Source: Chloroflexota bacterium (GTDB lineage: Bacteria > Chloroflexota > Dehalococcoidia > Lucifugimonadales > Lucifugimonadaceae). Taken from it: DNA of 59,136 bases. A model generated the notes under the pieces. It was not told the DNA's origin. It worked only from the letters and a program-made list of their open reading frames with translations, and searched no databases. This document shows positions 1-59,136 of the stretch, piece by piece (the first letter of the stretch is position 1; each line of letters begins with the position of its first letter). The stretch covers positions 1-59,136 of the forward strand of contig JABHBJ010000081.1 in the NCBI GenBank assembly GCA_018673955.1, given 5' to 3'. Made by a program: the position numbers and the translations under genes.

Positions 1-1
1 A

Positions 2-676
2 CCTGAAGGCGTTGAGAACTTCATGCCAACCGATGGTTCTGCCCTTGCTGAACCCGAGAAGAGTGAACATTCGCATCTCGGACCGATCGTTCTGATGGAC
101 GTTGGAGACAATATCGGTGGTGGATCTTCTGCCGACTCGACCCACATCCTAAAAGTCGCACAGGAAATGGGAATTAAACGATACCTGCAAAGCCTTTATG
201 ACCCTGATTCTGTCGAGGCATGTGTTGCTGCCGGAGTAGGAGCTGAGCTTGCACTCGACGTAGGTGGCAAGACCGACGATATGCACGGTGAGCCCATTCA
301 TGTTGTCGGCACGGTATCCGTAATCGACGACGGCCCATACGAAGAGACCCGCCCAACCCACGGTGGAGGTCGATTCTACGACGACGGACAGCGAGTGATC
401 TTCAACACGGTCGATGGAATGACAATTCTTTTGACATCAGCACGAAGCGGAAATACAGCTCGAGCGCAGATGTATTCAATGGGCATCAATCCTGAAGACT
501 ACCGAGTGATAGTGGCTAAGGGCGTGAGTTCTCCTCGTCCCGCCTATCAGCCGATTGCCGCCGAAATCATCATTGTGAACAGTCCCGGTGTAACCTCTGC
601 CGATCTCGACACGTTCGAATTCAAGAGTCGCCGAATTCCACTCTACCCGTTCGAAGAACCCGTTTACCCGGCGTAG
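2..676 (+). CDS. M81 family metallopeptidase (MlrC-like), C-terminal part, cut by window edge
   Basis: This is the C-terminal domain of a microcystinase C (MlrC)-type zinc peptidase, a family that hydrolyses peptide or amide bonds in small substrates. The frame is open from base 2, so the gene begins outside the window and only about 224 codons are seen; the ATG at 23 is internal. The family signature is the glycine-rich stretch DVGDNIGGGSSADST followed by a segment about an aspartate-rich, positive-charge-poor barrel (ELALDVGGK), as expected for the MlrC C-terminal domain. The metal-binding N-terminal half is not visible, so activity cannot be judged. The gene stands alone, followed by a repeat-bearing spacer. 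Substrate is unknown. Confidence 0.8.
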   Translation, partial: PEGVENFMPTDGSALAEPEKSEHSHLGPIVLMDVGDNIGGGSSADSTHILKVAQEMGIKRYLQSLYDPDSVEACVAAGVGAELALDVGGKTDDMHGEPIHVVGTVSVIDDGPYEETRPTHGGGRFYDDGQRVIFNTVDGMTILLTSARSGNTARAQMYSMGINPEDYRVIVAKGVSSPRPAYQPIAAEIIIVNSPGVTSADLDTFEFKSRRIPLYPFEEPVYPA

Positions 677-834
677 GCAACCGATGGTTCTCCCGCGGAC
701 CGGGGGAGTTAGAGGGGGAGACTGCGATGTAGAGCCGAGTCGTCCGATGACGAGCGCGACTAAGACGAGGCTGATCTCTTCGCCTTAAGAGAATGTGAAC
801 CCAACACAGCTCAATAGCCAATAAACTTAATCCT
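677..834. repeat. Intergenic REP-like element, family 1 copy A
   Basis: The spacer carries a G-rich tract (around 700-720) followed by a 44-base block at 720-763 that recurs, with one indel and several substitutions, at 33155-33197. The shared core is GAGCCGAGTC then an ATGA-type centre and GACTAA. Within it AGTCG and CGACT can pair, giving a small hairpin. Such dispersed palindromic elements usually lie between genes and may act as transcription or mRNA-stability elements; the role here is unknown. Confidence 0.55.
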
Positions 835-1500
835 ATGAAACCTTGGATTACAGTTGGCGAAGCGCTTTCGCCCGATGGCACCCGACTCGAACTTGTAGAG
901 CACGATGGTGAATACATCATCAGAGCCGACGATCTACCGCTGATGTCGACCCGTATGCATTTCTCTGAAATCGAGCTCGCTCGCCTAGTCTGCAACAAAC
1001 TCAGATCTGGCGCTAAAGTCATGATCGGCGGACTCGGACTCGGCTATACCCTTCGTGCTGCCCTCGACCTCCTTCCAAAAGATGGCACCGCTGTCCAAGT
1101 CGAACTCGTTCCTGAAGTGGTTGAATGGAACAAAGGTCCGCTCGCCCCCTTCGCAGGTAATCCACTCGACGACAAACGTTCTGAACTAGTTCAGGGCGAC
1201 GTTGCTAAAGCCATTCGTGGCGGGCGCAATGAGTACGATTCGATCATGCTCGATGTCGACAACGGCCCATCACCGCTCGTCAACGAACGCAACGCCTGGC
1301 TGTACACCGATCACGGTCTGCAAGCGATTCGAGGCGCTCTAAAAAACGGTGGGCGAGTCGCCATATGGTCGGCAGATGACGAGCCTCGGTTCATCTCTAG
1401 AATGAAGCGAAACGGATTCCGAGCTGAAAAGCACCACATTCAAGCGCACAAAGGAAAAGGTGGAATTCGTCACGTGATATTCACCGGTCGCAAAACATAG
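835..1500 (+). CDS. Spermidine synthase-like SAM-dependent methyltransferase-fold protein
   Basis: A 221-residue Rossmann protein of the spermidine synthase superfamily. The nucleotide-binding motif is GGLGLGYTLRAAL (about residues 64-76), followed by an acidic residue at the end of strand 2 (VQVELVPEV) and the strand-4 motif YDSIMLDVDNGP (about 138-149), as in polyamine aminopropyltransferases. It lacks the long N-terminal beta domain of a classical SpeE, so it may be a methyltransferase-like relative and I give no gene symbol. No Shine-Dalgarno is seen before the ATG; instead TAAACT ends 7 bases upstream, which fits a leaderless transcript. The neighbour downstream, the Sec-DsbA, is probably a separate unit. 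Confidence 0.7.
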   Translation: MKPWITVGEALSPDGTRLELVEHDGEYIIRADDLPLMSTRMHFSEIELARLVCNKLRSGAKVMIGGLGLGYTLRAALDLLPKDGTAVQVELVPEVVEWNKGPLAPFAGNPLDDKRSELVQGDVAKAIRGGRNEYDSIMLDVDNGPSPLVNERNAWLYTDHGLQAIRGALKNGGRVAIWSADDEPRFISRMKRNGFRAEKHHIQAHKGKGGIRHVIFTGRKT

Positions 1501-1561
1501 GCTGTTATTGTTGGCTAAGTACAGATAATCACTCTCATAATTTCAGAGCCTGATATCAAAA

Positions 1562-2269
1562 TTGACCTCAAGACAAGAACGACGACAAAATAATAATCCC
1601 CCCAAGAACACAGGCCACAAAAACTGGATGATGATGGGTGGAGTTACAGTTGTAGCTACCGCCATCGCGATCATCGCGTTCGTTGCTCTCTCACCAGAGG
1701 ACACGACCACCCTAGAGCACACTGATGATGCTGTACTGGCGTCGAGCGGCTCGCTTATTGGGGATCCTAACGCACCGGTAACCCTTGTCGAATTCGGGGA
1801 CTTTCAGTGAGTGCACTGTGCAAATTTTGCCCTCGGGACAGGGCAACAGATTATTCGTGAGTACGTAGATACCGGTCGTGTAAATATTCTCTACAGACAC
1901 TTTCCCTTCATCGGCGACGAATCGTGGAGGGCCGCTGAAGCATCGGAATGCGCTGGTGAGCAAGATCGTTTCAAGGTCTATCAGGAAACCGTTTTTGTAA
2001 ACTGGAACGATGCAAACAAAGGTAACTACTCGGACGCCAATCTTCGTACTTTTGGCGAAATGACTGGTCTGTTAATGAATCAGTTTGACGAGTGTATGGA
2101 CACCAACAAGTATCTTCCAAAAGTCGAATCTGATCGACAGGCCGCCCTCGACGCAGGGGTGAAATCCACACCCACATTCTTCTTGAACGGTGAAAATATC
2201 ACCGGACCCGACGATTACGGCTACTACCGAGTCAAGATCGAAGAGGCTCTAGCCAAATTAGGTGGATAG
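1562..2269 (+). CDS. Selenocysteine-containing DsbA-like thiol:disulfide oxidoreductase (UxxC), membrane anchored
   Basis: Read through an in-frame TGA at 1808-1810, this is a 235-residue protein. It starts at TTG with a basic N-terminus, has one membrane helix at about residues 23-44, then an extracytoplasmic thioredoxin-fold domain of the DsbA type. The strand leading to the active site reads VTLVEFGDFQ, then U83-V-H-C86, then ANFA, exactly where relatives have DFQCPxC. The cis-proline loop KSTPTFFLNG is at about 201-210 (Pro204). The frame stays open and homologous on both sides of the TGA, and a SECIS-like hairpin follows at 1827-1846. Downstream VKOR starts 3 bases after the stop, so the pair should form and recycle disulfide bonds outside the membrane. 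A nonsense mutation in a DsbA gene is the alternative; the Sec reading is favoured by the hairpin and by selD in this window. Confidence 0.82.
1808..1810 (+). other. TGA codon read as selenocysteine (DsbA-like protein, residue 83)
   Basis: The TGA lies in the same frame as the upstream 82 codons and the downstream 152 codons and replaces the first active-site cysteine codon of the CxxC motif. The second cysteine (TGT at 1817-1819) is retained. A single base separates TGA from TGT or TGC, which is the usual Cys/Sec exchange. Confidence 0.8.
1811..1846 (+). promoter_or_regulatory. Bacterial SECIS-like hairpin for the DsbA-like gene
   Basis: TTGCCCT (1827-1833) pairs perfectly with AGGGCAA (1840-1846) around the loop CGGGAC (1834-1839). 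The loop begins 24 bases after the TGA and has G at its second position. Known bacterial SECIS elements place an apical loop roughly 16-37 bases after the UGA with a G in the first two loop bases, for binding by SelB. The outer six pairs are identical to the hairpin after the selD TGA. Confidence 0.72.
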
Positions 2270-2272
2270 ACG

Positions 2273-2782
2273 TTGGTTAGCGGTTCAAATTCTTCGGATT
2301 CAGAGAGCGAATCGGCTGCAGTTTTAGGCCGACCTTCAAAGCTGTGGCTGTTCATTGCGCTACTCGGAATCGCCGGACTCGCAGTGACGACTTACCTTAC
2401 TTCGAACGCGCTCTCGCACACAGAAGTCGGATGCAGCATAAGCGGCTGCAACACAGTGCTAGGCAGCAAGTGGTCGAAGATTTTCGGCATCCCTGTATCA
2501 GCGTTTGGAATGGCAACCTACGCCATCATCATGCTCGGTGCGCTCCATGCATATCAATCTCCAATCGACGATCTGAAGAGGCGACGTGTTGTTGCCTTGA
2601 CGACTGCAATCGGCGTACTAGCGTCGATCTACTTAACTGCTATCGAATTCTTCGTAATCAAAGCCGCCTGCCAGTACTGCATCACTTCCGCGGTGCTGGT
2701 TGCGGTCGTAGCAGGAGCGTTGATAGTCGCTGCACGAAAAGAAGGCCCACTGTGGTCAGAGATCCGAATGCGTTCCGATTAA
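2273..2782 (+). CDS. Vitamin K epoxide reductase (VKOR) family membrane protein
   Basis: A 169-residue membrane protein with about four helices. The VKOR signature is complete: a loop cysteine pair C54 and C59 (GCSISGC), the following segment with conserved serine and glycine (IFGIPVSAFG), and the quinone-side active site C133-Q-Y-C136. In bacteria lacking DsbB, VKOR reoxidises the DsbA-like partner and passes electrons to quinone. The TTG start has a good ribosome site (AGGTGG, about 8 bases upstream) that lies in the end of the Sec-DsbA gene, so the two are co-transcribed and probably translationally coupled. The N-terminal 20 residues are serine/acid rich and cytoplasmic. Its natural partner is therefore most likely the adjacent UxxC protein. 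Confidence 0.9.
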   Translation: MVSGSNSSDSESESAAVLGRPSKLWLFIALLGIAGLAVTTYLTSNALSHTEVGCSISGCNTVLGSKWSKIFGIPVSAFGMATYAIIMLGALHAYQSPIDDLKRRRVVALTTAIGVLASIYLTAIEFFVIKAACQYCITSAVLVAVVAGALIVAARKEGPLWSEIRMRSD

Positions 2783-3363
2783 CCCGCGTCATCCGGCAAG
2801 AAGTTGTCGATCAGCGACGCACAGCGAATCATTGCTTGCTCGGAGTCGAGACCGTCGCAAAGAATCACCATGTTGCCTACGATCGCCCAATCCTGATACG
2901 TCGGACCCGGTGCCTGGCGTGAGCCACCGCTCGAAACATCAGTAACGCCACGAGCCTGCCAACGATCCTTCACGCCCTCAGTCCAAACCTGCTCATCACG
3001 TTTGGCCTCGAACTCCGCACCAGTGGCGTCGATAGCTAGCTGCTTACCGCTCGAAACTGCCAATGTATGCGATGCGTAGAAGCGAATCTCATAGTCGTGG
3101 CGGTCGTACGGATCCAAACCCCAGAAACCCTTCCAAGCATCTAGTCCATCAGGCAGACCTTCAACATCATAGTTCTTTGAAGCTTTAAGCCCAATCGCTT
3201 TGAGGTCTTCGATAGTGTAATCAGCTGGAGCATCACGAACCTGCACAAAACTATCAACGTCATCCACTGCGTTACCGCCACAGGCCGTCAAAATGGCAAC
3301 CAATAACACGACAGAGCTCATCAAAACGCCGTATCTCGCAATTCGTAGATTACGACCCACCAT
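2779..3363 (-). CDS. Putative lipoprotein of unknown function
   Basis: I choose the ATG at 3361-3363, because a longer frame up to 3504 would overlap the sulfatase gene. The product is then about 194 residues with a basic start, a hydrophobic segment and a lipobox ending LTAC (cysteine near residue 27), so it should be lipid-anchored and exported. The mature part is mixed alpha/beta, with two cysteines near the C-terminus, and matches no family I recognise. It overlaps the end of the convergent VKOR gene by 4 bases and lies downstream of the sulfatase on the same strand, 83 bases away, possibly in one transcript. Confidence 0.65.
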   Translation of the reverse strand: MVGRNLRIARYGVLMSSVVLLVAILTACGGNAVDDVDSFVQVRDAPADYTIEDLKAIGLKASKNYDVEGLPDGLDAWKGFWGLDPYDRHDYEIRFYASHTLAVSSGKQLAIDATGAEFEAKRDEQVWTEGVKDRWQARGVTDVSSGGSRQAPGPTYQDWAIVGNMVILCDGLDSEQAMIRCASLIDNFLPDDAG

Positions 3364-3446
3364 AAGAAAACTCCATCTGACTATTTCGAATATAACGGCA
3401 GTATATGTACATCTAAACAAAAAGTCGCCAAACCGCCACAAACGCC

Positions 3447-4943
3447 CTACACTTTCGACGGTTTCTCGTACGTGGCTTCGCTGGTTCGGGGTGAGTTTGG
3501 CCATGGACGATTCCAGCTTTCGTAGCCGAAAGTTGGGTCCTGCGACATATCGCCGTTCTGAGCCAAGCGATCGTCCATCGAACCTTCGATAGAAGCCATC
3601 AGTTCCTGCGTCAGCTCGATTTCTAACCTAGCAACGATGTCAGCGAACTCAGGGTTCCCGAACAGATTCACCTGCTCTTGTGGATCGTTCAGCATGTCGA
3701 ACAGTAACGTCTCACCAGTTCGATATTTGTGCAGCTTGTAGCGACCGTCAAAGTTCATCCAACCATCGCCCAATAAGCCAAAAATATTCTCTCGACCCGA
3801 TTCACCCGGCATTCCGTCGCCCGGAAGCGGCTGCGCGTCATACCACGTAGGCTGATCGATTCCGGCCCAACTGAGCATTGTCGCAGTTACGTCTCGAAGC
3901 TCGACTAGCCCCTCTTGAACCTGACCCGCTTCGATACCGGGTCCCATCGCGACCATCGGCACTCGTATCGCCGATTCGTAGAACGATGCTTTGCCGATTA
4001 AGTTGTGATCGCCAAGATAATCGCCATGATCCGATGCCAGCACTACGTAGGTGTTTTCGAGAAGTCCTTTGTTACGGAGCGAATCGAGAATGGCACCGAC
4101 TTCGAAATCGATCTGCTGAACGAGTCCAGAGTAGTGCTTACGAACGGTGTGCTTGGTCTCGTCAGGGAACTTAGAGTAGTCGACACCGTTCCAAGGTCGC
4201 TTGTTGCCGTCGACGTTGCCTTTGCGCAGTTGAGGAGTGTGTCCAGGCACTTCGGGAGCAGCCTCGGGAATCTTCGATTCGTCGATGCCTTCCAAGAACC
4301 GCTCGTCAGGGTCGTAAGGGCAATGCGGTCCAGGGAAGCCGACCATCATTGCGAACGGCTGGTCCGATCCGTAATCATCGATAAATTTCACAGCTTCTGA
4401 TCCAACGAATCGATCCCACGAATGTTCCCAAGGCACATCGTGAATCACGGCTCCCTTGTTCTCGTGGTAACCGGGCATTTCATTGCCGTGCAGCTTCTTC
4501 AGACCGTGACGCTTTAAGTAGTGGAAGTAGTCGTCACGAACTTCGAGCCAGCGTTTGTCTTCACAGATCACTCGATACTGAAAACCGCGCCGTTCGTCCC
4601 ACGGATAGAAGTGCATTTTGCCGATTCCAGCGGTGTAGTAGCCGTTCTCACCAAGAATTTCAGGCCACGTGCGTAGGCCCGCGTCTCGCCAGTCGGCACG
4701 TAGGTTGTGCAAGTTTCCGGTCACGCCGTTTCGGATGGCGTTCATTCCGGTGAGCAACGCCGTTCGGGCAGGCACGCAAATGGGCGAAGCTGAGAATGAG
4801 TTTGTGTAGCGCACTCCGTTTTCAGCTATCGAATCTATGTTCGGGGTTTGCAGCCAGTCGGCTCCGTTACAGCCGGCGAAATCGGCACGGAACTGGTCTG
4901 GAAATAGAAAAACTATATTGGGTCGCGTCTGATCTGCGGACAA
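3447..4943 (-). CDS. Type I sulfatase (arylsulfatase/choline sulfatase-like)
   Basis: A 498-residue member of the alkaline-phosphatase superfamily that hydrolyses sulfate esters. The nucleophile motif C56-V-P58-A-R60 followed by TALLTG is the CxPxR signature, in which the cysteine is converted to formylglycine. Metal ligands are seen in the N-terminal strand (FPDQ, Asp16) and in ASDHGDYLGDH (about 285-295). There is no obvious signal peptide, so it may be cytoplasmic and act on imported sulfated organics. Length is normal for the family. No maturation enzyme (FGE or radical-SAM type) is nearby. Substrate is uncertain. A lipoprotein gene follows on the same strand. Confidence 0.93.
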   Translation of the reverse strand: MSADQTRPNIVFLFPDQFRADFAGCNGADWLQTPNIDSIAENGVRYTNSFSASPICVPARTALLTGMNAIRNGVTGNLHNLRADWRDAGLRTWPEILGENGYYTAGIGKMHFYPWDERRGFQYRVICEDKRWLEVRDDYFHYLKRHGLKKLHGNEMPGYHENKGAVIHDVPWEHSWDRFVGSEAVKFIDDYGSDQPFAMMVGFPGPHCPYDPDERFLEGIDESKIPEAAPEVPGHTPQLRKGNVDGNKRPWNGVDYSKFPDETKHTVRKHYSGLVQQIDFEVGAILDSLRNKGLLENTYVVLASDHGDYLGDHNLIGKASFYESAIRVPMVAMGPGIEAGQVQEGLVELRDVTATMLSWAGIDQPTWYDAQPLPGDGMPGESGRENIFGLLGDGWMNFDGRYKLHKYRTGETLLFDMLNDPQEQVNLFGNPEFADIVARLEIELTQELMASIEGSMDDRLAQNGDMSQDPTFGYESWNRPWPNSPRTSEATYEKPSKV

Positions 4944-5065
4944 CGTGCTGCTCCATAACTAAGGAATCGGCTTGCATTAACTTGGCTTCAAACCGATCCA
5001 GAACGATTTAGGGATTTCTGCCGGAAGACTAAGGGAGTATCGATGAGGTATCAATCCTGAATGGC

Positions 5066-6082
5066 GTGTTCATGCGTAACATTAACGCTGTGAATCCTTC
5101 ATTCAACAATCCAACTGAATCCAAACCCAGACGAGTACCTCTCGGTCGTTCTGATCTCGAAGTCAGCCCCGTCGGAACCGGAACTTGGCAATGGGGCGGT
5201 GCGTTCTATTGGGGATATGGTCGGTCGTACACCGACGAAGACCTCGCTGCTGCGTACGCGGCGAGTATCGAGAACGGCATCAATTGGTTCGATACTGCTG
5301 AGATATACGGGCGTGGCAAATCGGAAATTATTCTCGGCAAACACGTAAACAGCTCGAACTCAAATAATCCAGATTCGCCAAAAGCGCTTATCGCTACAAA
5401 GTTCTTTCCGTACCCTTGGCGTCTGCACAAGTCGACGCTAAGGCGCGCGCTCAAAGCCAGCTTACAACGACTCAATACCGAATCGATCGATATCTATCAG
5501 ATTCACTTCCCCTTTCGACCCCGCAGTTTCCAATACTGGGTAGATGCTTTAGCTGGTGCCGCAGAAGACGGACTCGTCAAAGCGGTCGGTGTTTCCAATT
5601 TCTCCGCAGAACAGACGAAATGTGCTCACGAGATGCTTGATCGCAAGGGCATTGTTCTCGCTGCGAATCAGGTTGGATACAGTCTGCTAAATCGAAAAAT
5701 CGAATCGAACGGCGTGCTGGAAACATGCCGTGATTTAGACGTTTCAGTGATCTCGTACGGACCTCTCGCTGAAGGATTACTATCGGGAAAGTACCGACCC
5801 GACAACCCGCCTCCATTCATGCGGAAGTGGCGATGGGCACGTAAGCGACTGAAGATGCTGCCTCCGCTGATTTCGTTGATGAGCGATATAGCGAGTGCTT
5901 ACGATGCGTCACCGTCTCAGGTCGCTCTGAACTGGCTAATGCAGAAGGACACGCTACCAATACCCGGTGCGAAATCAGCAATGCAAGCGAAGGACAACGC
6001 AACGGCGATGACGTGGTCGCTGGCGAACGACGAATTCGAAGCGTTGAACATGGCGACCGAGCAGTACCTGCCGGGTCGCTAG
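5066..6082 (+). CDS. Aldo/keto reductase
   Basis: A 338-residue NAD(P)H-dependent oxidoreductase with a (beta/alpha)8 barrel. The catalytic tetrad is visible: Asp76 and Tyr81 (WFDTAEIYG), Lys112 (ATKFFP) and His147 (YQIHFP). The later GVSNFS and PIPGAKS motifs, which bind the cofactor, are also present. The frame opens at GTG 5066, but ATG 5072 two codons in is an equally likely start. It is similar to the voltage-gated potassium channel beta-subunit/YajO-like group. It is divergent from the sulfatase, with about 120 bases between them holding both promoters. Physiological substrate is unknown. Confidence 0.92.
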   Translation: MFMRNINAVNPSFNNPTESKPRRVPLGRSDLEVSPVGTGTWQWGGAFYWGYGRSYTDEDLAAAYAASIENGINWFDTAEIYGRGKSEIILGKHVNSSNSNNPDSPKALIATKFFPYPWRLHKSTLRRALKASLQRLNTESIDIYQIHFPFRPRSFQYWVDALAGAAEDGLVKAVGVSNFSAEQTKCAHEMLDRKGIVLAANQVGYSLLNRKIESNGVLETCRDLDVSVISYGPLAEGLLSGKYRPDNPPPFMRKWRWARKRLKMLPPLISLMSDIASAYDASPSQVALNWLMQKDTLPIPGAKSAMQAKDNATAMTWSLANDEFEALNMATEQYLPGR

Positions 6083-6110
6083 CTAGGGAGCTGCCTATTT
6101 TGCCGCAAGA

Positions 6111-6686
6111 TTACGAATCTGATTGAGCAGATTCGCCATCATCTGTCCCAATAAGTTCAACAAGCTTGTCATTGAGCGATTCAGGATCGTTTGAAGCGAT
6201 AAACCAAGTTTCAACTTTGCCACTATGACCACCCGCTCGAACATCGAGCTCGATACCTGTGGTCACACCCAGCACGCTCCACATCTTGGCGATGCTTCGC
6301 ATATTAGGACGTGCCTGAGCAGCAGCACGAGTCATCCTCGATTTCGGCTCGGCAATACGAACTGCGACCAAATCGTCAGTCTTCACCACTGCCGATTTCA
6401 TTCCAAGGCGAACATCGAAGCCATCACCTGAAACTCGCAAAGTCATCGTGACGTAGTTGAGCATCACGAACATCGTCACCAGCGAACTAATACCGAACGC
6501 CGCGTAGAACGCAACGGCCTCGCTACCAGTGACGACTGGATCGCTAATGACTCCCTTTATGGCTACACCGGTCAGGGAGCCGGCCGTCACTCCCAGCATC
6601 AAACCCAGAACGCCAAACATACGTCCGGACGCCTTAACCTGTTGAAAATAACTTTGCTTTTGATCTCTCATGTCACATCTATTCAA
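6111..6686 (-). CDS. Small membrane protein with two helices and a PH-like domain, unknown function
   Basis: 191 residues. Two adjacent hydrophobic helices (about 23-46 and 60-83) are followed by a soluble beta-rich segment of about 100 residues that resembles bacterial PH-like domains, and by a short acidic tail. The start could also be the ATG five codons later (MRDQKQ). It is convergent with the aldo/keto reductase, whose stop is 28 bases away. I do not recognise a precise family, so function is unknown. Confidence 0.6.
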   Translation of the reverse strand: MNRCDMRDQKQSYFQQVKASGRMFGVLGLMLGVTAGSLTGVAIKGVISDPVVTGSEAVAFYAAFGISSLVTMFVMLNYVTMTLRVSGDGFDVRLGMKSAVVKTDDLVAVRIAEPKSRMTRAAAQARPNMRSIAKMWSVLGVTTGIELDVRAGGHSGKVETWFIASNDPESLNDKLVELIGTDDGESAQSDS

Positions 6687-6689
6687 TCA

Positions 6690-7643
6690 CAGCGCAGCGC
6701 TAATATCTGGCATAAGCCACGCATTTTGTGTCCCTACCAATCGCTGAACTACCGAGGAGTCACCGGCAATACCAAATGTGACGGGCGGTCTGCTGAATGG
6801 ATAATCGCCTGCCGGGCTACTCGCAACTAAGCGTCTGACCAGTAGTCCTAACCTATGTTGTGATTCCGATCGAAGTTCGGAAAATCCGAGCTTGAAACGT
6901 ACAGCCACAGCTTCTTCCCCGGCTTGAACATGCACGCGATCGGATTCAACTTGATCGTGTACACAGCAACTTCACCCGGTTCGATAAGCGTTGGATTTTC
7001 GTAGCCATTTCGGTACTACGCTCACATGATTCCATACGTCAAGTTCACCGATAATCCATTTTCTTAAACAAGAGGACGTTTGGCGGTCCAGTCGGTATCG
7101 GGTCCATTTGTTTTCGCCCAGAGTTTTAGTGATATCTGACCTATAACTTCTAGTTCTGAATCGAACACAGAGAAGTCGTAAACGAGTATGTCTTTATGAT
7201 AATCATGCGGCGATTGATCGACTGGCGCTGCCTGTGAATCGGTACGCATGAGGCTCATCACCGGGTCACGAGGATCATACCTATAAACATCCTGCCCGAC
7301 TTCGTTCGCACACTGAGGGTCAACGGATGGCGATCCATCACCCTCAACCGTGTTCGCACTACCTTCCGAATGAATATAGAAGTTTGTGTACTCGGTTCGA
7401 GCCAGCGGCCATTCGTTCTCACCGCATCCACTCGTAGTCTCCATCGGACGCATATCTCCCACGGATATCCTGCATCACAACGCAGTAGCCACGTGCAGCA
7501 AGATCGGTCGCAGTCTCCTCGTATCGATGAATTAGCTTTTGGTAAGGAGTACAGCAAACTAGCGCCCGACACTTGCTACCAGCAACGGGGTCGTAGACAT
7601 CGGCACTAAGTCGCCTGGAATCGTCACGACTCGTCAACTCCAT
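6690..7643 (-). pseudogene. Decayed CocE/NonD-type (X-Pro dipeptidyl-peptidase S15) hydrolase
   Basis: The minus strand carries three pieces of a CocE-like serine hydrolase in different frames. The N-terminal piece (7643-7419) reads RLSADVYDP and DIRGRYASDGDYEW. The C-terminal jelly-roll piece (about 7462-7064) includes YTNFYIHSEG, DVYRYDPRDPV and GPDTDWTAK. A last piece (about 6960-6850) reads LWLYVSSSDFPNFDRN. Roughly 250 codons with the nucleophile region are missing between the first two, and a frameshift with stops separates the last. The product cannot be functional. It lies downstream of the MBL-fold gene on the same strand. Confidence 0.8.
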
Positions 7644-7728
7644 GTTGCTCTAAACAACGATTTCGAGCGGAGAAGAATTAGGGTGTTTTTTGTCAGTCAG
7701 GGTCATTATGAAATTTGAACCAGTATCT

Positions 7729-7757
7729 CGTCATCTTGAATTCGAGTGAAGATGACG
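7729..7757. terminator. Hairpin after the MBL-fold gene
   Basis: CGTCATCTT (7729-7737) pairs perfectly with AAGATGACG (7749-7757) around an 11-base loop. It sits between the stop of the MBL gene and the decayed hydrolase. It lacks a T-run on the minus strand, so it may be an mRNA-end or REP-like hairpin instead of a true intrinsic terminator. Confidence 0.4.
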
Positions 7758-7775
7758 TTGTCGGAGCAATCATAC

Positions 7776-8669
7776 TTAGCCTTTAGGCCAAGGCACCTTC
7801 ATCATCTCTTCGCCCCAAATTAGCTCACCGTTCCATGCTTGTTGAGCCTCTATCTCCCGCGGACCCTTCATTTCGGCAGTTGTGAGACGCGCACCAATGT
7901 GAACCATCACAAGCTGTTTTACTCCGGCTTCGGCGGCAGTCTCAGCAGCACCGAGCACTGACGAAGAAGCATCGGCGTGCGGATTGCCATCCATTCGATC
8001 GTGCGTCTCCCAGCACATCATCATCAAGACGTCGGCACCACGGGCCAGGTCGGTCACCGTGTCGCACGGAGCAGTATCGCCCGTTAAAACCACCGATCCG
8101 TCGGGCGTGTCGATTCGGTAAGCAAGTGAATCTAGATACGGCTGGACATGGTCGGCAGGGGCAGCAGTAACTTCCCAGTTTGAACCAGCCTTGATTCGGC
8201 CAGGCCTCATGTTGTGAGCGTCGACATCGGGCTTCTTGCGGGGGAGTTCACCACCTCGATCTTGGAAAGTAATTTGCGAAGCTGGGTGATGAATTCGAGC
8301 TTTCCAATCGTGAGCGAACAGACCTGTATCCTCGTCGAGGATTCCGTTCGTAAATTCTTCAGTGAGCTTTGGACCGTAAACGTTCAACGTCTTGTCCTTT
8401 GGAATCATCTGATCCCAGCGAGTGAGAATGAATGTAGGAAAATCGGCGTCGTGGTCGAAATGGTGATGTGTGAAGAAAACATCGTCAATTTCGGTCGTGT
8501 TAATGCCCGCTCTGGCGAGTTTCCACGTGGTTGCAGGCCCGCAATCGAACAACAATTTCTCATCGCCAACCTGCACTACGTATGAGGAGCCGAATCTTTC
8601 GGGAAGAGGTGTGGGAGTCCCGCAACCAATAATAGTAATTTCGGGTGTTAGGGGCTTCTTTGCGCCCAT
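7776..8669 (-). CDS. MBL-fold metallohydrolase, RNase Z-like
   Basis: A metallo-beta-lactamase-fold hydrolase of about 297 residues related to the RNase Z/arylsulfatase AtsA group. It shows GCGTPTP near the start, the metal motif HHHFDHD, a later GDTAPC aspartate strand, and the histidine in MVHIG near the end. I prefer the ATG at 8667-8669, which has GGAG 7 bases upstream, over the longer frame from 8717. It lacks the exosite region expected of a genuine tRNA 3' processing enzyme, so an organic ester or phosphodiester substrate is as likely. Nothing in the neighbourhood fixes the substrate. Confidence 0.82.
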   Translation of the reverse strand: MGAKKPLTPEITIIGCGTPTPLPERFGSSYVVQVGDEKLLFDCGPATTWKLARAGINTTEIDDVFFTHHHFDHDADFPTFILTRWDQMIPKDKTLNVYGPKLTEEFTNGILDEDTGLFAHDWKARIHHPASQITFQDRGGELPRKKPDVDAHNMRPGRIKAGSNWEVTAAPADHVQPYLDSLAYRIDTPDGSVVLTGDTAPCDTVTDLARGADVLMMMCWETHDRMDGNPHADASSSVLGAAETAAEAGVKQLVMVHIGARLTTAEMKGPREIEAQQAWNGELIWGEEMMKVPWPKG

Positions 8670-9065
8670 GCTCGCTCCACTGATTTTGTACTGGTGTTCG
8701 TTGCCAAATAGATTCAAGGCGCAGGTTACAGCAACATCAATCGAATGTGACGACGATTGAAACGGTCATTTTCCTATTCTCGACGAAGTGGAGAGATCAC
8801 GTTCACTACAGCGATGGTTCCGTGACTTAGCCTGATATACAACTTACCCTCGTTGTGGTTACGAGAAGGAACAGAATCCTGTCCCGAGCGCAGTCGAAGG
8901 TAAAGAACCCAACGCTACTCAACTAATGAGTCACTAATGATGACAAGAACTCAACTCTAAGCAAGTTGAAGCCGTAGGAAGTACGAAGCGTTGCGAATGT
9001 TGGCTGATTGCAACGTCGTCGGACTTCTCGCAATGACAAGATGGCGAATCGCACAGCCCGAACGA
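8670..9065. repeat. Spacer with REP-like elements, family 2 copy A
   Basis: About 400 bases without a gene between mfd and the MBL-fold gene, both on the minus strand. Bases 9002-9040 (inverse of TGTCATTGCGAG... GCAATCAGCC) match a block at 15680-15715 in the opposite orientation. A second motif at about 8877-8900 (CCCGAGCGCAGTCGAAGG) resembles the widespread CCTGAG...TCGAAGG palindromic elements. The promoter of the MBL gene should lie at the left end of this spacer. Confidence 0.5.
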
Positions 9066-12000
9066 CTAGCCAGCGCTCATCGGTGTCGAGCCTGCGTGGT
9101 CGCTGGCAGTGGCAGCCATTGCCATTTCCATCATCTGCATCATGCGTTCTTGGAACATCTTGATCTGCTCCATCACCGCCATGAGCTCGTCGATCCACTC
9201 AGGATCGTCACGGTCAATATCGACCCGTATCTGCATGTGACCAACATCAACGCCAATACCCAACTGCTTCTGCAGAGGCTCCCGGGCGCCACCAGTCGGT
9301 TGCTTGAGTGACATCACGGCACGAAACTCTTTGGCACTGATCAATTCGACTCCGGCTGCCTGAGCCAGCACGCGCATTCGAGTCGACTTCATCAACAGCT
9401 TCACATGAGTTGGCATCGGGCCGAATCGATCACGAATCTCCTCATCAATATCGTTTATTTCCTCGTCCGATTGCATCCGCGCTAACCGCTGGTAGATCGA
9501 AAGTCGCTGCGCTAAATCTTCGATATAGCTATCGGGAATTCGTGCGTCGATTCCAATATCGACACGAACTGTTGAGAACTCAGGTGCTTCTGGTTCTACC
9601 GGTTCGTCGGAGTCGCCATTGGCTTTCAACTGACGAACAGCATCTGCAAGAAGCTTGGTATAGAGATCAAATCCTATCGCCGAAATCTGACCTGACTGCT
9701 CGGATCCGAGCAAATTTCCTATGCCTCGAATTTCGAGATCACGTAAAGCAATTTGATACCCAGCCCCGAGTTCAGTCGCTGCAAGAATCGTGTTCAGGCG
9801 TTGTTCTGCCTGTTCTGTAAGTGCCTTAGCACGTGGAACCATCAAATATGCGTATGCCCGGTTGGCACCACGTCCGATTCGCCCACGAATTTGATAAAGC
9901 TGTGACAAACCGAACATATCGGCTCTATCGACGATCAACGTGTTGGCGTTCGGGAGGTCGACTCCTGATTCGATGATCGTTGTACACAACAACACATCGA
10001 ACTCGTGGCGACCGAACGAGGCCATCACTTTTTCTAGTTCGTCTTCGCCCATCTGGCCGTGACCTACTTGGACGTTCGCTTCGGGAACCAGTTTTTGCAG
10101 CTTGCTCGCGAGAAGTTCGATGTCTTTTACACGGTTGTGCAGGTAGAAGACTTGACCACCTCGATCAAGCTCACGGAGTATCGCTTCCCGAATTAGGTCG
10201 TCGCTCTCTTCCGATACGTAGGTCTTGATCGGCAACCGTTCTTCTGGCGGTGTTTCAATCGTGCTCATATCTCGAACACCCGCCAACGACATGTGCAGTG
10301 TACGTGGAATAGGCGTTGCACTCAGAGTCATGATGTCAACCTGCGTACGCATTCGTTTGAGACGCTCTTTGTGCGTAACGCCAAACTTGTGCTCTTCGTC
10401 GATGATTACTAGCCCAAGGTCTTTGAATCGAACGTCTTTTTGCAGCAGTCGATGTGTGCCAATAACAATATCGGCGCTACCGTTGGCGATTTTGGCGATC
10501 GTCTCTTTCTGCTGCTTATCCGTGCGGAAGCGTGAGAGCATATCGACGCTTGCAGGAAACGGCTCTAATCGTTCGGAGAAGGTTTCCAAGTGCTGTTGCG
10601 CAAGCACAGTGGTCGGAACAAGAATCGCAACCTGTCGACCCGATTGGACAGTCTTGAATGCTGCTCGTAAAGCGATTTCCGTTTTGCCGTAACCAACGTC
10701 ACCACAGACCAATCGATCCATCGGCTGCGATGATTCCATGTCGGCCTTCACAGCTTCGATAGTCGTTAGCTGATCAGGAGTCTCTTCAAATGGGAAGCTT
10801 GCTTCGAGCGAGTCCTGCCAAGGAGTATCAGGAGTAGCTGCTAACCCAGTCGCAATCTTTCGTGACGCATACAAAGCAATCAGTTCGCCAGCAAGCTGCT
10901 CGGTTACCTTCATGGCTCGGGCTCTCGCCTTGCTCCACTCCTGCGTTCCGAGTCGGGTGAGTCGAGGTGATGAGTCAGCGGCACCGTGATAGAGCTGTAT
11001 TCGATCAAGATGTTCAGTGGGGACGTACAGTTTGTCGTCTTGGGCGTATTCGAGAACCAGATATTCCTGACCCTCGGAGCCCATCACCTGAGTTCCAATG
11101 AACTTGGCAACACCATGCTCGACGTGAACTACATACGAATCGGGCTTGAGCTGATCGAGTGCTGGCCCCTTGCGCATTGGGCGTTTACGTACACGGCGTC
11201 GTTCTTTTTGAACACCAAATACTTCGGAATCACTGAGAATCGATACCTCAGTACCATCTGAGGCTTCGATCGAAAAACCAGTAAGCAAATGCCCTGTAAC
11301 GATATGAATTTCGCCGGGTTCAGGAGGTTGATCAACCGTTTTTACGAGACTCGCTTCAACGCCCGCTTCTTCGGTGATTTCGTGAAAACGCTGGGCATGG
11401 TTCGTTATTACGACTGTACGTTTCTTTTCAGGAATGCCATTGCGAACGATTTCTAAAGCCGTCTCGACTCCGCCACTTACCAGAGACGGCAATTTCAGAG
11501 GTAGCCCCAATGCACCGCCTTGAAGCTGTTCGGCGTCGATGCCCCATGGCGAAAGCGTCATGCTCTTGGGTCGGGCGCCCATCGCATCTGAAACGAATCC
11601 CCACTCTAAGTGAGGCTGAGCAAAGCCAACTGGCACGTCGCCGCGCTTTTCTTTAGCCGCCCGGAGCTGGGCCATGCGCCTGTCCTGACCCTGAGAGGTT
11701 TCTTCGATTGCTCCGGGACGTAAGGCGACCATAAGGCTTTCGGCAGACATGTAGTCGAACACGTTGCCTAGATTGAAGAACCCAGCGTAGTAAGAAATTT
11801 CGTCAAGTACTTCACCGGCGAGTGCGTGACTGAGTTCCGAGGGGATTCGACGCTGTGCTTCTTCCGAAGTACCCGCAAGATCCATATTGCCTAGAAGCTC
11901 TTGCACTCGGTCTTGATCTGCCAACATCGGCAATGTTTCAAGAGCAGGAGGAATAGTTACGCTGCGAGTTTTCGCAGCAGAACGCTGAGTACCCGGATCG

Positions 12001-12638
12001 AAGAATCTCAGACTTTCGATTTCGTCATCGAACAATTCGATCCGAACCGGGCTTTCGCTGGAGACTGGAAATATATCTAGGATTCCACCACGACGCGAGA
12101 AAGTACCAGGGATCTCGACCGTCGGCTCATGGATATAGCCCATCTCAACCCACAGTCGAGTCTGAGATTCTAGATTTATGCGATTCCTCTCACTCAGTGT
12201 GTGGGTCGATGAATCGAATACCGAACGTTCAAGAGTTGCCTGAGAAGCGGCATTTACCGAGGCGATAATCAGTGGTTGTTTGACACCTTTTACATCACCA
12301 CGCATTGCGGCGAGCGCGCGAAGACGAGCGTGACTTGCTCCGCGATCAGGAACATATCGTTCAAAAGGGATGTCTTCCGACTCTGAAAAGTGGAATATTG
12401 GAGCATCATCGCCGAGCCATGTGAAAAGGCGATCATGCAGTCGTCGAGCTGATCCCGGATTAGGAGTCAAAACGAAAACAGGCGCGGCAGACTCACGCCA
12501 GAGTGTCGCCACAGCGCATTCCGTGGCGGGGTCTGGTGCTATCACTGCCGCCCGCGCTCTTGGAGCACGGAGGCTATTTAGAAGTGCTGCAAACTGTTCG
12601 GTTTTGCCAAGCAGTGGGAGCAATCCCGACAGACTCAT
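9066..12638 (-). CDS. mfd: Transcription-repair coupling factor
   Basis: A full-length 1190-residue Mfd, the ATP-driven translocase that removes RNA polymerase stalled at DNA lesions and recruits UvrA. Visible in order: the UvrB-homology N-terminal module (SESEDIPFERY, RRGGILDIFP); the RNA polymerase interacting domain at about 500-560 (VVHVEHGVAKF); the RecG-like motor with Walker A GDVGYGKTEIA (about 646), DEEH (about 744), LSATPIPRTLH, and QIRGRIGRG (about 912); and the C-terminal TRCF domain from about 1000. It is divergently transcribed from proB with about 200 bases between. No oddities were seen. Confidence 0.98.
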   Translation of the reverse strand: MSLSGLLPLLGKTEQFAALLNSLRAPRARAAVIAPDPATECAVATLWRESAAPVFVLTPNPGSARRLHDRLFTWLGDDAPIFHFSESEDIPFERYVPDRGASHARLRALAAMRGDVKGVKQPLIIASVNAASQATLERSVFDSSTHTLSERNRINLESQTRLWVEMGYIHEPTVEIPGTFSRRGGILDIFPVSSESPVRIELFDDEIESLRFFDPGTQRSAAKTRSVTIPPALETLPMLADQDRVQELLGNMDLAGTSEEAQRRIPSELSHALAGEVLDEISYYAGFFNLGNVFDYMSAESLMVALRPGAIEETSQGQDRRMAQLRAAKEKRGDVPVGFAQPHLEWGFVSDAMGARPKSMTLSPWGIDAEQLQGGALGLPLKLPSLVSGGVETALEIVRNGIPEKKRTVVITNHAQRFHEITEEAGVEASLVKTVDQPPEPGEIHIVTGHLLTGFSIEASDGTEVSILSDSEVFGVQKERRRVRKRPMRKGPALDQLKPDSYVVHVEHGVAKFIGTQVMGSEGQEYLVLEYAQDDKLYVPTEHLDRIQLYHGAADSSPRLTRLGTQEWSKARARAMKVTEQLAGELIALYASRKIATGLAATPDTPWQDSLEASFPFEETPDQLTTIEAVKADMESSQPMDRLVCGDVGYGKTEIALRAAFKTVQSGRQVAILVPTTVLAQQHLETFSERLEPFPASVDMLSRFRTDKQQKETIAKIANGSADIVIGTHRLLQKDVRFKDLGLVIIDEEHKFGVTHKERLKRMRTQVDIMTLSATPIPRTLHMSLAGVRDMSTIETPPEERLPIKTYVSEESDDLIREAILRELDRGGQVFYLHNRVKDIELLASKLQKLVPEANVQVGHGQMGEDELEKVMASFGRHEFDVLLCTTIIESGVDLPNANTLIVDRADMFGLSQLYQIRGRIGRGANRAYAYLMVPRAKALTEQAEQRLNTILAATELGAGYQIALRDLEIRGIGNLLGSEQSGQISAIGFDLYTKLLADAVRQLKANGDSDEPVEPEAPEFSTVRVDIGIDARIPDSYIEDLAQRLSIYQRLARMQSDEEINDIDEEIRDRFGPMPTHVKLLMKSTRMRVLAQAAGVELISAKEFRAVMSLKQPTGGAREPLQKQLGIGVDVGHMQIRVDIDRDDPEWIDELMAVMEQIKMFQERMMQMMEMAMAATASDHAGSTPMSAG

Positions 12639-12844
12639 TCAGATTTCCGTATACCTATTAATCAGGCTCTGCATTGATCGGGCTAAGAGCCTTAATCAAC
12701 ACTCCGCGAACACAGCTAAAGGACCATCGAGCAAAATACGGTGACCTTGGTATCGTTCCATGCTAGCACTGAGGGTCGCCCACGCTACAAAATAACCAGT
12801 ACATATCTCGTCAACTTCGACCATTCTTGCTCCACAATCAATAA

Positions 12845-13996
12845 ATGATGGATAACAAGCGCCCAAAACGACCAAGCCGTATCGTCGTGAAACTCGGAAC
12901 CAACCTGCTTACAGGCGGTAAAGACGCGCTCGATCTCGAAACGATCGGCAGCATATTCGCTCAAATCGCTTCAGTGAAATCATTGGGCGTAGAAGTACTG
13001 ATAGTTAGCTCAGGTGCGGTTGCCGCGGGGCGAGAGTCACTTTCTCGCACACCTAGAAAAAACAAGCTTCAACGAGGTACTGTCGCCTATCGGCAGGCAT
13101 TAGCCGCCCTAGGACAACCACAGTTGATGATGACGTACGAACAGTTTTTCGCCAATCACCAAATAGAAGTTGCCCAGGCGCTAATCTCACGTGGTGATTT
13201 GCAAAGTCGATCTCGCTATCTAAACGTCCGAAACACGCTCGATGCTTTACTTTCGATTGGTGCAGTGCCGATTATTAATGAGAACGATGTAGTTGCGGTC
13301 GAAGAGCTCGCTGGCGAAGTTTATGGCGACAACGATCGACTTTCTGCAATGGTTGCAAACACCGTCGATGCCGATCTACTGATTCTTCTTGGCGACATGG
13401 ACGGCCTACACAAGACCGACCCACACATCGATCCGAACTCTGAATTAATCTCTCAAGTGGACATAATCGACGAATCGATAGAAAAATCCGCTCGCGGCCC
13501 ACACGATCTTCAGGGCAGTGGCGGAATGGCAAGCAAGCTCGACGCTGCGCGGCTATCTACCGACTCGGGAATCCCTATGGTCATTGCCTCGGGAAGAATT
13601 GATGGCGTGATCGAATCGATCTGCAATGGCGATGAAATCGGTACCCGGTTCGTCTCCAACGTATCGCGACGTGAAAGTCGCAAACGCTGGATTCTCACCG
13701 GTCGTACTGAACACCGAGGAAGCGTAGCAGTCGACACTGGCGCATCCAATGCATTGAAGAACAATGGATACAGTCTTCTACCAATTGGAATCGTCTCGGT
13801 TTCAGGTCCTTTCGAGAGAGGCGATATCATTGAAGTTACGGAAATCGATGGAACGACCATCGGATGGGGGATCGCTTCATACCCATCGACTGACGTTGAA
13901 CGAATAAAAGGTGAAAAATCAAACGTATTGCCCGACTTATTGGGTCACTACTACGGTGCTGAAGTAATTCACCGCAACAACCTGGCACTGCCGTAA
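12845..13996 (+). CDS. proB: Glutamate 5-kinase
   Basis: 383 residues; phosphorylates glutamate to glutamyl-5-phosphate, the first step of proline synthesis, in the cytoplasm. The amino acid kinase domain starts VVKLGTNLLTGG, continues with VSSGAVAAG and INENDVVAVEE, and has the ATP loop LLILGDMDGLH-type sequence and GSGGMASKLDAA. A C-terminal PUA domain occupies about residues 285-365. It is the full PUA-containing form and should be feedback-inhibited by proline. proA follows after 35 bases. The start region CACAAT-caataa-ATG lacks a ribosome site and may be leaderless. Confidence 0.97.
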   Translation: MMDNKRPKRPSRIVVKLGTNLLTGGKDALDLETIGSIFAQIASVKSLGVEVLIVSSGAVAAGRESLSRTPRKNKLQRGTVAYRQALAALGQPQLMMTYEQFFANHQIEVAQALISRGDLQSRSRYLNVRNTLDALLSIGAVPIINENDVVAVEELAGEVYGDNDRLSAMVANTVDADLLILLGDMDGLHKTDPHIDPNSELISQVDIIDESIEKSARGPHDLQGSGGMASKLDAARLSTDSGIPMVIASGRIDGVIESICNGDEIGTRFVSNVSRRESRKRWILTGRTEHRGSVAVDTGASNALKNNGYSLLPIGIVSVSGPFERGDIIEVTEIDGTTIGWGIASYPSTDVERIKGEKSNVLPDLLGHYYGAEVIHRNNLALP

Positions 13997-14031
13997 CGAT
14001 CTAATCGAATCTCCTACTCATAATAAGCACG

Positions 14032-15309
14032 ATGACACTCACTTCAACAACACTTCACGATCAGGCTAAGGCCGCCAACACTGCTTCGCGCAAGCTTGCT
14101 GGCATATCGACTGAAGTAAAAAACGCAGCGCTCATTGCCATAGCGGAAGCTATAGAAGCTAATCGTATGTCGATCTTGCGAGCGAACGAGCAAGATCTCG
14201 AAGCTGCCAAGCGTGACGGCCTCGATTTCCACATGATGGATCGCATGACGCTGACAAATGCTCGTGTGAAAGACATGGCAGACGCCGCACGAAATATCGC
14301 TGCACTCGAAGATCCAATCGGTGAAATTCTCGAACAACGAGATATGCCGAACGGACTTCACCTAGAACGAGTTCGTGTACCGCTCGGAGTAATCGGTGTC
14401 ATCTACGAAAGCCGTCCTAACGTCACAATCGATATCGCAACGCTGTGTCTTAAATCAGGCAACGCTGTAGTTCTACGCGGCGGTAAAGAATGCATCCTAA
14501 CCAATACCGTTCTGGCCGGAATCGTCAAAAACGCGATCGAAAGTGCGGGTATTCCAAGTGACGTCGTTCAGTTCGTAGAAACCACCGATAGAGCTCTCGT
14601 AAAAGAGATGCTCGAAATGGACGATGTGATCGACCTGATGATTCCGCGCGGAAGCGCTGAATTGGTCAAGTTCGTCGGCGAAAACGCCAAGATGTCGGCC
14701 ATCACCGGCGGAGTTGGAGTTTGCCACACGTATATCGATGCCGGTGCTAATCTCGAACATGCCTTGAAAATCGTCGTAAACGCCAAAACCAAACGACCAA
14801 CTGTCTGCAATGCGATGGACACCGTGTTGATCCATCAGAGCGTCGCACGAGAGTTTCTGCCAAACCTCGCAACCGAGTTCGGAGTCCACGACGTTGAGCT
14901 TCGTGCCGACGGACGTGCGATGAGCGTTCTCGATGCGCTTCCAGGTGGTGCCAAAGTCGTACCTGCGAAGTCTGACGATTTCGGAACCGAGTTTTTGGGA
15001 CTAATCGCATCGGTGAAGATCGTCGATTCAATCGACGACGCTATGTATCACATCGCTGAGTACGGTTCGAAGCATTCCGAAGCAATAATTTCTGAAAATA
15101 CCGAAGCAATCGAAAAATTCCTGAACGAAGTCGATTCAGGTGCAGTTTTCGCCAACACCTCGACTTACTTCAACGACGGTGCACAGTTTGGACTCGGTGC
15201 CGAAGTTGCCATATCAACCAACAAACTCCATGCTCGTGGTCCTATGGGACTCAAAGAGATTACCACCTACAAGTGGAAGGTCCGCGGGCAAGGTCAGGTA
15301 CGTGAGTAA
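14032..15309 (+). CDS. proA: Glutamate-5-semialdehyde dehydrogenase (gamma-glutamyl phosphate reductase)
   Basis: 425 residues; reduces glutamyl-5-phosphate to the semialdehyde with NADPH, the second proline step. Family motifs are PLGVIGVIYESRPNVTID, the region GNAVVLRGGKE, and the catalytic cysteine in KRPTVCNAMDT. The C-terminal motif GLGAEVAISTNKLHARGPMG is diagnostic for ProA. It forms the pathway unit with proB directly upstream. CATAAT lies 7 bases before the ATG, so it may also have its own leaderless promoter. A small unknown gene follows 16 bases later. Confidence 0.98.
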   Translation: MTLTSTTLHDQAKAANTASRKLAGISTEVKNAALIAIAEAIEANRMSILRANEQDLEAAKRDGLDFHMMDRMTLTNARVKDMADAARNIAALEDPIGEILEQRDMPNGLHLERVRVPLGVIGVIYESRPNVTIDIATLCLKSGNAVVLRGGKECILTNTVLAGIVKNAIESAGIPSDVVQFVETTDRALVKEMLEMDDVIDLMIPRGSAELVKFVGENAKMSAITGGVGVCHTYIDAGANLEHALKIVVNAKTKRPTVCNAMDTVLIHQSVAREFLPNLATEFGVHDVELRADGRAMSVLDALPGGAKVVPAKSDDFGTEFLGLIASVKIVDSIDDAMYHIAEYGSKHSEAIISENTEAIEKFLNEVDSGAVFANTSTYFNDGAQFGLGAEVAISTNKLHARGPMGLKEITTYKWKVRGQGQVRE

Positions 15310-15325
15310 CGACAGGCAATAATCC

Positions 15326-15658
15326 ATGGCACAGTTTTATTTTGAACGAGAAGTACGCACACCGACGGGCGAGTGCTACACGATTCTTGAAGATGGAAAG
15401 CCGGTAGGTCGACTCGATCTGCATTTCGTGCCAGGAATGGTTCACGGCACGATGATCGTTTCTGAATCGCAAACTCAGGACACGATCCAAGAGCTCATGT
15501 CGATGGTCGATGAAGATCTAACAGACGCCGTGGGAATCGAACGAGAAGACCTCGTAGTTCACGTTCACCAAGGCCGTGATCTCGGAGTTTTCACCCACAA
15601 CGACAACACCCTCCATGAAGGCCACTCCGAGAGCCCACCATCGTCTGCTGGGTCGTAA
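15326..15658 (+). CDS. Small conserved-looking protein of unknown function
   Basis: 110 residues, acidic, no membrane segment. It reads as a compact alpha/beta protein (strands at MAQFYFEREVRTP and GRLDLHFVPG, a helix at TQDTIQELMSMVDEDL, a strand at LVVHVHQGRDLG) with a disordered serine-rich tail. It starts 16 bases after proA and is probably in that transcript. I do not recognise the family and propose no function. Codon use resembles its neighbours, which supports a real gene. Confidence 0.6.
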   Translation: MAQFYFEREVRTPTGECYTILEDGKPVGRLDLHFVPGMVHGTMIVSESQTQDTIQELMSMVDEDLTDAVGIEREDLVVHVHQGRDLGVFTHNDNTLHEGHSESPPSSAGS

Positions 15659-15675
15659 TTACAGCCAGGAATCCT

Positions 15676-15716
15676 CTCTCTGTCATTATGAGGAGGAACG
15701 ACGTCGCAATCAGCCA
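15676..15716. repeat. REP-like element, family 2 copy B
   Basis: TGTCATTATGAGGAGG followed by AACGACGTCGCAATCAGCC matches the inverse of 9002-9040 (TGTCATTGCGAGAAG, then a GACGACGTTGCAATCAGCC end). The two copies are inverted relative to each other. The block resembles the TGTCATTGCGAG... elements common between genes in many environmental bacteria. Confidence 0.5.
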
Positions 15717-15780
15717 CCCAACCTGCTAAGCGATTCAGTCTAATACGAACAATGGCGTGTGCCCAACACCGCTAAGATCC

Positions 15781-15966
15781 CTAAGCGTTCGCCGTCCATT
15801 GATCGTACAAATCCTTAAGAAGAATCTTGAGGATCGTGGTCTTGCCAAATCCGTTCGGAGCTATCAGTCCTAGTTGGTCTTCTGAACCAATCTCAAAAGT
15901 AACGCCCTTAAGGACTTTTTGACTGCCGTACTGGACAGTGAGGTTATTTAGATTAGCAACAAACAT
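15781..15966 (-). pseudogene. N-terminal remnant of an ABC (ABC-F-like) ATPase
   Basis: 61 codons reading as the first strand-helix of an ABC ATPase: LNNLTVQYGSQKVLKGVTF, then a Walker A-like IAPNGFGKTTILKILL, then an early stop. A normal domain needs more than 200 further residues with the signature and Walker B motifs, none of which follow. The first Walker A glycine is alanine. This is most simply a deletion relic; a stand-alone small protein is unlikely. Confidence 0.6.
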
Positions 15967-16042
15967 AATGGAGCTATTTTAGTGCCAACAAATAAGTTGG
16001 CGGCTACCAATAACAACCATTCAGTATTGCGTGTGGCCGTGA

Positions 16043-17053
16043 CTAATCGTCGAACACGTCCAATAGAGCCTGTATGTAGCCGTTGGCGTACGCCCGACCC
16101 TGATGACCCCACTGGGTGTCGCCAGCTGTAACCGGGACGTGATCGTTGACCAGCACGCCTTCGAAACCGACTTCTTTATAGATCTTCAAAGCGCGGATCA
16201 TATCGACGTGACCAGTGTTGATGAACTCTTCTACAAACGGTTCGCCAGCGTTCGATACGTTCCTGAAGTGAACATAGAGAATCTTCTTACGCTCACCGAA
16301 GTAGCGAATCATGTCGTAAATGCCATCTCCCTCAGCATCGTCCATTTCAGAGAACGTTCCTTGGCAGAATTCGATTGCGTTCGATGGTGAATCAACGATC
16401 TCAGTAAGTCGCTTGTACGCACCGAAACTATTGAGCAAACGAGGAACACCACCAACCGAATCGACCGGAGGATCGGCAGGGTGAATGCCAATACGAATTC
16501 CCTCTTCTTCAGCGACCGGAGTGATTATCTTAATCCAGTATTCGAGATTCGCCCACATCTCTTCTTTGGTGTACTCACGGCCGTGAGTGAGAGCGTGATC
16601 GGCGTGCTGCGAATGGTCGTAGGCGGTAACTGTTGTGCCTGCGCGGTTAGCGGAGTTTTCCGCGTTACGCCACACGCCGGAAGGCATCCAGTTGTATCCG
16701 AAAATCGGAATGCCAGCTCGTGCGATATTCCGCACGGTGTAGATCATGTTTTCGATCTGTTCGTCACGCTTCGGACCACCGAGCATGATGTGATCGTAAA
16801 AAGCAGTTGGAACGTTTTCGAGCGCTTCCAAATGAAGCCCGTGTGATTCGACACGCTTCCTCACCGCTACGAGGTCGTCAAGTTCCCATTTTGATTCGCC
16901 TCGGACCACGGCCCAATTTTCCCCAACACCCATGCCGGTATACGACTGGAGCACGATATCTGTCGCACCGTACTGGGCTGAAAAAGTGAGCAGCCTGTCG
17001 AGTGGCGTGTCGCCAGGGTTATTCCCGTTTACGAAGTTGAAGCCTAAGCGCAT
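16043..17053 (-). CDS. Mannonate dehydratase-like (UxuA family) TIM-barrel protein
   Basis: 336 residues. UxuA dehydrates D-mannonate to 2-keto-3-deoxygluconate in hexuronate breakdown. Family features present are IGIHPADPP, the metal-site cysteine in EFCQGTFSEM, the pair VHFRNVS, and DHVP near the C-terminus. It is shorter than E. coli UxuA (about 394) but similar to many Chloroflexota and marine forms. I withhold the symbol because paralogues of this fold act on other sugar acids. A DUF362 gene lies 100 bases upstream on the same strand and may be co-transcribed. Confidence 0.75.
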   Translation of the reverse strand: MRLGFNFVNGNNPGDTPLDRLLTFSAQYGATDIVLQSYTGMGVGENWAVVRGESKWELDDLVAVRKRVESHGLHLEALENVPTAFYDHIMLGGPKRDEQIENMIYTVRNIARAGIPIFGYNWMPSGVWRNAENSANRAGTTVTAYDHSQHADHALTHGREYTKEEMWANLEYWIKIITPVAEEEGIRIGIHPADPPVDSVGGVPRLLNSFGAYKRLTEIVDSPSNAIEFCQGTFSEMDDAEGDGIYDMIRYFGERKKILYVHFRNVSNAGEPFVEEFINTGHVDMIRALKIYKEVGFEGVLVNDHVPVTAGDTQWGHQGRAYANGYIQALLDVFDD

Positions 17054-17153
17054 GTTCTATTTTTCCAATATTGCGAAACATTCAGTCATGGCGCGAATCC
17101 AACTGCCAAATTGCCAATCGAGCCGACATTATCAAGAAACCGTACCATCGGAA

Positions 17154-18299
17154 CTATTTATAGTTCTCGAACAACTGCCCCCAGTCGGATTGAAGCGCTT
17201 CGTTTACGCGCTTTCGGCCAACCATCGGGAGCCAGAATTTATTGTGGTAAACGTTCGACGCCCAGTACGCCCATGGGGCGATTGGCGAACGAAGCAAAGC
17301 GCCTTCAAGCGGCTTTAGCGGACCGTGATAGATCAATTTTTGGCCACGAGAAGCGAGCGTGCTTTCATTGCCATTGAAATTCCAGTTCACATCCGCAATA
17401 TCGTCACCAACAACTTCGATTTCCGAAGGTTTACCGACACCGAGCCCAATTTCGTGGGCGATACGAATCATCGGTATCGACATGGGGTCGAGTCCCATCA
17501 TCTTCGCAGCAACAGCATCGATAGCTACTTGGTCGGCAGAAGCAAGAATCACGTTCTTATTGTGAATTCGCATCGCACGAGGACCCGGACCATCACCAGC
17601 AAATGTTCCGTCCATAACAGCGAAAAGGCCAGAGTGAATCTCTTTTTGAATCTGCAATAGATCAACCAGAGTTTCGTGAATTACCGAGTGAGTCCAGTGG
17701 CGGTAACGATGTAACAATCCGCCAAAAGCGTTCTTCATCGCACCCGTCATCGTCGTGAACACGTGAGTTTTAACGGTTGGGAGCTGGACAATGTTCGTTC
17801 CCGGGAACACCTCAGGAATGTACAGACCGTCTTTGTAGACATCGTCAAGAACCAGCATTTTGGCAGTCGGCTTGTACGGAACCCACTTCACTGGTGGAAC
17901 GTCGAGAGTGATGTGATCAAGTCCAAGTCGATCTTCAACCAGCTTGTGCTTATTCTTCTCACGACCCTCAGCCGGGTTAACCACAACCGTACCGTTGTGG
18001 GCAGCAGTGAGTTGGTCGAAACCATCGGCTCGAAGTTTTTGAGTAACGCCATCAATCTGCCAAGGAGCCGTTGAGCAGGCGGGATAGTAGTGCTGCCAGG
18101 AAATGTTCACCTTGAGGAAGGTGTCGATATCTGGGATGAGAGCGGTTTGGTAATCTGCCAGATCGAGGAGGCGTGCGTAATCTTCAATCACCGTTTCAGG
18201 TGATGTGTATATAACCGCTACTTTGCCCATCTTGGCCTCAGCATGCGGAATGTCGGGCTGAGTTAGAACCCGCCCTTCGTCTCTGATCATCGAGACCAT
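17154..18299 (-). CDS. DUF362 domain protein
   Basis: 381 residues with the DUF362 hallmarks: LPTVKTHVFTTMTGAMKNAFG in the centre and MDGTFAGDGPGPR after it, then a segment like ILASADQVAIDAVAAKMMG. Unlike many relatives it has no ferredoxin-type CxxCxxC cluster at either end, so a redox role is not indicated. The family is widespread and its function is not well established. An alternative start is the internal ATG at MGKVAVIYTSP (residue 24). It is upstream of the UxuA-like gene on the same strand. Confidence 0.85.
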   Translation of the reverse strand: MVSMIRDEGRVLTQPDIPHAEAKMGKVAVIYTSPETVIEDYARLLDLADYQTALIPDIDTFLKVNISWQHYYPACSTAPWQIDGVTQKLRADGFDQLTAAHNGTVVVNPAEGREKNKHKLVEDRLGLDHITLDVPPVKWVPYKPTAKMLVLDDVYKDGLYIPEVFPGTNIVQLPTVKTHVFTTMTGAMKNAFGGLLHRYRHWTHSVIHETLVDLLQIQKEIHSGLFAVMDGTFAGDGPGPRAMRIHNKNVILASADQVAIDAVAAKMMGLDPMSIPMIRIAHEIGLGVGKPSEIEVVGDDIADVNWNFNGNESTLASRGQKLIYHGPLKPLEGALLRSPIAPWAYWASNVYHNKFWLPMVGRKRVNEALQSDWGQLFENYK

Positions 18300-18469
18300 A
18301 AGTAACTTTTACCCTCTTGTTTTCGCTGCCGAATTAATCGACGTTCAGCACATTCGTGACTTTTTAGATCAAAAGCGTAACGGAATCCGACTTAATGACC
18401 AAACGTTTCGATTACAAAGACAGTGTATCTTTGGTCGAAACCACCCCATAACTCGCACTCTATCCAGAT

Positions 18470-19336
18470 TTGACCCAACTCAACCCAAACCCAATTATCG
18501 ATTCCTGCACCCACGTGCTTCCAGAGTCGTTCGCCGTTAACCGTGAACGACTCTCTAGATCTGACAGCACGTTCCGATCTTTGTTCGTCGATCCAAAGGC
18601 GAAATTCGCCGGATACAACGATCTAATCACATCGATGGACGAAGCAGGGATCGACGTTTCTGTGTGTGCGGGATTCGGATGGACCGACCCCGAAGTCGCT
18701 CGTGCCTCGAATGATTACAACCTCGAAGCGGCCCGATCACATCCTGACAGACTCGTCGCTTTTTGCAGCGTGAACCCGCTCTGGGGCGAAGACGCAGTAG
18801 AAGAAGTAAAAAGATGCCACGCCGCCGGAGCCAAAGGCATCGGAGAGCTTCACCCGAACACACAGGGCATCCTTGATGCTGATCTCGCCGCACTCGCGCC
18901 AGTGTTCGACACTGGAAAGAATTTGAAAATGCCGATCCTCATGCATGCGTCGGAACCTGTTGGGCACGGGTATCCGGGTAAAGGCAGCGTTACTCCCGAG
19001 CTTCTGATGGCTCTTGTGATCGCGTTTCCGAACAACACGTTCATATTCAGCCATTTCGGGGGCGGATTGCCGTTTTACGGATTAATGCCCGAGGTGAAGT
19101 CGGCTCTCAAGAACGTCTATTTCGACTCGGCGGCATTTCCGTTTCTTTATCGACCCGAAGTATTCGATGTTGCCGCTCGCTCTGTTGGAGCCGAAAAAAT
19201 CCTCTTCGCCAGCGATTATCCGCTCGTCAGCCAGAAGCGTGCGCTCGATGAGTTTGCAAAATCTGGACTGCCAACAGATCAAACTCAGATGGTTCAGGGT
19301 GCGAACACTGCCAAGCTATTGAGAATGCGCATATAA
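18470..19336 (+). CDS. Amidohydrolase family protein (COG2159-like TIM barrel)
   Basis: 288 residues, TTG start. The fold is that of amidohydrolase-related decarboxylases/hydrolases: strand-1 metal motif region IIDSCTHVLP, ILMHASEP (about His162), IFSHFGGGLPFYG, and FASDYPLVS with the catalytic aspartate near 243. The strand-1 motif is normally D-x-H-x-H; here it reads D11-S-C13-T-H15, so one metal histidine is cysteine. That could tune or weaken metal binding. Substrate is unknown. It stands divergent from the DUF362 gene. Confidence 0.85.
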   Translation: MTQLNPNPIIDSCTHVLPESFAVNRERLSRSDSTFRSLFVDPKAKFAGYNDLITSMDEAGIDVSVCAGFGWTDPEVARASNDYNLEAARSHPDRLVAFCSVNPLWGEDAVEEVKRCHAAGAKGIGELHPNTQGILDADLAALAPVFDTGKNLKMPILMHASEPVGHGYPGKGSVTPELLMALVIAFPNNTFIFSHFGGGLPFYGLMPEVKSALKNVYFDSAAFPFLYRPEVFDVAARSVGAEKILFASDYPLVSQKRALDEFAKSGLPTDQTQMVQGANTAKLLRMRI

Positions 19337-19453
19337 CACCGACAAACGCTAAGATTGAACTCATAACTGGTGGCTCCACCTAGCGCGACTTAACGAATTA
19401 CCTATGCCTGAATTTGCCTAGCACTCAAATTAGGGCGTATATTGAATTTAGAT

Positions 19454-19549
19454 ATGAACAACGCACTCCGTACCACAACTACGAACTCGCAGCAGGCTTG
19501 TACCTGTACGCCCACAGGGGTTGCTAGTTTTGCGTGTTGCACTTGTTGA
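19454..19549 (+). CDS. Cysteine-rich 31-residue mini-ORF (candidate leader peptide)
   Basis: The ATG at 19454 opens 31 codons ending in TGA. The peptide begins MNNALRTTTTNSQQ and its second half holds five cysteines (positions 16, 18, 28, 29, 31) in the patterns CTC and CCTC. Its stop lies 31 bases before a perfect intrinsic terminator, and a segment inside the ORF (19514-19522) is identical to the 3' arm of that terminator. This arrangement resembles a transcription attenuator sensing cysteinyl-tRNA. A tiny metal-binding peptide or RiPP precursor is possible but no maturation enzyme is near. The ribosome site is weak. Confidence 0.35.
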   Translation: MNNALRTTTTNSQQACTCTPTGVASFACCTC

Positions 19550-19608
19550 AGTAATCCAAGTCGCAACGTAGAGAATTTAGAACCCCTGTCGAAAAACAGG
19601 GGTTTTTT
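19503..19608 (+). terminator. Intrinsic terminator with possible antiterminator (attenuator-like)
   Basis: AACCCCTGT (19581-19589) pairs perfectly with ACAGGGGTT (19596-19604) around CGAAAA, followed by six T: a strong terminator. A second ACAGGGGTT at 19514-19522, inside the mini-ORF, can compete for the same 5' arm, and CCTGT at 19503-19507 can pair with ACAGG at 19514-19518. The four segments can thus form alternatives 1:2, 2:3 and 3:4, as in classical attenuators. Segment 1 overlaps two cysteine codons (TGT at 19499 and 19505). Confidence 0.6.
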
Positions 19609-19669
19609 GTTGCTCCAAATAAAACAGTCACCCTGCCATCAAACACATATCTAAAACGAAACTAACATC

Positions 19670-19780
19670 ATGATCAAGATACTCAAAATCTCACTCTCAG
19701 GCTTACGCAAAGCAGTCGAATCCGCTCAAGGACTCGGCATCGAAGCCGGTTCGCTAACATTCGCCCCAAAAAGCCGCTAA
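19670..19780 (+). CDS. Possible 36-residue small protein after the terminator
   Basis: ATG at 19670 opens 36 codons to TAA (starts MIKILKISLSGLRKAVE, ends FAPKSR). The peptide is basic and could form an amphipathic helix. It lies between the terminator and the PhyH gene, with no clear ribosome site. It may be a real small protein controlled by the upstream terminator or chance; I see no homology. The rest of 19337-19998 holds a REP-like piece at about 19826-19850 (CATCCTGAGCCCTGTTGAAGG). Confidence 0.25.
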   Translation: MIKILKISLSGLRKAVESAQGLGIEAGSLTFAPKSR

Positions 19781-19998
19781 AGCCCGCCCGGCCTGTCATT
19801 CTGACACCGCCAACATCCCGCATGCATCATCCTGAGCCCTGTTGAAGGGTCACGTTACGCGCAGCCCACTCCCCAACCGATTCAAACCAAACTTACCGAA
19901 ATCCCAACGAAACACCGTCTAACGCGGTGTAACATTCCGCCCCAACAGACGCATCGCACACTAAACTAACGAATTAGTGCGATGAGGGGATTTCAGAA

Positions 19999-20976
19999 AT
20001 GCCGGCTCTCACAGCTGAACAAAAAGAACATTTCGAAGAGTACGGATTCGTACGCGTTGAAAACGTGTTCGACCCGGAAGCCACTATCGACCCTGTAATA
20101 GACGAATACGCAGGGGTTCTCGATTCGCTGGCGGAAAAACTATTCGCTGAAGGCAAAATCACATCGACCTACTCTGAACTAGAATTTGGCGACCGCGTAA
20201 CGAAAATCTACGTTGAATCGAACGAAGTTCATAACCAGTATTTCGATTTCTCGCTCCCCCAGAACGGCGTTCTATCCGACACTCCGTTTTGGGCAGGTCC
20301 GGCAGTTTTCAATGCTCTTACTGCACCCGGTGTAATCGACGTTGCGGAATCAGTCGTTGGCGGCGAGGTCTACTCGAACCCCGTTCAGCACGTTCGAATC
20401 AAAATCCCTGAATCAGTATCTCCCCGCGATGAAAACGGCAACGTTATGTTTGGCGTTAGTCCGTGGCACCAGGACGCTGGAGTCATTAACGAAGCAGCCG
20501 ACAAAACTAATCTCCTGACAGTCTGGTTTCCTCTCATGGACGCAGGTGTGGAGAACGGCTGCCTAACAGTAGTTCCGGGTTCTCACCGCGGCGAGTTATT
20601 GACGCACTGCCCTGGATATAAGGATCGACCGGGTCTGCAAATTCCTGAGAATCTCTTCAACGTCGGCGATTCGATGCCAGTTCCTGTGAAGAAAGGGGAT
20701 GTACTGCTGCTCACGAAGCGCACGGTTCACGCATCACTCCCGAACATTAGCGACAGCATTCGCTGGAGTTTCGATCTGAGATACCAGCCAACTGGTGAAG
20801 CGACTGGGCGGGACGTGTTCCCGGGATTTGTAGCACGCAGCGAATCTAATCCAGGCTCCGAGCTACATGATCCAGGCACGTGGTACGAAATGTGGAAAGA
20901 CACCCGCGATTCACTCGCAAGAGGTGAACAACCTTCGTTCAATCGTTGGAATCTAGACGACCCTTCATGCGCTTAG
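19999..20976 (+). CDS. Phytanoyl-CoA dioxygenase (PhyH) family protein
   Basis: 325 residues; Fe(II)/2-oxoglutarate-dependent hydroxylase fold. The iron triad is visible as His157-x-Asp159 (SPWHQDAG) and a distal histidine at about 243 (RTVHASLPN). The 2-oxoglutarate-binding arginine is probably in SIRWSFDLRYQP. The ATG has a good ribosome site (GAGGGG). Marine bacteria of this kind carry many PhyH paralogues thought to attack methyl-branched or recalcitrant organics; the substrate here is unknown. A methionine aminopeptidase follows 10 bases later, so the two may share a transcript. Confidence 0.92.
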   Translation: MPALTAEQKEHFEEYGFVRVENVFDPEATIDPVIDEYAGVLDSLAEKLFAEGKITSTYSELEFGDRVTKIYVESNEVHNQYFDFSLPQNGVLSDTPFWAGPAVFNALTAPGVIDVAESVVGGEVYSNPVQHVRIKIPESVSPRDENGNVMFGVSPWHQDAGVINEAADKTNLLTVWFPLMDAGVENGCLTVVPGSHRGELLTHCPGYKDRPGLQIPENLFNVGDSMPVPVKKGDVLLLTKRTVHASLPNISDSIRWSFDLRYQPTGEATGRDVFPGFVARSESNPGSELHDPGTWYEMWKDTRDSLARGEQPSFNRWNLDDPSCA

Positions 20977-20986
20977 TTCTGACCGT

Positions 20987-21886
20987 ATGATTCCGACTTC
21001 AGCCGAACTAGAAACGCTCCGTGAAGCCGGAAAAATCGCTTCCAACGCTCGAAATTGGGCAGCTGAAACGATCAAACCGGGCTATCTATTACGCGATCTC
21101 CAAGAAGGCATGGAAACGATGATCCGTGAGGCGGGAGCTTTGCCTCCGTTTCCGTCTCAGACCAGCCGAAACAAGATCGCCGCGCACTATTGCTCATCAC
21201 CAACTGACAACTCGCGTTTTGAAGAAAACGACTTGGTGAAAATCGATGTAGGAGCCCACATCGATGGGCTTATCGTCGATACCGGAGTTTCAGCCGATCT
21301 CTCAGAAGACCAACGCTGGAAGAGCATGATCGGTGCCGCTTCCAATGCTCTGGACGCTGCAATCGCTATGTGCCTACCAAACGTCGAAGTCGAAGACATC
21401 GGCGAGCGAGTTGAAGAAGTCATCACTAAAGCTGGATTCAAACCGGTCATGAACTTAACCGGACACGGACTCGGCAAGTACACGCTGCACGATCAACCAC
21501 AAATACCGAACGCAAGAATCGGTTTGGAAGGATCTCTCGAAGCCGGGTCTATATTCGCTATCGAACCTTTCGCTACATCTGGGCGCGGGTACATCAAAGA
21601 CGATGGCAAAGCAGAAGTGTTCATGCTTGAACGACCACCAAAGCCATCGAACAAAATCGATGCCGAAGCGTTTACTGAAATCGAAAGCTGGCGAGGACTG
21701 CCGATCGCACGTCGCTACTTCAACGATCTTCCCAAAAAGCCTTTCGAGCGAACCCTAAAAGAGCTAATCAAGCAGGGCGCAATGCGCGAGTACCCCCCGC
21801 TTATCGAAGTAACGGGGCATCACGTCGGCTGGAAAGAACACTCGATCTGGCTCGGCCCAATGGGTCCCGAAATACTAACGGCCTAG
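20987..21886 (+). CDS. map: Type II methionine aminopeptidase (archaeal-like)
   Basis: 299 residues; removes the initiator methionine from new proteins. The sequence matches archaeal MetAP-2, not the bacterial type I: FPSQTSRNKIAAHY near 52-65, metal ligands Asp87 (KIDVGAHIDG), Asp98 (IVDTG), His160 (TGHGLGKY), Glu193 (FAIEPFAT) and Glu284 (WKEHSIW), all retained, plus the type II insert between His160 and the C-terminus (about 225-265). Archaeal-type enzymes are uncommon in bacteria, which suggests an old transfer. Whether a type I enzyme also exists in this genome cannot be seen here. Confidence 0.93.
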   Translation: MIPTSAELETLREAGKIASNARNWAAETIKPGYLLRDLQEGMETMIREAGALPPFPSQTSRNKIAAHYCSSPTDNSRFEENDLVKIDVGAHIDGLIVDTGVSADLSEDQRWKSMIGAASNALDAAIAMCLPNVEVEDIGERVEEVITKAGFKPVMNLTGHGLGKYTLHDQPQIPNARIGLEGSLEAGSIFAIEPFATSGRGYIKDDGKAEVFMLERPPKPSNKIDAEAFTEIESWRGLPIARRYFNDLPKKPFERTLKELIKQGAMREYPPLIEVTGHHVGWKEHSIWLGPMGPEILTA

Positions 21887-22113
21887 ACGCAGTAGCAAAT
21901 CAATTGCCAAACCTTACCCATCACAAATGCTGAATTGAAGCTGGGTCAGGCACATACTCTCGCACGAACGTTCCTACACTTCTCCCAAAAACGACTACTG
22001 CCACGACCTCTCCAACCAAAAAACGCTTCGCCGCCCGAGCTGGTGCGCTAAGCGAGCCAAAGTACCGCCGCTATTGGATCGGCACGTTCGTTTCATCGGG
22101 TGCCGTTCAAGTC

Positions 22114-23265
22114 GTGCAACTCGGGATTGGTTGGCTGATCATTGCCGATTTTGGAGAATCAGCGAGCACTCTTGGATTACTAGGCGCGGCAATCGCAATA
22201 CCTTCGATAATTGTGAATATATTCGGAGGCGTTATCGCCGATCGTATGGATCGCCGGTACATCATGATCGTAACGTCGGCGGTGAACGCAACGCTGATGA
22301 CAATTCTGGCGTTGCTAGTCACAAGCGGTATCGCTGAAGTATGGCATCTGATCGTCATTGCGGCTGTCCAGGGATTCTTCTCTGGATTAGATGGCCCCGT
22401 GAAAGCATCGTTCTTCCCGCTGTTGGTGAGTCGTAAGAATCTGATGAGCGCTGTGGCGTTGAGTTCCGTCACCTGGCACATTAGTCGAATCATCTCGCCA
22501 TCGATTGGCGGTCTCGCTATCCGATACATGGGCACCGAATCGGTCTTCTTCGCCGGCGCCTTGGGCTGGATAGCCATGCTGGCTGTCATCATTAGCCTAC
22601 GTGTACCGTATAAAAAACCTGAGGTTCAACGAAGGGTTCTTCAGGATTTGACCGACGGTGTGAAATTCATCGCCAGAAGTCGATTTTTATCTGCGCTCAT
22701 CCTTCTCAGTTTTGCCAAGATGTTTTTCGGCATGCAGTACCTACTGCTCATGCCCTTGTTCGCAGTTCGACACGGACTTGAAGCCGACGGATTAGGCATA
22801 ATTTTTGTCGTACTTTCTGCCGGTGCGATATCCGGAACGATTATTGCCCCCAAATTGCAGCGCAGCAATCACGCAGGAAAGTCCATGATCGGTGGAGCGT
22901 TTGTTTTCACATTCTTTGTGACCGGATTCGCCTTCGCCCCAAGCTACGGAATTGCTCTTATAGCAATCTATGGTGCGGGAGTCGTGCACTCGGTATTTTT
23001 GGTGATATCCATGACAGCGATTCAAATGCGACTGCCATCGAACTACCGGGGTCGAGTCATGGGCATATACACAATCTCGTTCGCACTAATGCCTTTGGGA
23101 GGACTTCTTGGCGGCAATATCGCAGAGATCTACGACGAGCGATGGGCGCTGACGTTCTCGGCGGGAATATTGATGGTAATCATGGTTATCGCCTACATAA
23201 CTCAATCGGAGCTACGAAACCTTAGAGGCGATCAGCTAACAGCCACAGAAATGACTGACGCTTAG
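22114..23265 (+). CDS. MFS transporter (drug/siderophore efflux type), start uncertain
   Basis: A member of the major facilitator superfamily close to the two MFS proteins at 45272-47829 (shared GALS..KYRRYW, FGGV.ADR.DRR, and RGRVMGIYTI motifs). GTG at 22114 is the only canonical start, but it falls inside the first membrane helix. Homology in the same frame extends upstream to about 21991 (KRFAARAGALSEPKYRRYW), and the frame is open from 21934 with no ATG, GTG or TTG. The real start may be non-standard (ATT 21934 or ACG 21991) or has been lost. Function would be proton-driven export of an unknown compound. Confidence 0.82.
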   Translation: MQLGIGWLIIADFGESASTLGLLGAAIAIPSIIVNIFGGVIADRMDRRYIMIVTSAVNATLMTILALLVTSGIAEVWHLIVIAAVQGFFSGLDGPVKASFFPLLVSRKNLMSAVALSSVTWHISRIISPSIGGLAIRYMGTESVFFAGALGWIAMLAVIISLRVPYKKPEVQRRVLQDLTDGVKFIARSRFLSALILLSFAKMFFGMQYLLLMPLFAVRHGLEADGLGIIFVVLSAGAISGTIIAPKLQRSNHAGKSMIGGAFVFTFFVTGFAFAPSYGIALIAIYGAGVVHSVFLVISMTAIQMRLPSNYRGRVMGIYTISFALMPLGGLLGGNIAEIYDERWALTFSAGILMVIMVIAYITQSELRNLRGDQLTATEMTDA

Positions 23266-23344
23266 CAGTACCGGTAACTCACACATCGAACCAGCAACAT
23301 CCGGTAGGCTTCCATCTCAAACACCATCGGCAGCAGAGATTAAT

Positions 23345-24238
23345 TTGACCTACAAAAAGATAAACGGCGTCATACCAATCCTTCAAACACCGTTCGATAA
23401 GGACGGCGGTATCGACACCGAGGGCCTTAGTGCGGTGGTCGAATACAACATCGATGCCGGAGCCGACGGAATCGGAATCGCTCTCGCAAGCGAAGTTCAA
23501 CTTTTCAACGAAGTTGAACGAGATCAACTGCTCAAGACCGTTGTCGATCAAACCAACGGCAGGGTCCCAGTCGTTATGAACACAGGTTCACTTGGAACCG
23601 ATCTTGCAATTTTCTACAGCAAGCGAGCTGAAGAACTCGGCGTCGATGCTGTAATGCTCACACCACCGGGTTCGGGAATTGGCTCATCCAACCCAGAAGC
23701 CGTACGCCAGTATTTCCGAAGCGTCACAAACACCGTAAACGTTTCGATAGCCCTTCAAGATGTGCAATTCGCTCAAATTTCACCGCAGATGGTCGCCGAT
23801 CTATCGGACGAGCTCGAAGGCATGGTCGCCTGCAAAATGGAAACTCCTCCGACGCCAGCCCGAATAGCAGCAACAGTCGATGCGGTTCAAGGCAAGATCA
23901 ATGTCCTCGGCGGCGGCGGAGCGACCTACCTGATGGAAGAGCTATCACGTGGAAGCACCGGCACAATGCCGTTCAGCTCCACACCAGCAGAATTCATCGA
24001 AATATTCAAGCTCCATAATGCCGGCGACATCGAAGGCGCAATGGAACTATTCAATCTCCGAATCGCTCCGCTTTGCCACCTAGTCAGCCAAGCCCCCGAA
24101 CTCGCCATCGGATTCCACAAACAGATCCTGAAAAAACGAGGACTGATCGAATCTGCCGCCGTTCGAGAACCCGCTGCCAAACCGGACAAACACACCCAAC
24201 GAGACATCGACGCCCTACTAGAACGAGTAATCGTTTAG
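23345..24238 (+). CDS. Dihydrodipicolinate synthase (DapA) family aldolase
   Basis: 297 residues, TTG start, TIM-barrel Schiff-base aldolase/lyase. The substrate loop TGSLGTD (in place of GTGSNST) and the catalytic lysine in MVACKMETPP are present. The tyrosine motif YNxP of true DapA is replaced by ALQDVQ, a pattern of other branches of the family, so it is probably not the lysine-pathway enzyme. Likely substrates are sugar acid or keto-acid derivatives. It is convergent with the ornithine cyclodeaminase-like gene. Confidence 0.85.
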   Translation: MTYKKINGVIPILQTPFDKDGGIDTEGLSAVVEYNIDAGADGIGIALASEVQLFNEVERDQLLKTVVDQTNGRVPVVMNTGSLGTDLAIFYSKRAEELGVDAVMLTPPGSGIGSSNPEAVRQYFRSVTNTVNVSIALQDVQFAQISPQMVADLSDELEGMVACKMETPPTPARIAATVDAVQGKINVLGGGGATYLMEELSRGSTGTMPFSSTPAEFIEIFKLHNAGDIEGAMELFNLRIAPLCHLVSQAPELAIGFHKQILKKRGLIESAAVREPAAKPDKHTQRDIDALLERVIV

Positions 24239-24259
24239 CTGGCGATTTCGCCCTTAACT

Positions 24260-24381
24260 GTCGTCCTTCGAGAGTCTCAGGATGACACTAAAAATCGCAT
24301 GCTATAAACGGTGGCTGCAGATTCACTTTGTTCAAGCCAGTTACCTCAAACAATGTCATCCTGAGGCTCTCGAAGGACGGC
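24260..24381. repeat. Inverted REP pair between convergent genes (family 3)
   Basis: A 27-base unit at 24260-24286 (GTCGTCCTTCGAGAG...ATGAC) and its inverse at 24355-24381 (GTCATCCTGAGGCTC...ACGGC) match at 25 of 27 positions, 68 bases apart. Transcribed from either side they give a long hairpin, so the pair could end or protect both convergent mRNAs. The unit is the widespread TCATCCTGAG...CTCGAAGGA element, with fragments also near 19826 and 8877. Confidence 0.7.
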
Positions 24382-24446
24382 ACACAAGGCAAACATGCCG
24401 GCGCAGCACCACACCAACCCCGACACCCGGTAGAAGAAGTAGCTCG

Positions 24447-25439
24447 CTACCCGCCGAAGTCGAACTCTAGGCCTACGCGTTGAGCGGCAGCCTGCTCGTA
24501 GACAAGTGCTGCACATGAAATATCCTGCACTGCGAGTCCGACGCTCTTGAACAGAGTGATCTCTTCGTCATTCTCACGACCCGGCAGCGTGCCATTTATG
24601 ACTTCACCGATAGAACCGTGAATGTCGTCGGCCGACAGCACACCCTCTTCGATCGGAATCTGAATATCGCCAGCCTCGTTCAAGCAAGCCTGAACCTGAT
24701 CGCAAATGATCTTCGACTTCACTACAGTCGCTGAATCGAGTTCACGAACCCCAGCAGCGTGCGATCCAATCGCATTGATGTGGGTACCCGGCTTCCACCA
24801 TGATCCATCTACCACCGGCTCAACCGCACTAGTAATCAGCGTGACGATGTCGGATTCACGAACCAATCCCTCGGCACTATCTGCCACTCGAACCTCAATT
24901 CCAGTCGTAGAAGCAAACTCTTCAGCAAACGCCTGCTTGGCGGCATCGTCGCTTCGGGAGTAGACGAGAATCGTGTCGAGATTCGCCGATTCTGCCAACG
25001 CAAGAACCTGACTTCGAGCCATAACGCCCGTTCCGAGCACACCGGCAACCTTCGAGTTTTTGCGAGCAAGATGCTTCGTCGCAACACCACCGCTCGCACC
25101 AGTTCGAACGCCAGTAAGCAGCCCGCCATCCATAGCAGCAACTACCACACCGGTTTTGTTGTCCTGAACTAAAATCGTGCCGATAGTCGTCGGTAATCCG
25201 AACTTGGTTGGGTTCTCTTTGTAGACCGTTACTGCTTTGATTCCAAGTGCTCCACCCGATTTCAAGTACGCCGGCATGTAAGCGATCCAACCACCAACTG
25301 CGGGGTCGATCATCACCGTGCGATCCGGCATTTCAGCCGTCCCAGCCGAAAGCTCACCGAACGCCGCCTCGACTACGTCGATAGCCTTTGACATTGGAAG
25401 TAGCTTTTGTACGTCAGATCGGTTGAGCAGTAGTGCCAA
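24447..25439 (-). CDS. Ornithine cyclodeaminase/mu-crystallin family protein
   Basis: 330 residues; NAD(P)-dependent fold that in relatives deaminates ornithine to proline, or reduces ketimines or acts as alanine dehydrogenase. Motifs are GALGIKAVTVYKENP (substrate lysine), TGVRTGASGGVATKHLA and the nucleotide-binding GTGVMARSQVLAL, then YSRSDDAA. The exact reaction cannot be told from the sequence. It is divergent from the RNA phosphodiesterase gene, with about 230 bases between. Confidence 0.9.
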   Translation of the reverse strand: MALLLNRSDVQKLLPMSKAIDVVEAAFGELSAGTAEMPDRTVMIDPAVGGWIAYMPAYLKSGGALGIKAVTVYKENPTKFGLPTTIGTILVQDNKTGVVVAAMDGGLLTGVRTGASGGVATKHLARKNSKVAGVLGTGVMARSQVLALAESANLDTILVYSRSDDAAKQAFAEEFASTTGIEVRVADSAEGLVRESDIVTLITSAVEPVVDGSWWKPGTHINAIGSHAAGVRELDSATVVKSKIICDQVQACLNEAGDIQIPIEEGVLSADDIHGSIGEVINGTLPGRENDEEITLFKSVGLAVQDISCAALVYEQAAAQRVGLEFDFGG

Positions 25440-25668
25440 GAGTGTTCTCCATCGCGGACGAGTTTGCTGGGTACATTCAGTTCGAATACGCCCACATTAT
25501 TTGAGTTACGGTCGAATTATAGCGATGGTCTTTCTTGAGATCGAGAATTCGCAGCGAAATCCTTTCGGTTAGCATCGCTTAACACTTAGTTCACCCGCAG
25601 AACTGATTCGAATGTATCGTTGATGTAATAGAGACTGAATTGAAACGATGGCCGTTTAGGACGCACGT

Positions 25669-26724
25669 GTGACGAAATCGAACGACAAAGACCCTTGGAT
25701 CGGCGGAGAAACCACTCCTTCTCCCGAACCCAAAGCTGAGGCGAAAGCTGAAGAATCGGCTGAACCTGAAGAAGCGACCAAGGCCAGCGAAATCACTGAA
25801 TCACCTGAAGCAGTTGTCGAGCCTGAGAAGATCGATGAGTCTACGGTAGACGGTGCTGAGACTGCCGAGGCATCCGAAGCAGTCGATGAATCTTCAGAAT
25901 CCGACGACCAAGAGTCAGATCAAGAACCAACCGATGGCTTCGTGCCATCAGTAGTCCCTGAACGGGATCGTCATCGCGGTGAAGAGCCGTACCACGGCGG
26001 CCGAGGTCGGGGTGGATCGTCTCTTACATTCACTCGCCAGTCCGAGGCGAACTATGTTCCGGCAGAACCAAAGCTCTATGTAGCCTCCGGCATGGAAGAT
26101 GACGACGGTGAAGAAAAGTTCGGCTTCCCTGAAGTTCCGGAAAACACGCAGCGACTGTTTATCGCCATCGAAATTCCTCGCGCTGTGAAACGTGAACTGG
26201 CCGATCTACCAAAAAGTTTCATTCCACGAGAGTACGAGCGCGTTCGTTGGATCGACGAAGAAGCGATGCATTTGACGCTCAAGTTCTTGGGCGACGTGCC
26301 TATCGAGCAGATTCCAGATATCAAAGCAGCTCTTGAACAGTCCGCAGAATCGACCGGACGCTTCCAGATGAAGATCGGCCGAACCGGCTGTTTCCCGTCA
26401 TTCCGAGACCCACGTATCTGCTGGGTCGGATTCGATGGCGAACTACGACGACTAGAACAGCTTCAGGGCAGAGTCGAGGGCCGAATGGTCGGACTTGGTC
26501 TCGAACGCGACGACCGAAAATTCGCGGCGCACGTCACTATTGGCCGAACACGTCCCGGTATTCGTGGTCGGTTCGCACAAGACGTTGGTGCATCGTGGCA
26601 ACACGCTCCGCTGAAGTCGAGCGGAAAAGTCGTTCAGGTAACAGCAATCGCTCTATATCGCACCTACCTAGATGAGCAAGAAAACACTCACTACGAACAG
26701 CTAGCCAACCACGAATTAGGCTAG
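25669..26724 (+). CDS. thpR: RNA 2',3'-cyclic phosphodiesterase (2H family) with long acidic/RG-rich N-terminal extension
   Basis: 351 residues, GTG start. The C-terminal 190 residues form a 2H phosphoesterase with both motifs, H201-L-T-L (MHLTLKFLGD) and H288-V-T-I (AHVTIGR), plus TGCFPSFRDPRICWVG; relatives open 2',3'-cyclic phosphates on RNA. The first 160 or so residues are low-complexity, rich in Glu, Ala, Ser and Asp, with a short GGRGRGGSS stretch near 110. Usual ThpR proteins are about 180 residues, so this extension is unusual and probably disordered. The T-box leader and ileS follow. Confidence 0.88.
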   Translation: MTKSNDKDPWIGGETTPSPEPKAEAKAEESAEPEEATKASEITESPEAVVEPEKIDESTVDGAETAEASEAVDESSESDDQESDQEPTDGFVPSVVPERDRHRGEEPYHGGRGRGGSSLTFTRQSEANYVPAEPKLYVASGMEDDDGEEKFGFPEVPENTQRLFIAIEIPRAVKRELADLPKSFIPREYERVRWIDEEAMHLTLKFLGDVPIEQIPDIKAALEQSAESTGRFQMKIGRTGCFPSFRDPRICWVGFDGELRRLEQLQGRVEGRMVGLGLERDDRKFAAHVTIGRTRPGIRGRFAQDVGASWQHAPLKSSGKVVQVTAIALYRTYLDEQENTHYEQLANHELG

Positions 26725-26814
26725 GCTCGTGAGTGAGTGAGTGGCACGTATGCTCCCTCACAAAAAACGACTACTGCGCCGGAATCCGCCAGCACATATA
26801 CTTAACGCAGTTAC

Positions 26815-27086
26815 AGGTAACGACGGAGATACGATCGATTCCGTGCACCCCTTTCGAGCGAGCTCGGTACGGTGGAAGCGAGCATGGGACCAGAATCGAT
26901 CATCACTCCCGAACTGTTCACCGAAAGCCGAAGTAAAACCGGCAAATAGGCCGAACCGTCCCTGCCGAACGTTACATCGGCTCAACTGAGTGTCTTGCGA
27001 ACCAGCCAACAAAGCTGCGAAGCAAGAAACCAGGGTGGTACCGCGGTACCGTTTTATTTCAAAACGCCCGTCCCTGAATTTTTTTC
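26815..27086 (+). promoter_or_regulatory. T-box riboswitch (isoleucine), leader of ileS
   Basis: The T-box AGGGTGGTACCGCGG is at 27032-27046; its UGGU can pair with the ACCA end of uncharged tRNA-Ile. Stem I is visible: GGAG (26825-26828) with CTCC (26906-26909) and ATCGATT (26834-26840) with AATCGAT (26894-26900). The internal loop between them carries CATCA, giving the specifier ATC (26902-26904), an Ile codon followed by A. A terminator hairpin follows: CAGGG (27031-27035) with CCCTG (27072-27076), inner CGTTTT/AAAACG, then a seven-T run. It should allow ileS transcription when tRNA-Ile is uncharged. Confidence 0.92.
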
Positions 27087-27202
27087 TTATGGGGCGGATT
27101 TTCTTTTTAACTCGAAGTTCAATCGCCCCCTTTCGATCAACATTCGAAAGAAACAGGTAGACATAGTGCCCCTGATTCACGCACTGCGATTGGAAAATAA
27201 AC

Positions 27203-30200
27203 GTGGCGAGCCACTTCGATTCGGTAGATCCAAAAGTCGACTTCGTAGCCAAAGAGGAAGAAATCCTCAAATGGTGGGAAGACAACGACATCCCCGCTCG
27301 TTACCGAGCGCTGAACGACGATAAAGAGAAGAAATTCTCATTCATCGACGGTCCGATCACCGCCAACAACGCCATGGGCGTTCACCACGCGTGGGGCCGA
27401 ACGTACAAAGACCTATTCCTCAAGTTCCGCAATATGCAGGGCTACAAACAACGTTTCCAGAACGGATTCGACGGACAGGGCCTTTGGATCGAAGTTGAAG
27501 TCGAAAAAGAGATGGGCTTCAAGTCAAAACGCGATATCGAAGCGTTCGGGGTAGGCAAATTCGTCGAAGAATGCCGTAAGCGAGTCGATCGCTTCGCCGC
27601 ACGTATTTCCGAGCAGTCCAAACGGCTCGGCTACTTCATGGATTGGGACAATTCCTACCACACGAAGTCATCCGAAAATAATTACACCATCTGGCACTTC
27701 CTAAAGACCTGCGCAGACAAAGGCTGGATCTACAAGGGTCGAGACGTTATGCCTTGGTGCCCGCGCTGCGGAACCGGACTTTCGCAGCACGAGATCGTCA
27801 CCGAGGGCTATCAGGACATCACCCACGACAGCCCATATTTGAAATTCCCTCTCATAGGCGAAGGTCACGAAGGCGAGAACCTTCTCGTTTGGACTACTAC
27901 TCCGTGGACACTCGCAGCCAACGTAGCTGCCGCCGTTAATCCTGAATATACCTACGCCAAGGTCGAAGACCGCGGCTCGATCATCTACTTCTCGAAGTCG
28001 CTCATCGAAACGCTAAAGAAAGACCATGTCCTCACTGAAGATGCCAAAGTAATCGGCGAAGTTAAGGGTTCTGAACTTGTCGGTCTCAAATATCAAGGAC
28101 CGTTCGATGAACTTCCGGCTCAGGTGGAAACGATCGAGCAACACCGCGTACTTGCGTGGGACGAGGTTGGCGAAGACGAAGGAACTGGGATCGTTCACAC
28201 GGCTCCCGGCGCTGGTGCCGAAGACTTCAAGCTCGGCAAAGAGCACGGCCTCACTCCGATCGCACCTCTGGATCAGAATGGTATCTACAAAGAAGGCTTT
28301 GGAGATTTCACCGGTAAATCAGCCGCCGATGTGAAAGACATGGTCTTCGACTCACTCAAAGAAAAAGGGCTTTTGGTTCGCGTAAACAAGTACACCCACC
28401 GTTACCCAGTCTGCTGGCGCTGCTCGACGGAATTGGTGTTCCGATTGGTCGACGAATGGTTCATCAACATGGACGAAATTCGACCCAAGATGGAAAAAGC
28501 GACGAAAGAAATGAACTGGTATCCAGAGTTCGGCAAGGCACGTGAGCTCGACTGGCTCAAAAATATGCAGGACTGGATGATTTCGAAGAAGCGGTATTAC
28601 GGTCTCGCTTTGCCGATCTACGCGTGCGACTGCGGAAACTTCGATGTGATGGGTTCACAAGAAGAGCTCAAAGAACGCGCCGTTAAAGGCTGGGACGAAT
28701 TTGAAGCCAGTGGAGCATCGCCTCATCGACCCTGGGTCGATGGCGTCAAGATCGCCTGTTCCGACTGTGGCGAAACAGTCGAACGCATCGCCGATGTTGG
28801 AAACGCATGGCTCGACGCCGGAATCGTTCCGTTCTCGACCATCGGATACAAGTCCGATCCCGAGTACTGGAAAGAATGGTTCCCTGCCGACTGGATCTCA
28901 GAAAGCTTCCCAGGTCAGTTCCGAAACTGGTTCTATTCGCTCATAGTCATGGCAGCGGTCCTAGAAGACTCACTGCCCGCCAGAAACGTATTCGCCTATG
29001 CGCTTATGCGTGACGAAAACGGCGAGGAAATGCACAAATCGAAGGGCAACGCCATCTGGTTCGAAGAGGCAGCCGACAAGATGGGTGTCGACGTGATGCG
29101 CTGGACATATAGCCGTCACAATCCAGCTTCAAATCTCAACTTCGGCTACAAGACCGGAGATGAGGTTCGACGCCAGTTTGTAATCCCGCTCTGGAACATC
29201 TATTCCTTCTTCACGACCTACGCCAATCTGGATAATTGGACCCCGGATGACTGCACGATCCCTTCATCGTTTGGATTTACTCCCGATGACGAGAAAAACG
29301 TCCACGAAAATTGGCGGTTGTCGAACTACGAAGGCTTTTCGGAGCTTGATCGGTGGATTCTTTCTGAACTGAACCAGCTCATCGCGAAGATGACCGACAA
29401 TCTCGAAAACTGGCAGCTTCCATATGCTGCCGAAGCCGTTGAGCAGTTCGTTGAAGACCTGTCGAACTGGTACGTCCGTCGGTCACGCCGACGCTTCTGG
29501 AAAACAGAAGGCGACATCGACAAGAACGCCGCCTACTCGACGCTCTACACGTGCCTGGCAACGCTTTCGCGCTTGATTGCACCGATGACGCCGTTCATTG
29601 CCGACATGATGTATCGCAACATCGTTGCCGATCGAGTGGTAGACGCCCCGGATTCGGTTCATCTAACCTCCTGGCCAAAAGCCAACACATCGCTCATCGA
29701 TGAAGACGTGATGAACCAAACCCGTCTCGCTATTCGCCTGGCATCACTTGGTCGTTCAGCACGTGCGCAATCACGCCTGAAAGTTCGACAACCGCTCGCC
29801 GAGTTCGTCGCAGAAGTTCGACACGATTGGGAGCACTTCGCTCTCGTCAAGATCGAAAACGTTCTCAAAGAAGAACTCAACGTTAAATCAGTTCGAGACG
29901 CTGCAGAAATGGGCGGGTTATTAGGGTTCGAAATTAAGCCAAACCTACGAATTCTTGGACCCAAGTACGGCAAGCAGGTCGGTGCAATTAGAAACGCAAT
30001 CCAGGACGCCGATGCCAACGAAATTGCTCGTGCCTCGGAAGCTGGAGAAAAGATTTCGCTTGAAGGATTCGAACTCGAACCCGATGAAGTTCTCATCGAA
30101 CGAGTAGCACTCGACAACTACGCAGTTGCGACAGATGCCGGATACGCCGGTGCGATTTTGACCGAGGTTTCGGAAGAACTCAAGGCGGAAGGAACTGCCC

Positions 30201-30460
30201 GCGAAGTAGTTCGGTTAGTTCAGAACTTACGCAAAACGTCGGGTCTCGAAATCTCAGACCGAATCAACCTGTGGATTTCGTGCCCAGACGATGTGACCGG
30301 AGCTTTGATGCCCCACGCTGACTACATCGCAGAAGAGACTCTCGCAGAAAATCTCGATCTAGGCGCAGTTCTAAGCGATGATGCCCAAGGCGTTGCCGCC
30401 AGCGACTCCATCGAACTCGACGACGGCTCAAAAGTAACAGCGAATCTAGAAAAGGCCTAA
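27203..30460 (+). CDS. ileS: Isoleucyl-tRNA synthetase
   Basis: 1085 residues, GTG start; charges tRNA-Ile. Class I motifs are GVHHAWGR at about 57-64 (HIGH equivalent) and MHKSKGN at about 610 (KMSKS equivalent). The editing domain (WTTTPWTL, DEGTGIVHTAPG) lies between. Cysteine pairs CPRC (about 185), CWRC (about 400), CDC (about 471) and CSDC (about 518) suggest metal-binding knuckles. The length and C-terminal region fit the eukaryote-like/ileS2 type more than the short bacterial form. It is controlled by the T-box upstream. Confidence 0.97.
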   Translation: MASHFDSVDPKVDFVAKEEEILKWWEDNDIPARYRALNDDKEKKFSFIDGPITANNAMGVHHAWGRTYKDLFLKFRNMQGYKQRFQNGFDGQGLWIEVEVEKEMGFKSKRDIEAFGVGKFVEECRKRVDRFAARISEQSKRLGYFMDWDNSYHTKSSENNYTIWHFLKTCADKGWIYKGRDVMPWCPRCGTGLSQHEIVTEGYQDITHDSPYLKFPLIGEGHEGENLLVWTTTPWTLAANVAAAVNPEYTYAKVEDRGSIIYFSKSLIETLKKDHVLTEDAKVIGEVKGSELVGLKYQGPFDELPAQVETIEQHRVLAWDEVGEDEGTGIVHTAPGAGAEDFKLGKEHGLTPIAPLDQNGIYKEGFGDFTGKSAADVKDMVFDSLKEKGLLVRVNKYTHRYPVCWRCSTELVFRLVDEWFINMDEIRPKMEKATKEMNWYPEFGKARELDWLKNMQDWMISKKRYYGLALPIYACDCGNFDVMGSQEELKERAVKGWDEFEASGASPHRPWVDGVKIACSDCGETVERIADVGNAWLDAGIVPFSTIGYKSDPEYWKEWFPADWISESFPGQFRNWFYSLIVMAAVLEDSLPARNVFAYALMRDENGEEMHKSKGNAIWFEEAADKMGVDVMRWTYSRHNPASNLNFGYKTGDEVRRQFVIPLWNIYSFFTTYANLDNWTPDDCTIPSSFGFTPDDEKNVHENWRLSNYEGFSELDRWILSELNQLIAKMTDNLENWQLPYAAEAVEQFVEDLSNWYVRRSRRRFWKTEGDIDKNAAYSTLYTCLATLSRLIAPMTPFIADMMYRNIVADRVVDAPDSVHLTSWPKANTSLIDEDVMNQTRLAIRLASLGRSARAQSRLKVRQPLAEFVAEVRHDWEHFALVKIENVLKEELNVKSVRDAAEMGGLLGFEIKPNLRILGPKYGKQVGAIRNAIQDADANEIARASEAGEKISLEGFELEPDEVLIERVALDNYAVATDAGYAGAILTEVSEELKAEGTAREVVRLVQNLRKTSGLEISDRINLWISCPDDVTGALMPHADYIAEETLAENLDLGAVLSDDAQGVAASDSIELDDGSKVTANLEKA

Positions 30461-30479
30461 ACGACGGAAGGTTTAAACC

Positions 30480-31457
30480 ATGAAAGCACTACTACTCTCC
30501 AAACCCGGCCCCGTCTCAAGCCTGAGCATCGGCGAAATTCCAACGCCTGAGCCCGGCCCTAACGAAATACGTGTAAAAGTTCACGCGGCAAGCCTCAACC
30601 CTGTCGACTACAAGTTGGCTGGACGTGGAAACGACAACTGGGCGTACCCGCACGTGCTCGGACTCGACGTTGCAGGAACGGTCGATGCGATCGGTTCCGA
30701 CGTTGTCCAGTGGCGAACAGGCGACCGTGTTTTCTACCACGGTGATCTCAGTAAACCCGGCGGATACGCGGAGTACGCAATCACTACGGGCCACACAACG
30801 GCGAAAATCCCCGACAACGTGTCGTTTGCCGAAGCCGCGGCGATTCCTTGCGCTGGTCTCACGGCATACGAAGCGGTAGTACGTCGACTCGGCGTCCAAC
30901 CTGAACACACGGTCTGGATGCAGGGCGGGGCTGGTGGCGTAGGCGGCTTTGCGGTTCAAATATGCAAGCAAATAGGCGCTACGATCATCACTACCGCCTC
31001 CGGCCGAAATCACGAATTCGTGAAGTCGCTCGGTGCCGACCACGTTATCGATTACAACACCGAACACGTTGTGAACACGATCATGTCGATCACGAACGAC
31101 CGTGGAGTAGATCGAGTTCTCGGAGCGGTCGATGTAAACACCGCCAACGAAGGCATTGAGGTGCTGAAGTTCAGAGGTGGACTCGCGTGCGTTGCCGGAA
31201 TGCCAACGATCACTGACACCACGTTCGCTGGCGCAAAGACGATCCACAACATCGCCTACGGTGGTGCTCACTCATCGACCAACCGAGCCGCTCAGTTCGA
31301 TCTGGCAAACATGGCGACAGAAATGATCGCCTTAGTAGCCGACAAAAAGATCGATCCAATGATCGAACAGTCGATCACGATGGAACAAATTCCTGAGGGC
31401 CTGGCTCAACTAGAAGGTCGTCACGTAAAAGGCAAAATTGTCGCTGAGTTTGTTTAG
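30480..31457 (+). CDS. NADPH:quinone reductase-like MDR oxidoreductase
   Basis: 325 residues; zinc-free medium-chain dehydrogenase/reductase. It shows GPNEIRVKVHAASLNPVDYK, PHVLGLDVAGTV, and the nucleotide-binding GGAGGVGGFAVQICKQIGA at about 152-170, then SLGADHVIDY. Catalytic zinc cysteines are absent, as in quinone oxidoreductases. The ATG has a strong ribosome site (GGAAGG) and lies 19 bases after ileS, so it may be read from the ileS transcript too. Substrate unknown. Confidence 0.92.
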   Translation: MKALLLSKPGPVSSLSIGEIPTPEPGPNEIRVKVHAASLNPVDYKLAGRGNDNWAYPHVLGLDVAGTVDAIGSDVVQWRTGDRVFYHGDLSKPGGYAEYAITTGHTTAKIPDNVSFAEAAAIPCAGLTAYEAVVRRLGVQPEHTVWMQGGAGGVGGFAVQICKQIGATIITTASGRNHEFVKSLGADHVIDYNTEHVVNTIMSITNDRGVDRVLGAVDVNTANEGIEVLKFRGGLACVAGMPTITDTTFAGAKTIHNIAYGGAHSSTNRAAQFDLANMATEMIALVADKKIDPMIEQSITMEQIPEGLAQLEGRHVKGKIVAEFV

Positions 31458-31944
31458 CTGACGGATCACGTTCCCCGAGCGGGAGCCAAGAGATCTTGTG
31501 TGAAGGGGAGATGGTGGCATGCTTTTGCTCAGAAGCGAAGATCGTCGAACTGATTAGACGCAATTGCTCGCGAATCGACCACGACGTTCTGCCAAGCGAG
31601 TTTTCACCACACCACATCAGATTCCTCCGCTTCGACTCGAACGCGCAACCCACCGCACACGGACTCACCAAAACAAACAAGCATCTAAACAACCGTGGGA
31701 TACGATGATATGGCATGCCCACGACCGATTCGCCATAGAGCGTAAACGAACGTCCTCCTCGCCGCAGTTTGTGGCGTGAATCTGATTTTCTAAAAATGCT
31801 GAACCGTTCGGATTATGTGTGGCTTTAGTCTGCGGAAGCGTAATATGGCCCACTGAGGGCACGAATTACTTTCATCCTGCGATTCGATCAATCAGAGTCA
31901 TGCCCGAATCGAAAATTTTCTCATCTAGCGACTGAGTCTTAGTG
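31458..31944. other. Gene-free spacer
   Basis: About 490 bases between the quinone reductase-like gene and the convergent yihY gene. I see no convincing gene, RNA or repeat. A weak cupin-like stretch (HATNCGEEDVRL) on the minus strand near 31770 may be a relic, but it is too short to support. Confidence 0.5.
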
Positions 31945-33006
31945 TTATTCGCTGTCAGACGGATCTACTTGACTACGCATCACAGAGCCCGTATTTCGTC
32001 GAACACTAGGATCGTTGTCGTCGTATCGCTCTTGAGCCCCAGCTGGAACTGGATTCGCCATGCCAGGTAGCGACGCGGTTCCGCGTATCCGTTCCAAACT
32101 TCGTGATAGTGAGAGGTTTCTCTTTTTTTGCTCAGTTTCAGCCAGGTAGTACGCGTAGCGGGACGTAAGCATCGCACCCACCAGCAAAATAATCGCCGAT
32201 ACGTAAACGAAAATCATCAACACGATAATCGCGCTCAAACCACCGTAAATGTTGTTTGTAACGCCGCCCATGTTCCGCAGATAGAAGACGAATATCGCTT
32301 TAGAAATCTCAAAAGCGGCCGCACCGGCAAGAGCGGTCGGCCAAACCTCTTTAAATCGAAGTTTCGTATTCGGTAGCCACCAATAGAGGGTCAAGAACAC
32401 AGTGAATGAAAGAATCAGCGGGATAAACACTGCCGATCTCTGCCATAAAGCCGGGTCGCTAATCGGCGCATCAGGAAGCCATATCGCCGACAGCTCCTGA
32501 ATGAACGTAATAGCGGTAGTGATCAACACTGATGCGAACAGCAACGTTGCCGCCCCGAACATCAACGCTATGTCCATCAAACGTTCCATCAAGAATGGAC
32601 GAGTTTTATTGATACCCCAGATGACATTGATGCTTTTGCGCACTGCACTAAACACCTGCTGCGATACCCAGAACAACCCGATGATAGCCACCACACCGCC
32701 AGCAGTTCTACCACCCTTAATGCCCTCGAAGAAATTTTCAAGGAAGCTATCGTCGGCATCACCGGTCTCTGCAAGAACCGGGATTTGCTCTTGAAGACCA
32801 GCAATAAGATCCTCTTCAAATCCTTCAATCCCGAGGAACAGCGAGAAAACTGCGATAAGTGCGAGGGTCAGGGGGAACAGCGAGAAAAACGCGTAGTACG
32901 CGATGGCGGCCGACATATACGGGCCATTTTTCGCAAGGAACTCGTTGAAGTTGCTTGCAATGAATTTAATTATTGCTATGAGCGCACTAAACATCAGGGG
33001 AACCAT
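31945..33006 (-). CDS. YihY/BrkB family inner-membrane protein
   Basis: 353 residues with six predicted membrane helices. The family signature near the start is present: AAIAYYAFFSLFPLTLALIAVFSLF. Later parts read GGVVAIIGLFWVSQQVF, RPFLMERLMDIALMF and WWLPNTKLRFKEVWPTALAG. The C-terminal 60 residues are charged and soluble. The family was once annotated as RNase BN, but that is an error and its function remains poorly defined. A repeat-bearing spacer lies upstream. Confidence 0.93.
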   Translation of the reverse strand: MVPLMFSALIAIIKFIASNFNEFLAKNGPYMSAAIAYYAFFSLFPLTLALIAVFSLFLGIEGFEEDLIAGLQEQIPVLAETGDADDSFLENFFEGIKGGRTAGGVVAIIGLFWVSQQVFSAVRKSINVIWGINKTRPFLMERLMDIALMFGAATLLFASVLITTAITFIQELSAIWLPDAPISDPALWQRSAVFIPLILSFTVFLTLYWWLPNTKLRFKEVWPTALAGAAAFEISKAIFVFYLRNMGGVTNNIYGGLSAIIVLMIFVYVSAIILLVGAMLTSRYAYYLAETEQKKRNLSLSRSLERIRGTASLPGMANPVPAGAQERYDDNDPSVRRNTGSVMRSQVDPSDSE

Positions 33007-33060
33007 TGTGCCTACGTGCGCACTCTTCCTGCAATCGACTATCTAGACGGAATTAGACGA

Positions 33061-33198
33061 TGAAGGACCTGTCCTGAGAGCCAGCAGAGGAATATGAGAG
33101 ACGCAGTTGCACCTCTGGGTCCTTCCCTTATTTGGGAGGAAACGAGGGAAGGTAGATTGCGATTTGAGCCGAGTCATACAATGATGAGAGTGACTAAA
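33061..33198. repeat. REP-like element, family 1 copy B
   Basis: Bases 33155-33197 match the 720-763 block (shared GAGCCGAGTC...ATGA...GACTAA). A preceding palindromic tract CCTTCCCTTA...GAGGGAAGG (33121-33152) parallels the G-rich tract before copy A. So the whole element is about 80-90 bases. It lies between the yihY and methyltransferase genes. Confidence 0.55.
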
Positions 33199-33202
33199 AA
33201 CT

Positions 33203-34240
33203 CTAGTCCAGTTCGCCAGCACGGAATGCAGTGATGTAGTTCATTGCGAAATCGTCGTTTCCTTGGAGCAGATCCAATGCCAACTGGGCAGGTCCTGAAT
33301 CCAAATCGACGTTCATTGAACGCTCTGCGGAAGTAGTCATAGGATCGATAATTCCCGAGTCGACACCAGCTTTAATCGCCAAATTAAGAAACACGTCGTT
33401 GATGAGTCGACGCTTAGGAATGCCAAATGAAACGTTGCTCATGCCGCCGGCAATGTGAATATCGTCTCCAAATTCAGCACGAATACCTTCGATAGCCTCG
33501 AACGCGTGCTTGCCGTAGTTAGAATCAACCGCGATAGGGAAGTACAAAGGATCGACGAAAATATCGGCTTTCTCCATACCCTTCGACAGTGCCATCTCGA
33601 CTATCCGCCCAACATTTTCGAGTCGCTCGTTCGCATCGGCTGGCATTCCCACTTCGTTCGAAGCCATTACGACGGCTCGAGCGTTGTACTTCAAAGCCAT
33701 ATCGATAGCCTCAGGGCGTTCTAGTGCGATCGAATTGAGCATCGGGCGCCCTTGCCCACCACCGTAAGCCGCTAGGCCAACTTCGATAATCTCTGGGTTC
33801 GATGAATCGACGCTGGGAGGAACGGTGGATTCCGACTCGACGAACTTGACCAGCCATTCCATCGTGGCTTTCTGCTCGTGTAGTCGATAAGACGATTCAT
33901 CGACGTTCAGATCGAGATAGTGCGATCCAGTTCGCGTCTGTCTATCGATTTCGTATTTAATGTATGCCTTGCCCGAAGCCGCCTGATCGGCATCGCCGTT
34001 GGCGCCCATCCACATCGCTATCTGAAAGTGTTTTAGAGTGCCCTGTTCGTACGGCTGCGTGATAGTGAAGTGTTCGGGAATATGCACGAACTTCCGCTCG
34101 CCATAGAGCTTGTATTTGATCGCCTCCTTGCCATCTTCAAATACGTGGCCACGCACACCACCTCGCTTCACAACACGAGTGGCATGAATATTTTCACCGA
34201 TTACTGTGAATTGATCTGGACTATCGATGACTTTAGGCAT
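33203..34240 (-). CDS. Pterin-binding methyltransferase (methyltetrahydrofolate:corrinoid type, MtrH/AcsE-like)
   Basis: 345 residues with the dihydropteroate synthase-like TIM barrel: TVIGENIHATR near the start, HYLDLNVDESS, PPSVDSSNPEIIEVGL, RAVVMASNEVGMPADANER, DPLYFPIAVDSNYG and HIAGGMSNVSFGIPKRRL, which is the pattern of enzymes moving methyl groups between tetrahydrofolate and corrinoid proteins. It follows the metF gene on the same strand with an 83-base gap. Together they handle the methyl branch of one-carbon metabolism. No corrinoid protein is in the window. Confidence 0.82.
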   Translation of the reverse strand: MPKVIDSPDQFTVIGENIHATRVVKRGGVRGHVFEDGKEAIKYKLYGERKFVHIPEHFTITQPYEQGTLKHFQIAMWMGANGDADQAASGKAYIKYEIDRQTRTGSHYLDLNVDESSYRLHEQKATMEWLVKFVESESTVPPSVDSSNPEIIEVGLAAYGGGQGRPMLNSIALERPEAIDMALKYNARAVVMASNEVGMPADANERLENVGRIVEMALSKGMEKADIFVDPLYFPIAVDSNYGKHAFEAIEGIRAEFGDDIHIAGGMSNVSFGIPKRRLINDVFLNLAIKAGVDSGIIDPMTTSAERSMNVDLDSGPAQLALDLLQGNDDFAMNYITAFRAGELD

Positions 34241-34323
34241 TTTTATTCACTTCTATGGACGCTGGAGTTGAGATCTCTTAGCTGGATTTTCCGAACACAT
34301 CCAGTCGTATAAACAACCATCGA

Positions 34324-35928
34324 TTATCCCTTGCCGTCGTTATCAACGGGGCTTTGCTTATCACGATGGACGCGGGATAAAAACGTATTCGCCCACGCTG
34401 AAGTATTCTGAAGTGACGCATCTCGAAACACGACCGGACGGTCGAGCATTCTGGTTTCATCACCAAACGGTTTTAGCCGATCATACGCACGAATCCAAAT
34501 ACACTCTTTGTCGAGAATTTCACACTTGCCAGCCTTTGTTCCGCCACAGGGACCATTTCGTTGGCTTTTCACGCACTGTGATTCAGGACATAAATAGGCG
34601 ATGTCGGGAAGCGAGCAATCACCACAGTCTCGACAGCTATAGGCGGGAACTTTTGATGCTTGCTCAACGACATGGGCAACGCTCACAAGCTTCTTACTTT
34701 TCTCTAGCTGGCTATAAACGGCTTTTCCTGCCTTGAAGCCCACAGTTCCTTCAGTGAAGACTCGATCATGCACAAATTTTCCAATGCGATACTGCATCGG
34801 AACCGTAAATTTCGACTTCGTTCGAGCATTCCTTGTCTTCGAAGCTAAATACGACTTACTGACCTCGTTCGAACTGAGCCCACCGTTGTCGCCTTGCTCG
34901 TAGTAGTAGAACTCATCTGATTGTTTGAAATTAATCTCTTTGGCGAAATCTTTCCAGTCGTTCTCTCCGAACGAATCCACCATATCGAGAATCCCTTGAA
35001 TACGTTTCAGTTGAGGGCGTCCCGATATGTACGCACCTCGATAGCCGATTCCTCTTAGAACCGCTATCTGCTTAGCAGCAAGTTCCGAAAAGAACGCACG
35101 ACCGCGATCTTTCGATTTCGCCTGCTTGTTTGCAATATCACGCAATTCATCCGAAACCCAGACGCCGGGGATTCCCCAATTATTGAAGAAACGCCCAGCA
35201 GGTGCAGTCAGAATGAATACCGAACCGATGAGCGGCACGTTGATGTTGTTCGAGGTGATGTACTGATACAACTCCGATGCTTTTCGAGAGTCGTAACCAA
35301 TTTGCGTAATCGCAAACTTAGCTCCTGTTCGAACCTTGAGCGCCAATTTGAAGTACTGAGTCATCAACTCTCCTTCAAGTTTTTTGAACGGACTTACTGC
35401 GCAGCCTGAGAAAAAGTTCGTTTTTTCCAAACGATCTTCACGGCCGACCGACCCCCACATTTGGTTAGGTAGCCCATCGTTCATCTGCGACATAAGCTCC
35501 AACAAACCCACAGAGTCGATATCGAAAACCGGTTGGGCTTGACCTTTAAATCCTCCGATCGGATAGTCACCAGATAGCGCCAACACATTCGAAAATCCCT
35601 GACTACCCAGAGCCCACAAGCGGCTCTCTGCGCCGTTACGGTTGTGATCCTTACACGACATGTTGATAACAACGTCTCGTCCACGGAACAAGAGATCCTG
35701 GCCAAGTACTTCAGGCCGAATGTGCGGGTTGCCGCCAGGATTATCAGTCAGTGCCACAAAGTCGACTCGGTCGAACTCCGATAACGACTTCGCAAGCTCG
35801 GCAGTCTTTCTAGATGCTTCTGCCATTAGAAGGCCGCGTGAAGTCTCGATTTCGACAGCAGTCAAAAATCGGTCACTTTTTTCAAGCATTCCTTGCAAAT
35901 TTAGGGATTTTACAATTGAGGGTTCCAA
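34324..35928 (-). CDS. metF: Methylenetetrahydrofolate reductase with C-terminal cysteine-rich (MetV-type) domain
   Basis: 534 residues. The N-terminal 300 are the MTHFR barrel (FLTAVEIETSRG, FVALTDNPGG), reducing methylene- to methyl-tetrahydrofolate. The C-terminal third ends with a cysteine cluster at about 428-465 (CRDCGDC, CPESQC, NGPCGG, GKCEI), matching the MTHFR C-terminal family that in acetogens is the separate MetV partner. Here both are fused, so an Fe-S or zinc centre may link it to an electron donor other than NADH. It is the first gene of a two-gene unit with the methyltransferase. The 350-base divergent spacer upstream holds both promoters. Confidence 0.88.
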   Translation of the reverse strand: MEPSIVKSLNLQGMLEKSDRFLTAVEIETSRGLLMAEASRKTAELAKSLSEFDRVDFVALTDNPGGNPHIRPEVLGQDLLFRGRDVVINMSCKDHNRNGAESRLWALGSQGFSNVLALSGDYPIGGFKGQAQPVFDIDSVGLLELMSQMNDGLPNQMWGSVGREDRLEKTNFFSGCAVSPFKKLEGELMTQYFKLALKVRTGAKFAITQIGYDSRKASELYQYITSNNINVPLIGSVFILTAPAGRFFNNWGIPGVWVSDELRDIANKQAKSKDRGRAFFSELAAKQIAVLRGIGYRGAYISGRPQLKRIQGILDMVDSFGENDWKDFAKEINFKQSDEFYYYEQGDNGGLSSNEVSKSYLASKTRNARTKSKFTVPMQYRIGKFVHDRVFTEGTVGFKAGKAVYSQLEKSKKLVSVAHVVEQASKVPAYSCRDCGDCSLPDIAYLCPESQCVKSQRNGPCGGTKAGKCEILDKECIWIRAYDRLKPFGDETRMLDRPVVFRDASLQNTSAWANTFLSRVHRDKQSPVDNDGKG

Positions 35929-36199
35929 GAAAACCTTTTAGAAAATAACGATGAATATAGTCGATTAAACGCATACTAACTGTGTCGAACACTTGGGATG
36001 TTTGCAAGAGTCGTAAATTAGAGTTCGGGGAAATTTCGCCATCGGCATCCACCTTTTGAGGTAAGGTCTCTCGTGTTGCAATATGAGATTCGCTCGACTT
36101 GAATCTACATATGAAAAGCCCAATTGAACTCCCTAAACGCGTTATTAGCATGATTAGCTAATGTAGCTACAGGTAGAATATTAGAGTGCTCGCAACTGG

Positions 36200-36216
36200 C
36201 CGTTACCGGATAACGG
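36200..36216. promoter_or_regulatory. Hairpin upstream of trkA-like gene
   Basis: CCGTTA (36200-36205) pairs with TAACGG (36211-36216) around CCGGA, 62 bases before the start of the trkA-like gene. No T-run follows. It could be an operator palindrome or part of the leader RNA; the rest of 35929-36277 shows no structure I recognise. Confidence 0.3.
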
Positions 36217-36277
36217 TTACGTGTATTTGAACTGCACCAGTTCTTAATAACTGTGAAAAGCCGATCCTCGGAAACTT

Positions 36278-36940
36278 ATGAAAACTAAGCAGCAGGTCGT
36301 AGTAGTTGGGGTAGGTCGATTCGGCGGTAACGTCGCTCGCACCCTATACCAACTGGGCCACGACGTTATGGCAATCGACATCGACGAAGAACGCGTCCAA
36401 ACGCTCATGGGCGAGGTGACGTACCCAGTTGCCGGTGATGCCACGCAGGAAGCTGTGCTCCGTGAACTCGGCGTACACAACTTCGATATCGGAATCGTAG
36501 GAATTGGTGCGAACATCGAAGCCAGCATTATGGTGACCGTTCTGTTCCAGACTATGAACCTACCGTTCATCGTCGCACGTGCCCACAGCGCTCTTCACGG
36601 AAACACTCTTGGACGACTTGGCTGTCATCGGGTTATTCACGCTGAGGAAGAAATGGGTTCACGCCTAGCTCACAGCCTCTTTAATCCAGACGTTGAGGAA
36701 TACATGGAGCTGGCAGACGCTTTCGGAGTGAGCCGCCTTCAGGTTCCCGACCGTTTCATGAATATGACTCTCGATGAAGCCGGATTCGCAAGCGCTCGCG
36801 ACAAATACGGCATCGCAATTGTTGCTCTGAAACGAGGCGACGACATCACTCTCAGCCCCGATTCAGAAGAACGGCTACGTGCAGGAGATGTGCTTGTTGT
36901 TGCTGGCCGTGACGAATACGTAAGCCGAATTACGAATTAG
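36278..36940 (+). CDS. TrkA/KtrA-type potassium uptake regulatory protein
   Basis: 220 residues: an RCK N domain with the nucleotide motif VVVGVGRFGGNVA and the acidic strand VMAIDIDEERV, then an RCK C domain from about 140 (DITLSPDSEERLRAGDVLVVAG). Such proteins gate Trk/Ktr potassium channels by binding NAD(H) or ATP. It heads a plus-strand run with a universal stress protein and two further Trk-type genes. The pore subunit is not in the window. Confidence 0.9.
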   Translation: MKTKQQVVVVGVGRFGGNVARTLYQLGHDVMAIDIDEERVQTLMGEVTYPVAGDATQEAVLRELGVHNFDIGIVGIGANIEASIMVTVLFQTMNLPFIVARAHSALHGNTLGRLGCHRVIHAEEEMGSRLAHSLFNPDVEEYMELADAFGVSRLQVPDRFMNMTLDEAGFASARDKYGIAIVALKRGDDITLSPDSEERLRAGDVLVVAGRDEYVSRITN

Positions 36941-37014
36941 ACGCAAAGCACACGATTACCCCGATAGAAGAACTGATTAAGCGCAGAAACTGAGAAAAGG
37001 TACATAGACAAAAT

Positions 37015-37482
37015 ATGCCTTTCAATCGAGTAATAGCAGTCGTCACCGACGACCCATCCGATATCAACACCGTTTCTCGGGCAACTGATATTGTGCGAGA
37101 CGATCGCGGCCACTTGTACGTCATATACGTCATCAAAGTTGAGCGATCATTACCACTTGATGCCGAAATTGAAGATCAGATCGCAAGAGGCGAGCAAGTT
37201 CTTCATCGTTCTGAACGATTAGCCAGGCTCCCACGCAGCGCTATCGATTCTCAACTGCTGCAAGCCCGTGACATCGGCCCTGCCGTAGTGCACGAAGCGG
37301 TTGTTCGAGATGCAGACGCAATCGTGATCGGAACGTCATATCCAACCGATTACGGCTCTTTTTCGATCGGCAACGACATTCCGTACATACTCGAACACGC
37401 CCCGTGTGATGTACTTTTGTGGCGAGAACATAGCAACGCGGCACGTCGAGTATCTCGAATATCCAGAAACGGTCGAGTGTAA
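37015..37482 (+). CDS. Universal stress protein (UspA) family
   Basis: 155 residues; the fold is alpha/beta with an expected start MPFNRVIAVVTDDPSD. It has the strand VIGTSYPTD and ends near PYILEHAPCDVLLWRE, like the usual VPCPVLVVR. It lacks the clear ATP-binding GxxGx9GS motif, with only IGTSYPTDYGSFSIGN in its place. Sandwiched between Trk-type genes, it may adjust potassium transport, as reported for Usp domains elsewhere; that is inference. Confidence 0.78.
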   Translation: MPFNRVIAVVTDDPSDINTVSRATDIVRDDRGHLYVIYVIKVERSLPLDAEIEDQIARGEQVLHRSERLARLPRSAIDSQLLQARDIGPAVVHEAVVRDADAIVIGTSYPTDYGSFSIGNDIPYILEHAPCDVLLWREHSNAARRVSRISRNGRV

Positions 37483-37558
37483 AAGGCTGATATAACCAAC
37501 ACCTAATTGGCAATTTAGTAGGCAAGACTCAGGTGAGTCAGGATTCGTACCTGTAGAT

Positions 37559-37975
37559 ATGAACGTAATAATCATTGGAGCCGGTAATCTCGGCTCATCG
37601 CTCGTTCGCAAACTAAGCGATCTCGGGCACAGAATTACCGTCATCGAAAAGAACCCAAAAGCAGTTTCGATGCTGCCGAGCGGCCGAATCGATTCGGGAG
37701 CCATCACAGTGATTCACGATGACGGCTCTACCGGAGCAGCGATGCTCGAAGCCGGTATTGCCAGTGCCAATGTTTTTATAGCCGCGACCGGCAATGATTC
37801 CCTGAACGGACTCGCCGCACAACGCGCAAAGACGATCTTTCGCGTCGAAAAGGTCATGGCCATCGTCAGCGACGAAGGTGCTCGGATTCTCTATGACTCG
37901 CTCGGCATAAGCACCATCAACAAAGCCACTCTCGCCAGTGACAGACTCGTCAGCGTTCTGACAGAGGAAGCGTAG
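37559..37975 (+). CDS. TrkA N-domain protein (RCK N only)
   Basis: 138 residues: IIIGAGNLGSSLVRKLSDLGH with acidic TVIEKNPK (the RCK N nucleotide-binding fold). It has no RCK C domain. It ends 5 bases before the next Trk-type gene, so the two are translated together and may form a hetero-oligomer that gates one channel. Confidence 0.85.
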   Translation: MNVIIIGAGNLGSSLVRKLSDLGHRITVIEKNPKAVSMLPSGRIDSGAITVIHDDGSTGAAMLEAGIASANVFIAATGNDSLNGLAAQRAKTIFRVEKVMAIVSDEGARILYDSLGISTINKATLASDRLVSVLTEEA

Positions 37976-37980
37976 CCACT

Positions 37981-38646
37981 ATGTATCTCGTAATAGTCGG
38001 GGGTGGAAAAGTGGGAGCACCACTCGCATCATCACTCGTCAACGAAGGACATGAAGTCTTCGTTCTCGACAACGATCCCGACGTCGTCGCATCTCTAAAA
38101 CGTGAACTCGGAATGATTGCAACCATTGGCGAAGCGACATCGCTAAGAGCGTTGCAAGACGCCGGAGCGTCTCGAGCAGGAGCAATCATAGCTACGACCG
38201 GCTCTGATGCCGACAATCTTGCAGCGTGCCAATTAGCCCGAACTAATTTTGACGTTGCTCGCACGATAGCGATTGCGCACTCCCCAGAAAATGCAGAATT
38301 ATTTGATCGTTCCGGGGTGGATCTCGTAGTCAGCGCAACCGATCTTGTTTTGGCGAACCTTGCGACAGCACTTCCGGGGCACCCACTGATCCGACTGATG
38401 CCACTCGCCGATCGATCTCAGGAACTTGTCGCGATCAAGCTTCCGTCAGCGGGAACTGCAGTCGGTCACACGCTATCGGAACTCAGACTTCCGTACGGAA
38501 CCAAAATCGTTCTGATGATTACCTCAGCAGGGCTATCGAAGCAACCCGATTCAGATGCAATAATCGAATCTGAAGATGAAATCATCGCTCTCTCTCCTGC
38601 CAACTCAACTACAGAGCTGTGGAAACTTCTCACAGAACTAAGGTAA
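37981..38646 (+). CDS. TrkA-type potassium uptake regulatory protein
   Basis: 221 residues: RCK N (VIVGGGKVGAPLASSLVNEGH, then VLDNDPD) and RCK C (from about 140, LVAIKLPSAGTAVGHTLSELRLP). It is the partner of the N-only gene just upstream. The pheA gene starts 2 bases after its stop, an operon-like join with no obvious functional link. Confidence 0.88.
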   Translation: MYLVIVGGGKVGAPLASSLVNEGHEVFVLDNDPDVVASLKRELGMIATIGEATSLRALQDAGASRAGAIIATTGSDADNLAACQLARTNFDVARTIAIAHSPENAELFDRSGVDLVVSATDLVLANLATALPGHPLIRLMPLADRSQELVAIKLPSAGTAVGHTLSELRLPYGTKIVLMITSAGLSKQPDSDAIIESEDEIIALSPANSTTELWKLLTELR

Positions 38647-38648
38647 GC

Positions 38649-39491
38649 ATGTCGAAAACAGTCGCATTTCTCGGACCCGAAGGTACTTACACCGACGAAG
38701 CATGCTATTTCTATGCTCCCGACGACGAACGAATTCCGTTCGCTTCTCTTGGACTTGTCACTAGCGCTCTTGAAGACGGGAAAGTGGACGAAGCTGTAGT
38801 TCCCATCGAAAATTCGCTTGGTGGCACAGTCATTGAAGTCGTCGACTATCTGATTACATCGAAAAATGCGCACATCATCGGCGAGATTCTTCTACCGATC
38901 GACCACTGCCTCATTACTCGACTGGGCGTTCAACTCAGCGACATACGAGTCGTAAAATCAAAACAAGAAGCACTTACGCAGTGTCGTGAGTATTTATCTA
39001 ACGAACTCAAGCTCGCCGAACAGATAGCAACGACAAGCACAGCTCTCGCCGTAATCGATCTCAAAGAATCTGATGATCGCACCGCAGCAATCGGCCCTCG
39101 TCGGTCTGCCGAACTCGCCGGACTCTCAATACTTAAACAGGGGATACAAGATCGCCAAAACAACGTCACACGGTTCGCCGTTTTGAGCTCAAATAGTAGT
39201 GTGAATCCAAGAAGCGACAAAACCTCTATCGCATTCGATTTTGATCATGCGGACGCACCCGGGCTGGTCTACGGAGCGCTTAGTCCGTTCGCTGATCGCG
39301 GTATCAACCTGCTAAAAATCGAGTCACGCCCAACCGGCAAAGGGATGGGAAACTACATCTTCCTTCTCGATTTCGAAGGTCAGATCGACGAGAAGCATGT
39401 CCAAGAAGCGATCAATGAACTAAGGAAGCACACGTCGACGTTCAAGGTTTTCGGATCTTATCCGAGAGCAACCGGACTGTCGGTTAAGTAG
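38649..39491 (+). CDS. pheA: Prephenate dehydratase
   Basis: 280 residues from the ATG at 38649, which has AAGGT just upstream and follows the Trk gene directly. The catalytic dehydratase part begins KTVAFLGPEGTYTDEA, continues with VVPIENSLGGTVIEVVD, and has the conserved TRFAVL near 180. An ACT domain at about 195-275 (ALSPFADRGINLLKIESRP) binds phenylalanine for feedback control. It makes phenylpyruvate from prephenate for phenylalanine synthesis. A longer frame from 38619 would overlap the Trk gene. Confidence 0.95.
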   Translation: MSKTVAFLGPEGTYTDEACYFYAPDDERIPFASLGLVTSALEDGKVDEAVVPIENSLGGTVIEVVDYLITSKNAHIIGEILLPIDHCLITRLGVQLSDIRVVKSKQEALTQCREYLSNELKLAEQIATTSTALAVIDLKESDDRTAAIGPRRSAELAGLSILKQGIQDRQNNVTRFAVLSSNSSVNPRSDKTSIAFDFDHADAPGLVYGALSPFADRGINLLKIESRPTGKGMGNYIFLLDFEGQIDEKHVQEAINELRKHTSTFKVFGSYPRATGLSVK

Positions 39492-39554
39492 CTCGGTTCT
39501 CGTCAAGGGCGAACGCTGATCAATTCCGAGAATGAGATCGTCCTCGGATGCCGC

Positions 39555-39839
39555 CTAGAGTTTTTCGTCGTTCAGATCCAGATCATCGAAGACGTCGTCA
39601 TCACGTATCTGCGAAGCCGCACGTCTGCCCTCGGTCGCAGCAGCCGCCATACGTTGTCGAGTCTCTGAAGTAAGCTCGTCAGCCTTATCACGCCACTCGC
39701 GACTCTGATCGAGAATGAATGCCCGGGTTTCCTCGCCTGATTTTGGAGCGAGAATCATCCCAGCCACAAAACCGCCGACTCCACCCATTAGCAATCCGAG
39801 GAGGAAACCTCCTCCGCCGCCATTGTCTCTATCAGCCAT
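39555..39839 (-). CDS. YtxH-domain protein
   Basis: 94 residues: a glycine-rich membrane segment (FLLGLLMGGVGGFVAGMILAP) followed by KSGEETRA and an alpha-helical soluble tail, the usual YtxH form of small envelope-stress-associated membrane proteins. It is 78 bases downstream of another small membrane protein gene on the same strand. Confidence 0.85.
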   Translation of the reverse strand: MADRDNGGGGGFLLGLLMGGVGGFVAGMILAPKSGEETRAFILDQSREWRDKADELTSETRQRMAAAATEGRRAASQIRDDDVFDDLDLNDEKL

Positions 39840-39917
39840 TGCTTACCTCTTGAGCAGTAATTATTTCGAATACGAGCCTGGATTGACTTCTATCATTACG
39901 AAATTCAATCCGCTGTG

Positions 39918-40253
39918 TTATTTGCCGTTTTCATCAGTGTCTTTAGCTTTGGAGCTGCCACCAACACCAAAAAGGCGCCCGACACCTTGGAAAACATTCA
40001 CAAGTCCTAGTCCTTGCGCAACGGGCTTGAGAACCGCTGCAGCGTCATGAACCGCCTGTCGAGCCACAGCTACCCTGCCAAATGTCTCTTCAAATCCATC
40101 TGCAACGTTTTCCATACGATCCATGAAGCGATTCATTCGGCTGCGCAAACGCACTAAGGTGAAAGTCACATACCCCACGACCACGAACGAGAACAGCAAA
40201 AAGACGACCACGACGATGTCTTTAATTTGGGCTATGTTTTCAGCAATTGTCAT
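39918..40253 (-). CDS. Small membrane protein, DUF948-like
   Basis: 111 residues from the ATG at 40253 (MTIAENIAQIKD). One N-terminal helix (DIVVVVFLLFSFVVVGYVTF), a short basic stretch and then a long helix that may be coiled-coil, with a basic glycine-rich end. It resembles DUF948-type proteins, which often pair with YtxH. Function unknown. A frame extending to 40274 is possible but has a weaker start. The 300-base spacer to rpoD holds the inverted repeat GGTACGA/TCGTACC near 40464-40488. Confidence 0.65.
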   Translation of the reverse strand: MTIAENIAQIKDIVVVVFLLFSFVVVGYVTFTLVRLRSRMNRFMDRMENVADGFEETFGRVAVARQAVHDAAAVLKPVAQGLGLVNVFQGVGRLFGVGGSSKAKDTDENGK

Positions 40254-40461
40254 AGGAATATTTTTGCTAACCAAACTACGCCGGCCGCATGATTTCCAGA
40301 CAAAAACCTACAAGATCGACTATTTCATCCTAGCATTGAACTGAACCGGACTGCAAATATGTTAAGTATTTCATTAATAACTAATAGGTTTCAATGTAGT
40401 CGGCCTGCATATTTTGTAGTATCCAGCAAGGCGTAGTGAATGAATCTCTTAGATCATTAGG

Positions 40462-40490
40462 AGGTACGAACTTCTACAATTTCGTACCCC
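40462..40490. terminator. Inverted repeat downstream of rpoD
   Basis: GGTACGA (about 40463-40469) and TCGTACC (about 40482-40488) can pair around a 12-base loop, with further GG/CC pairs at the base. It lies about 60 bases beyond the rpoD stop. The minus strand lacks a good T-run, so termination is only a suggestion. Confidence 0.35.
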
Positions 40491-40550
40491 CCAGTCTTCA
40501 GATATCTGCTAACGGGGGTGCAGTAAAGCACCGATCCAATATGGAATTGC

Positions 40551-42089
40551 CTATTCGAGGAAATCGCGCAGCTTTTTAGACCGTGTTGGGTGACGCAGTT
40601 TTCGAAGAGCCTTCGCTTCGATCTGGCGGATTCGTTCACGAGTCACACCGAACTCTCGCCCAACCTCTTCCAACGTACGGCTTCGCCCGTCTTCGAGACC
40701 GAATCTGAGCTGAAGCACCCGGCGTTCACGCTGGCTGATCGAATCGAGCACATCGTCCACTTGCTCTTTCAGCAACTGGTACGAAGCAGCATCGACAGGC
40801 GCCTGTGCATTGTTGTCTGGAATGAAATCCCCAAGCGAAGAGTTTTCTTCTTCACCGATCGGAGTTTCGAGAGAAATCGGCTCTTGAGATATTTTTAGGA
40901 TCTCTCGTACTCGATCTGCCGGCATATCCATCTCGCGACCGATCTCTTCAGAAGTCGGCTCTCGGCCGAACTCCTGAACAAGACGTCGACTCACACGAAG
41001 CAGCTTGTTTATCGTTTCGACCATGTGTACCGGAACACGAATCGTCCGAGCCTGATCGGCAATTGAACGCGTAATCGCCTGCCTGATCCACCAGGTAGCG
41101 TACGTGCTGAACTTGTAGCCTTTTCGGTAATCGAATTTTTCTACGGCACGAATCAGGCCGATGTTGCCTTCCTGAATTAGATCCAGAAGCGACATACCTC
41201 GCCCGATGTACTTTTTAGCGACCGACACCACTAGCCTCAGATTAGCTTCCGTCAGATGACGTTCTGAACGCTCTGCCTGGTTTTCGATGCGTGAGAAATG
41301 AGCGCCAAGCAGGAATTCATAAACAACTAACTGCTCCCTGTACGCCTTTGTCTTCACCTCTTGGCTCAACTTGTCCAAACAAGGGTCGCCATCAAGCGCA
41401 TCGAGAGTTTCATGCGCGATCAGAGTAGAGTCGATCGAAAGGTTTTTGACCATTTTTTGAGCCGGTTCAAGCTCGCAGTTAAACGCATCGGAAAGGAACG
41501 CTAATAAATCATCATTGTGCGGACCGTCGATCAGCTCTCGGAGCTCGGGAATACCGAGAATCGTCCCAAGTGTCACGTTCTTGGGAAGACCTATGAATCC
41601 AGCAATCGCAGAAGCGACCTCGTACTGCGATCCTAATCGGCTAAGCAGTTCCCGAGTTGTATCGGCTGCAGTGGGCAATCTACCAGTCTGAGCTGCTATT
41701 TCTGCCTGAACATCCGAAAGCCTCTGCGAAACTTCCATGCCGCGAGCAAGGAATCTTTCGTCTTGTGCAGTAAGAAGTCCGACTCGGCCAATCTCACGCA
41801 GGTACATACGTACAGGGTCATCTGATATTTCAGAATCTTCAACGGTTTGATTCAAAGTAAGAGCCGCAAATCCCTCCGACTGCTTCGATCCCCAAGTTTC
41901 CAGTTCTGCAACGTTAGAGGCTACCGCGGATGACCGGAGCACAACGGGAGCGGCGCGATCGCCGGTATCGTCGTCGTCAGATTGATCTCCATCGATGTTC
42001 TTATCGCTATTCGATAGAAATAATTCACCAGAATTCACGAGATCTTGGAGTTGGTCTTCATTATCGGTTGGCTGGGTGGTTCGTGCCAT
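40551..42089 (-). CDS. rpoD: Primary RNA polymerase sigma factor
   Basis: 512 residues. Region 1.2 ([21 protein letters not shown]) lies near 93-113, region 2 ([21 protein letters not shown], then [20 protein letters not shown]) near 300-345, region 3 in the middle, and region 4 with the -35-binding helix ([26 protein letters not shown]) near 465-490. The first 90 residues are acidic and divergent. Typical housekeeping sigma. It follows dnaG by 2 bases, so they form an operon with dgt. Confidence 0.98.
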
Positions 42090-42091
42090 GG

Positions 42092-43978
42092 TTATGCCCG
42101 CCCTGTCATTGCTTTGCGTAGATTCTCGTTCGGTAGGAGCGATTGCCTTAATAGCTCCTCAGCTTCCTCGCTATCCAGTTCTTTGTATTCCTCTAGCCGC
42201 TCTTTTTCTAGCACCTTGATCTTTCTAGAGTGCCGTTCCCTCAAGCGCATCACGCACTGTGTGACCTCCTCAACATGGCGAGCCTGATCCGAGGGAGGAA
42301 GTTCATGCTCAGCAAGTCGATGTGCCTTTTCCGTTAAATCTTCACCAAGTTCGGGTGAAATTCCGCCGAGTTTAGCCGAGGATTGCCACGCCGTAAACAA
42401 AGCGCGATTATCCGATTGGTGCAAAAACTCCGGCGGCATCGCAATTGCATGCTCTCTCAAATCATCTAATTGCAACACGAGCGCAAGTAAATGTTCCTCT
42501 AGCGCGTCGCCACCAGTAGTGTTGAGCACTTCCGAAACTTGATCCGACGAAATTCGTCCCGAATCCATAAATTGCGAACTACTCTCCCGCTTGAACGAAG
42601 CATTTCGTCGTGTGTTGTTCCCGAACCCGACCAACCCGCTCCTAGAGCCTTTGCGCGAGGTTGACCGAGGTTTGTCGACGATCGACTTCAGCCGTTGTTC
42701 GGTAACGCCTGCAAGTTTTGAAATTGTCGACCAGTAACGATCTTGATCGTAGTCGTTCGTTATGTTGTAAATGAGCGGAGCAACACTGTTTGCAAAATCG
42801 GCGATACCTTGACCAGATTCAAGGTTATGAAGCTTTGACTTTGCAACGATAAGATAGTCGAGTAACGGCTCTGCAGCGGTCAATGAAGCACGCCAGCTGT
42901 CCGGATCTGATCGAATCGCTTCATCAGGGTCTTTTCCGCCATCAGGACGAGCAACTTTAACCTCGAGACCTTTTCGACGACCGCTATTCAGTTCGGCGGT
43001 CACGCTTTCCAGCGCCCGCATCGTCGCGGCTTCGCCCGCAGCGTCAGAGTCAAGACACAGAATAACTGTTCCGGGACCACCTGAAGTTGCATGACGAGAC
43101 AAAGAGTCAAGTTGCTGGGCGGTTACTGCCGTTCCCATCGAGGCGACTACGTTAGTGAAGCCATGCTCATGAGCGGTGATGACGTCCATATACCCTTCGA
43201 CAACGACTGCTTCGTTCGAATCTCTAATCGACTCTGCAGCCCAGTTCAGCCCGTACATAATTGAAGACTTGTCGAACGCATCGGTTTGCGGGGTGTTTAG
43301 ATATTTTGGCTCTGAACCATCGAGTGTTCGAGCACCGTAGCCAATGATCCGATCTCGTGCGTCTCGAATTTCTATCGTCAAACGCCCAGTGAACATGTCT
43401 CGCCAAGAACCGTCATCTTTGCGAGTGATCAAACCAGCGTCGCGAGCTGTGCGTGCCTGAACGTTCCTAGTTCGCAGATGGCCTGAAAGAGTCTCCATTC
43501 CGCTTGGAGCCAATCCCAATCCGCGACGAACGGCAGTTTCGATATCGATTCCTCGATCTTTCAGGTACTCAAGGGTTTCTACGCCAATTGGAGCCTTCAA
43601 CCTTGAAAGGAAGTACTCAGAGGCAATCTCATTAGCTTGAATAAGACCGGTGACCGGCTTCTTGCGCGGCTCGTTGTTGCGCTCTTCAACCTTGATTCCA
43701 GCACGATTCGCCAGATTCTCAAGCGCTTCTACAAACGACAAGTTCTCCTTCTTCATCATGAAAGAGATAACGTCTCCACCATCTGCGCAAGAACCAAAGC
43801 AACGCCAACTGCCAGATTCAGGGTAGATTACAAACGAAGGTGAGCGTTCAGAGTGGAACGGGCAAAGAGCTTTTGGCTGGCGCGATGAAGTATCCAAGTC
43901 CACATAATCTGAAATGACTTGAACAATATCGGACCGGCTTTTTACCTCGTCGACTAACGCCATATCTTTGACACTCAA
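42092..43978 (-). CDS. dnaG: DNA primase
   Basis: 628 residues. The zinc-binding domain has C39-x2-H42-x17-C60-x3-C64 (usual spacing of the last pair is x2, so one extra residue). The catalytic toprim region includes [15 protein letters not shown] and CLDSDAAGE (about 260-340), with DPD further on. The C-terminal DnaB-binding region is present. It makes RNA primers at the replication fork. It sits between dgt (159 bases upstream) and rpoD (2 bases downstream). Confidence 0.97.
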
Positions 43979-44137
43979 CGCATCCTAGAATATGCGATCA
44001 TGAACACATACAAGGGATGTCACATCCCATACCTAGAGTTCGATTTCACACGGATGCGGATAGGCACAACTGTCGGCTGAGTATACGGGCAGGATTTTCC
44101 CAACGGAGCGAAACCGGGGGGTAAATTGTTGTGATTT

Positions 44138-45241
44138 TTAAATTCGACCCTGAAACACACCATCACTCAACCCAGGCTTGATTTGTTCTGCCATCATCAG
44201 GGCGTAGTTGTCGGTCATCCCGCACACGAGGTCCGCTGCAGCCCGTTCTGTCGATCCTGAGAGCTCTCTCAGCCATGCCGGGATCAACTCAGGCTTGCTA
44301 TTGTAGTGCTCGAACAACACTCCAACGATAGCCGCTGCCTTCGCGCCTTCAACCGAGGCGCTGATCGGATGGTAGAATTTGTCGAACATGAACACACGAA
44401 GATCGGTGATGATCTTCCCGAGTTCGGGCGACATCCTGATCCACGGCTGATTGCAGTCCTCAATTTCAATCTCCCCGGTGCAGTCCCACGACGATTCAAC
44501 GACGTCTCTGATCACGGCGTCAATCCGCTGCGAATGCCGAACGCCAAGTGCGCCTACTGCCTCAGTCGGAAGATCTTCGATCTTGATGTAGTCCGAACGA
44601 AGCGCATCGAGAATGTCGTGTGCGAGATAAGCGAGTGCGTCTGAAATTCGAACGATCTGAGCCTCTAAAGATAGATTTACCACTGCATCTTTCGAAAGGA
44701 ACTTGCCTTCTGGCTTCGAGTGGTTGCGTATGCCATCGATCACATGCTCAGTCAGATTCAGGCCTTTGCCATCTTTTTCGAGCAGCGTGATGAGTCGCAC
44801 TGAGTGGAGACTATGATGAAATCCGCCGGAAATCATCTGGTTGAGCACGCTCTCACCGATATGTCCGAACGGCGTGTGCCCTAGATCGTGGCCAAGACCT
44901 ATGGCTTCGACTAGATCTTCGTTCAGATTGAGCCCACGAGCTATCGACCGCCCCACTTGCGCCACTTCTATTACGTGAGTCAGCCGGGTAGTGAAATGGT
45001 CGCCCTGAGGAGCGACGAACACTTGACTCTTGTGCTTGAGCCGACGAAACGAGTTCGTATGCACCACTCGATCGCGATCGCGCTGAAACTCTGTCCGAGT
45101 ATCGGAAGGTTCTTCAGTTATTGCTCGTACTGAATTAACAGAACGAGATGCGAATGGCGACAAAAGCTCTTCACGCTTTTCGAGTCGCTCACGCACTGAT
45201 CGTAAGTTGGGTTTCATATTTTTAGAGATCGGTTTCATCAT
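44138..45241 (-). CDS. dgt: Deoxyguanosinetriphosphate triphosphohydrolase (dGTPase-like HD protein)
   Basis: 367 residues, HD superfamily. Metal ligands are in TRLTHVIEVAQ (His89) and GHDLGHTPFGH (His118-Asp119 and following), with HTNSFRRLKHKSQVF before them, the dGTPase signature. The family removes triphosphate from dNTPs and controls dNTP pools. The start may be the second ATG (residue 9, MKPNLRS). Its position before dnaG and rpoD replaces the classical rpsU. Confidence 0.92.
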   Translation of the reverse strand: MMKPISKNMKPNLRSVRERLEKREELLSPFASRSVNSVRAITEEPSDTRTEFQRDRDRVVHTNSFRRLKHKSQVFVAPQGDHFTTRLTHVIEVAQVGRSIARGLNLNEDLVEAIGLGHDLGHTPFGHIGESVLNQMISGGFHHSLHSVRLITLLEKDGKGLNLTEHVIDGIRNHSKPEGKFLSKDAVVNLSLEAQIVRISDALAYLAHDILDALRSDYIKIEDLPTEAVGALGVRHSQRIDAVIRDVVESSWDCTGEIEIEDCNQPWIRMSPELGKIITDLRVFMFDKFYHPISASVEGAKAAAIVGVLFEHYNSKPELIPAWLRELSGSTERAAADLVCGMTDNYALMMAEQIKPGLSDGVFQGRI

Positions 45242-45271
45242 TTTAAAGACTATATGCGCTTGCTATTTCGG

Positions 45272-46561
45272 TCACCTATCCTGCGCAGGATCTTCGTGCA
45301 AATTTCTGACTTTTCGTTGAGTAAGAAAAATTACAGAAATCATCACCAACATTATCGTCGGGCCTACCATCATTCCTGCTCGAAGACCCAGCACAGTCGC
45401 CAGGCTACCTGTCCATAGCCCGCCAAGTATTCCGACGCTCTGTGAGATAGCAAACACCCCCATAACTCGGCCACGAATGTCTTCGGGAACACGTAGCTGA
45501 ACCGCCACTATTGAAGAAATATTGAACAAGCCGTTCCCAAAGTGAGCCGCTGCTGCCAGCGGCATAGCAAGTGCCAACGAGGGCGAGTTTGAAACTATCA
45601 ACATGATCAATGAAAACGACGCTGCTCCTGCAAGGATGATCCAACCTAGACGACGACCGGGGGACAATCGACCGGCGACGATTATTCCGCTCAACGCTCC
45701 TATGCCTCCCGACGAAAACATGAAGCCGACTTCTCGTTTTCCGTCGCCAAATAGCTCGACGTATGCCGGCAACATTCCGATCCAGCCAAAAACCATCAGC
45801 ATGTTCGAGAAAGCGAGGATCAATAGCACCAACAGAACTCGGTGACTTCTGATGTAGTTAATTCCGGTGCCAAGATCACGAATCACGCTCCGCTGAACGA
45901 TCGATGTTCCACGTCGAGGCAGCACCACGGTTGCCGCGAACATGGCGAACCAACCCAGTGCAGCGATGAAGAAACCAAACGGTGTACCAAATTCTGCCAT
46001 CAGCAACCCACCCACAGTAGGTGCAACCACCGAAGCCGAGGCCATGAGCGATCCATTGATCGTCACAGCACTTTTCATAGCCGATTTTGGCACCAATGAT
46101 GGAAAATACGCCTGACGCGAAGGTTGATCGGCACCCGATACAAACCCGGCGAATACAGCTATCGAGAATATATGCCATGGCTGAACCGTATTTGTGAAGT
46201 CCAACACCCCAAGCAGCACAAACAGCAAAGCACCGATGAACGCCGATCCACCGAGCAGGAATTTCGCCTCGTATCGATCGGCGAACACGCCGCCAAAGAT
46301 GTTCACAAGCATCATTGGTATCGCCGTTGCAGCAGCGACCCCACCGAGGCTAAGCGGTGATCCGGTTAACTCCCACATCAATAGGCCTTGAGCCACCGCT
46401 CCGAGCCTGAGGGCATTCATCGCAAGTACGGTGCCACCAAAATAGATACGAAAGGGCTTGAACGATAACGCGCTAACGCGACGTTCTACTTGGGTACCAG
46501 CCGACGACTCGGTCTGGTCGTCGGCTGGTACCAATTCACTGCCAGAATCAGCGTTGCTCAC
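45272..46561 (-). CDS. MFS transporter
   Basis: 429 residues with about 12 helices, of the same family as the next gene and the one at 22114: FGGVFADRYEAKF in loop 2-3 and DIRGRVMGVFAI in loop 8-9 region. The N-terminal 25 residues are polar. Its start codon overlaps the stop of the upstream MFS gene in ATGA (46558-46561), so the pair is translationally coupled. Two different half-partners or two separate exporters are both possible. Substrate unknown. Confidence 0.9.
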   Translation of the reverse strand: MSNADSGSELVPADDQTESSAGTQVERRVSALSFKPFRIYFGGTVLAMNALRLGAVAQGLLMWELTGSPLSLGGVAAATAIPMMLVNIFGGVFADRYEAKFLLGGSAFIGALLFVLLGVLDFTNTVQPWHIFSIAVFAGFVSGADQPSRQAYFPSLVPKSAMKSAVTINGSLMASASVVAPTVGGLLMAEFGTPFGFFIAALGWFAMFAATVVLPRRGTSIVQRSVIRDLGTGINYIRSHRVLLVLLILAFSNMLMVFGWIGMLPAYVELFGDGKREVGFMFSSGGIGALSGIIVAGRLSPGRRLGWIILAGAASFSLIMLIVSNSPSLALAMPLAAAAHFGNGLFNISSIVAVQLRVPEDIRGRVMGVFAISQSVGILGGLWTGSLATVLGLRAGMMVGPTIMLVMISVIFLTQRKVRNLHEDPAQDR

Positions 46562-47829
46562 GCGTCTTCCAAATTGCTGCCGTTAAGGTTTCGTATTATC
46601 GGCTGGGAAATTCCAATTGCGATGAATATCGAAGCCAAAATAGCGGCGCCAATTGCGACTGCAATGCGCTCGTCGTAAACCGACGCTACGTAGCCTCCCA
46701 TAACTCCGCCAAGGGGGATGAAACTGAAGGTGATCGTGTAGATGCCCATGACCCGTCCCCGCATCTGTTCAGGCACACGAAGTTGTAAGGCGGTCATCGC
46801 TATTACGAAAAATATAGTGTTTGCCAACCCACCTACAAACAAACATGACAACGCAACGTAGAACGATGGAGCGAACGCAAAGGCAACTACTGCTGCAGTA
46901 AAGGTGAGCGTGCCTCCCAACATGAAATATCCGACCCGGGAACTAGCTCGTACTTTTCCTACAGTGAACGTGCCCGCTAACGCGCCCAATCCGAGCACAG
47001 ACAGCATGATTCCAAATCCGTCAGCTTCCCGTTCAAATCGCTTTGCAAAGAATGGCATCAACTGCAAGTACTGCATTCCGAAGAAGTGTGTCGAATACGT
47101 CAGACCTATCAGCAGTACAAAATCACGCCTTGAGAGAATGAATTTTACCCCTTCGACAATGTCGCCAAGCACGTTACGGCTCTTAACGACCGGAGGCGAG
47201 CTGACCCTTAGTGAAATCATCACAAGCAACATGCTCGCCCAACCGAGCACTCCAACGAAAAAGACCGTTTGAGTTCCACCAACCGTGATCAGGATTCCAC
47301 CGATGATCGGAGTCACCAGCCGACTGAACTGCCACATGACCGTTCCGAGCATCACTGCGCTCGACATATGTTTTCGTTCAATGAGTAGCGGGAAGTAGGA
47401 ACTACGAACGGGCCCGTCAAAGCCCATAACAAGACCTTGAACTGCTGCGATCAACACAACGTGCCAAATTAGTATCACGTTTGTCGCATCAAGAATTGCC
47501 AACAAAAGAAGCAGGGCCGTCGATGCAATCGAGACAACCATGATCAATTTACGACGATCAACCCGATCAGCGAACACCCCACCAAAAAGGCTTACCAAAA
47601 TGGTCGGTACCGCGGTGGCACCACCGAGAATTCCAATATCAGTCGTTGAGCCACCGAGCTTGTCGACTATGAGCCAACCCTGCGCCATGGTGACGATCTG
47701 AATTGCGCCTACAGAAGCAAGTGAACCCAGCCAGTATCGGCGGTATTTCGCGTTGCTGAGTGCTCCGGACTTTTCGGCGAATTTCGCCCTGAATCCTGCC
47801 GGAGCCTGTTGTTCTGGTGTTGTTGCCAC
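46558..47829 (-). CDS. MFS transporter
   Basis: 423 residues; close paralogue of the MFS at 22114 (shared GALS..KYRRYW, FGGVFADRVDRR, MRGRVMGIYTITFSFIPLGGV). It is the upstream member of a tandem pair joined by an ATGA overlap. The stop TGA at 46558 is a true stop, since the next gene starts there. The likely role is export of a small molecule, driven by protons. Confidence 0.92.
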   Translation of the reverse strand: MATTPEQQAPAGFRAKFAEKSGALSNAKYRRYWLGSLASVGAIQIVTMAQGWLIVDKLGGSTTDIGILGGATAVPTILVSLFGGVFADRVDRRKLIMVVSIASTALLLLLAILDATNVILIWHVVLIAAVQGLVMGFDGPVRSSYFPLLIERKHMSSAVMLGTVMWQFSRLVTPIIGGILITVGGTQTVFFVGVLGWASMLLVMISLRVSSPPVVKSRNVLGDIVEGVKFILSRRDFVLLIGLTYSTHFFGMQYLQLMPFFAKRFEREADGFGIMLSVLGLGALAGTFTVGKVRASSRVGYFMLGGTLTFTAAVVAFAFAPSFYVALSCLFVGGLANTIFFVIAMTALQLRVPEQMRGRVMGIYTITFSFIPLGGVMGGYVASVYDERIAVAIGAAILASIFIAIGISQPIIRNLNGSNLEDA

Positions 47830-47944
47830 GCTAAATAAGATCGATTCGAGTAGTGGAGACAGATAAACAAAACAACCTGCTTCCCAATTGACCGACGATC
47901 TTACGCCTCATTCACACCGATTAGGGTCAGCCGGGAATAAAGAG

Positions 47945-49798
47945 TTATTCGACTGTGACGGTCTTGGCGAGGTTACGTGGCTTATCGGGGTCCCGATCAA
48001 GCGCCAGCGCTGTTCGATAAGCGAGTATCTGAAGGGGGATCAGCGTGACGAACGGCTGGAGTAGCTCCGGACATTCGGGCACTCGAATCACGTGATCGGC
48101 GACACGTTCTATCGTTTCGTCGTTTTCGCTGACTATGGCGATGACTTCGCCGCCACGCGCTTTTACTTCGCTGATGTTCGAGAGCATCTTCGGGTACAGA
48201 TCATTTTGAGGAGCACAGACGATAGTTGCCATACCTGGGCCCAATAAAGCATTCATTCCGTGCTTCATTTCACCCGCAGGGTTACCTTCAGCATGGATGT
48301 AGGCGATCTCTTTCATCTTTAGAGCGCCTTCAAGAGCCATTGGAAGCTGCGCTCCCCGTCCCAAATAAAGCAGGTCTTCATACTTACAAAGACGATCAGC
48401 CAACGCGGTAATTTCGTCATTGAGATCGAGCGCAGTAGAAATGAGAGATGGTAGTTCCGCCATCTGGCTTACGATTTCTTTCACTCTATTGGCATCGATA
48501 ACACCACGTGCCTGTCCCAGAAATACCGCAAGTTCCAACAGAGTCATCATGCTGGCGATCATCGTTTTGGTCGATGCAACGCAAATTTCCTGGCCAGCCT
48601 TCACTCCCAAAGTGAAATCAGCGACTCGAGTCGCCTGTGATCCTTCCATTTCGAGAATCACGCCTTGAAGCGCACCCGCTTGGCGAGCATATTCGATCGC
48701 CGCCAGAGTATCGGCGGTTTCGCCCGACTGAGTCATAGCGATTACTAGGGTCTTCGAATTGAGAACTGGATTTCTGTATCTGAGTTCAGATGAGTTCTCA
48801 CAAACCGATGGAATACGAGCAATCGACTCGATTACAGATGCACCGAACATACCGGTGTGCATCGACGTGCCCATACCAGTCAGAATCACTCGATCAATCG
48901 ACCGAATCTGGTCCAGAGTAAGCGAAATTTCAGGAAGAGAAATAGTTCCGTTCGCAAAATCCGCCCTACCCCGCATCGCAGCTTGAACAGCGTCGGGCTC
49001 CTCGGCGATTTCCTTCGACATGAAGTGAGGATGATTGCCTTTTTGCGCAGCCTCAAAGTTCTGCACGGTAACAACCGCATCGCGAGATATCGAACTGCCT
49101 TCCAGATCGAATAGCTGAACGCCGTCCTTGCGAATCTCCACTACCTCACCGGGTTCCAGGTAAATAACTTCCGACGTATATGGCAGCAGGGCGATCGTGT
49201 CGGATGCCATCACTGCAGCATGATCGTTTTTACCAACTACGATTCCGCCAGCGTTACCGATCCGAAGCCCGACTACAATGTCGGGTTCGGCAGTAGAAAC
49301 GGCAACAACAGCGGTATTGCCTTTGATGCGACTCGACGCACCAATCACTGCCTCTCGCAAGCTTGTACCTGAAGCAACACTATGCCCAACTAAGTGAGCC
49401 AGTACTTCCGAATCGGTTTCTGACTTGAACTGTACACCGGTATCAACCAATTCATCTTTAAGTTCAATAAAATTTTCGATGATCCCGTTGTGTGCAATCG
49501 AAACCACTCCGCTAATTGATTCGTGTGGGTGCGAGTTTTGTTGATTGACTAGGCCGTGAGTCGCCCATCTGGTGTGACCAATGCCAACTACTCCGGCAAG
49601 CTCTCCACCTGAAACTTCAGACGATAGGTTTTCGAGCGACGCCTTATGATCGCCTCGTTTGATCGTCTTGATCGCTCCTGATGAATCGATCACCGATATT
49701 CCCGCTGAATCGTACCCGCGGTACTCGACCGCCCGAAGCCCATCGATTAGCAGCGGAGCTGCGTTTTCAGTTCCGGCATATGCAAATATTCCACACAC
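47945..49798 (-). CDS. glmS: Glutamine-fructose-6-phosphate aminotransferase (isomerizing)
   Basis: 617 residues; makes glucosamine-6-phosphate for cell envelope amino sugars. The start MCGIFAYAG gives the N-terminal nucleophile Cys2 of the glutaminase domain, with RWATHG and HNGIIENF following. Two SIS domains (about 300-430 and 470-600) bind the sugar phosphate, with MTQSGETADT and the C-terminal DKPRNLAKTVTVE typical of GlmS. It directly follows plsC with no gap. No glmS ribozyme is seen upstream. Confidence 0.98.
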   Translation of the reverse strand: MCGIFAYAGTENAAPLLIDGLRAVEYRGYDSAGISVIDSSGAIKTIKRGDHKASLENLSSEVSGGELAGVVGIGHTRWATHGLVNQQNSHPHESISGVVSIAHNGIIENFIELKDELVDTGVQFKSETDSEVLAHLVGHSVASGTSLREAVIGASSRIKGNTAVVAVSTAEPDIVVGLRIGNAGGIVVGKNDHAAVMASDTIALLPYTSEVIYLEPGEVVEIRKDGVQLFDLEGSSISRDAVVTVQNFEAAQKGNHPHFMSKEIAEEPDAVQAAMRGRADFANGTISLPEISLTLDQIRSIDRVILTGMGTSMHTGMFGASVIESIARIPSVCENSSELRYRNPVLNSKTLVIAMTQSGETADTLAAIEYARQAGALQGVILEMEGSQATRVADFTLGVKAGQEICVASTKTMIASMMTLLELAVFLGQARGVIDANRVKEIVSQMAELPSLISTALDLNDEITALADRLCKYEDLLYLGRGAQLPMALEGALKMKEIAYIHAEGNPAGEMKHGMNALLGPGMATIVCAPQNDLYPKMLSNISEVKARGGEVIAIVSENDETIERVADHVIRVPECPELLQPFVTLIPLQILAYRTALALDRDPDKPRNLAKTVTVE

Positions 49799-50503
49799 TT
49801 ATACGAGTACCTCACTGGCCGACCAAGTGAAATCGGCCGTATCTTTCAATTCAATGCCGCATTTGTCAGCGTATTCGCCCCGTTTATCTTCGGGAAGCAT
49901 ACGGGCGATTCGAACCATAGTTTCGGTAGTGACAGCCGCCGCTTTTCTTCTAGCTGCACTTCCCTCAGCTCCCGATGCGACAAATGGCACTCCAATCTTC
50001 AATCTCAACGTTGCCGTTGGCTTGAATACCTTGATCGGATTCTGCAAATTTTCCGATCCCGTAAGGGCAACTGGGATGATCGGAACGCCAGTCGACATAG
50101 CAATGTGTGCAAGACCAGGTCGGCCTTTCATTAGTATGCCTTTTTTGTTTCGAGTTCCCTCTGGAAACACGATCGATATTCGGTGTTCACTTAACAACAT
50201 CCGAGTTATCCAGTTGAGCGCCCGAACATCTGCTCGGTGTCGATCTACAGGAAACGCTCCATAACCCTTCATGAAAATCGAACCGATACCGTACTTAAAC
50301 AGCTCTTTTTTCGCCATGAAGACCGGCGGGCGCGGAAGAGCAGCCGCAACGATGGCTGGATCAAGATTTGAAATGTGATTCGAAGCAACGAGAAGTGGCC
50401 CAGATTTGGGAATGTTTTCCTGCCCCTCGATTTTGTAATCTGAGAACAGTTTAAGAGTGGTTTTGAACCCAACGTTTAAAGCAGGGAACAGCCACTGGGC
50501 CAT
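49799..50503 (-). CDS. plsC: 1-acyl-sn-glycerol-3-phosphate acyltransferase
   Basis: 234 residues; adds the second acyl chain to lysophosphatidate in phospholipid synthesis. Motif 1 is SNHISNLDP (HxxxxD) and motif 3 is FPEGTRNKKG; the third region is GVPIIPVALTG. It overlaps the end of cmk by one base (TAATG) and ends at the start of glmS, forming an operon cmk-plsC-glmS. Confidence 0.95.
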   Translation of the reverse strand: MAQWLFPALNVGFKTTLKLFSDYKIEGQENIPKSGPLLVASNHISNLDPAIVAAALPRPPVFMAKKELFKYGIGSIFMKGYGAFPVDRHRADVRALNWITRMLLSEHRISIVFPEGTRNKKGILMKGRPGLAHIAMSTGVPIIPVALTGSENLQNPIKVFKPTATLRLKIGVPFVASGAEGSAARRKAAAVTTETMVRIARMLPEDKRGEYADKCGIELKDTADFTWSASEVLV

Positions 50504-51219
50504 TAGAAAATATCCTTAGCAAGTTCGACGAGATGATTCACAACTTCACCAAACGTTAGTTCGTCGGTATCAACGATACGAGCGTCGTCAGCGGGTCTCA
50601 ACGGTGAATTCTCTCGAGAAGAATCTATGAGATCTCGCTGCTCCATTGAACGAAGAATATCCTCAAACTCAATATTTATGCCTTCTGCAATGAAATCCCG
50701 ATGTCGGCGATTTGCGCGAGTTCGAACCGTAGCAGTTAGATAAATCTTGAGTGGCGCTTCAGGAATGACGACTGTTCCGATGTCTCTACCAACCATCACG
50801 ATAGCGCCGCCGTTAGCCAATCGGCGTTGCTCGGCAACCATGATTTCCCTGACTCTCCCAACGGAAGCCACCGACGAAACAGCATCATCGACCACAGGTG
50901 CGTGCAGGTGATTAGTTATATTTTCACCATTCACAACGATCTGATTGTCGCCTATTTCGCCATCAGAAACAGCAAAATCCATACGCTCGCAAGCTTCTGC
51001 AACGGCTATTGGGTCGTTCACATTGACGCCATTTTTTATGGCATTCCAAGTTGCAGCACGGTACATAAGCCCGGTATCCAAGAAACGATACCCAATATGA
51101 CTTGCAAGCGATCTCCCAACAGATGATTTTCCAGAAACGGCAGGTCCATCAATTGCTATCGGCGGGCGGGCATAGCCTTTATTAGACAAACGTTCTCCGT
51201 TCAAAATTCCACTCGACAT
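50503..51219 (-). CDS. cmk: Cytidylate kinase
   Basis: 238 residues; phosphorylates CMP/dCMP. The P-loop is AIDGPAVSGKSSVGRSLA (about 22-39), followed by YRFLDTGLMYRAATW and the CMP-binding insert GRDIGTVVIPEA; RANRRHRD carries the lid arginines. It is the first gene of the cmk-plsC-glmS unit. The cvpA gene diverges 173 bases upstream. Confidence 0.96.
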   Translation of the reverse strand: MSSGILNGERLSNKGYARPPIAIDGPAVSGKSSVGRSLASHIGYRFLDTGLMYRAATWNAIKNGVNVNDPIAVAEACERMDFAVSDGEIGDNQIVVNGENITNHLHAPVVDDAVSSVASVGRVREIMVAEQRRLANGGAIVMVGRDIGTVVIPEAPLKIYLTATVRTRANRRHRDFIAEGINIEFEDILRSMEQRDLIDSSRENSPLRPADDARIVDTDELTFGEVVNHLVELAKDIF

Positions 51220-51392
51220 TACCTATATTTGACCACATCCGCAGACGTTCCACTCTAAGTAGCCTAACCGTCTACTGATAAAATCTGGTTCATCTGACAT
51301 AAAAGCGTTAGCGATATTGGCGTAGCGCTTCACCGATACCATCGTGCAATTCAGTACAAAAACTCACCCAACGACCATGGAAATTTGAAGAA

Positions 51393-52028
51393 ATGAACGT
51401 TCTAGATTGGATTCTGATTGTTGCTTTTGCGGCTACCGCGTTCTGGGGATACAAAACTGGATTAGTCTCGGCGGTACTGAACGCAGCAGCGATCTACGTC
51501 GGTATGCTCCTTAGTGGATTGTTCGCCGGCCAAGTTCTGTCGCTCATCTGGGATGGAGTCGAAAGCCAGGCTGTTTCCACAGCTATCGGATACGTAATCA
51601 TATTCGTCGGTGCCTTCATCGCCAGCCGCATCGTCGCCTCGATGATCAAAAAAGCCCTAAAAGTTACGTTTATGGGCCGGACGGACAGTCTCGGTGGCAT
51701 AGTCATTGGACTCGTCGCGGGTGTACTGATTGCGGGTGGAATAATGACCGTTGTCGCTCGCTACTCGTTCGTTGAGGACGTAGAAGCAACCGAAATCGGC
51801 GTTGGCGATATCATGACCGACGGCACCGAAGGCATCACCGACAAGATCACTGGAAATACAATCGCATTCGCAAAGAACCTCGGCCAAGACAAGGGACGAG
51901 ACTTACTACTCGAGTCAACAATCGTTCCATCGCTTATTGATATACGATCTATTGTCACCGCTTTCGCACCAGCCGAATTTGGTGAATCACTAGAATTACT
52001 TGAACAGGCGATAGACGAACAAGAATAG
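51393..52028 (+). CDS. cvpA: CvpA family membrane protein
   Basis: 211 residues; four predicted helices beginning MNVLDWILIVAFAATAFWGYKTG, which matches the colicin V production protein family. The last 60 residues are soluble and helical. The family affects envelope integrity but its biochemical role is unclear. It is divergent from cmk and 115 bases upstream of the HNH gene. Confidence 0.85.
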   Translation: MNVLDWILIVAFAATAFWGYKTGLVSAVLNAAAIYVGMLLSGLFAGQVLSLIWDGVESQAVSTAIGYVIIFVGAFIASRIVASMIKKALKVTFMGRTDSLGGIVIGLVAGVLIAGGIMTVVARYSFVEDVEATEIGVGDIMTDGTEGITDKITGNTIAFAKNLGQDKGRDLLLESTIVPSLIDIRSIVTAFAPAEFGESLELLEQAIDEQE

Positions 52029-52143
52029 CTTCCGCCTGTTCACCTTTGAAACCAGAATCAACTAAGTAGACGTTAAATAATCATCAAGTAAGCTCACTCA
52101 CAAATTGGCCCATCTAAATCGAGGGTCGAAAACGGAAAACCAC

Positions 52144-52713
52144 ATGAGCGAAAGCACTCGGGCGCCAGTATTGGTGCTCAATCAGAACTATCAGCCGCTC
52201 AACATCTGCGATATTCGCAGGGCAGTGAAACTTGTGGGTAAAGGCAAGGCTGAATCAGTTCAAGATACCGGCGAATACGTTCACACCGTCACCGATATTT
52301 TCGACCGACCTGACGTGATACGACTGATTTACATGGTCAGGCGGCCTCTTCAACGACGAAAGATGTCACGCAACGAAATTTTCTCTCGTGACAACAACTC
52401 TTGTCAGTACTGTGGTGCCAAACCGCGCGATATGACTATCGACCACGTTAACCCTCGCTGCAAAGGCGGAGAGTTCACATGGGAGAACGTTGTTAGCGCC
52501 TGCAAGGCGTGTAACCACCGGAAAGCAGCTCGAACGCCCCAAGAGGCGGGTATGAGGCTGCGAAACAAACCCTATGAACCCCGGCCTAACCCGTATTCGT
52601 TCTTGAAACTCGAATCGCTCAGGAAAACATGGCTACCGTTCGTACCGTGGATGGTTCCCGAATCGAATCCTTCAAACGGTGAGCTTTCGACTGCAGCAGC
52701 GCTGGCCGACTAG
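52144..52713 (+). CDS. HNH endonuclease
   Basis: 189 residues from the ATG at 52144, which has GGAAAA about 7 bases upstream; a TTG at 52105 gives a 13-residue longer form. The HNH core is CQYCGAKPRDMTIDHVNPRCKGG...NVVSACKACNHRKA, with two CxxC zinc knuckles around the catalytic His. The N-terminal segment VLVLNQNYQPLNICDIRRAVKL is typical of a small chromosomal HNH family found in many bacteria, whose role is uncertain. It is convergent with holB. Confidence 0.88.
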   Translation: MSESTRAPVLVLNQNYQPLNICDIRRAVKLVGKGKAESVQDTGEYVHTVTDIFDRPDVIRLIYMVRRPLQRRKMSRNEIFSRDNNSCQYCGAKPRDMTIDHVNPRCKGGEFTWENVVSACKACNHRKAARTPQEAGMRLRNKPYEPRPNPYSFLKLESLRKTWLPFVPWMVPESNPSNGELSTAAALAD

Positions 52714-53925
52714 CTACTCTTCGGAATCGTCACTATCGTCGAAGGTGAGCGATGGGACTTTCGCCGGATCAGCCCACGGAATATCGAGCATGAGCACTTC
52801 GAGAGTTAGCTGTGGAACGGCATTTGCTTCTAAAGCGATCGTCGCATCCTGAATCGAAGTAACAGCTGCAGATATCTGAGACTCTTTCAGCTCACCCGCA
52901 ATTTCAGAAAGCAATTCCGCCCATTCCGTGTTGGTCACATGATCGTTCAGCTTGTGACGCATCATCGCTACGTCGCGCCACCATTCAAGCCAGCGCCGCA
53001 TCTCTTCCAATACAGCGTCACGATCTCGCCAGAACTGTCCACCGATCTGACGTGCGTACCTGAATCGTTCTTCGATATTGCCTGTAACGATCTCAGCAAA
53101 CCGCAGAACAGCCTGATTATGACCGTCGACAATCGTCGAATCATTTAGAGCACCGATTGCCCAGCCGGGGCAGCCACGTGCGAGCCGTGACAGTGAGCGA
53201 GCTTGCGATTCTTCAGCTTCGAATCTTTCGATTAGCTCAGCTTCGATCACCTCTGGGTCAACCGGTCGCAAATCTATTCGTTGGCATCTTGAAACGACCG
53301 TTTCAGGCAACGCCTCCTCGGTTGGCGACGTAAGAATGATCAAGGTGTCGTCGGCAGGTTCTTCGAGCGTCTTGAGAAGCGTATTTGCTGCTTCGATAGT
53401 CATCCGCTGAGCGTCATCGATGATGAAAACCTTGCTCAGGCCCTCGAACGGCTTCGTTGCTGAATCACGAATCAATTCACGTATGTGATTGATCGATATA
53501 TTCTGGCGCCCTCGTTTGCCGCTCTCTTCAGCGTCACCACCAGAGCTAGACCCTTTGGAGTCTTTTTCCAACTCGGTATTAACGTCGATTACTCGAACGT
53601 CGGAATGAATTCCTTTTCGAATTCGTTCTGATTGGTGAGAAGTGGAAAGATCTATGCTGTCGGCAGTACCGAACATATCGACCACCGCCTCGCTATTGAC
53701 CATACAGGCGATATCGATCGCTAAAGTACGTTTGCCAACTTTGTCGGGACCCGTTATCAAATATGCATGAGCCAAGCGACCACTCTCGGACGACTTCGAT
53801 AAAAGCCGCGTCGCACCCGGGTGCCCAAACGTGGTCCACCCAACAATGGGGGGACGTGTGACTTCGGGTGAAACGAGATCAGTCAAGATCGAGACTCGAT
53901 GCGAGTAGGTCTGAGTAGGTTTCAC
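52714..53925 (-). CDS. holB: DNA polymerase III delta' subunit-like AAA+ protein
   Basis: Up to 403 residues; clamp-loader subunit. Motifs are GPDKVGKRTLA (P-loop region), FIIDDAQRMTIEAANTLLKTLEEP (Walker B and sensor area) and VVSRCQRIDL (SRC). The zinc-binding cysteine set of many delta' and gamma/tau proteins is absent. The ATG at 53925 overlaps the end of lysA by 47 bases; TTG at 53884-53886, close to the lysA stop, is a plausible alternative. Confidence 0.88.
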   Translation of the reverse strand: MKPTQTYSHRVSILTDLVSPEVTRPPIVGWTTFGHPGATRLLSKSSESGRLAHAYLITGPDKVGKRTLAIDIACMVNSEAVVDMFGTADSIDLSTSHQSERIRKGIHSDVRVIDVNTELEKDSKGSSSGGDAEESGKRGRQNISINHIRELIRDSATKPFEGLSKVFIIDDAQRMTIEAANTLLKTLEEPADDTLIILTSPTEEALPETVVSRCQRIDLRPVDPEVIEAELIERFEAEESQARSLSRLARGCPGWAIGALNDSTIVDGHNQAVLRFAEIVTGNIEERFRYARQIGGQFWRDRDAVLEEMRRWLEWWRDVAMMRHKLNDHVTNTEWAELLSEIAGELKESQISAAVTSIQDATIALEANAVPQLTLEVLMLDIPWADPAKVPSLTFDDSDDSEE

Positions 53926-55204
53926 GCCGGCGAATTAGCCGTGCTTCGCCACCATTCACCATCACGACTGCAGGTCGCGTCTGCATATTGTAGTTGCTCG
54001 CCATCATCAGGCAGTAAGCACCTGATGCGGGAAGAGCCAATAGCTCGCCTGTTTCGACTTCTGGAAGGGCAACATCCCGGGCAAGTACGTCGCCAGATTC
54101 GCAGAATTTGCCTGCGACGGTGACGGTCTGGTTTCGATTAGCGTTCGGACGATCCACCGGCACGACGGCGTACTCAGAGTCGTACAGCGCAGGGCGAATA
54201 TTGTCGCCCATTCCGCCGTCGACACTGACATATGTTCGAACGTTCGGGATGGTCTTGATTCCGCCAACGGTGTACACAGCAACCCCGGCACGACCCACGA
54301 TCGCACGGCCAGGTTCGACAGAAACTATCGGTTCATCTAGTCCGTACGTGTCACAGCCTTTTCGAATGGCTACTGCAATCTCTTTGGCGTAGTCACTCAT
54401 CGCAGGAGGAAGCGTGTCGGATACATATCCAATAGCAAATCCTCCGCCAGGACTAAACCGCTTCAGGTCGAGTCCGTATTTGTCGCGCATATCAGCAGAG
54501 AACTTCAACACGTAGTCGATCGCCTCTGAATACGGTTCCAGTTCGAAAATTGGAGATCCAAGATGGAAATGAACACCGACAACGTCGAGATTGTCTTGCT
54601 CTAACGCCTGTTTAACAGCAATCTCAGCATCGCCTGTTTCGATTGAAAATCCGAATTTCGAATCTAAAATTCCCGTCGAAGTGAGCATGTGAGTGTGCGG
54701 GTCTATACTCGGCGAAAGCCGAAGCATTACCTGCTGCTTCACACCAAGTTCGCCAGCGACTTCGTTCAGCAATTCGATCTCAGCGAACGAGTCGAGCGTG
54801 ATCAGCCCAATGCGGTAGCGTAGAGCTTCAAAGAGCTCTTCACGCCCCTTGTTGTTACCGTGGAAGTTCATTCGATCTGCAGGGAAGTCGGCAGCAATCG
54901 CAACGGCGAGTTCACCGCCGGTCACGACGTCCATGTCGAGACCCTCTTCTTCAATAATTTTCGAAACCGCAGGGTTCGCAAACGCTTTCGAGGAGTATTC
55001 GATGTGCGTCTTTGGATATTCCGCAGTGAAACTTCCAACGAAATCTCGGCAAACATCACGAAGCGTCGCCTCGTCGTAGATGTACAGCGGACTGCCGTAC
55101 TGCTCTACGAGATCACGTACATCACAACCGCCAATGGCTAGTCGACCGCTGTCGCTAAGATCGGCTGTTATCGGAAGTATTTCGGTTTCTGGAATTCTGG
55201 ACAT
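53879..55204 (-). CDS. lysA: Diaminopimelate decarboxylase
   Basis: 441 residues from the ATG at 55204 (MSRIPETEILPI); the frame is open further to 55360 without support. PLP-dependent fold III: the Schiff-base lysine in IEYSSKAFANP, HFHLGSPI, SPGGGFAIGY, SVEPGRAIVGRAG and the catalytic CESGDVLARD. It converts meso-diaminopimelate to lysine, the last step. It ends with TGA, just overlapping holB, with which it forms a unit. Confidence 0.97.
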   Translation of the reverse strand: MSRIPETEILPITADLSDSGRLAIGGCDVRDLVEQYGSPLYIYDEATLRDVCRDFVGSFTAEYPKTHIEYSSKAFANPAVSKIIEEEGLDMDVVTGGELAVAIAADFPADRMNFHGNNKGREELFEALRYRIGLITLDSFAEIELLNEVAGELGVKQQVMLRLSPSIDPHTHMLTSTGILDSKFGFSIETGDAEIAVKQALEQDNLDVVGVHFHLGSPIFELEPYSEAIDYVLKFSADMRDKYGLDLKRFSPGGGFAIGYVSDTLPPAMSDYAKEIAVAIRKGCDTYGLDEPIVSVEPGRAIVGRAGVAVYTVGGIKTIPNVRTYVSVDGGMGDNIRPALYDSEYAVVPVDRPNANRNQTVTVAGKFCESGDVLARDVALPEVETGELLALPASGAYCLMMASNYNMQTRPAVVMVNGGEARLIRRRETYSDLLASSLDLD

Positions 55205-55488
55205 TACGGTTTTCTGATCTGACGGCTCATTGTTTGCGGCCGCATGTTGTGATGCTAAACGAGGCAGCCGCGAAGCGTAAGCCCGCGATTGCAATTGAAA
55301 TTCAAGTACCCAATTGTCGTTCCCGCAAATACAGCCGTCAATTTGAATTGGCAGGATCAATTCGACAAGGAATGAACTATAGATCGCTGTACAGCAATTC
55401 GACTAATCAAATACTGCCACTCGATGTGCAACATATGCATGCGCTTGATGTGTATTTATCCTCTCTTATATGGCAGGATTCAACGACT

Positions 55489-56544
55489 ATGACTGAAAAG
55501 CCTGTACGACTAACCGAACTGGCAAGCTGCGCCGGTTGAGCTGGAAAGCTCAGCGCGAGTGAACTTGCCCAGGTTTTGGGCAAGCTGCCAACCCCCACCA
55601 TCACCGATTCAAACGTGCTGGTCGGAACCGAAACCGGAGATGACGCTGCCATCTACCGGATAGACGATCGCGTCGCTCTCGTACTCACAAACGACTTCTT
55701 TGCGCCTATCGTCGATGACCCGTTCGACTACGGCCAAATCGCTGCAGCAAATGCTCTTAGTGACATCTACGCAGTTGGCGGAACTCCGATCACAGCGTTG
55801 AACATAGCGGCGTTCCCTCGCAATCTAGGCCCTGACGTAATCGCCAAAATTCTCGAAGGCGGACAGGCGAAAGCTGAAGAAGCCGGGATTTTGATTATTG
55901 GAGGTCACACCGTCGACGATAAAGAGCCTAAATACGGACTCGCGGCAGTCGGTATTGTCACACCGGGCGAGCAGATCACGAACGCAAACGCTCAGCCGGG
56001 CGATGTACTGATTCTTACCAAAGCAATTGGATCTGGATTTATAACGACCGCTGGCAAGTTTGGGACTGCGCCTGATAATGCGATTGCCGCCGCTGTGAAG
56101 TCGATGGCGACCTTAAACAAGGGTGCTGCCGTTGCGATGCAAGAAGTCGGCGTAAACGCTGCTACTGACGTGACCGGATTCGGGCTGCTGGGTCACTTGG
56201 CTCAAATGATGAAGGCAAGTGGCACTTCGGCAACTTTGAATTGGTCGGCAATTCCGTTCCTGCCGGGTGCAATTGATCTCGCACACGCCGGATCGACCTC
56301 AGGCGGAACCCGCCGAAACATGGAAGCTCTCGAAGGCAGAGTTCTCTATGGCGAGGGAATTTCTGAGTTCGAATTCATGGTTTTAGCCGATGCCCAAACA
56401 TCAGGCGGCATGCTAATTTCAGTTCCAGAAGAACGAGCCAACGCACTTGTAAAGAGTTTAGTTGCTAATGAAACACTTTACAGTGAGGTAGTCGGACGAG
56501 TCGGCAACGATGGGCAGCTGGGCACAGTAACGATCGAAAAGTAG
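55489..56544 (+). CDS. selD: Selenide, water dikinase (selenophosphate synthetase), selenocysteine-containing
   Basis: Read through the in-frame TGA at 55537-55539, this is 351 residues (E. coli SelD is about 347). The ATG at 55489 has AGGA upstream. The N-terminus is MTEKPVRLTELASCAG, then U17-A-G-K20, matching the catalytic Cys17/Lys20 position of SelD. Then follow the glycine-rich ATP and Mg residues in VGTETGDDAAIYR and NDFFAPIVDDPFDYG, AANALSDIYAVGGTP and, later, GFGLLGHLAQMM. Its role is making selenophosphate for tRNA-Sec charging. A SECIS-like hairpin follows the TGA. The preceding lysA diverges. Confidence 0.93.
55537..55539 (+). other. TGA codon read as selenocysteine (SelD residue 17)
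   Basis: The codon lies in frame between ASCAG and AGKLSASEL; in E. coli SelD the equivalent residue is Cys17. Sec at this place is well known in SelD proteins from many organisms, which supports the reading. A second cysteine (Cys14, SCAG) lies three residues before. Confidence 0.9.
55540..55584 (+). promoter_or_regulatory. Bacterial SECIS-like hairpin for selD
   Basis: CTTGCCC (55564-55570) pairs with GGGCAAG (55578-55584), seven perfect pairs around the loop AGGTTTT (55571-55577). The loop begins 32 bases after the TGA and carries GGU, matching the known bacterial SECIS pattern of a G near the loop start and a following U. Its inner six pairs TTGCCC/GGGCAA are the same as in the DsbA hairpin. 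Confidence 0.8.
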
Positions 56545-56766
56545 CCTTATCCTCCCGCGTCCCGACCGAAGCGGAGGGGCCTGGGGCGGACGAGGTGAAA
56601 CCGCTCTCAGCAGCCAACAACGTTCAATCGCCTCGGACTTTCGGAGAACACGATTCAACCAGCTATCGTTCCCTCCACACTCACCCAAACGTGCCATACA
56701 CAAGCCCTAGCCCCGCCAAATCCCTCGGCTGCCGCTCGGGACACACGATTAAGGTGCCCACCAAGA

Positions 56767-57531
56767 CTACTCAGTCCTGTCCCAAATCCTCGCTCGTTCG
56801 ATATCAGGCATCTCAGCTAGCACTTCATCACCCGCTACTTCCTCCGCCCGCAATACGTGATCCCGCAACCCAACCGTCGCCTTCCTCAAAGCCGTTTCGG
56901 CGTCGATTCCAGCAGCATTCACTTGTCGAGCGACCGCCATCAGGTACTCTCCGGCTCGTTCTTCACCATCTTCGAGTGATTCGCCCTCGATCGACCCAAA
57001 AGCCAACGGCATCGAATGCCTTTCTGGCCAAGGCAATCCCGCACGCATCACACGCTTCTGCACTGAAGATGAATACGCCAAGGCAGGCATCGCTGATGGC
57101 AGCGAAGCGACTATCGAACGTTTACCGCCTGCTTCAGCACGCTTCAAAGCTTCCCAGCGATCAACTACCTGCTCCGAGTCGGTCACTTTCTCGTCATCAC
57201 CAAATACATGCGGGTGCCTGGCGATCATTTTTTCTCGAATCACGTTGCACACCGCCGCCGCGTCGAATCCGTCTTCACGACGAGCGATATCGGCGTGAAA
57301 CAGAATTTGGATCATGATGTCGCCCAATTCTTCAGCCAAACCACCCGAATCGCCAGAATCGATAGCCTCAAGCGTTTCGTACGTCTCTTCGAGCAAGTTG
57401 GGTCGAAGCGAAACGTGAGTCTGCTCGGCGTCCCAAGGACACCCTCCGGGGTCTCTCAACAACTCAACAGTCGCCGCCAGCTCGGCAAACGCCTCTCCGG
57501 CCGTTTTCGCCTGATCGCTAAGTGAACTCAA
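56767..57531 (-). CDS. mazG: Nucleoside triphosphate pyrophosphohydrolase
   Basis: 254 residues from a TTG at 57531, which has GGAG about 7 bases upstream. A longer frame to 57582 would leave only 3 bases to the divergent next gene. MazG motifs are LRDPGGCPWDAEQTH, LLEETYETLEAI (the ExxE metal site), EELGDIMIQILFHADIA, and the second domain around RHPHVFGDD. It hydrolyses NTPs to NMP and pyrophosphate, helping house-cleaning and stress. selD converges on it; the 222-base spacer holds no clear gene. Confidence 0.92.
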   Translation of the reverse strand: MSSLSDQAKTAGEAFAELAATVELLRDPGGCPWDAEQTHVSLRPNLLEETYETLEAIDSGDSGGLAEELGDIMIQILFHADIARREDGFDAAAVCNVIREKMIARHPHVFGDDEKVTDSEQVVDRWEALKRAEAGGKRSIVASLPSAMPALAYSSSVQKRVMRAGLPWPERHSMPLAFGSIEGESLEDGEERAGEYLMAVARQVNAAGIDAETALRKATVGLRDHVLRAEEVAGDEVLAEMPDIERARIWDRTE

Positions 57532-57585
57532 TGGATTCTCCGTATTTCGTGCGTTGCGTATCCCGCGGGCACGCCATTTCAATAG

Positions 57586-58347
57586 ATGCCACGTATCCTA
57601 ACCGTGATGCCATCCAAATCGAAGCAAAATGCCGTCGAACGACGTTCAAGTTCTCACCAACCCGGAAAGCACAAAATCCCGCTTGTCGGGGCCGCTATTT
57701 TTGCTATCGTCCTGCCGCTTTTCCTGATTCTGTTCAACACAAGCTACATCACGAACAGCGAGTGGCTATACGACTATGGCTGGTGGCGAAACGATATCGC
57801 CAATCGAACCGGATTGCCTACCGAACAACTGAACCGTGGCGCCGACCAGATCAAGTACTACTTCAATAACGACGAAGAGCTTCTAGATCTACAGGTCGAA
57901 TATGCAGGTGCAGATGTTTCGCTTTACAAAGAGCGCGAAATACTCCACATGATCGATGTGAAGGCTTTGATGAAAAGCGTATTCGCCATCACAAACTGGT
58001 CGGGAGTCGTACTGCTATTTTTGCTAGCGGTAGGTCTCATCACGCTGAAACAAGATGTGTTCCCGCTGTTGTTACGATCGCTCAAGTGGTCGGCAATTGG
58101 CACTGGGGCGTTTCTGGTCGTCTTCGGTGGAACAGCAGTCATCGATTTTGGTTGGCTATTCACGCAGTTCCACTTCCTGAGTTTTGCGAACGATCTGTGG
58201 TTGCTCGATCCGTACAACGACTATCTGATCATCATGTTCCCGCAGCAGTTTTTCTTCGAAGCCACGCTGTTCATCGGGCTGTTGACGGTCGTCGATTTTG
58301 GACTGATTACGTTCACAGCAAGAATCGCTCGCAGGCGACTCGGATAG
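57586..58347 (+). CDS. DUF1461 (TIGR01906-type) integral membrane protein
   Basis: 253 residues; ATG at 57586, or ATG 57607 (MPSKSKQ). An N-terminal basic region, then a helix near 30-45 (AIFAIVLPLFLILFN), a soluble extracytoplasmic region with the family motif EREILHMIDVKALM near 118-131, and three more helices near 145-160, 180-200 and 220-240. The family has no known function. It is divergent from mazG. Confidence 0.85.
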   Translation: MPRILTVMPSKSKQNAVERRSSSHQPGKHKIPLVGAAIFAIVLPLFLILFNTSYITNSEWLYDYGWWRNDIANRTGLPTEQLNRGADQIKYYFNNDEELLDLQVEYAGADVSLYKEREILHMIDVKALMKSVFAITNWSGVVLLFLLAVGLITLKQDVFPLLLRSLKWSAIGTGAFLVVFGGTAVIDFGWLFTQFHFLSFANDLWLLDPYNDYLIIMFPQQFFFEATLFIGLLTVVDFGLITFTARIARRRLG

Positions 58348-58690
58348 CACTGGCTGCACGGCAATATTCCCGAAAATGCCACGTCGTCCTGCACAAGTCG
58401 AAGCACAACACCCCACACCGTCATCCTGAACACATGTACACAATAGACCGATTCAGATTCGTTCTGAACAGATCATTATCCGAACGCGTCTGAATCTCCG
58501 ATGGATTAGATCAAGTATTCCGTTTTCCAGATCGGATTCACGGAATTCTGAGAGACTCTGGACGGGGAGTTCGACTCTGCTCCATCTCCCCGTCCAGCAC
58601 AAACCTCTAGACGGTCCCTTTCATCCCAGGGATCCTAACGGTCAGCGTGCTTTGCAAATAGTGAATAGCGTTCCCTCCCCAGTCTCCACC
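58348..58690. other. Gene-free spacer with a perfect 12-pair hairpin
   Basis: CTGGACGGGGAG (58558-58569) pairs perfectly with CTCCCCGTCCAG (58586-58597) around a 16-base loop that holds TTCGACTC, a T-loop-like sequence. No T-run follows. The rest shows a REP-like TCATCCTGA piece at 58421 and no gene. Confidence 0.5.
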
Positions 58691-58737
58691 AAGAATAAAG
58701 CCCTGCCCTCTCGATTCTGAGGGCGGGCTTTATTCTT
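58691..58737. terminator. Strong bidirectional terminator
   Basis: AAGAATAAAGCCC (58691-58703) pairs with GGGCTTTATTCTT (58725-58737), and GCCCTC (58705-58710) with GAGGGC (58719-58724), with one bulged T and an 8-base loop. The A-run and T-run at the two ends make it work on both strands. Confidence 0.8.
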
Positions 58738-58834
58738 TCCTAAGTTCTCAAAATCACCGGGTTTTGACACTCTTCTTACCGGAATCAAGTATAGGTCACC
58801 ATTGGACAAACATCGGCATGTCTGATTTCTTGGA

Positions 58835-58915
58835 CGTATAGCTCCGACGGTCAGGACCGGGCCTCGATTGTTAACGCAGGCAGCTCATAACCGAACGGTC
58901 GCAGGTTAATGCAGG
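58835..58915 (+). other. tRNA-like remnant (low certainty)
   Basis: The stretch GGCAGCTCATAACCGAACGG followed by TCGCAGGTTAATGCAGG recalls the anticodon and T-arm part of a tRNA-Met (CAT anticodon, GGTTCGA T-loop), but stems do not close and the 5' half is not recognisable. It is at best a decayed tRNA or an integration scar. Confidence 0.2.
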
Positions 58916-59015
58916 AATCGGCGTGGCGCGGGGCTAAGGTAGGGATGAGAACCATTTGAGTACTCGGAGAGCGCTGAGGCTGTTCCAGCGACTGGCTGCC
59001 CCTCGCCTGCATGGC

Positions 59016-59135
59016 TCAGGTGGCGAAGGCAGCGAGGAAGGCGTCGATGGTGCGTTCAATGTCGGTCGGCGTGATCGGCGCGTTGTCGAATAGGCACTGG
59101 TAGAGGATTGGGCCCAACGTGTGCGCGGCGGCGGT
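59016..59135 (-). CDS. C-terminal end of a TetR-type regulator, cut by window edge
   Basis: Thirty-nine codons on the minus strand run into the right edge and end with TGA at 59016-59018. The peptide ends LGPILYQCLFDNAP, ITPTDIERTI and DAFLAAFAT, as in the ligand-binding C-terminal domain of TetR-family repressors. Third positions are mostly G or C, unlike the neighbouring genes. The DNA-binding domain lies outside the window. Confidence 0.6.
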   Translation of the reverse strand, partial: TAAAHTLGPILYQCLFDNAPITPTDIERTIDAFLAAFAT

Positions 59136-59136
59136 G

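Follow-up and report, generated by a model that had tools for sequence, protein, structure and literature searches.

A predicted selenocysteine-containing DsbA-like protein encoded next to VKOR in a genus of Chloroflexota

INTRODUCTION

Oxidoreductases that combine the thioredoxin fold with selenocysteine (Sec) are mostly treated as reductases or antioxidants. DsbA-like and DsbG-like selenoproteins have been listed since 2005 to 2008 (PMC1088965, PMC2398784, and PMC1794560), and Sec-containing proteins of both kinds also figure in recent reviews (PMC13188914 and PMC9312934). In the accessible portions of the Sargasso Sea, GOS, and genome surveys, these selenoproteins (UxxC; PF01323, PF13462, and COG1651) have Sec as the leading residue of UxxC within a DsbA/Thioredoxin_4 domain, followed downstream by a bacterial SECIS element (PMC1088965, PMC2398784, and PMC1794560). 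Those portions list families and leave the redox partner unnamed, and a text search for VKOR and operon in the accessible part of the GOS paper (PMC2398784) returned nothing. A functional precedent for a DsbA-VKOR pair of the Cys type exists in mycobacteria, where Rv2969c (DsbA) adjoins Rv2968c (VKOR) (PMC3792642).

Here, we describe a Chloroflexota locus, located in a window of 59,136 nucleotides (the whole stretch of DNA that was analyzed), which joins these two known kinds, the Sec-DsbA proteins and the Cys-type DsbA-VKOR neighbors. Like the survey selenoproteins, its DsbA-like protein has a Sec-first UxxC motif and a downstream SECIS, but the gene adjoins VKOR, and no other of its kind was found in the genome. 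A sequence-only reading of the window had mentioned Sec-containing DsbA-like proteins from marine metagenomic selenoproteomes. The protein shares a VKOR neighbor and a second, noncatalytic disulfide with the mycobacterial DsbA (PMC3792642), which differs in having a Cys active site and shows 21 to 23% identity in the structure match. The closest matches in both sequence and structure, Wolbachia alpha-DsbA1 (3f4r) and Bacillus BdbD (3eu3), likewise differ by their Cys active sites (26 to 27% identity). The best curated match is NCBIfam NF041057, a Chloroflexota family of Rcas_1661 thioredoxin-like (seleno)lipoproteins; however, the score of 135.5 bits falls below the cutoff of 190, and the lipobox is lacking, with no Cys before residue 83. 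Our literature search, with most subscription journals beyond reach, found no report combining selenocysteine, DsbA, and VKOR, which is weak evidence of novelty.

RESULTS

The dsbA-like gene lies on the plus strand at positions 1562 to 2269, with a TTG start that is kept across most of the genus, a TAG stop, and 235 codons read through an in-frame TGA (1808 to 1810, plus strand). This TGA corresponds to residue 83, the first position of a UxxC redox motif whose second residue, Cys86, is encoded at 1817 to 1819 on the same strand; the motif reads U83-V-H-C86 and places Sec at the nucleophilic position of CxxC. Three bases separate the dsbA stop from the start of the VKOR gene (2273 to 2782, plus strand; TTG start, TAA stop, 169 residues; PF07884, 1.6e-24), and the two genes are probably cotranscribed. 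The 3' end of dsbA contains a Shine-Dalgarno-like AGGTGG (2260 to 2265, plus strand), 7 bases before the VKOR start, that may act as the ribosome-binding signal of VKOR. Adjoining VKOR on the minus strand (2779 to 3504) is a gene for a DUF6810 protein (PF20650, 8.4e-57) with a lipoprotein-like start. The closest named relatives of the host (Dehalococcoidia/Chloroflexi metagenome genomes) and its gene content point to a marine habitat.

The sequence-only reading had proposed that the TGA replaces the first active-site cysteine (U-V-H-C), that its two flanks are homologous in one frame, and that VKOR follows 3 bases on, all of which held. Residues 64 to 222 constitute one Thioredoxin_4/DSBA domain spanning the TGA (Pfam, 1.7e-32). 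Across 197 genomes surveyed in and around the order, all 14 homologs from the genus, that of the present genome included, had TGA at codon 83 (protein identity, 62 to 100%), and the present genome contained a single match to the joined 235-residue protein, with one TGA. The same reading had looked to Cys homologs at residue 83, and relatives with a readable codon had either Sec or Cys at this position: the codon was TGC in the sister genus g6 (same family) and TGA, TGC, or TGT in other families, many TGA forms occurred among other Chloroflexota (Anaerolineae, Caldilineae, and Thermoflexales), and Cys was present in archaeal and Patescibacteria relatives, as well as in the only two relatives found on viral contigs. 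In a tree with weak deep branches, the Sec and Cys states were clustered yet repeatedly interchanged. Codon changes on both sides of the TGA fell mostly at third positions, indicating that selection acts at the protein level on each half. No homolog was detected in five genomes of the genus (G003, G008, G010, G015, and G018), where either the pair was lost or the genomes are incomplete.

We weighed whether the TGA might be an ordinary stop between two proteins or whether it reflects a pseudogene, an error in sequencing, or codon reassignment. A mechanically called open reading frame does start at the codon that follows the TGA, GTG at 1811. However, truncation or an ordinary stop is ruled out by the conservation of the TGA in 14 independent genomes, the protein-level selection on both sides, and the covarying hairpin described below, together with the Cys found at the same codon in other relatives. 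A sequencing error, which the sequence-only reading had named as fatal to its proposal, is ruled out because separately assembled genomes carry this TGA as well, and reassignment is ruled out by the TGA codons that terminate ordinary genes within the window. We therefore give this family of explanations a negligible probability. As judged from these comparisons, the UGA of the dsbA-like gene is a conserved Sec/Cys site, and the protein presumably contains selenium. One member of the genus (L026, genome G004) has TGA also in place of the codon for the second Cys, yielding U-P-V-U, a possible Sec-Sec motif. We did not accept this form: its VKOR neighbor is frameshifted, with a net loss of ∼67 bases, which makes decay or an assembly error as likely as a real Sec-Sec form.

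A SECIS-like hairpin had been expected within positions 1808 to 1860. The hairpin is present and covaries; the range was right but loose, the element occupying 1827 to 1846 (plus strand). Its 7-bp stem pairs UUGCCCU (1827 to 1833) with AGGGCAA (1840 to 1846) around the loop CGGGAC (1834 to 1839), which has a G near its start, and the element lies a short way past the TGA. This register is shared by most Sec genes in the order; genus g11 and the long-branch genes L051 and L052 differ. In an alignment of 25 sequences, 99.4% of the cells were paired, a percentage that leans toward pairing since the sequences were chosen for their shared register, and 3 of the 7 pairs showed compensatory changes on both sides (in one sequence, L054, an N outside the hairpin was entered as G). 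The covariation score was reached by none of 500 shuffles, pairing dropped to 35 to 54% in controls with a slid partner strand, and RNAalifold predicted the same stem. A covariance model combining the TGA and the hairpin recovered the site, itself among the 25 training sequences, with an E value of 2.3e-11 and found no other good site in the genome. No Rfam family exceeded its gathering score when the window was scanned. Most Cys homologs lacked the stem at that place, full pairing being seen in 1 of 75 (L140, distant archaeal), and the mean folding energy downstream of the codon was −15.5 kcal/mol for 55 Sec forms versus −9.0 kcal/mol for the 75 Cys forms (raw values, uncorrected for base composition). 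Because the stem lies within coding sequence, protein constraint may account for some of the covariation, but the slid controls and the Cys homologs argue against this being the whole cause.

Other SECIS arrangements were also observed. In Sec relatives mostly from other classes, the hairpin starts six bases further on and also covaries. A 7-bp SECIS with a three-base loop at this shifted position was found in L069 to L071, L079, L081, L088, L089, and L098 and likewise in L100, L102, L103, L116, and L130, the carriers being mostly Anaerolineae. Genes L055 to L060 (same family, genus g11) form a Sec-DsbA group of their own, in which the SECIS-like stem differs and VKOR is not adjacent.

The sequence-only reading would have lost its footing if selA, selB, and selC were absent; instead, tRNA-Sec (anticodon TCA), SelA, SelB, and SelD are all present in the genome. 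The selD gene (55489 to 56544, plus strand; TIGR00476, 7.5e-109) is located in the same window, outside the dsbA-VKOR operon, and is a selenoprotein gene itself, with a putative ATG start and one in-frame TGA (55537 to 55539). A single-sequence fold placed a SECIS-like hairpin at 55564 to 55584 (plus strand), CUUGCCCA-GGUUU-UGGGCAAG, and the UUGCCC/GGGCAA stem is common to this hairpin and the dsbA SECIS. Among the window frames checked, namely those with one or two TGA codons and at least 180 residues, selD was the only second selenoprotein gene. Inspection by eye of frames 9066 to 12875, 21904 to 23265, 45263 to 46561, 53693 to 55360, and 56595 to 57365 revealed no further selenoprotein; they look like ordinary stops, upstream extensions, or chance open reading frames. 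In a hand count over the relatives, a SelB match was present for 30 of the 31 genomes that have a Sec form and for 14 of the 19 whose forms are all Cys (Fisher P = 0.024), an association that provides modest evidence since the genomes are related and incomplete. SelB had no match in any of the three g6 genomes with the Cys form.

The DsbA-like protein comprises a cytoplasmic tail, one membrane segment (residues ∼21 to 48), and a predicted exported Thioredoxin_4/DsbA domain (residues ∼61 to 235), export being predicted from the single hydrophobic segment near the N terminus. Across the active site, it scored 113.3 bits against PF13462 (cutoff, 23.2) and 40.8 bits against PF01323 (cutoff, 25.6), and it combines U83xxC86 with an invariant T203-P204 (cis-Pro loop) and a predicted thioredoxin fold with a helical insert. 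The AlphaFold model was confident from residue ∼61 onward, and its best PDB matches were Wolbachia alpha-DsbA1, B. subtilis BdbD, and Corynebacterium DsbA. Cys or Sec occurs only at positions 83, 86, 130, and 178; C130 and C178 are invariant in the alignment and align with C97 and C146 of alpha-DsbA1, the pair mutated in one alpha-DsbA1 structure. In L042 and L047 to L050 (family f30, genus g41), a lipoprotein-like signal at the N terminus and a YceI domain precede the Sec-DsbA domain, a fusion confirmed by Pfam for L047 and L050. YceI-like proteins have been reported to bind isoprenoids or quinones, and the fusion could hint at another electron route.

The closeness of the predicted fold to the oxidizing DsbAs alpha-DsbA1 and BdbD supports an oxidase function. 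However, a selenenylsulfide is generally less oxidizing than a disulfide and is thus not what would be expected of a strong oxidase, which counts against this assignment. The usually more reducing character of selenenylsulfides would suit a genuine selenoprotein whose main work after export is disulfide isomerization or reduction in the manner of DsbG, with VKOR recharging only a minor pool or having a different partner. Such a function would also agree with the filing of PF13462 Sec proteins as DsbG-like in reviews (PMC9312934). Nevertheless, we consider it unlikely, as residues 1 to 60 consist of the tail, the membrane segment, and a linker, with no DsbC/DsbG-type dimerization domain, the nearest solved folds are those of oxidizing DsbAs, and the conserved neighbor VKOR is an oxidase. 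Many marine selenoproteins are antioxidant redox proteins, according to the accessible part of the GOS paper (PMC2398784), and the protein could accordingly scavenge peroxide or other oxidants outside the cytoplasm on a DsbA fold, disulfide formation being secondary. This last function appears very improbable, given that Pfam and NCBIfam searches of the protein returned no peroxidase signature and that the linkage to VKOR persists where Sec is Cys.

The VKOR protein (PF07884, 87 bits; cutoff, 27.5) has four hydrophobic membrane segments, a loop pair, Cys54/Cys59, and a CxxC motif, Cys133-x-x-Cys136. The synteny that the sequence-only reading had proposed to check is preserved: in each of the 14 genus members with the gene, VKOR comes directly downstream in the same orientation (its frame is broken in L026), and it also follows the Cys-form gene in g6. 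The loop cysteines are conserved in all 33 neighboring VKORs and the CxxC motif in 30, the exceptions being L038 (contig end), L026, and L062 (weak hit). An adjacent VKOR was not detected for the YceI fusions, genus g11, or most Anaerolineae Sec forms, and the existence of many related Sec-DsbA proteins without this neighbor counts against recharging by VKOR. Searches of the present genome for disulfide-handling enzymes covered VKOR, Thioredoxin_4, and DSBA, as distinct from DsbB (PF02600), DsbD/CcdA, and TlpA, and each of the three families matched once, at the dsbA-VKOR locus; given an assembly that is ∼87% complete, another system could be absent from the sequence.

DISCUSSION

Taking the evidence on both sides, we think that the locus probably encodes a membrane-anchored, outward-facing Sec-DsbA oxidase that is recharged by the adjoining VKOR. 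According to this model, SelB and tRNA-Sec would read the UGA as selenocysteine at the hairpin located just downstream. Sec83 and Cys86 would then form a selenenylsulfide and pass oxidizing equivalents to exported substrates, with Sec as both the attacked and the attacking residue, and the reduced selenol-thiol form would be reoxidized by the adjacent VKOR through its four cysteines, from which electrons would go to quinone. The net oxidase direction of catalysis and the electron transfer from Sec-DsbA to VKOR are both predictions from sequence, and the five genus genomes in which no homolog was detected weigh against the explanation. We lean slightly against, while still regarding as plausible, the broader proposal that a VKOR-recharged selenenylsulfide is the sole disulfide pathway for exported proteins in the genus, which would make their folding selenium dependent. 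The sister genus g6, in which SelB was undetected, keeps the gene pair with Cys.

Genes of this type are easily misannotated as two fragments, and a plain list of open reading frames splits the dsbA-like gene at the TGA. The Sec and Cys versions of one gene pair in sister genera offer a natural and directly testable comparison. In these bacteria, selenium may be required for the oxidative folding of exported proteins, and a Sec enzyme with a dedicated quinone-linked oxidase as its partner would pose the question of why selenium is used to form disulfides, whether for speed, for resistance to overoxidation, or for both.

Follow-up and report, generated by a model that had tools for sequence, protein, structure and literature searches.

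The locus lies in a window of 59,136 nucleotides, the whole stretch of DNA that was analysed (contig JABHBJ010000081.1), from a SAR202 Chloroflexota bacterium in the same genus as Candidatus Lucifugimonas marina (CP046147). Between the genes for an amidohydrolase and PhyH lie a Cys-rich upstream ORF (uORF), an intrinsic terminator and a small ORF, and the features, in window positions, are the following:

18470-19336: amidohydrolase, flanking gene
19414-19443, + strand: predicted promoter, TTGCCT (19414-19419), 18-nt spacer and TATATT (19438-19443), a consensus match only
19454-19549, + strand: Cys-rich uORF of 31 codons, MNNALRTTTTNSQQACTCTPTGVASFACCTC, five Cys, stop TGA, its ATG 10 nt past the -10 box
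19499-19507, + strand: Cys cluster 1, codons 16 and 18, the putative regulatory cluster, with four Cys codons in most relatives
19514-19522, + strand: segment 2, ACAGGGGTT, predicted antiterminator 5' arm within the uORF, pairing with segment 3
19514-19589, + strand: predicted antiterminator hairpin formed by segments 2 and 3, with the uORF stop inside it, -30.4 kcal/mol in the window
19535-19546, + strand: Cys cluster 2, codons 28, 29 and 31, adjoining the stop, present in genera g1 and g12 and absent from g2 and g10
19580-19589, + strand: segment 3, the terminator 5' arm, common to terminator and antiterminator
19580-19608, + strand: intrinsic terminator, GAACCCCTGT-CGAAAA-ACAGGGGTTT and T-run, -15.0 kcal/mol
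19670-19780, + strand: small ORF of 36 codons, MIKILKISLSGLRKAVESAQGLGIEAGSLTFAPKSR, putative target and amphipathic helix by homologues, pN/pS and helix prediction
19999-20976: PhyH, flanking gene
20987-21886: M24 peptidase, flanking gene

The 31-codon uORF with its five Cys codons and the perfect terminator downstream of it were found where a preliminary description of this DNA had placed them. The terminator has a perfect 10-bp stem (19580-19605) with T6 at 19603-19608 and sits between the leader uORF and the small ORF, as in an attenuator. Among the 412 ORFs in the window that start with ATG and have 20-45 codons, only 1 has five Cys codons, and Cys accounts for 0.58% of the codons when long ORFs of G013, the sister genome, are taken as our chance estimate. 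The decisive point for the uORF being real and not a chance reading frame is conservation, on which the preliminary description had staked its proposal, as the three elements, uORF, terminator and small ORF, stay together as a unit in 28 genomes from four genera. A DNA search matched the leader in most genomes of the same genus, and profile searches extended the unit beyond g1 to the genera g2, g10 and g12 of the family; the genomes compared were MAG assemblies. In reoriented alignments a TTTGCCT...TATATT block comes first, followed by a Cys-codon ORF ending CCTC-TGA and then by the terminator, after which there is another ORF, 34-36 codons long. Outside the family, in a sample of 197 genomes of the order and 393 of the class, the only copy lay on a 3.4-kb contig (G074). 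This copy (L103, G074:C81), in a genome of another family, is close to those of G002 and G016 and may be a transfer or a misbinned contig. An Rfam scan of the window at gathering score gave no match to T-box, SAM riboswitch or other families, and a tRNA scan of the window found nothing. A REP-like sequence (GTCATTCTGA / CATCCTGAGCCCTGTTGAAGGGTCA) occupies 19795-19850, in the gap from the small ORF to PhyH, and recurs at about 24320-24350; such inserts differ among relatives.

The TTTGCCT...TATATT block is kept in the genus alignment, and almost every genome has a -10-like box 7-16 nt ahead of the uORF start. Since the start is usually 7-13 nt past this box, the uORF is probably leaderless. The preliminary description had named transcription starting after 19550 as a case against itself; the promoter-like -10, by consensus match, lies upstream of the ORF instead. 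The uORF is present in 28/28 genomes with 22-38 aa (the shortest, of 22 aa, being MKYRSAMCTCCCTTRRGGVTAR) and 4-9 Cys, and in all 28 the clustered codons are for a single amino acid, Cys. These Cys codons are conserved while the intervening codons switch residue, and TGT makes up 147 of the 178 Cys codons in the uORFs compared with 43% in the sister genome. Every group has 5-6 nt between the final Cys codon of cluster 1 and segment 2 (CAGGGG-type), and across genomes 27-36 nt (30 nt in the window) separate the uORF stop from the terminator. Compared with its closest relatives G014 and G009, the window copy is shorter by 12 nt, a single CTCM repeat, and is left with two Cys codons in cluster 1. 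A link to selenium had been raised earlier as well. The genus does have tRNA-Sec, but several genomes end the uORF with TAG or TAA. As this stop varies among TGA, TAG and TAA, Sec at the uORF stop was rejected, and the switch is left with no tie to selenium. The tRNA-Sec (anticodon TCA) is located at L272:10741-10838, and Rfam tRNA-Sec scored above cut-off in 8/8 genomes checked.

Segment 2 repeats the first bases of the terminator 3' arm without a mismatch, which confirms the nine-base repeat of the preliminary description, and it can pair with segment 3 in 28/28 genomes. Folding of 12 genomes bore out the alternative states, as antiterminator (-22 to -39 kcal/mol) and terminator (-11 to -19 kcal/mol) are mutually exclusive via segment 3; the leader without ribosome was predicted to form the terminator in some of these genomes and the antiterminator in others, and with a ribosome placed at the uORF stop the terminator alone remained. 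The genomes' own 2:3 pairs reached -21.4 kcal/mol against -18.2 kcal/mol for pairs swapped between genomes, and 0 of 20,000 permutations, and likewise 0 with nine spread representatives, were as strong as the own pairs, although shared ancestry is not fully removed from this or from the covariation test. The own pairing also exceeded that of uORFs after synonymous recoding (mean z -2.1); for single genomes, G018, G019 and G015 among them, the shuffled-segment test carries little weight. Standard pairs amounted to 84% against 40-56% in slid controls, and 5 of 11 pairs were changed on both sides, in an alignment which was set by hand and, with one extra g12 pair and one G017 bulge omitted, leans towards structure. 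Compensatory changes include GGGGTT x AACCCC to GGGGCT x AGCCCC in G006 and ACAG x CTGT to GCAG x CTGC; the helix of G197 is GCAGGGGGTTG x CAACCCTCTGC, G569 has A-U where that helix has a G-U, and G017 has gained bases on both arms (AGGGC.AGGGGTT x AACCCCTGCCCT). From this comparison we predict an antiterminator which excludes the terminator and is so positioned that stalling at the Cys codons would release it.

These data bear on the possibility that the Cys-rich peptide itself is the product, metal-binding or modified, and that the terminator merely ends its transcript. A content of 4-9 Cys in so few residues would suit such a peptide, as would the N-terminus M-x-N-x-L-R-T conserved in part of g1, with a pN/pS of 0.48 there; between genera, however, Cys spacing, length and N-terminus all vary, and the antiterminator pairing and the constant small ORF downstream are left unexplained. 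Moreover, past the Cys codons, g10 has the same RNA segment CCGCAGGGG in another reading frame, giving TTRRGG for TPAGG/V (..T-R-R-G.. vs ..P-A-G..), which argues that the RNA and the Cys codons are kept and not the peptide. We therefore consider the peptide very unlikely to be the product.

The preliminary description had read the leader as a four-segment switch, with an inner partner for the nine-base copy at the Cys codons. In the window CCTGT (19504-19508) can indeed pair with the 9-mer, but this pairing is broken in the relatives G009, G007, G004 and G002, and a 1:2 protector hairpin is not conserved; the conserved switch is thus one of antiterminator versus terminator and not of four segments. 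PhyH had been taken as the regulated gene, and a classic four-segment attenuator controlling PhyH would agree with the 1:2 pairing of the window and with PhyH being the next large gene there and in most g1 genomes. Besides the loss of that pairing elsewhere, this position lacks PhyH in G006, G002, G016, G186, G019 and g10, and what is conserved is the 36-codon ORF that the preliminary description had passed over; the block GAGTAACATTCCGCC just ahead of PhyH is kept in related form at loci without the leader (L039, L040 and L042), which points to PhyH having its own promoter. We hold control of PhyH by such an attenuator to be highly improbable. Since the next gene varies, PhyH is a neighbour in some genomes, and synteny led us to reject it as the common target.

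The small ORF itself was found to be followed by its own intrinsic terminator in six g10 genomes, while the next gene is the peptidase in G006, G002 and G016 and runs antisense to the small ORF in G186, G019, G569 and some g10 genomes. Because of this terminator, and of neighbours elsewhere that are variable or antisense, the small ORF is, as judged from the genomes compared, the conserved target of the leader, and its product is a predicted amphipathic-helix small protein, as yet uncharacterised. The family comprises MINIFKIALSGIRKAIESAQGLGIEADSL in g1, MINLIKTAITVGRRFVESVQGLAVESESL in g12 and a 44-aa form ending VSAFRRLLNAVDGLGIEP in g10, and a pN/pS of 0.32 in g1 indicates purifying selection. 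AlphaFold without alignment gave for the window protein a single helix at 3-28 (pLDDT 72), which is too little for a fold search, and the hydrophobic moment was 0.48-0.62 compared with 0.24-0.31 for shuffles; Pfam, NCBIfam and PDB sequences yielded no match to the small protein. Control of translation via a sequestered ribosome-binding site does not fit here, as a terminator separates uORF and target and no clear Shine-Dalgarno is present at the small ORF.

Combined together, the conserved Cys codons, terminator and antiterminator pairing support well the earlier idea of an attenuator sensing Cys-tRNA, and we consider it very probable that the leader is a ribosome-mediated, cysteine-responsive transcription attenuator whose sole output is the 36-44-aa small protein. 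Transcription would begin at or just ahead of the uORF ATG, with a ribosome trailing RNA polymerase. When Cys-tRNA is ample, the ribosome would reach the end of the uORF and occupy or open the antiterminator 5' arm; since the uORF stop lies inside the antiterminator, a finishing ribosome would clear this arm and leave the terminator alone to form, and transcription would stop about 60 nt ahead of the small ORF. When Cys-tRNA is scarce, the ribosome would stall among the codons of Cys cluster 1, which directly precede segment 2, and leave segment 2 free to pair with segment 3, so that no terminator would form and the small protein would be made; a 1:2 protector hairpin would not be needed. Transcription start, stalling, read-through and Cys-tRNA charging as the signal are what we infer from these sequences. 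Stalling at Cys cluster 2 would be expected to favour termination, and this counts against the attenuator model, as do the mixed folds predicted for the leader without ribosome. One may also ask if the leader yields a stable small RNA, some 155 nt long, that acts in trans, read-through being incidental, for the promoter-like box and the intrinsic terminator do delimit a short transcript. Conservation falls, however, on the Cys codons, the 2:3 complementarity and the downstream ORF, with no focus on a single-stranded seed, and the small ORF has no -10 box of its own at a conserved place, so that such an RNA is scarcely probable as the explanation; a second role of the leader RNA in trans, alongside attenuation, would be compatible with this same evidence.

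Furthermore, a scan covering 2.4 of the 3.09 Mb of G013, directed at short ORFs rich in Cys and followed by terminators, gave one further convincing case:

L221:5520-5790 (G013:C1:545,520-545,790): second Cys uORF, MLNMSVTNVCCCTGR, with intrinsic terminator, ahead of a NirA/CysI-like sulfite or nitrite reductase

This uORF starts at 545,584 in G013, eight nt past TAGAAT, and is likewise leaderless by this prediction; a terminator lies 35 nt after its stop, and the reductase follows. The DNA of the reductase leader is kept in 12/19 genomes of the genus, and at this place TGY-TGY-TGY-ACY-GG turned up, with synonymous TGT/TGC changes, in seven genomes, the window's own included. In the window genome the reductase (G000:C49:3707-4625, outside the window) runs through two frames and contains a TAA, owing either to an assembly error or to decay. 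No such Cys leader was found in these SAR202 genomes at cysS or cysK, the most obvious Cys genes, a point against the attenuator model; the Cys matches ahead of cysK are the end of the upstream gene. The second leader also bears on the reading that the uORF senses metal or redox state via its nascent Cys-rich peptide and not the supply of Cys-tRNA. Cys-x-Cys patterns could bind Zn or Cu, and uORFs of the CutF type, which encode Cys-containing peptides and respond to copper, offer a precedent; yet at 22-38 aa the peptide is so short that, with the ribosome at the stop, its Cys residues would not yet have left the exit tunnel, the Cys spacing is not kept, and a leader of the same kind stands ahead of a sulfite/nitrite reductase. 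We give sensing of metal or redox state little chance of being right.

The second leader before a reductase makes Cys supply the most likely signal for the attenuator, and suggests a small cysteine-starvation regulon common to the small ORF and the reductase. A wider proposal, to which we would give an even chance, is that in SAR202 ribosomes on leaderless Cys uORFs with terminators directly coordinate such a regulon, whose members would include sulfite reductase and the new family of 36-44-aa amphipathic helices, the latter acting as sulfur-starvation effectors, for example by binding the membrane or a partner enzyme. As the conserved switch appears to control only a tiny and unannotated protein, it offers a functional lead, namely that this protein may take part in the response to cysteine or sulfur shortage. 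SAR202 is among the most abundant lineages of the deep ocean. Strains are in culture (PMC10444878), and therefore the switch is open to testing.

It is pertinent to compare this leader with known systems. Codon-specific stalling picks antiterminator or terminator in the classic trp, his and leu attenuators, and is the proposed chooser here as well; the SAR202 leader differs in having no conserved 1:2 protector and in placing the uORF stop inside the antiterminator hairpin. Codon-sensing attenuators usually control the biosynthesis of the sensed amino acid, whereas the SAR202 output is not a biosynthetic gene for it. Closer in codon content is uORFC-8-2 of Rhodobacterales cysS (PMC8632094), which shares conserved Cys codons in the uORF, an intrinsic terminator and predicted read-through when Cys-tRNA is short. 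It differs in its two tandem Cys codons, its cysS target, when SAR202 cysS has no such leader, and its alphaproteobacterial hosts, and its first stem contains the Cys codons, a feature not conserved in the SAR202 leader. The Cys leader peptides of actinobacterial cys operons, with targets cys/cbs, likewise have Cys codons in runs, close to the stop codon of a short uORF, but no conserved terminator or antiterminator was found in them (PMC1262725), unlike in SAR202. Mycobacterial leaderless polycysteine sORFs govern cysteine-metabolism operons by translation attenuation (Canestrari et al. 2020, doi 10.1111/mmi.14498, as outlined in PMC9031893 and PMC9094748). As these accounts outline them, they would share with the SAR202 leader a short Cys ORF, here probably leaderless, that comes first in the transcript and gates downstream expression, with several loci per genome under one signal; the intrinsic terminator and antiterminator, the phylum and the lone small protein as target set the SAR202 leader apart. 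Set against all of these, the SAR202 leader stands out by joining a probably leaderless start to an intrinsic terminator, by having no conserved protector hairpin, by its phylum and, most of all, by a target that consists of a small protein only. Taken with the reductase leader, these comparisons suggest that ribosome-coordinated control by cysteine, known from mycobacteria, also operates in Chloroflexota, with a transcription terminator as its output.

Follow-up and report, generated by a model that had tools for sequence, protein, structure and literature searches.

A selenide, water dikinase (SelD) that itself contains selenocysteine (Sec) is a well-known arrangement, as the original prediction recognized. 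In a reference set of prokaryotes Sec is encoded in 19% of SelD genes, its position always being the same (PMC4561486), and SelD is among the most abundant of ocean selenoproteins (PMC2398784). The Escherichia coli enzyme has Cys instead of Sec, and this Cys17 has been described as the selenide-binding site, with a Ser mutant being catalytically inactive (PMC3956282). The Sec-containing bacterial proteins (SelD/SPS2) have several features in common with the one considered here: the family match itself, Sec at the only SelD position where it occurs, a bacterial SECIS within the coding sequence, and co-occurrence with selA, selB and selC (PMC4561486). The only specialist detail of the present case is its CxxU active site motif, which has been reported in ~5.6% of the single-domain Sec-SelDs of an ocean metagenome survey (PMC2398784). 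It is common for selenoprotein genes to be misannotated, the predicted proteins being cut short at the N- or the C-terminus (PMC1088965, PMC13188914). Open-access searches on SAR202 bacteria in connection with selenocysteine or selenium gave few papers, whose abstracts do not treat SAR202 selenoproteins.

The gene is in a 59,136-nucleotide stretch of DNA (the whole of which is here termed the window) from the assembly of an ocean SAR202-type Chloroflexota bacterium, a fragmented one of 2.2 Mb in 103 contigs that is 87% complete. Judged from sequence comparison, it almost certainly encodes a SelD that is itself a selenoprotein. A single plus-strand frame runs from its ATG to TAG at 56542-56544 (Table 1) with TGA at codon 17 being the sole interruption, and with this TGA read as Sec the product has 351 amino acids. 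It gives a full-length match to the TIGR00476 equivalog model (residues 7-316 of 351; 369 bits, the model's cut-off being 125; E 1.4e-110), has both AIRS and AIRS_C domains, and is alignable from residue 1 (residues 1-326, E 2.7e-72) with structure 3u0o, which we take to be the E. coli SelD enzyme. In E. coli numbering Sec17 falls on Cys17, a position which on comparison with Sec- and Cys-type SelDs is only ever one or the other, and Lys20, presumably essential in SelD, is conserved. Reading through the TGA does, then, restore a SelD N-terminus with both Sec17 and Lys20, as had been predicted. A search of plasmid records gave only relatives of <60% identity.

With ordinary start and stop rules alone, the open reading frame would be 55576..56544, yielding 322 amino acids from a TTG, with the next in-frame start being GTG at 55615. 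From either of these starts both Sec17 and Lys20 are lost, which bears out, for such rules, the earlier claim that an internal start at around 55576 would cost the protein its catalytic site. Some annotation pipelines do recognise known selenoproteins.

Table 1. Coordinates, within the window, of the features discussed
Feature	Positions	Strand	Description and basis
selD, selenide, water dikinase	55489..56544	+	351 aa with predicted Sec17, ATG to TAG
In-frame TGA, predicted Sec17	55537..55539	+	aligns to Cys17 in E. coli SelD; TGA in 78/79 mappable relatives, TGT in one
AAG, Lys20 of segment CAGUAGK	55546..55548	+	translation; aligns to Lys20 in E. coli SelD and to the motif Lys of relatives
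Putative bacterial SECIS hairpin	55564..55584	+	7 bp plus A-U closing pair, loop GGUUU; MFE and covariation
TTG, false internal start	55576..55578	+	inside SECIS hairpin; first in-frame start after TGA
DsbA/Thioredoxin_4-type protein, predicted Sec codon TGA	1808..1810	+	motif FGDFQ-U-VHC; ORF to 2269

Is the TGA a codon, a stop or an accident? A GTDB genome scan yielded 80 SelD loci, and at the 79 where the position is mappable, a set biased to relatives of the Sec-type query, codon 17 is TGA in 78 and TGT (Cys) in one, a Rhodobacteraceae assembly. The 15 closest, at 73-95% identity, come from SAR202/Dehalococcoidia assemblies, and the close relatives with the TGA include the complete Candidatus Lucifugimonas marina genome (86% identity). 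All 15 have TGA at the same codon and conserve the protein on both sides of it, which argues that its occurrence there is not due to chance. Across 76 genomes of the organism's family exactly one TGA is present in each of the 55 SelD genes that reach the N-terminus; two family pieces without it (in G038 and G074) begin past codon 17 at a contig edge. Only one base separates TGA from TGT or TGC, and a sequencing error or a Cys codon recently mutated in a pseudogene might come to mind, but this is refuted by the recurrence of the same TGA in dozens of independently assembled genomes, the complete one of Ca. Lucifugimonas marina included, and we regard its probability as negligible. That the TGA is a true stop, with the functional protein starting at the TTG and being a truncated SelD-like kinase devoid of the catalytic segment, draws on the frame from 55576 being open and containing the AIRS domains. 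It is nevertheless highly improbable, being refuted by the conservation, as protein, of residues 1-16 and 18-29 across the TGA in all relatives; further, the ATG at codon 1 is conserved in the close clade, the TTG falls inside a covarying hairpin, and Sec machinery is present in the genome.

The hairpin just alluded to (CUUGCCC-AGGUUUU-GGGCAAG) has 8 bp, a 5-nt loop that begins 32 nt past the UGA, and an MFE of -13.1 kcal/mol. In the model for bacterial SECIS elements given in PMC13188914, the loop is of 3-9 nt and the stem of 4-16 bp, with a G within the first two loop nucleotides, a distance of 16-37 nt from the UGA and an MFE of at most -7.5 kcal/mol. The selD hairpin lies within all of these bounds, and it is a putative SECIS element for SelB. 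Its folding energy is only mildly unusual (z -1.5), with 68 of 2000 synonymous recodings folding as stably, although no more than 8 of 2000 have a perfect 7-bp helix. Folding energy alone being a weak argument, the case for the hairpin is built on covariation. Across 43 distinct Chloroflexota SelD sequences, 89.8% of cells in the helix are paired as against 76.5% in shuffles, double-changed cells number 39 as against 13.1, and the helix covariation score is 0.372 as against 0.160, with 0/500 shuffles attaining it and slid pairings giving 0.02-0.15. RNAalifold, unprompted, recovers the inner part of the helix. The interval of the original prediction ended at 55584, which is the 3' end of this hairpin, the hairpin itself being absent from its text. 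Another hairpin, predicted in the window directly at the UGA (UGAGCU/AGCUCA), is absent in other clades and so is not the conserved SECIS, which is ~25 nt further on. A search of the window at Rfam gathering thresholds gave no match.

Could the UGA specify some other amino acid, due to codon reassignment or near-cognate readthrough? Apart from the in-frame TGA itself nothing favors this; a reassigned UGA would interrupt many genes, and when the 51 ORFs of the window were scanned for in-frame TGA readthrough there was no convincing case besides SelD and a DsbA-like gene. (A candidate at 6687 on the minus strand was rejected, having no Pfam match and an unconvincing upstream frame.) With the UGA also aligning with Cys/Sec sites and being followed by the SECIS element, decoding as another amino acid is extremely improbable, and decoding as Sec is the reading we favor.

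A check for selA, selB and selC elsewhere in the genome had been proposed, and all three are there: selA on contig C53 (516 bits), selB on C46 (its two pieces together giving 346 bits) and, on C11, tRNA-Sec with anticodon TCA (66 bits). Neither of the outcomes named as refuting the prediction, a lack of Sec insertion genes or a close SelD relative with a sense codon other than Cys/Sec, was seen. These genes, together with conserved flanks of the TGA and substitution of the latter by Cys codons only, are what is expected of a bacterial selenoprotein. A 53.7-bit tRNA-Sec match on C53 was rejected as it is tRNA-Ser by ARAGORN. Close to the tRNA-Sec gene on C11 is a sequence for the C-terminal portion of a formate-dehydrogenase-alpha-like molybdopterin oxidoreductase (2186-3088 of locus L001). 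Selenouridine synthase (TIGR03167) was not found in the 87% complete source genome, so the evident role of SelD is in the Sec pathway.

By analogy with the known family, a ribosome meeting the UGA at codon 17 would be supplied with Sec-tRNA(Sec) by SelB positioned on the mRNA hairpin, Sec would be inserted and translation would go on to the TAG at 56542. Sec17 and Lys20 would then belong to the active-site segment at the N-terminus, where selenide is taken up; from this and ATP the enzyme would generate selenophosphate for use by SelA in making Sec-tRNA. Since SelA makes Sec-tRNA from selenophosphate, SelD would be dependent on its own product.

Within the 76 family genomes, SelD with the TGA and SelB are both present in 50 and both absent in 16, with discordance in 5 + 5; for SelD with the TGA and tRNA-Sec the corresponding figures are 44, 19 and 11 + 2. 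Fisher's p is ~2e-8 for these co-occurrences, a value that ignores relatedness and assembly gaps. The 11 genomes having SelD with the TGA and no strong tRNA-Sec match are mostly incomplete assemblies. Three genomes of one genus (G023, G024 and G025 of g6) have SelD with the TGA, and two of the three have SelB over cut-off; none has tRNA-Sec at cut-off, the best scanned candidates being tRNA-Ser or tRNA-Leu, and either a divergent tRNA-Sec or missing contigs is possible. Two other genera of the family (g4 and g5, assemblies of 0.7-1.5 Mb) are without a true SelD, SelB over cut-off or a strong tRNA-Sec match, which suggests loss of the Sec trait.

The second Cys of E. coli SelD is at position 19 (GCGCK) whereas that of the protein encoded in the window is at 14, giving Cys14-Ala-Gly-Sec17, and this CxxU motif is near-universal in SelDs of this Chloroflexota family. 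The pairing of Cys14 with Sec17 is evident from the predicted protein. It is speculation, and we consider it unlikely, that a reversible selenenylsulfide forms between the two, by which selenophosphate synthesis would become redox-switchable or could draw selenium from a carrier in aerobic seawater.

The value of finding a Sec-containing SelD is mainly for annotation: as the organism in all probability decodes Sec, TGA-interrupted genes such as the DsbA-like one are to be read through instead of being called broken. For the latter the match to Thioredoxin_4 (PF13462, E 8.6e-30) extends across its one internal TGA, and this TGA is kept in all 14 genomes of the genus that have the gene. It also matches NF041057, the Rcas_1661 family thioredoxin-like (seleno)lipoprotein, with a score of 135 where the cut-off is 190, the start of the protein having been trimmed in the query. 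On the conservation of the TGA and this below-cut-off family match, the suggestion that SelD lends support to a Sec-containing DsbA holds. UxxC DsbA-like selenoproteins, to which the gene in the window may be likened, feature in PMC13188914. At one locus of the same genus (L154 of G049, minus strand, ~1910-1925) the DsbA-like gene contains two TGAs in frame, with U-P-V-U in place of UxxC; being in one genome only, this is possibly an assembly error. UxxU is given for a few other families in the passages of PMC13188914 consulted, where none was seen for DsbA. Downstream of the TGA of the DsbA-like gene in the 14 genomes of the genus there is a similar, conserved hairpin-forming stretch (TTTTGCCCTCGGG..AGGGCAA).
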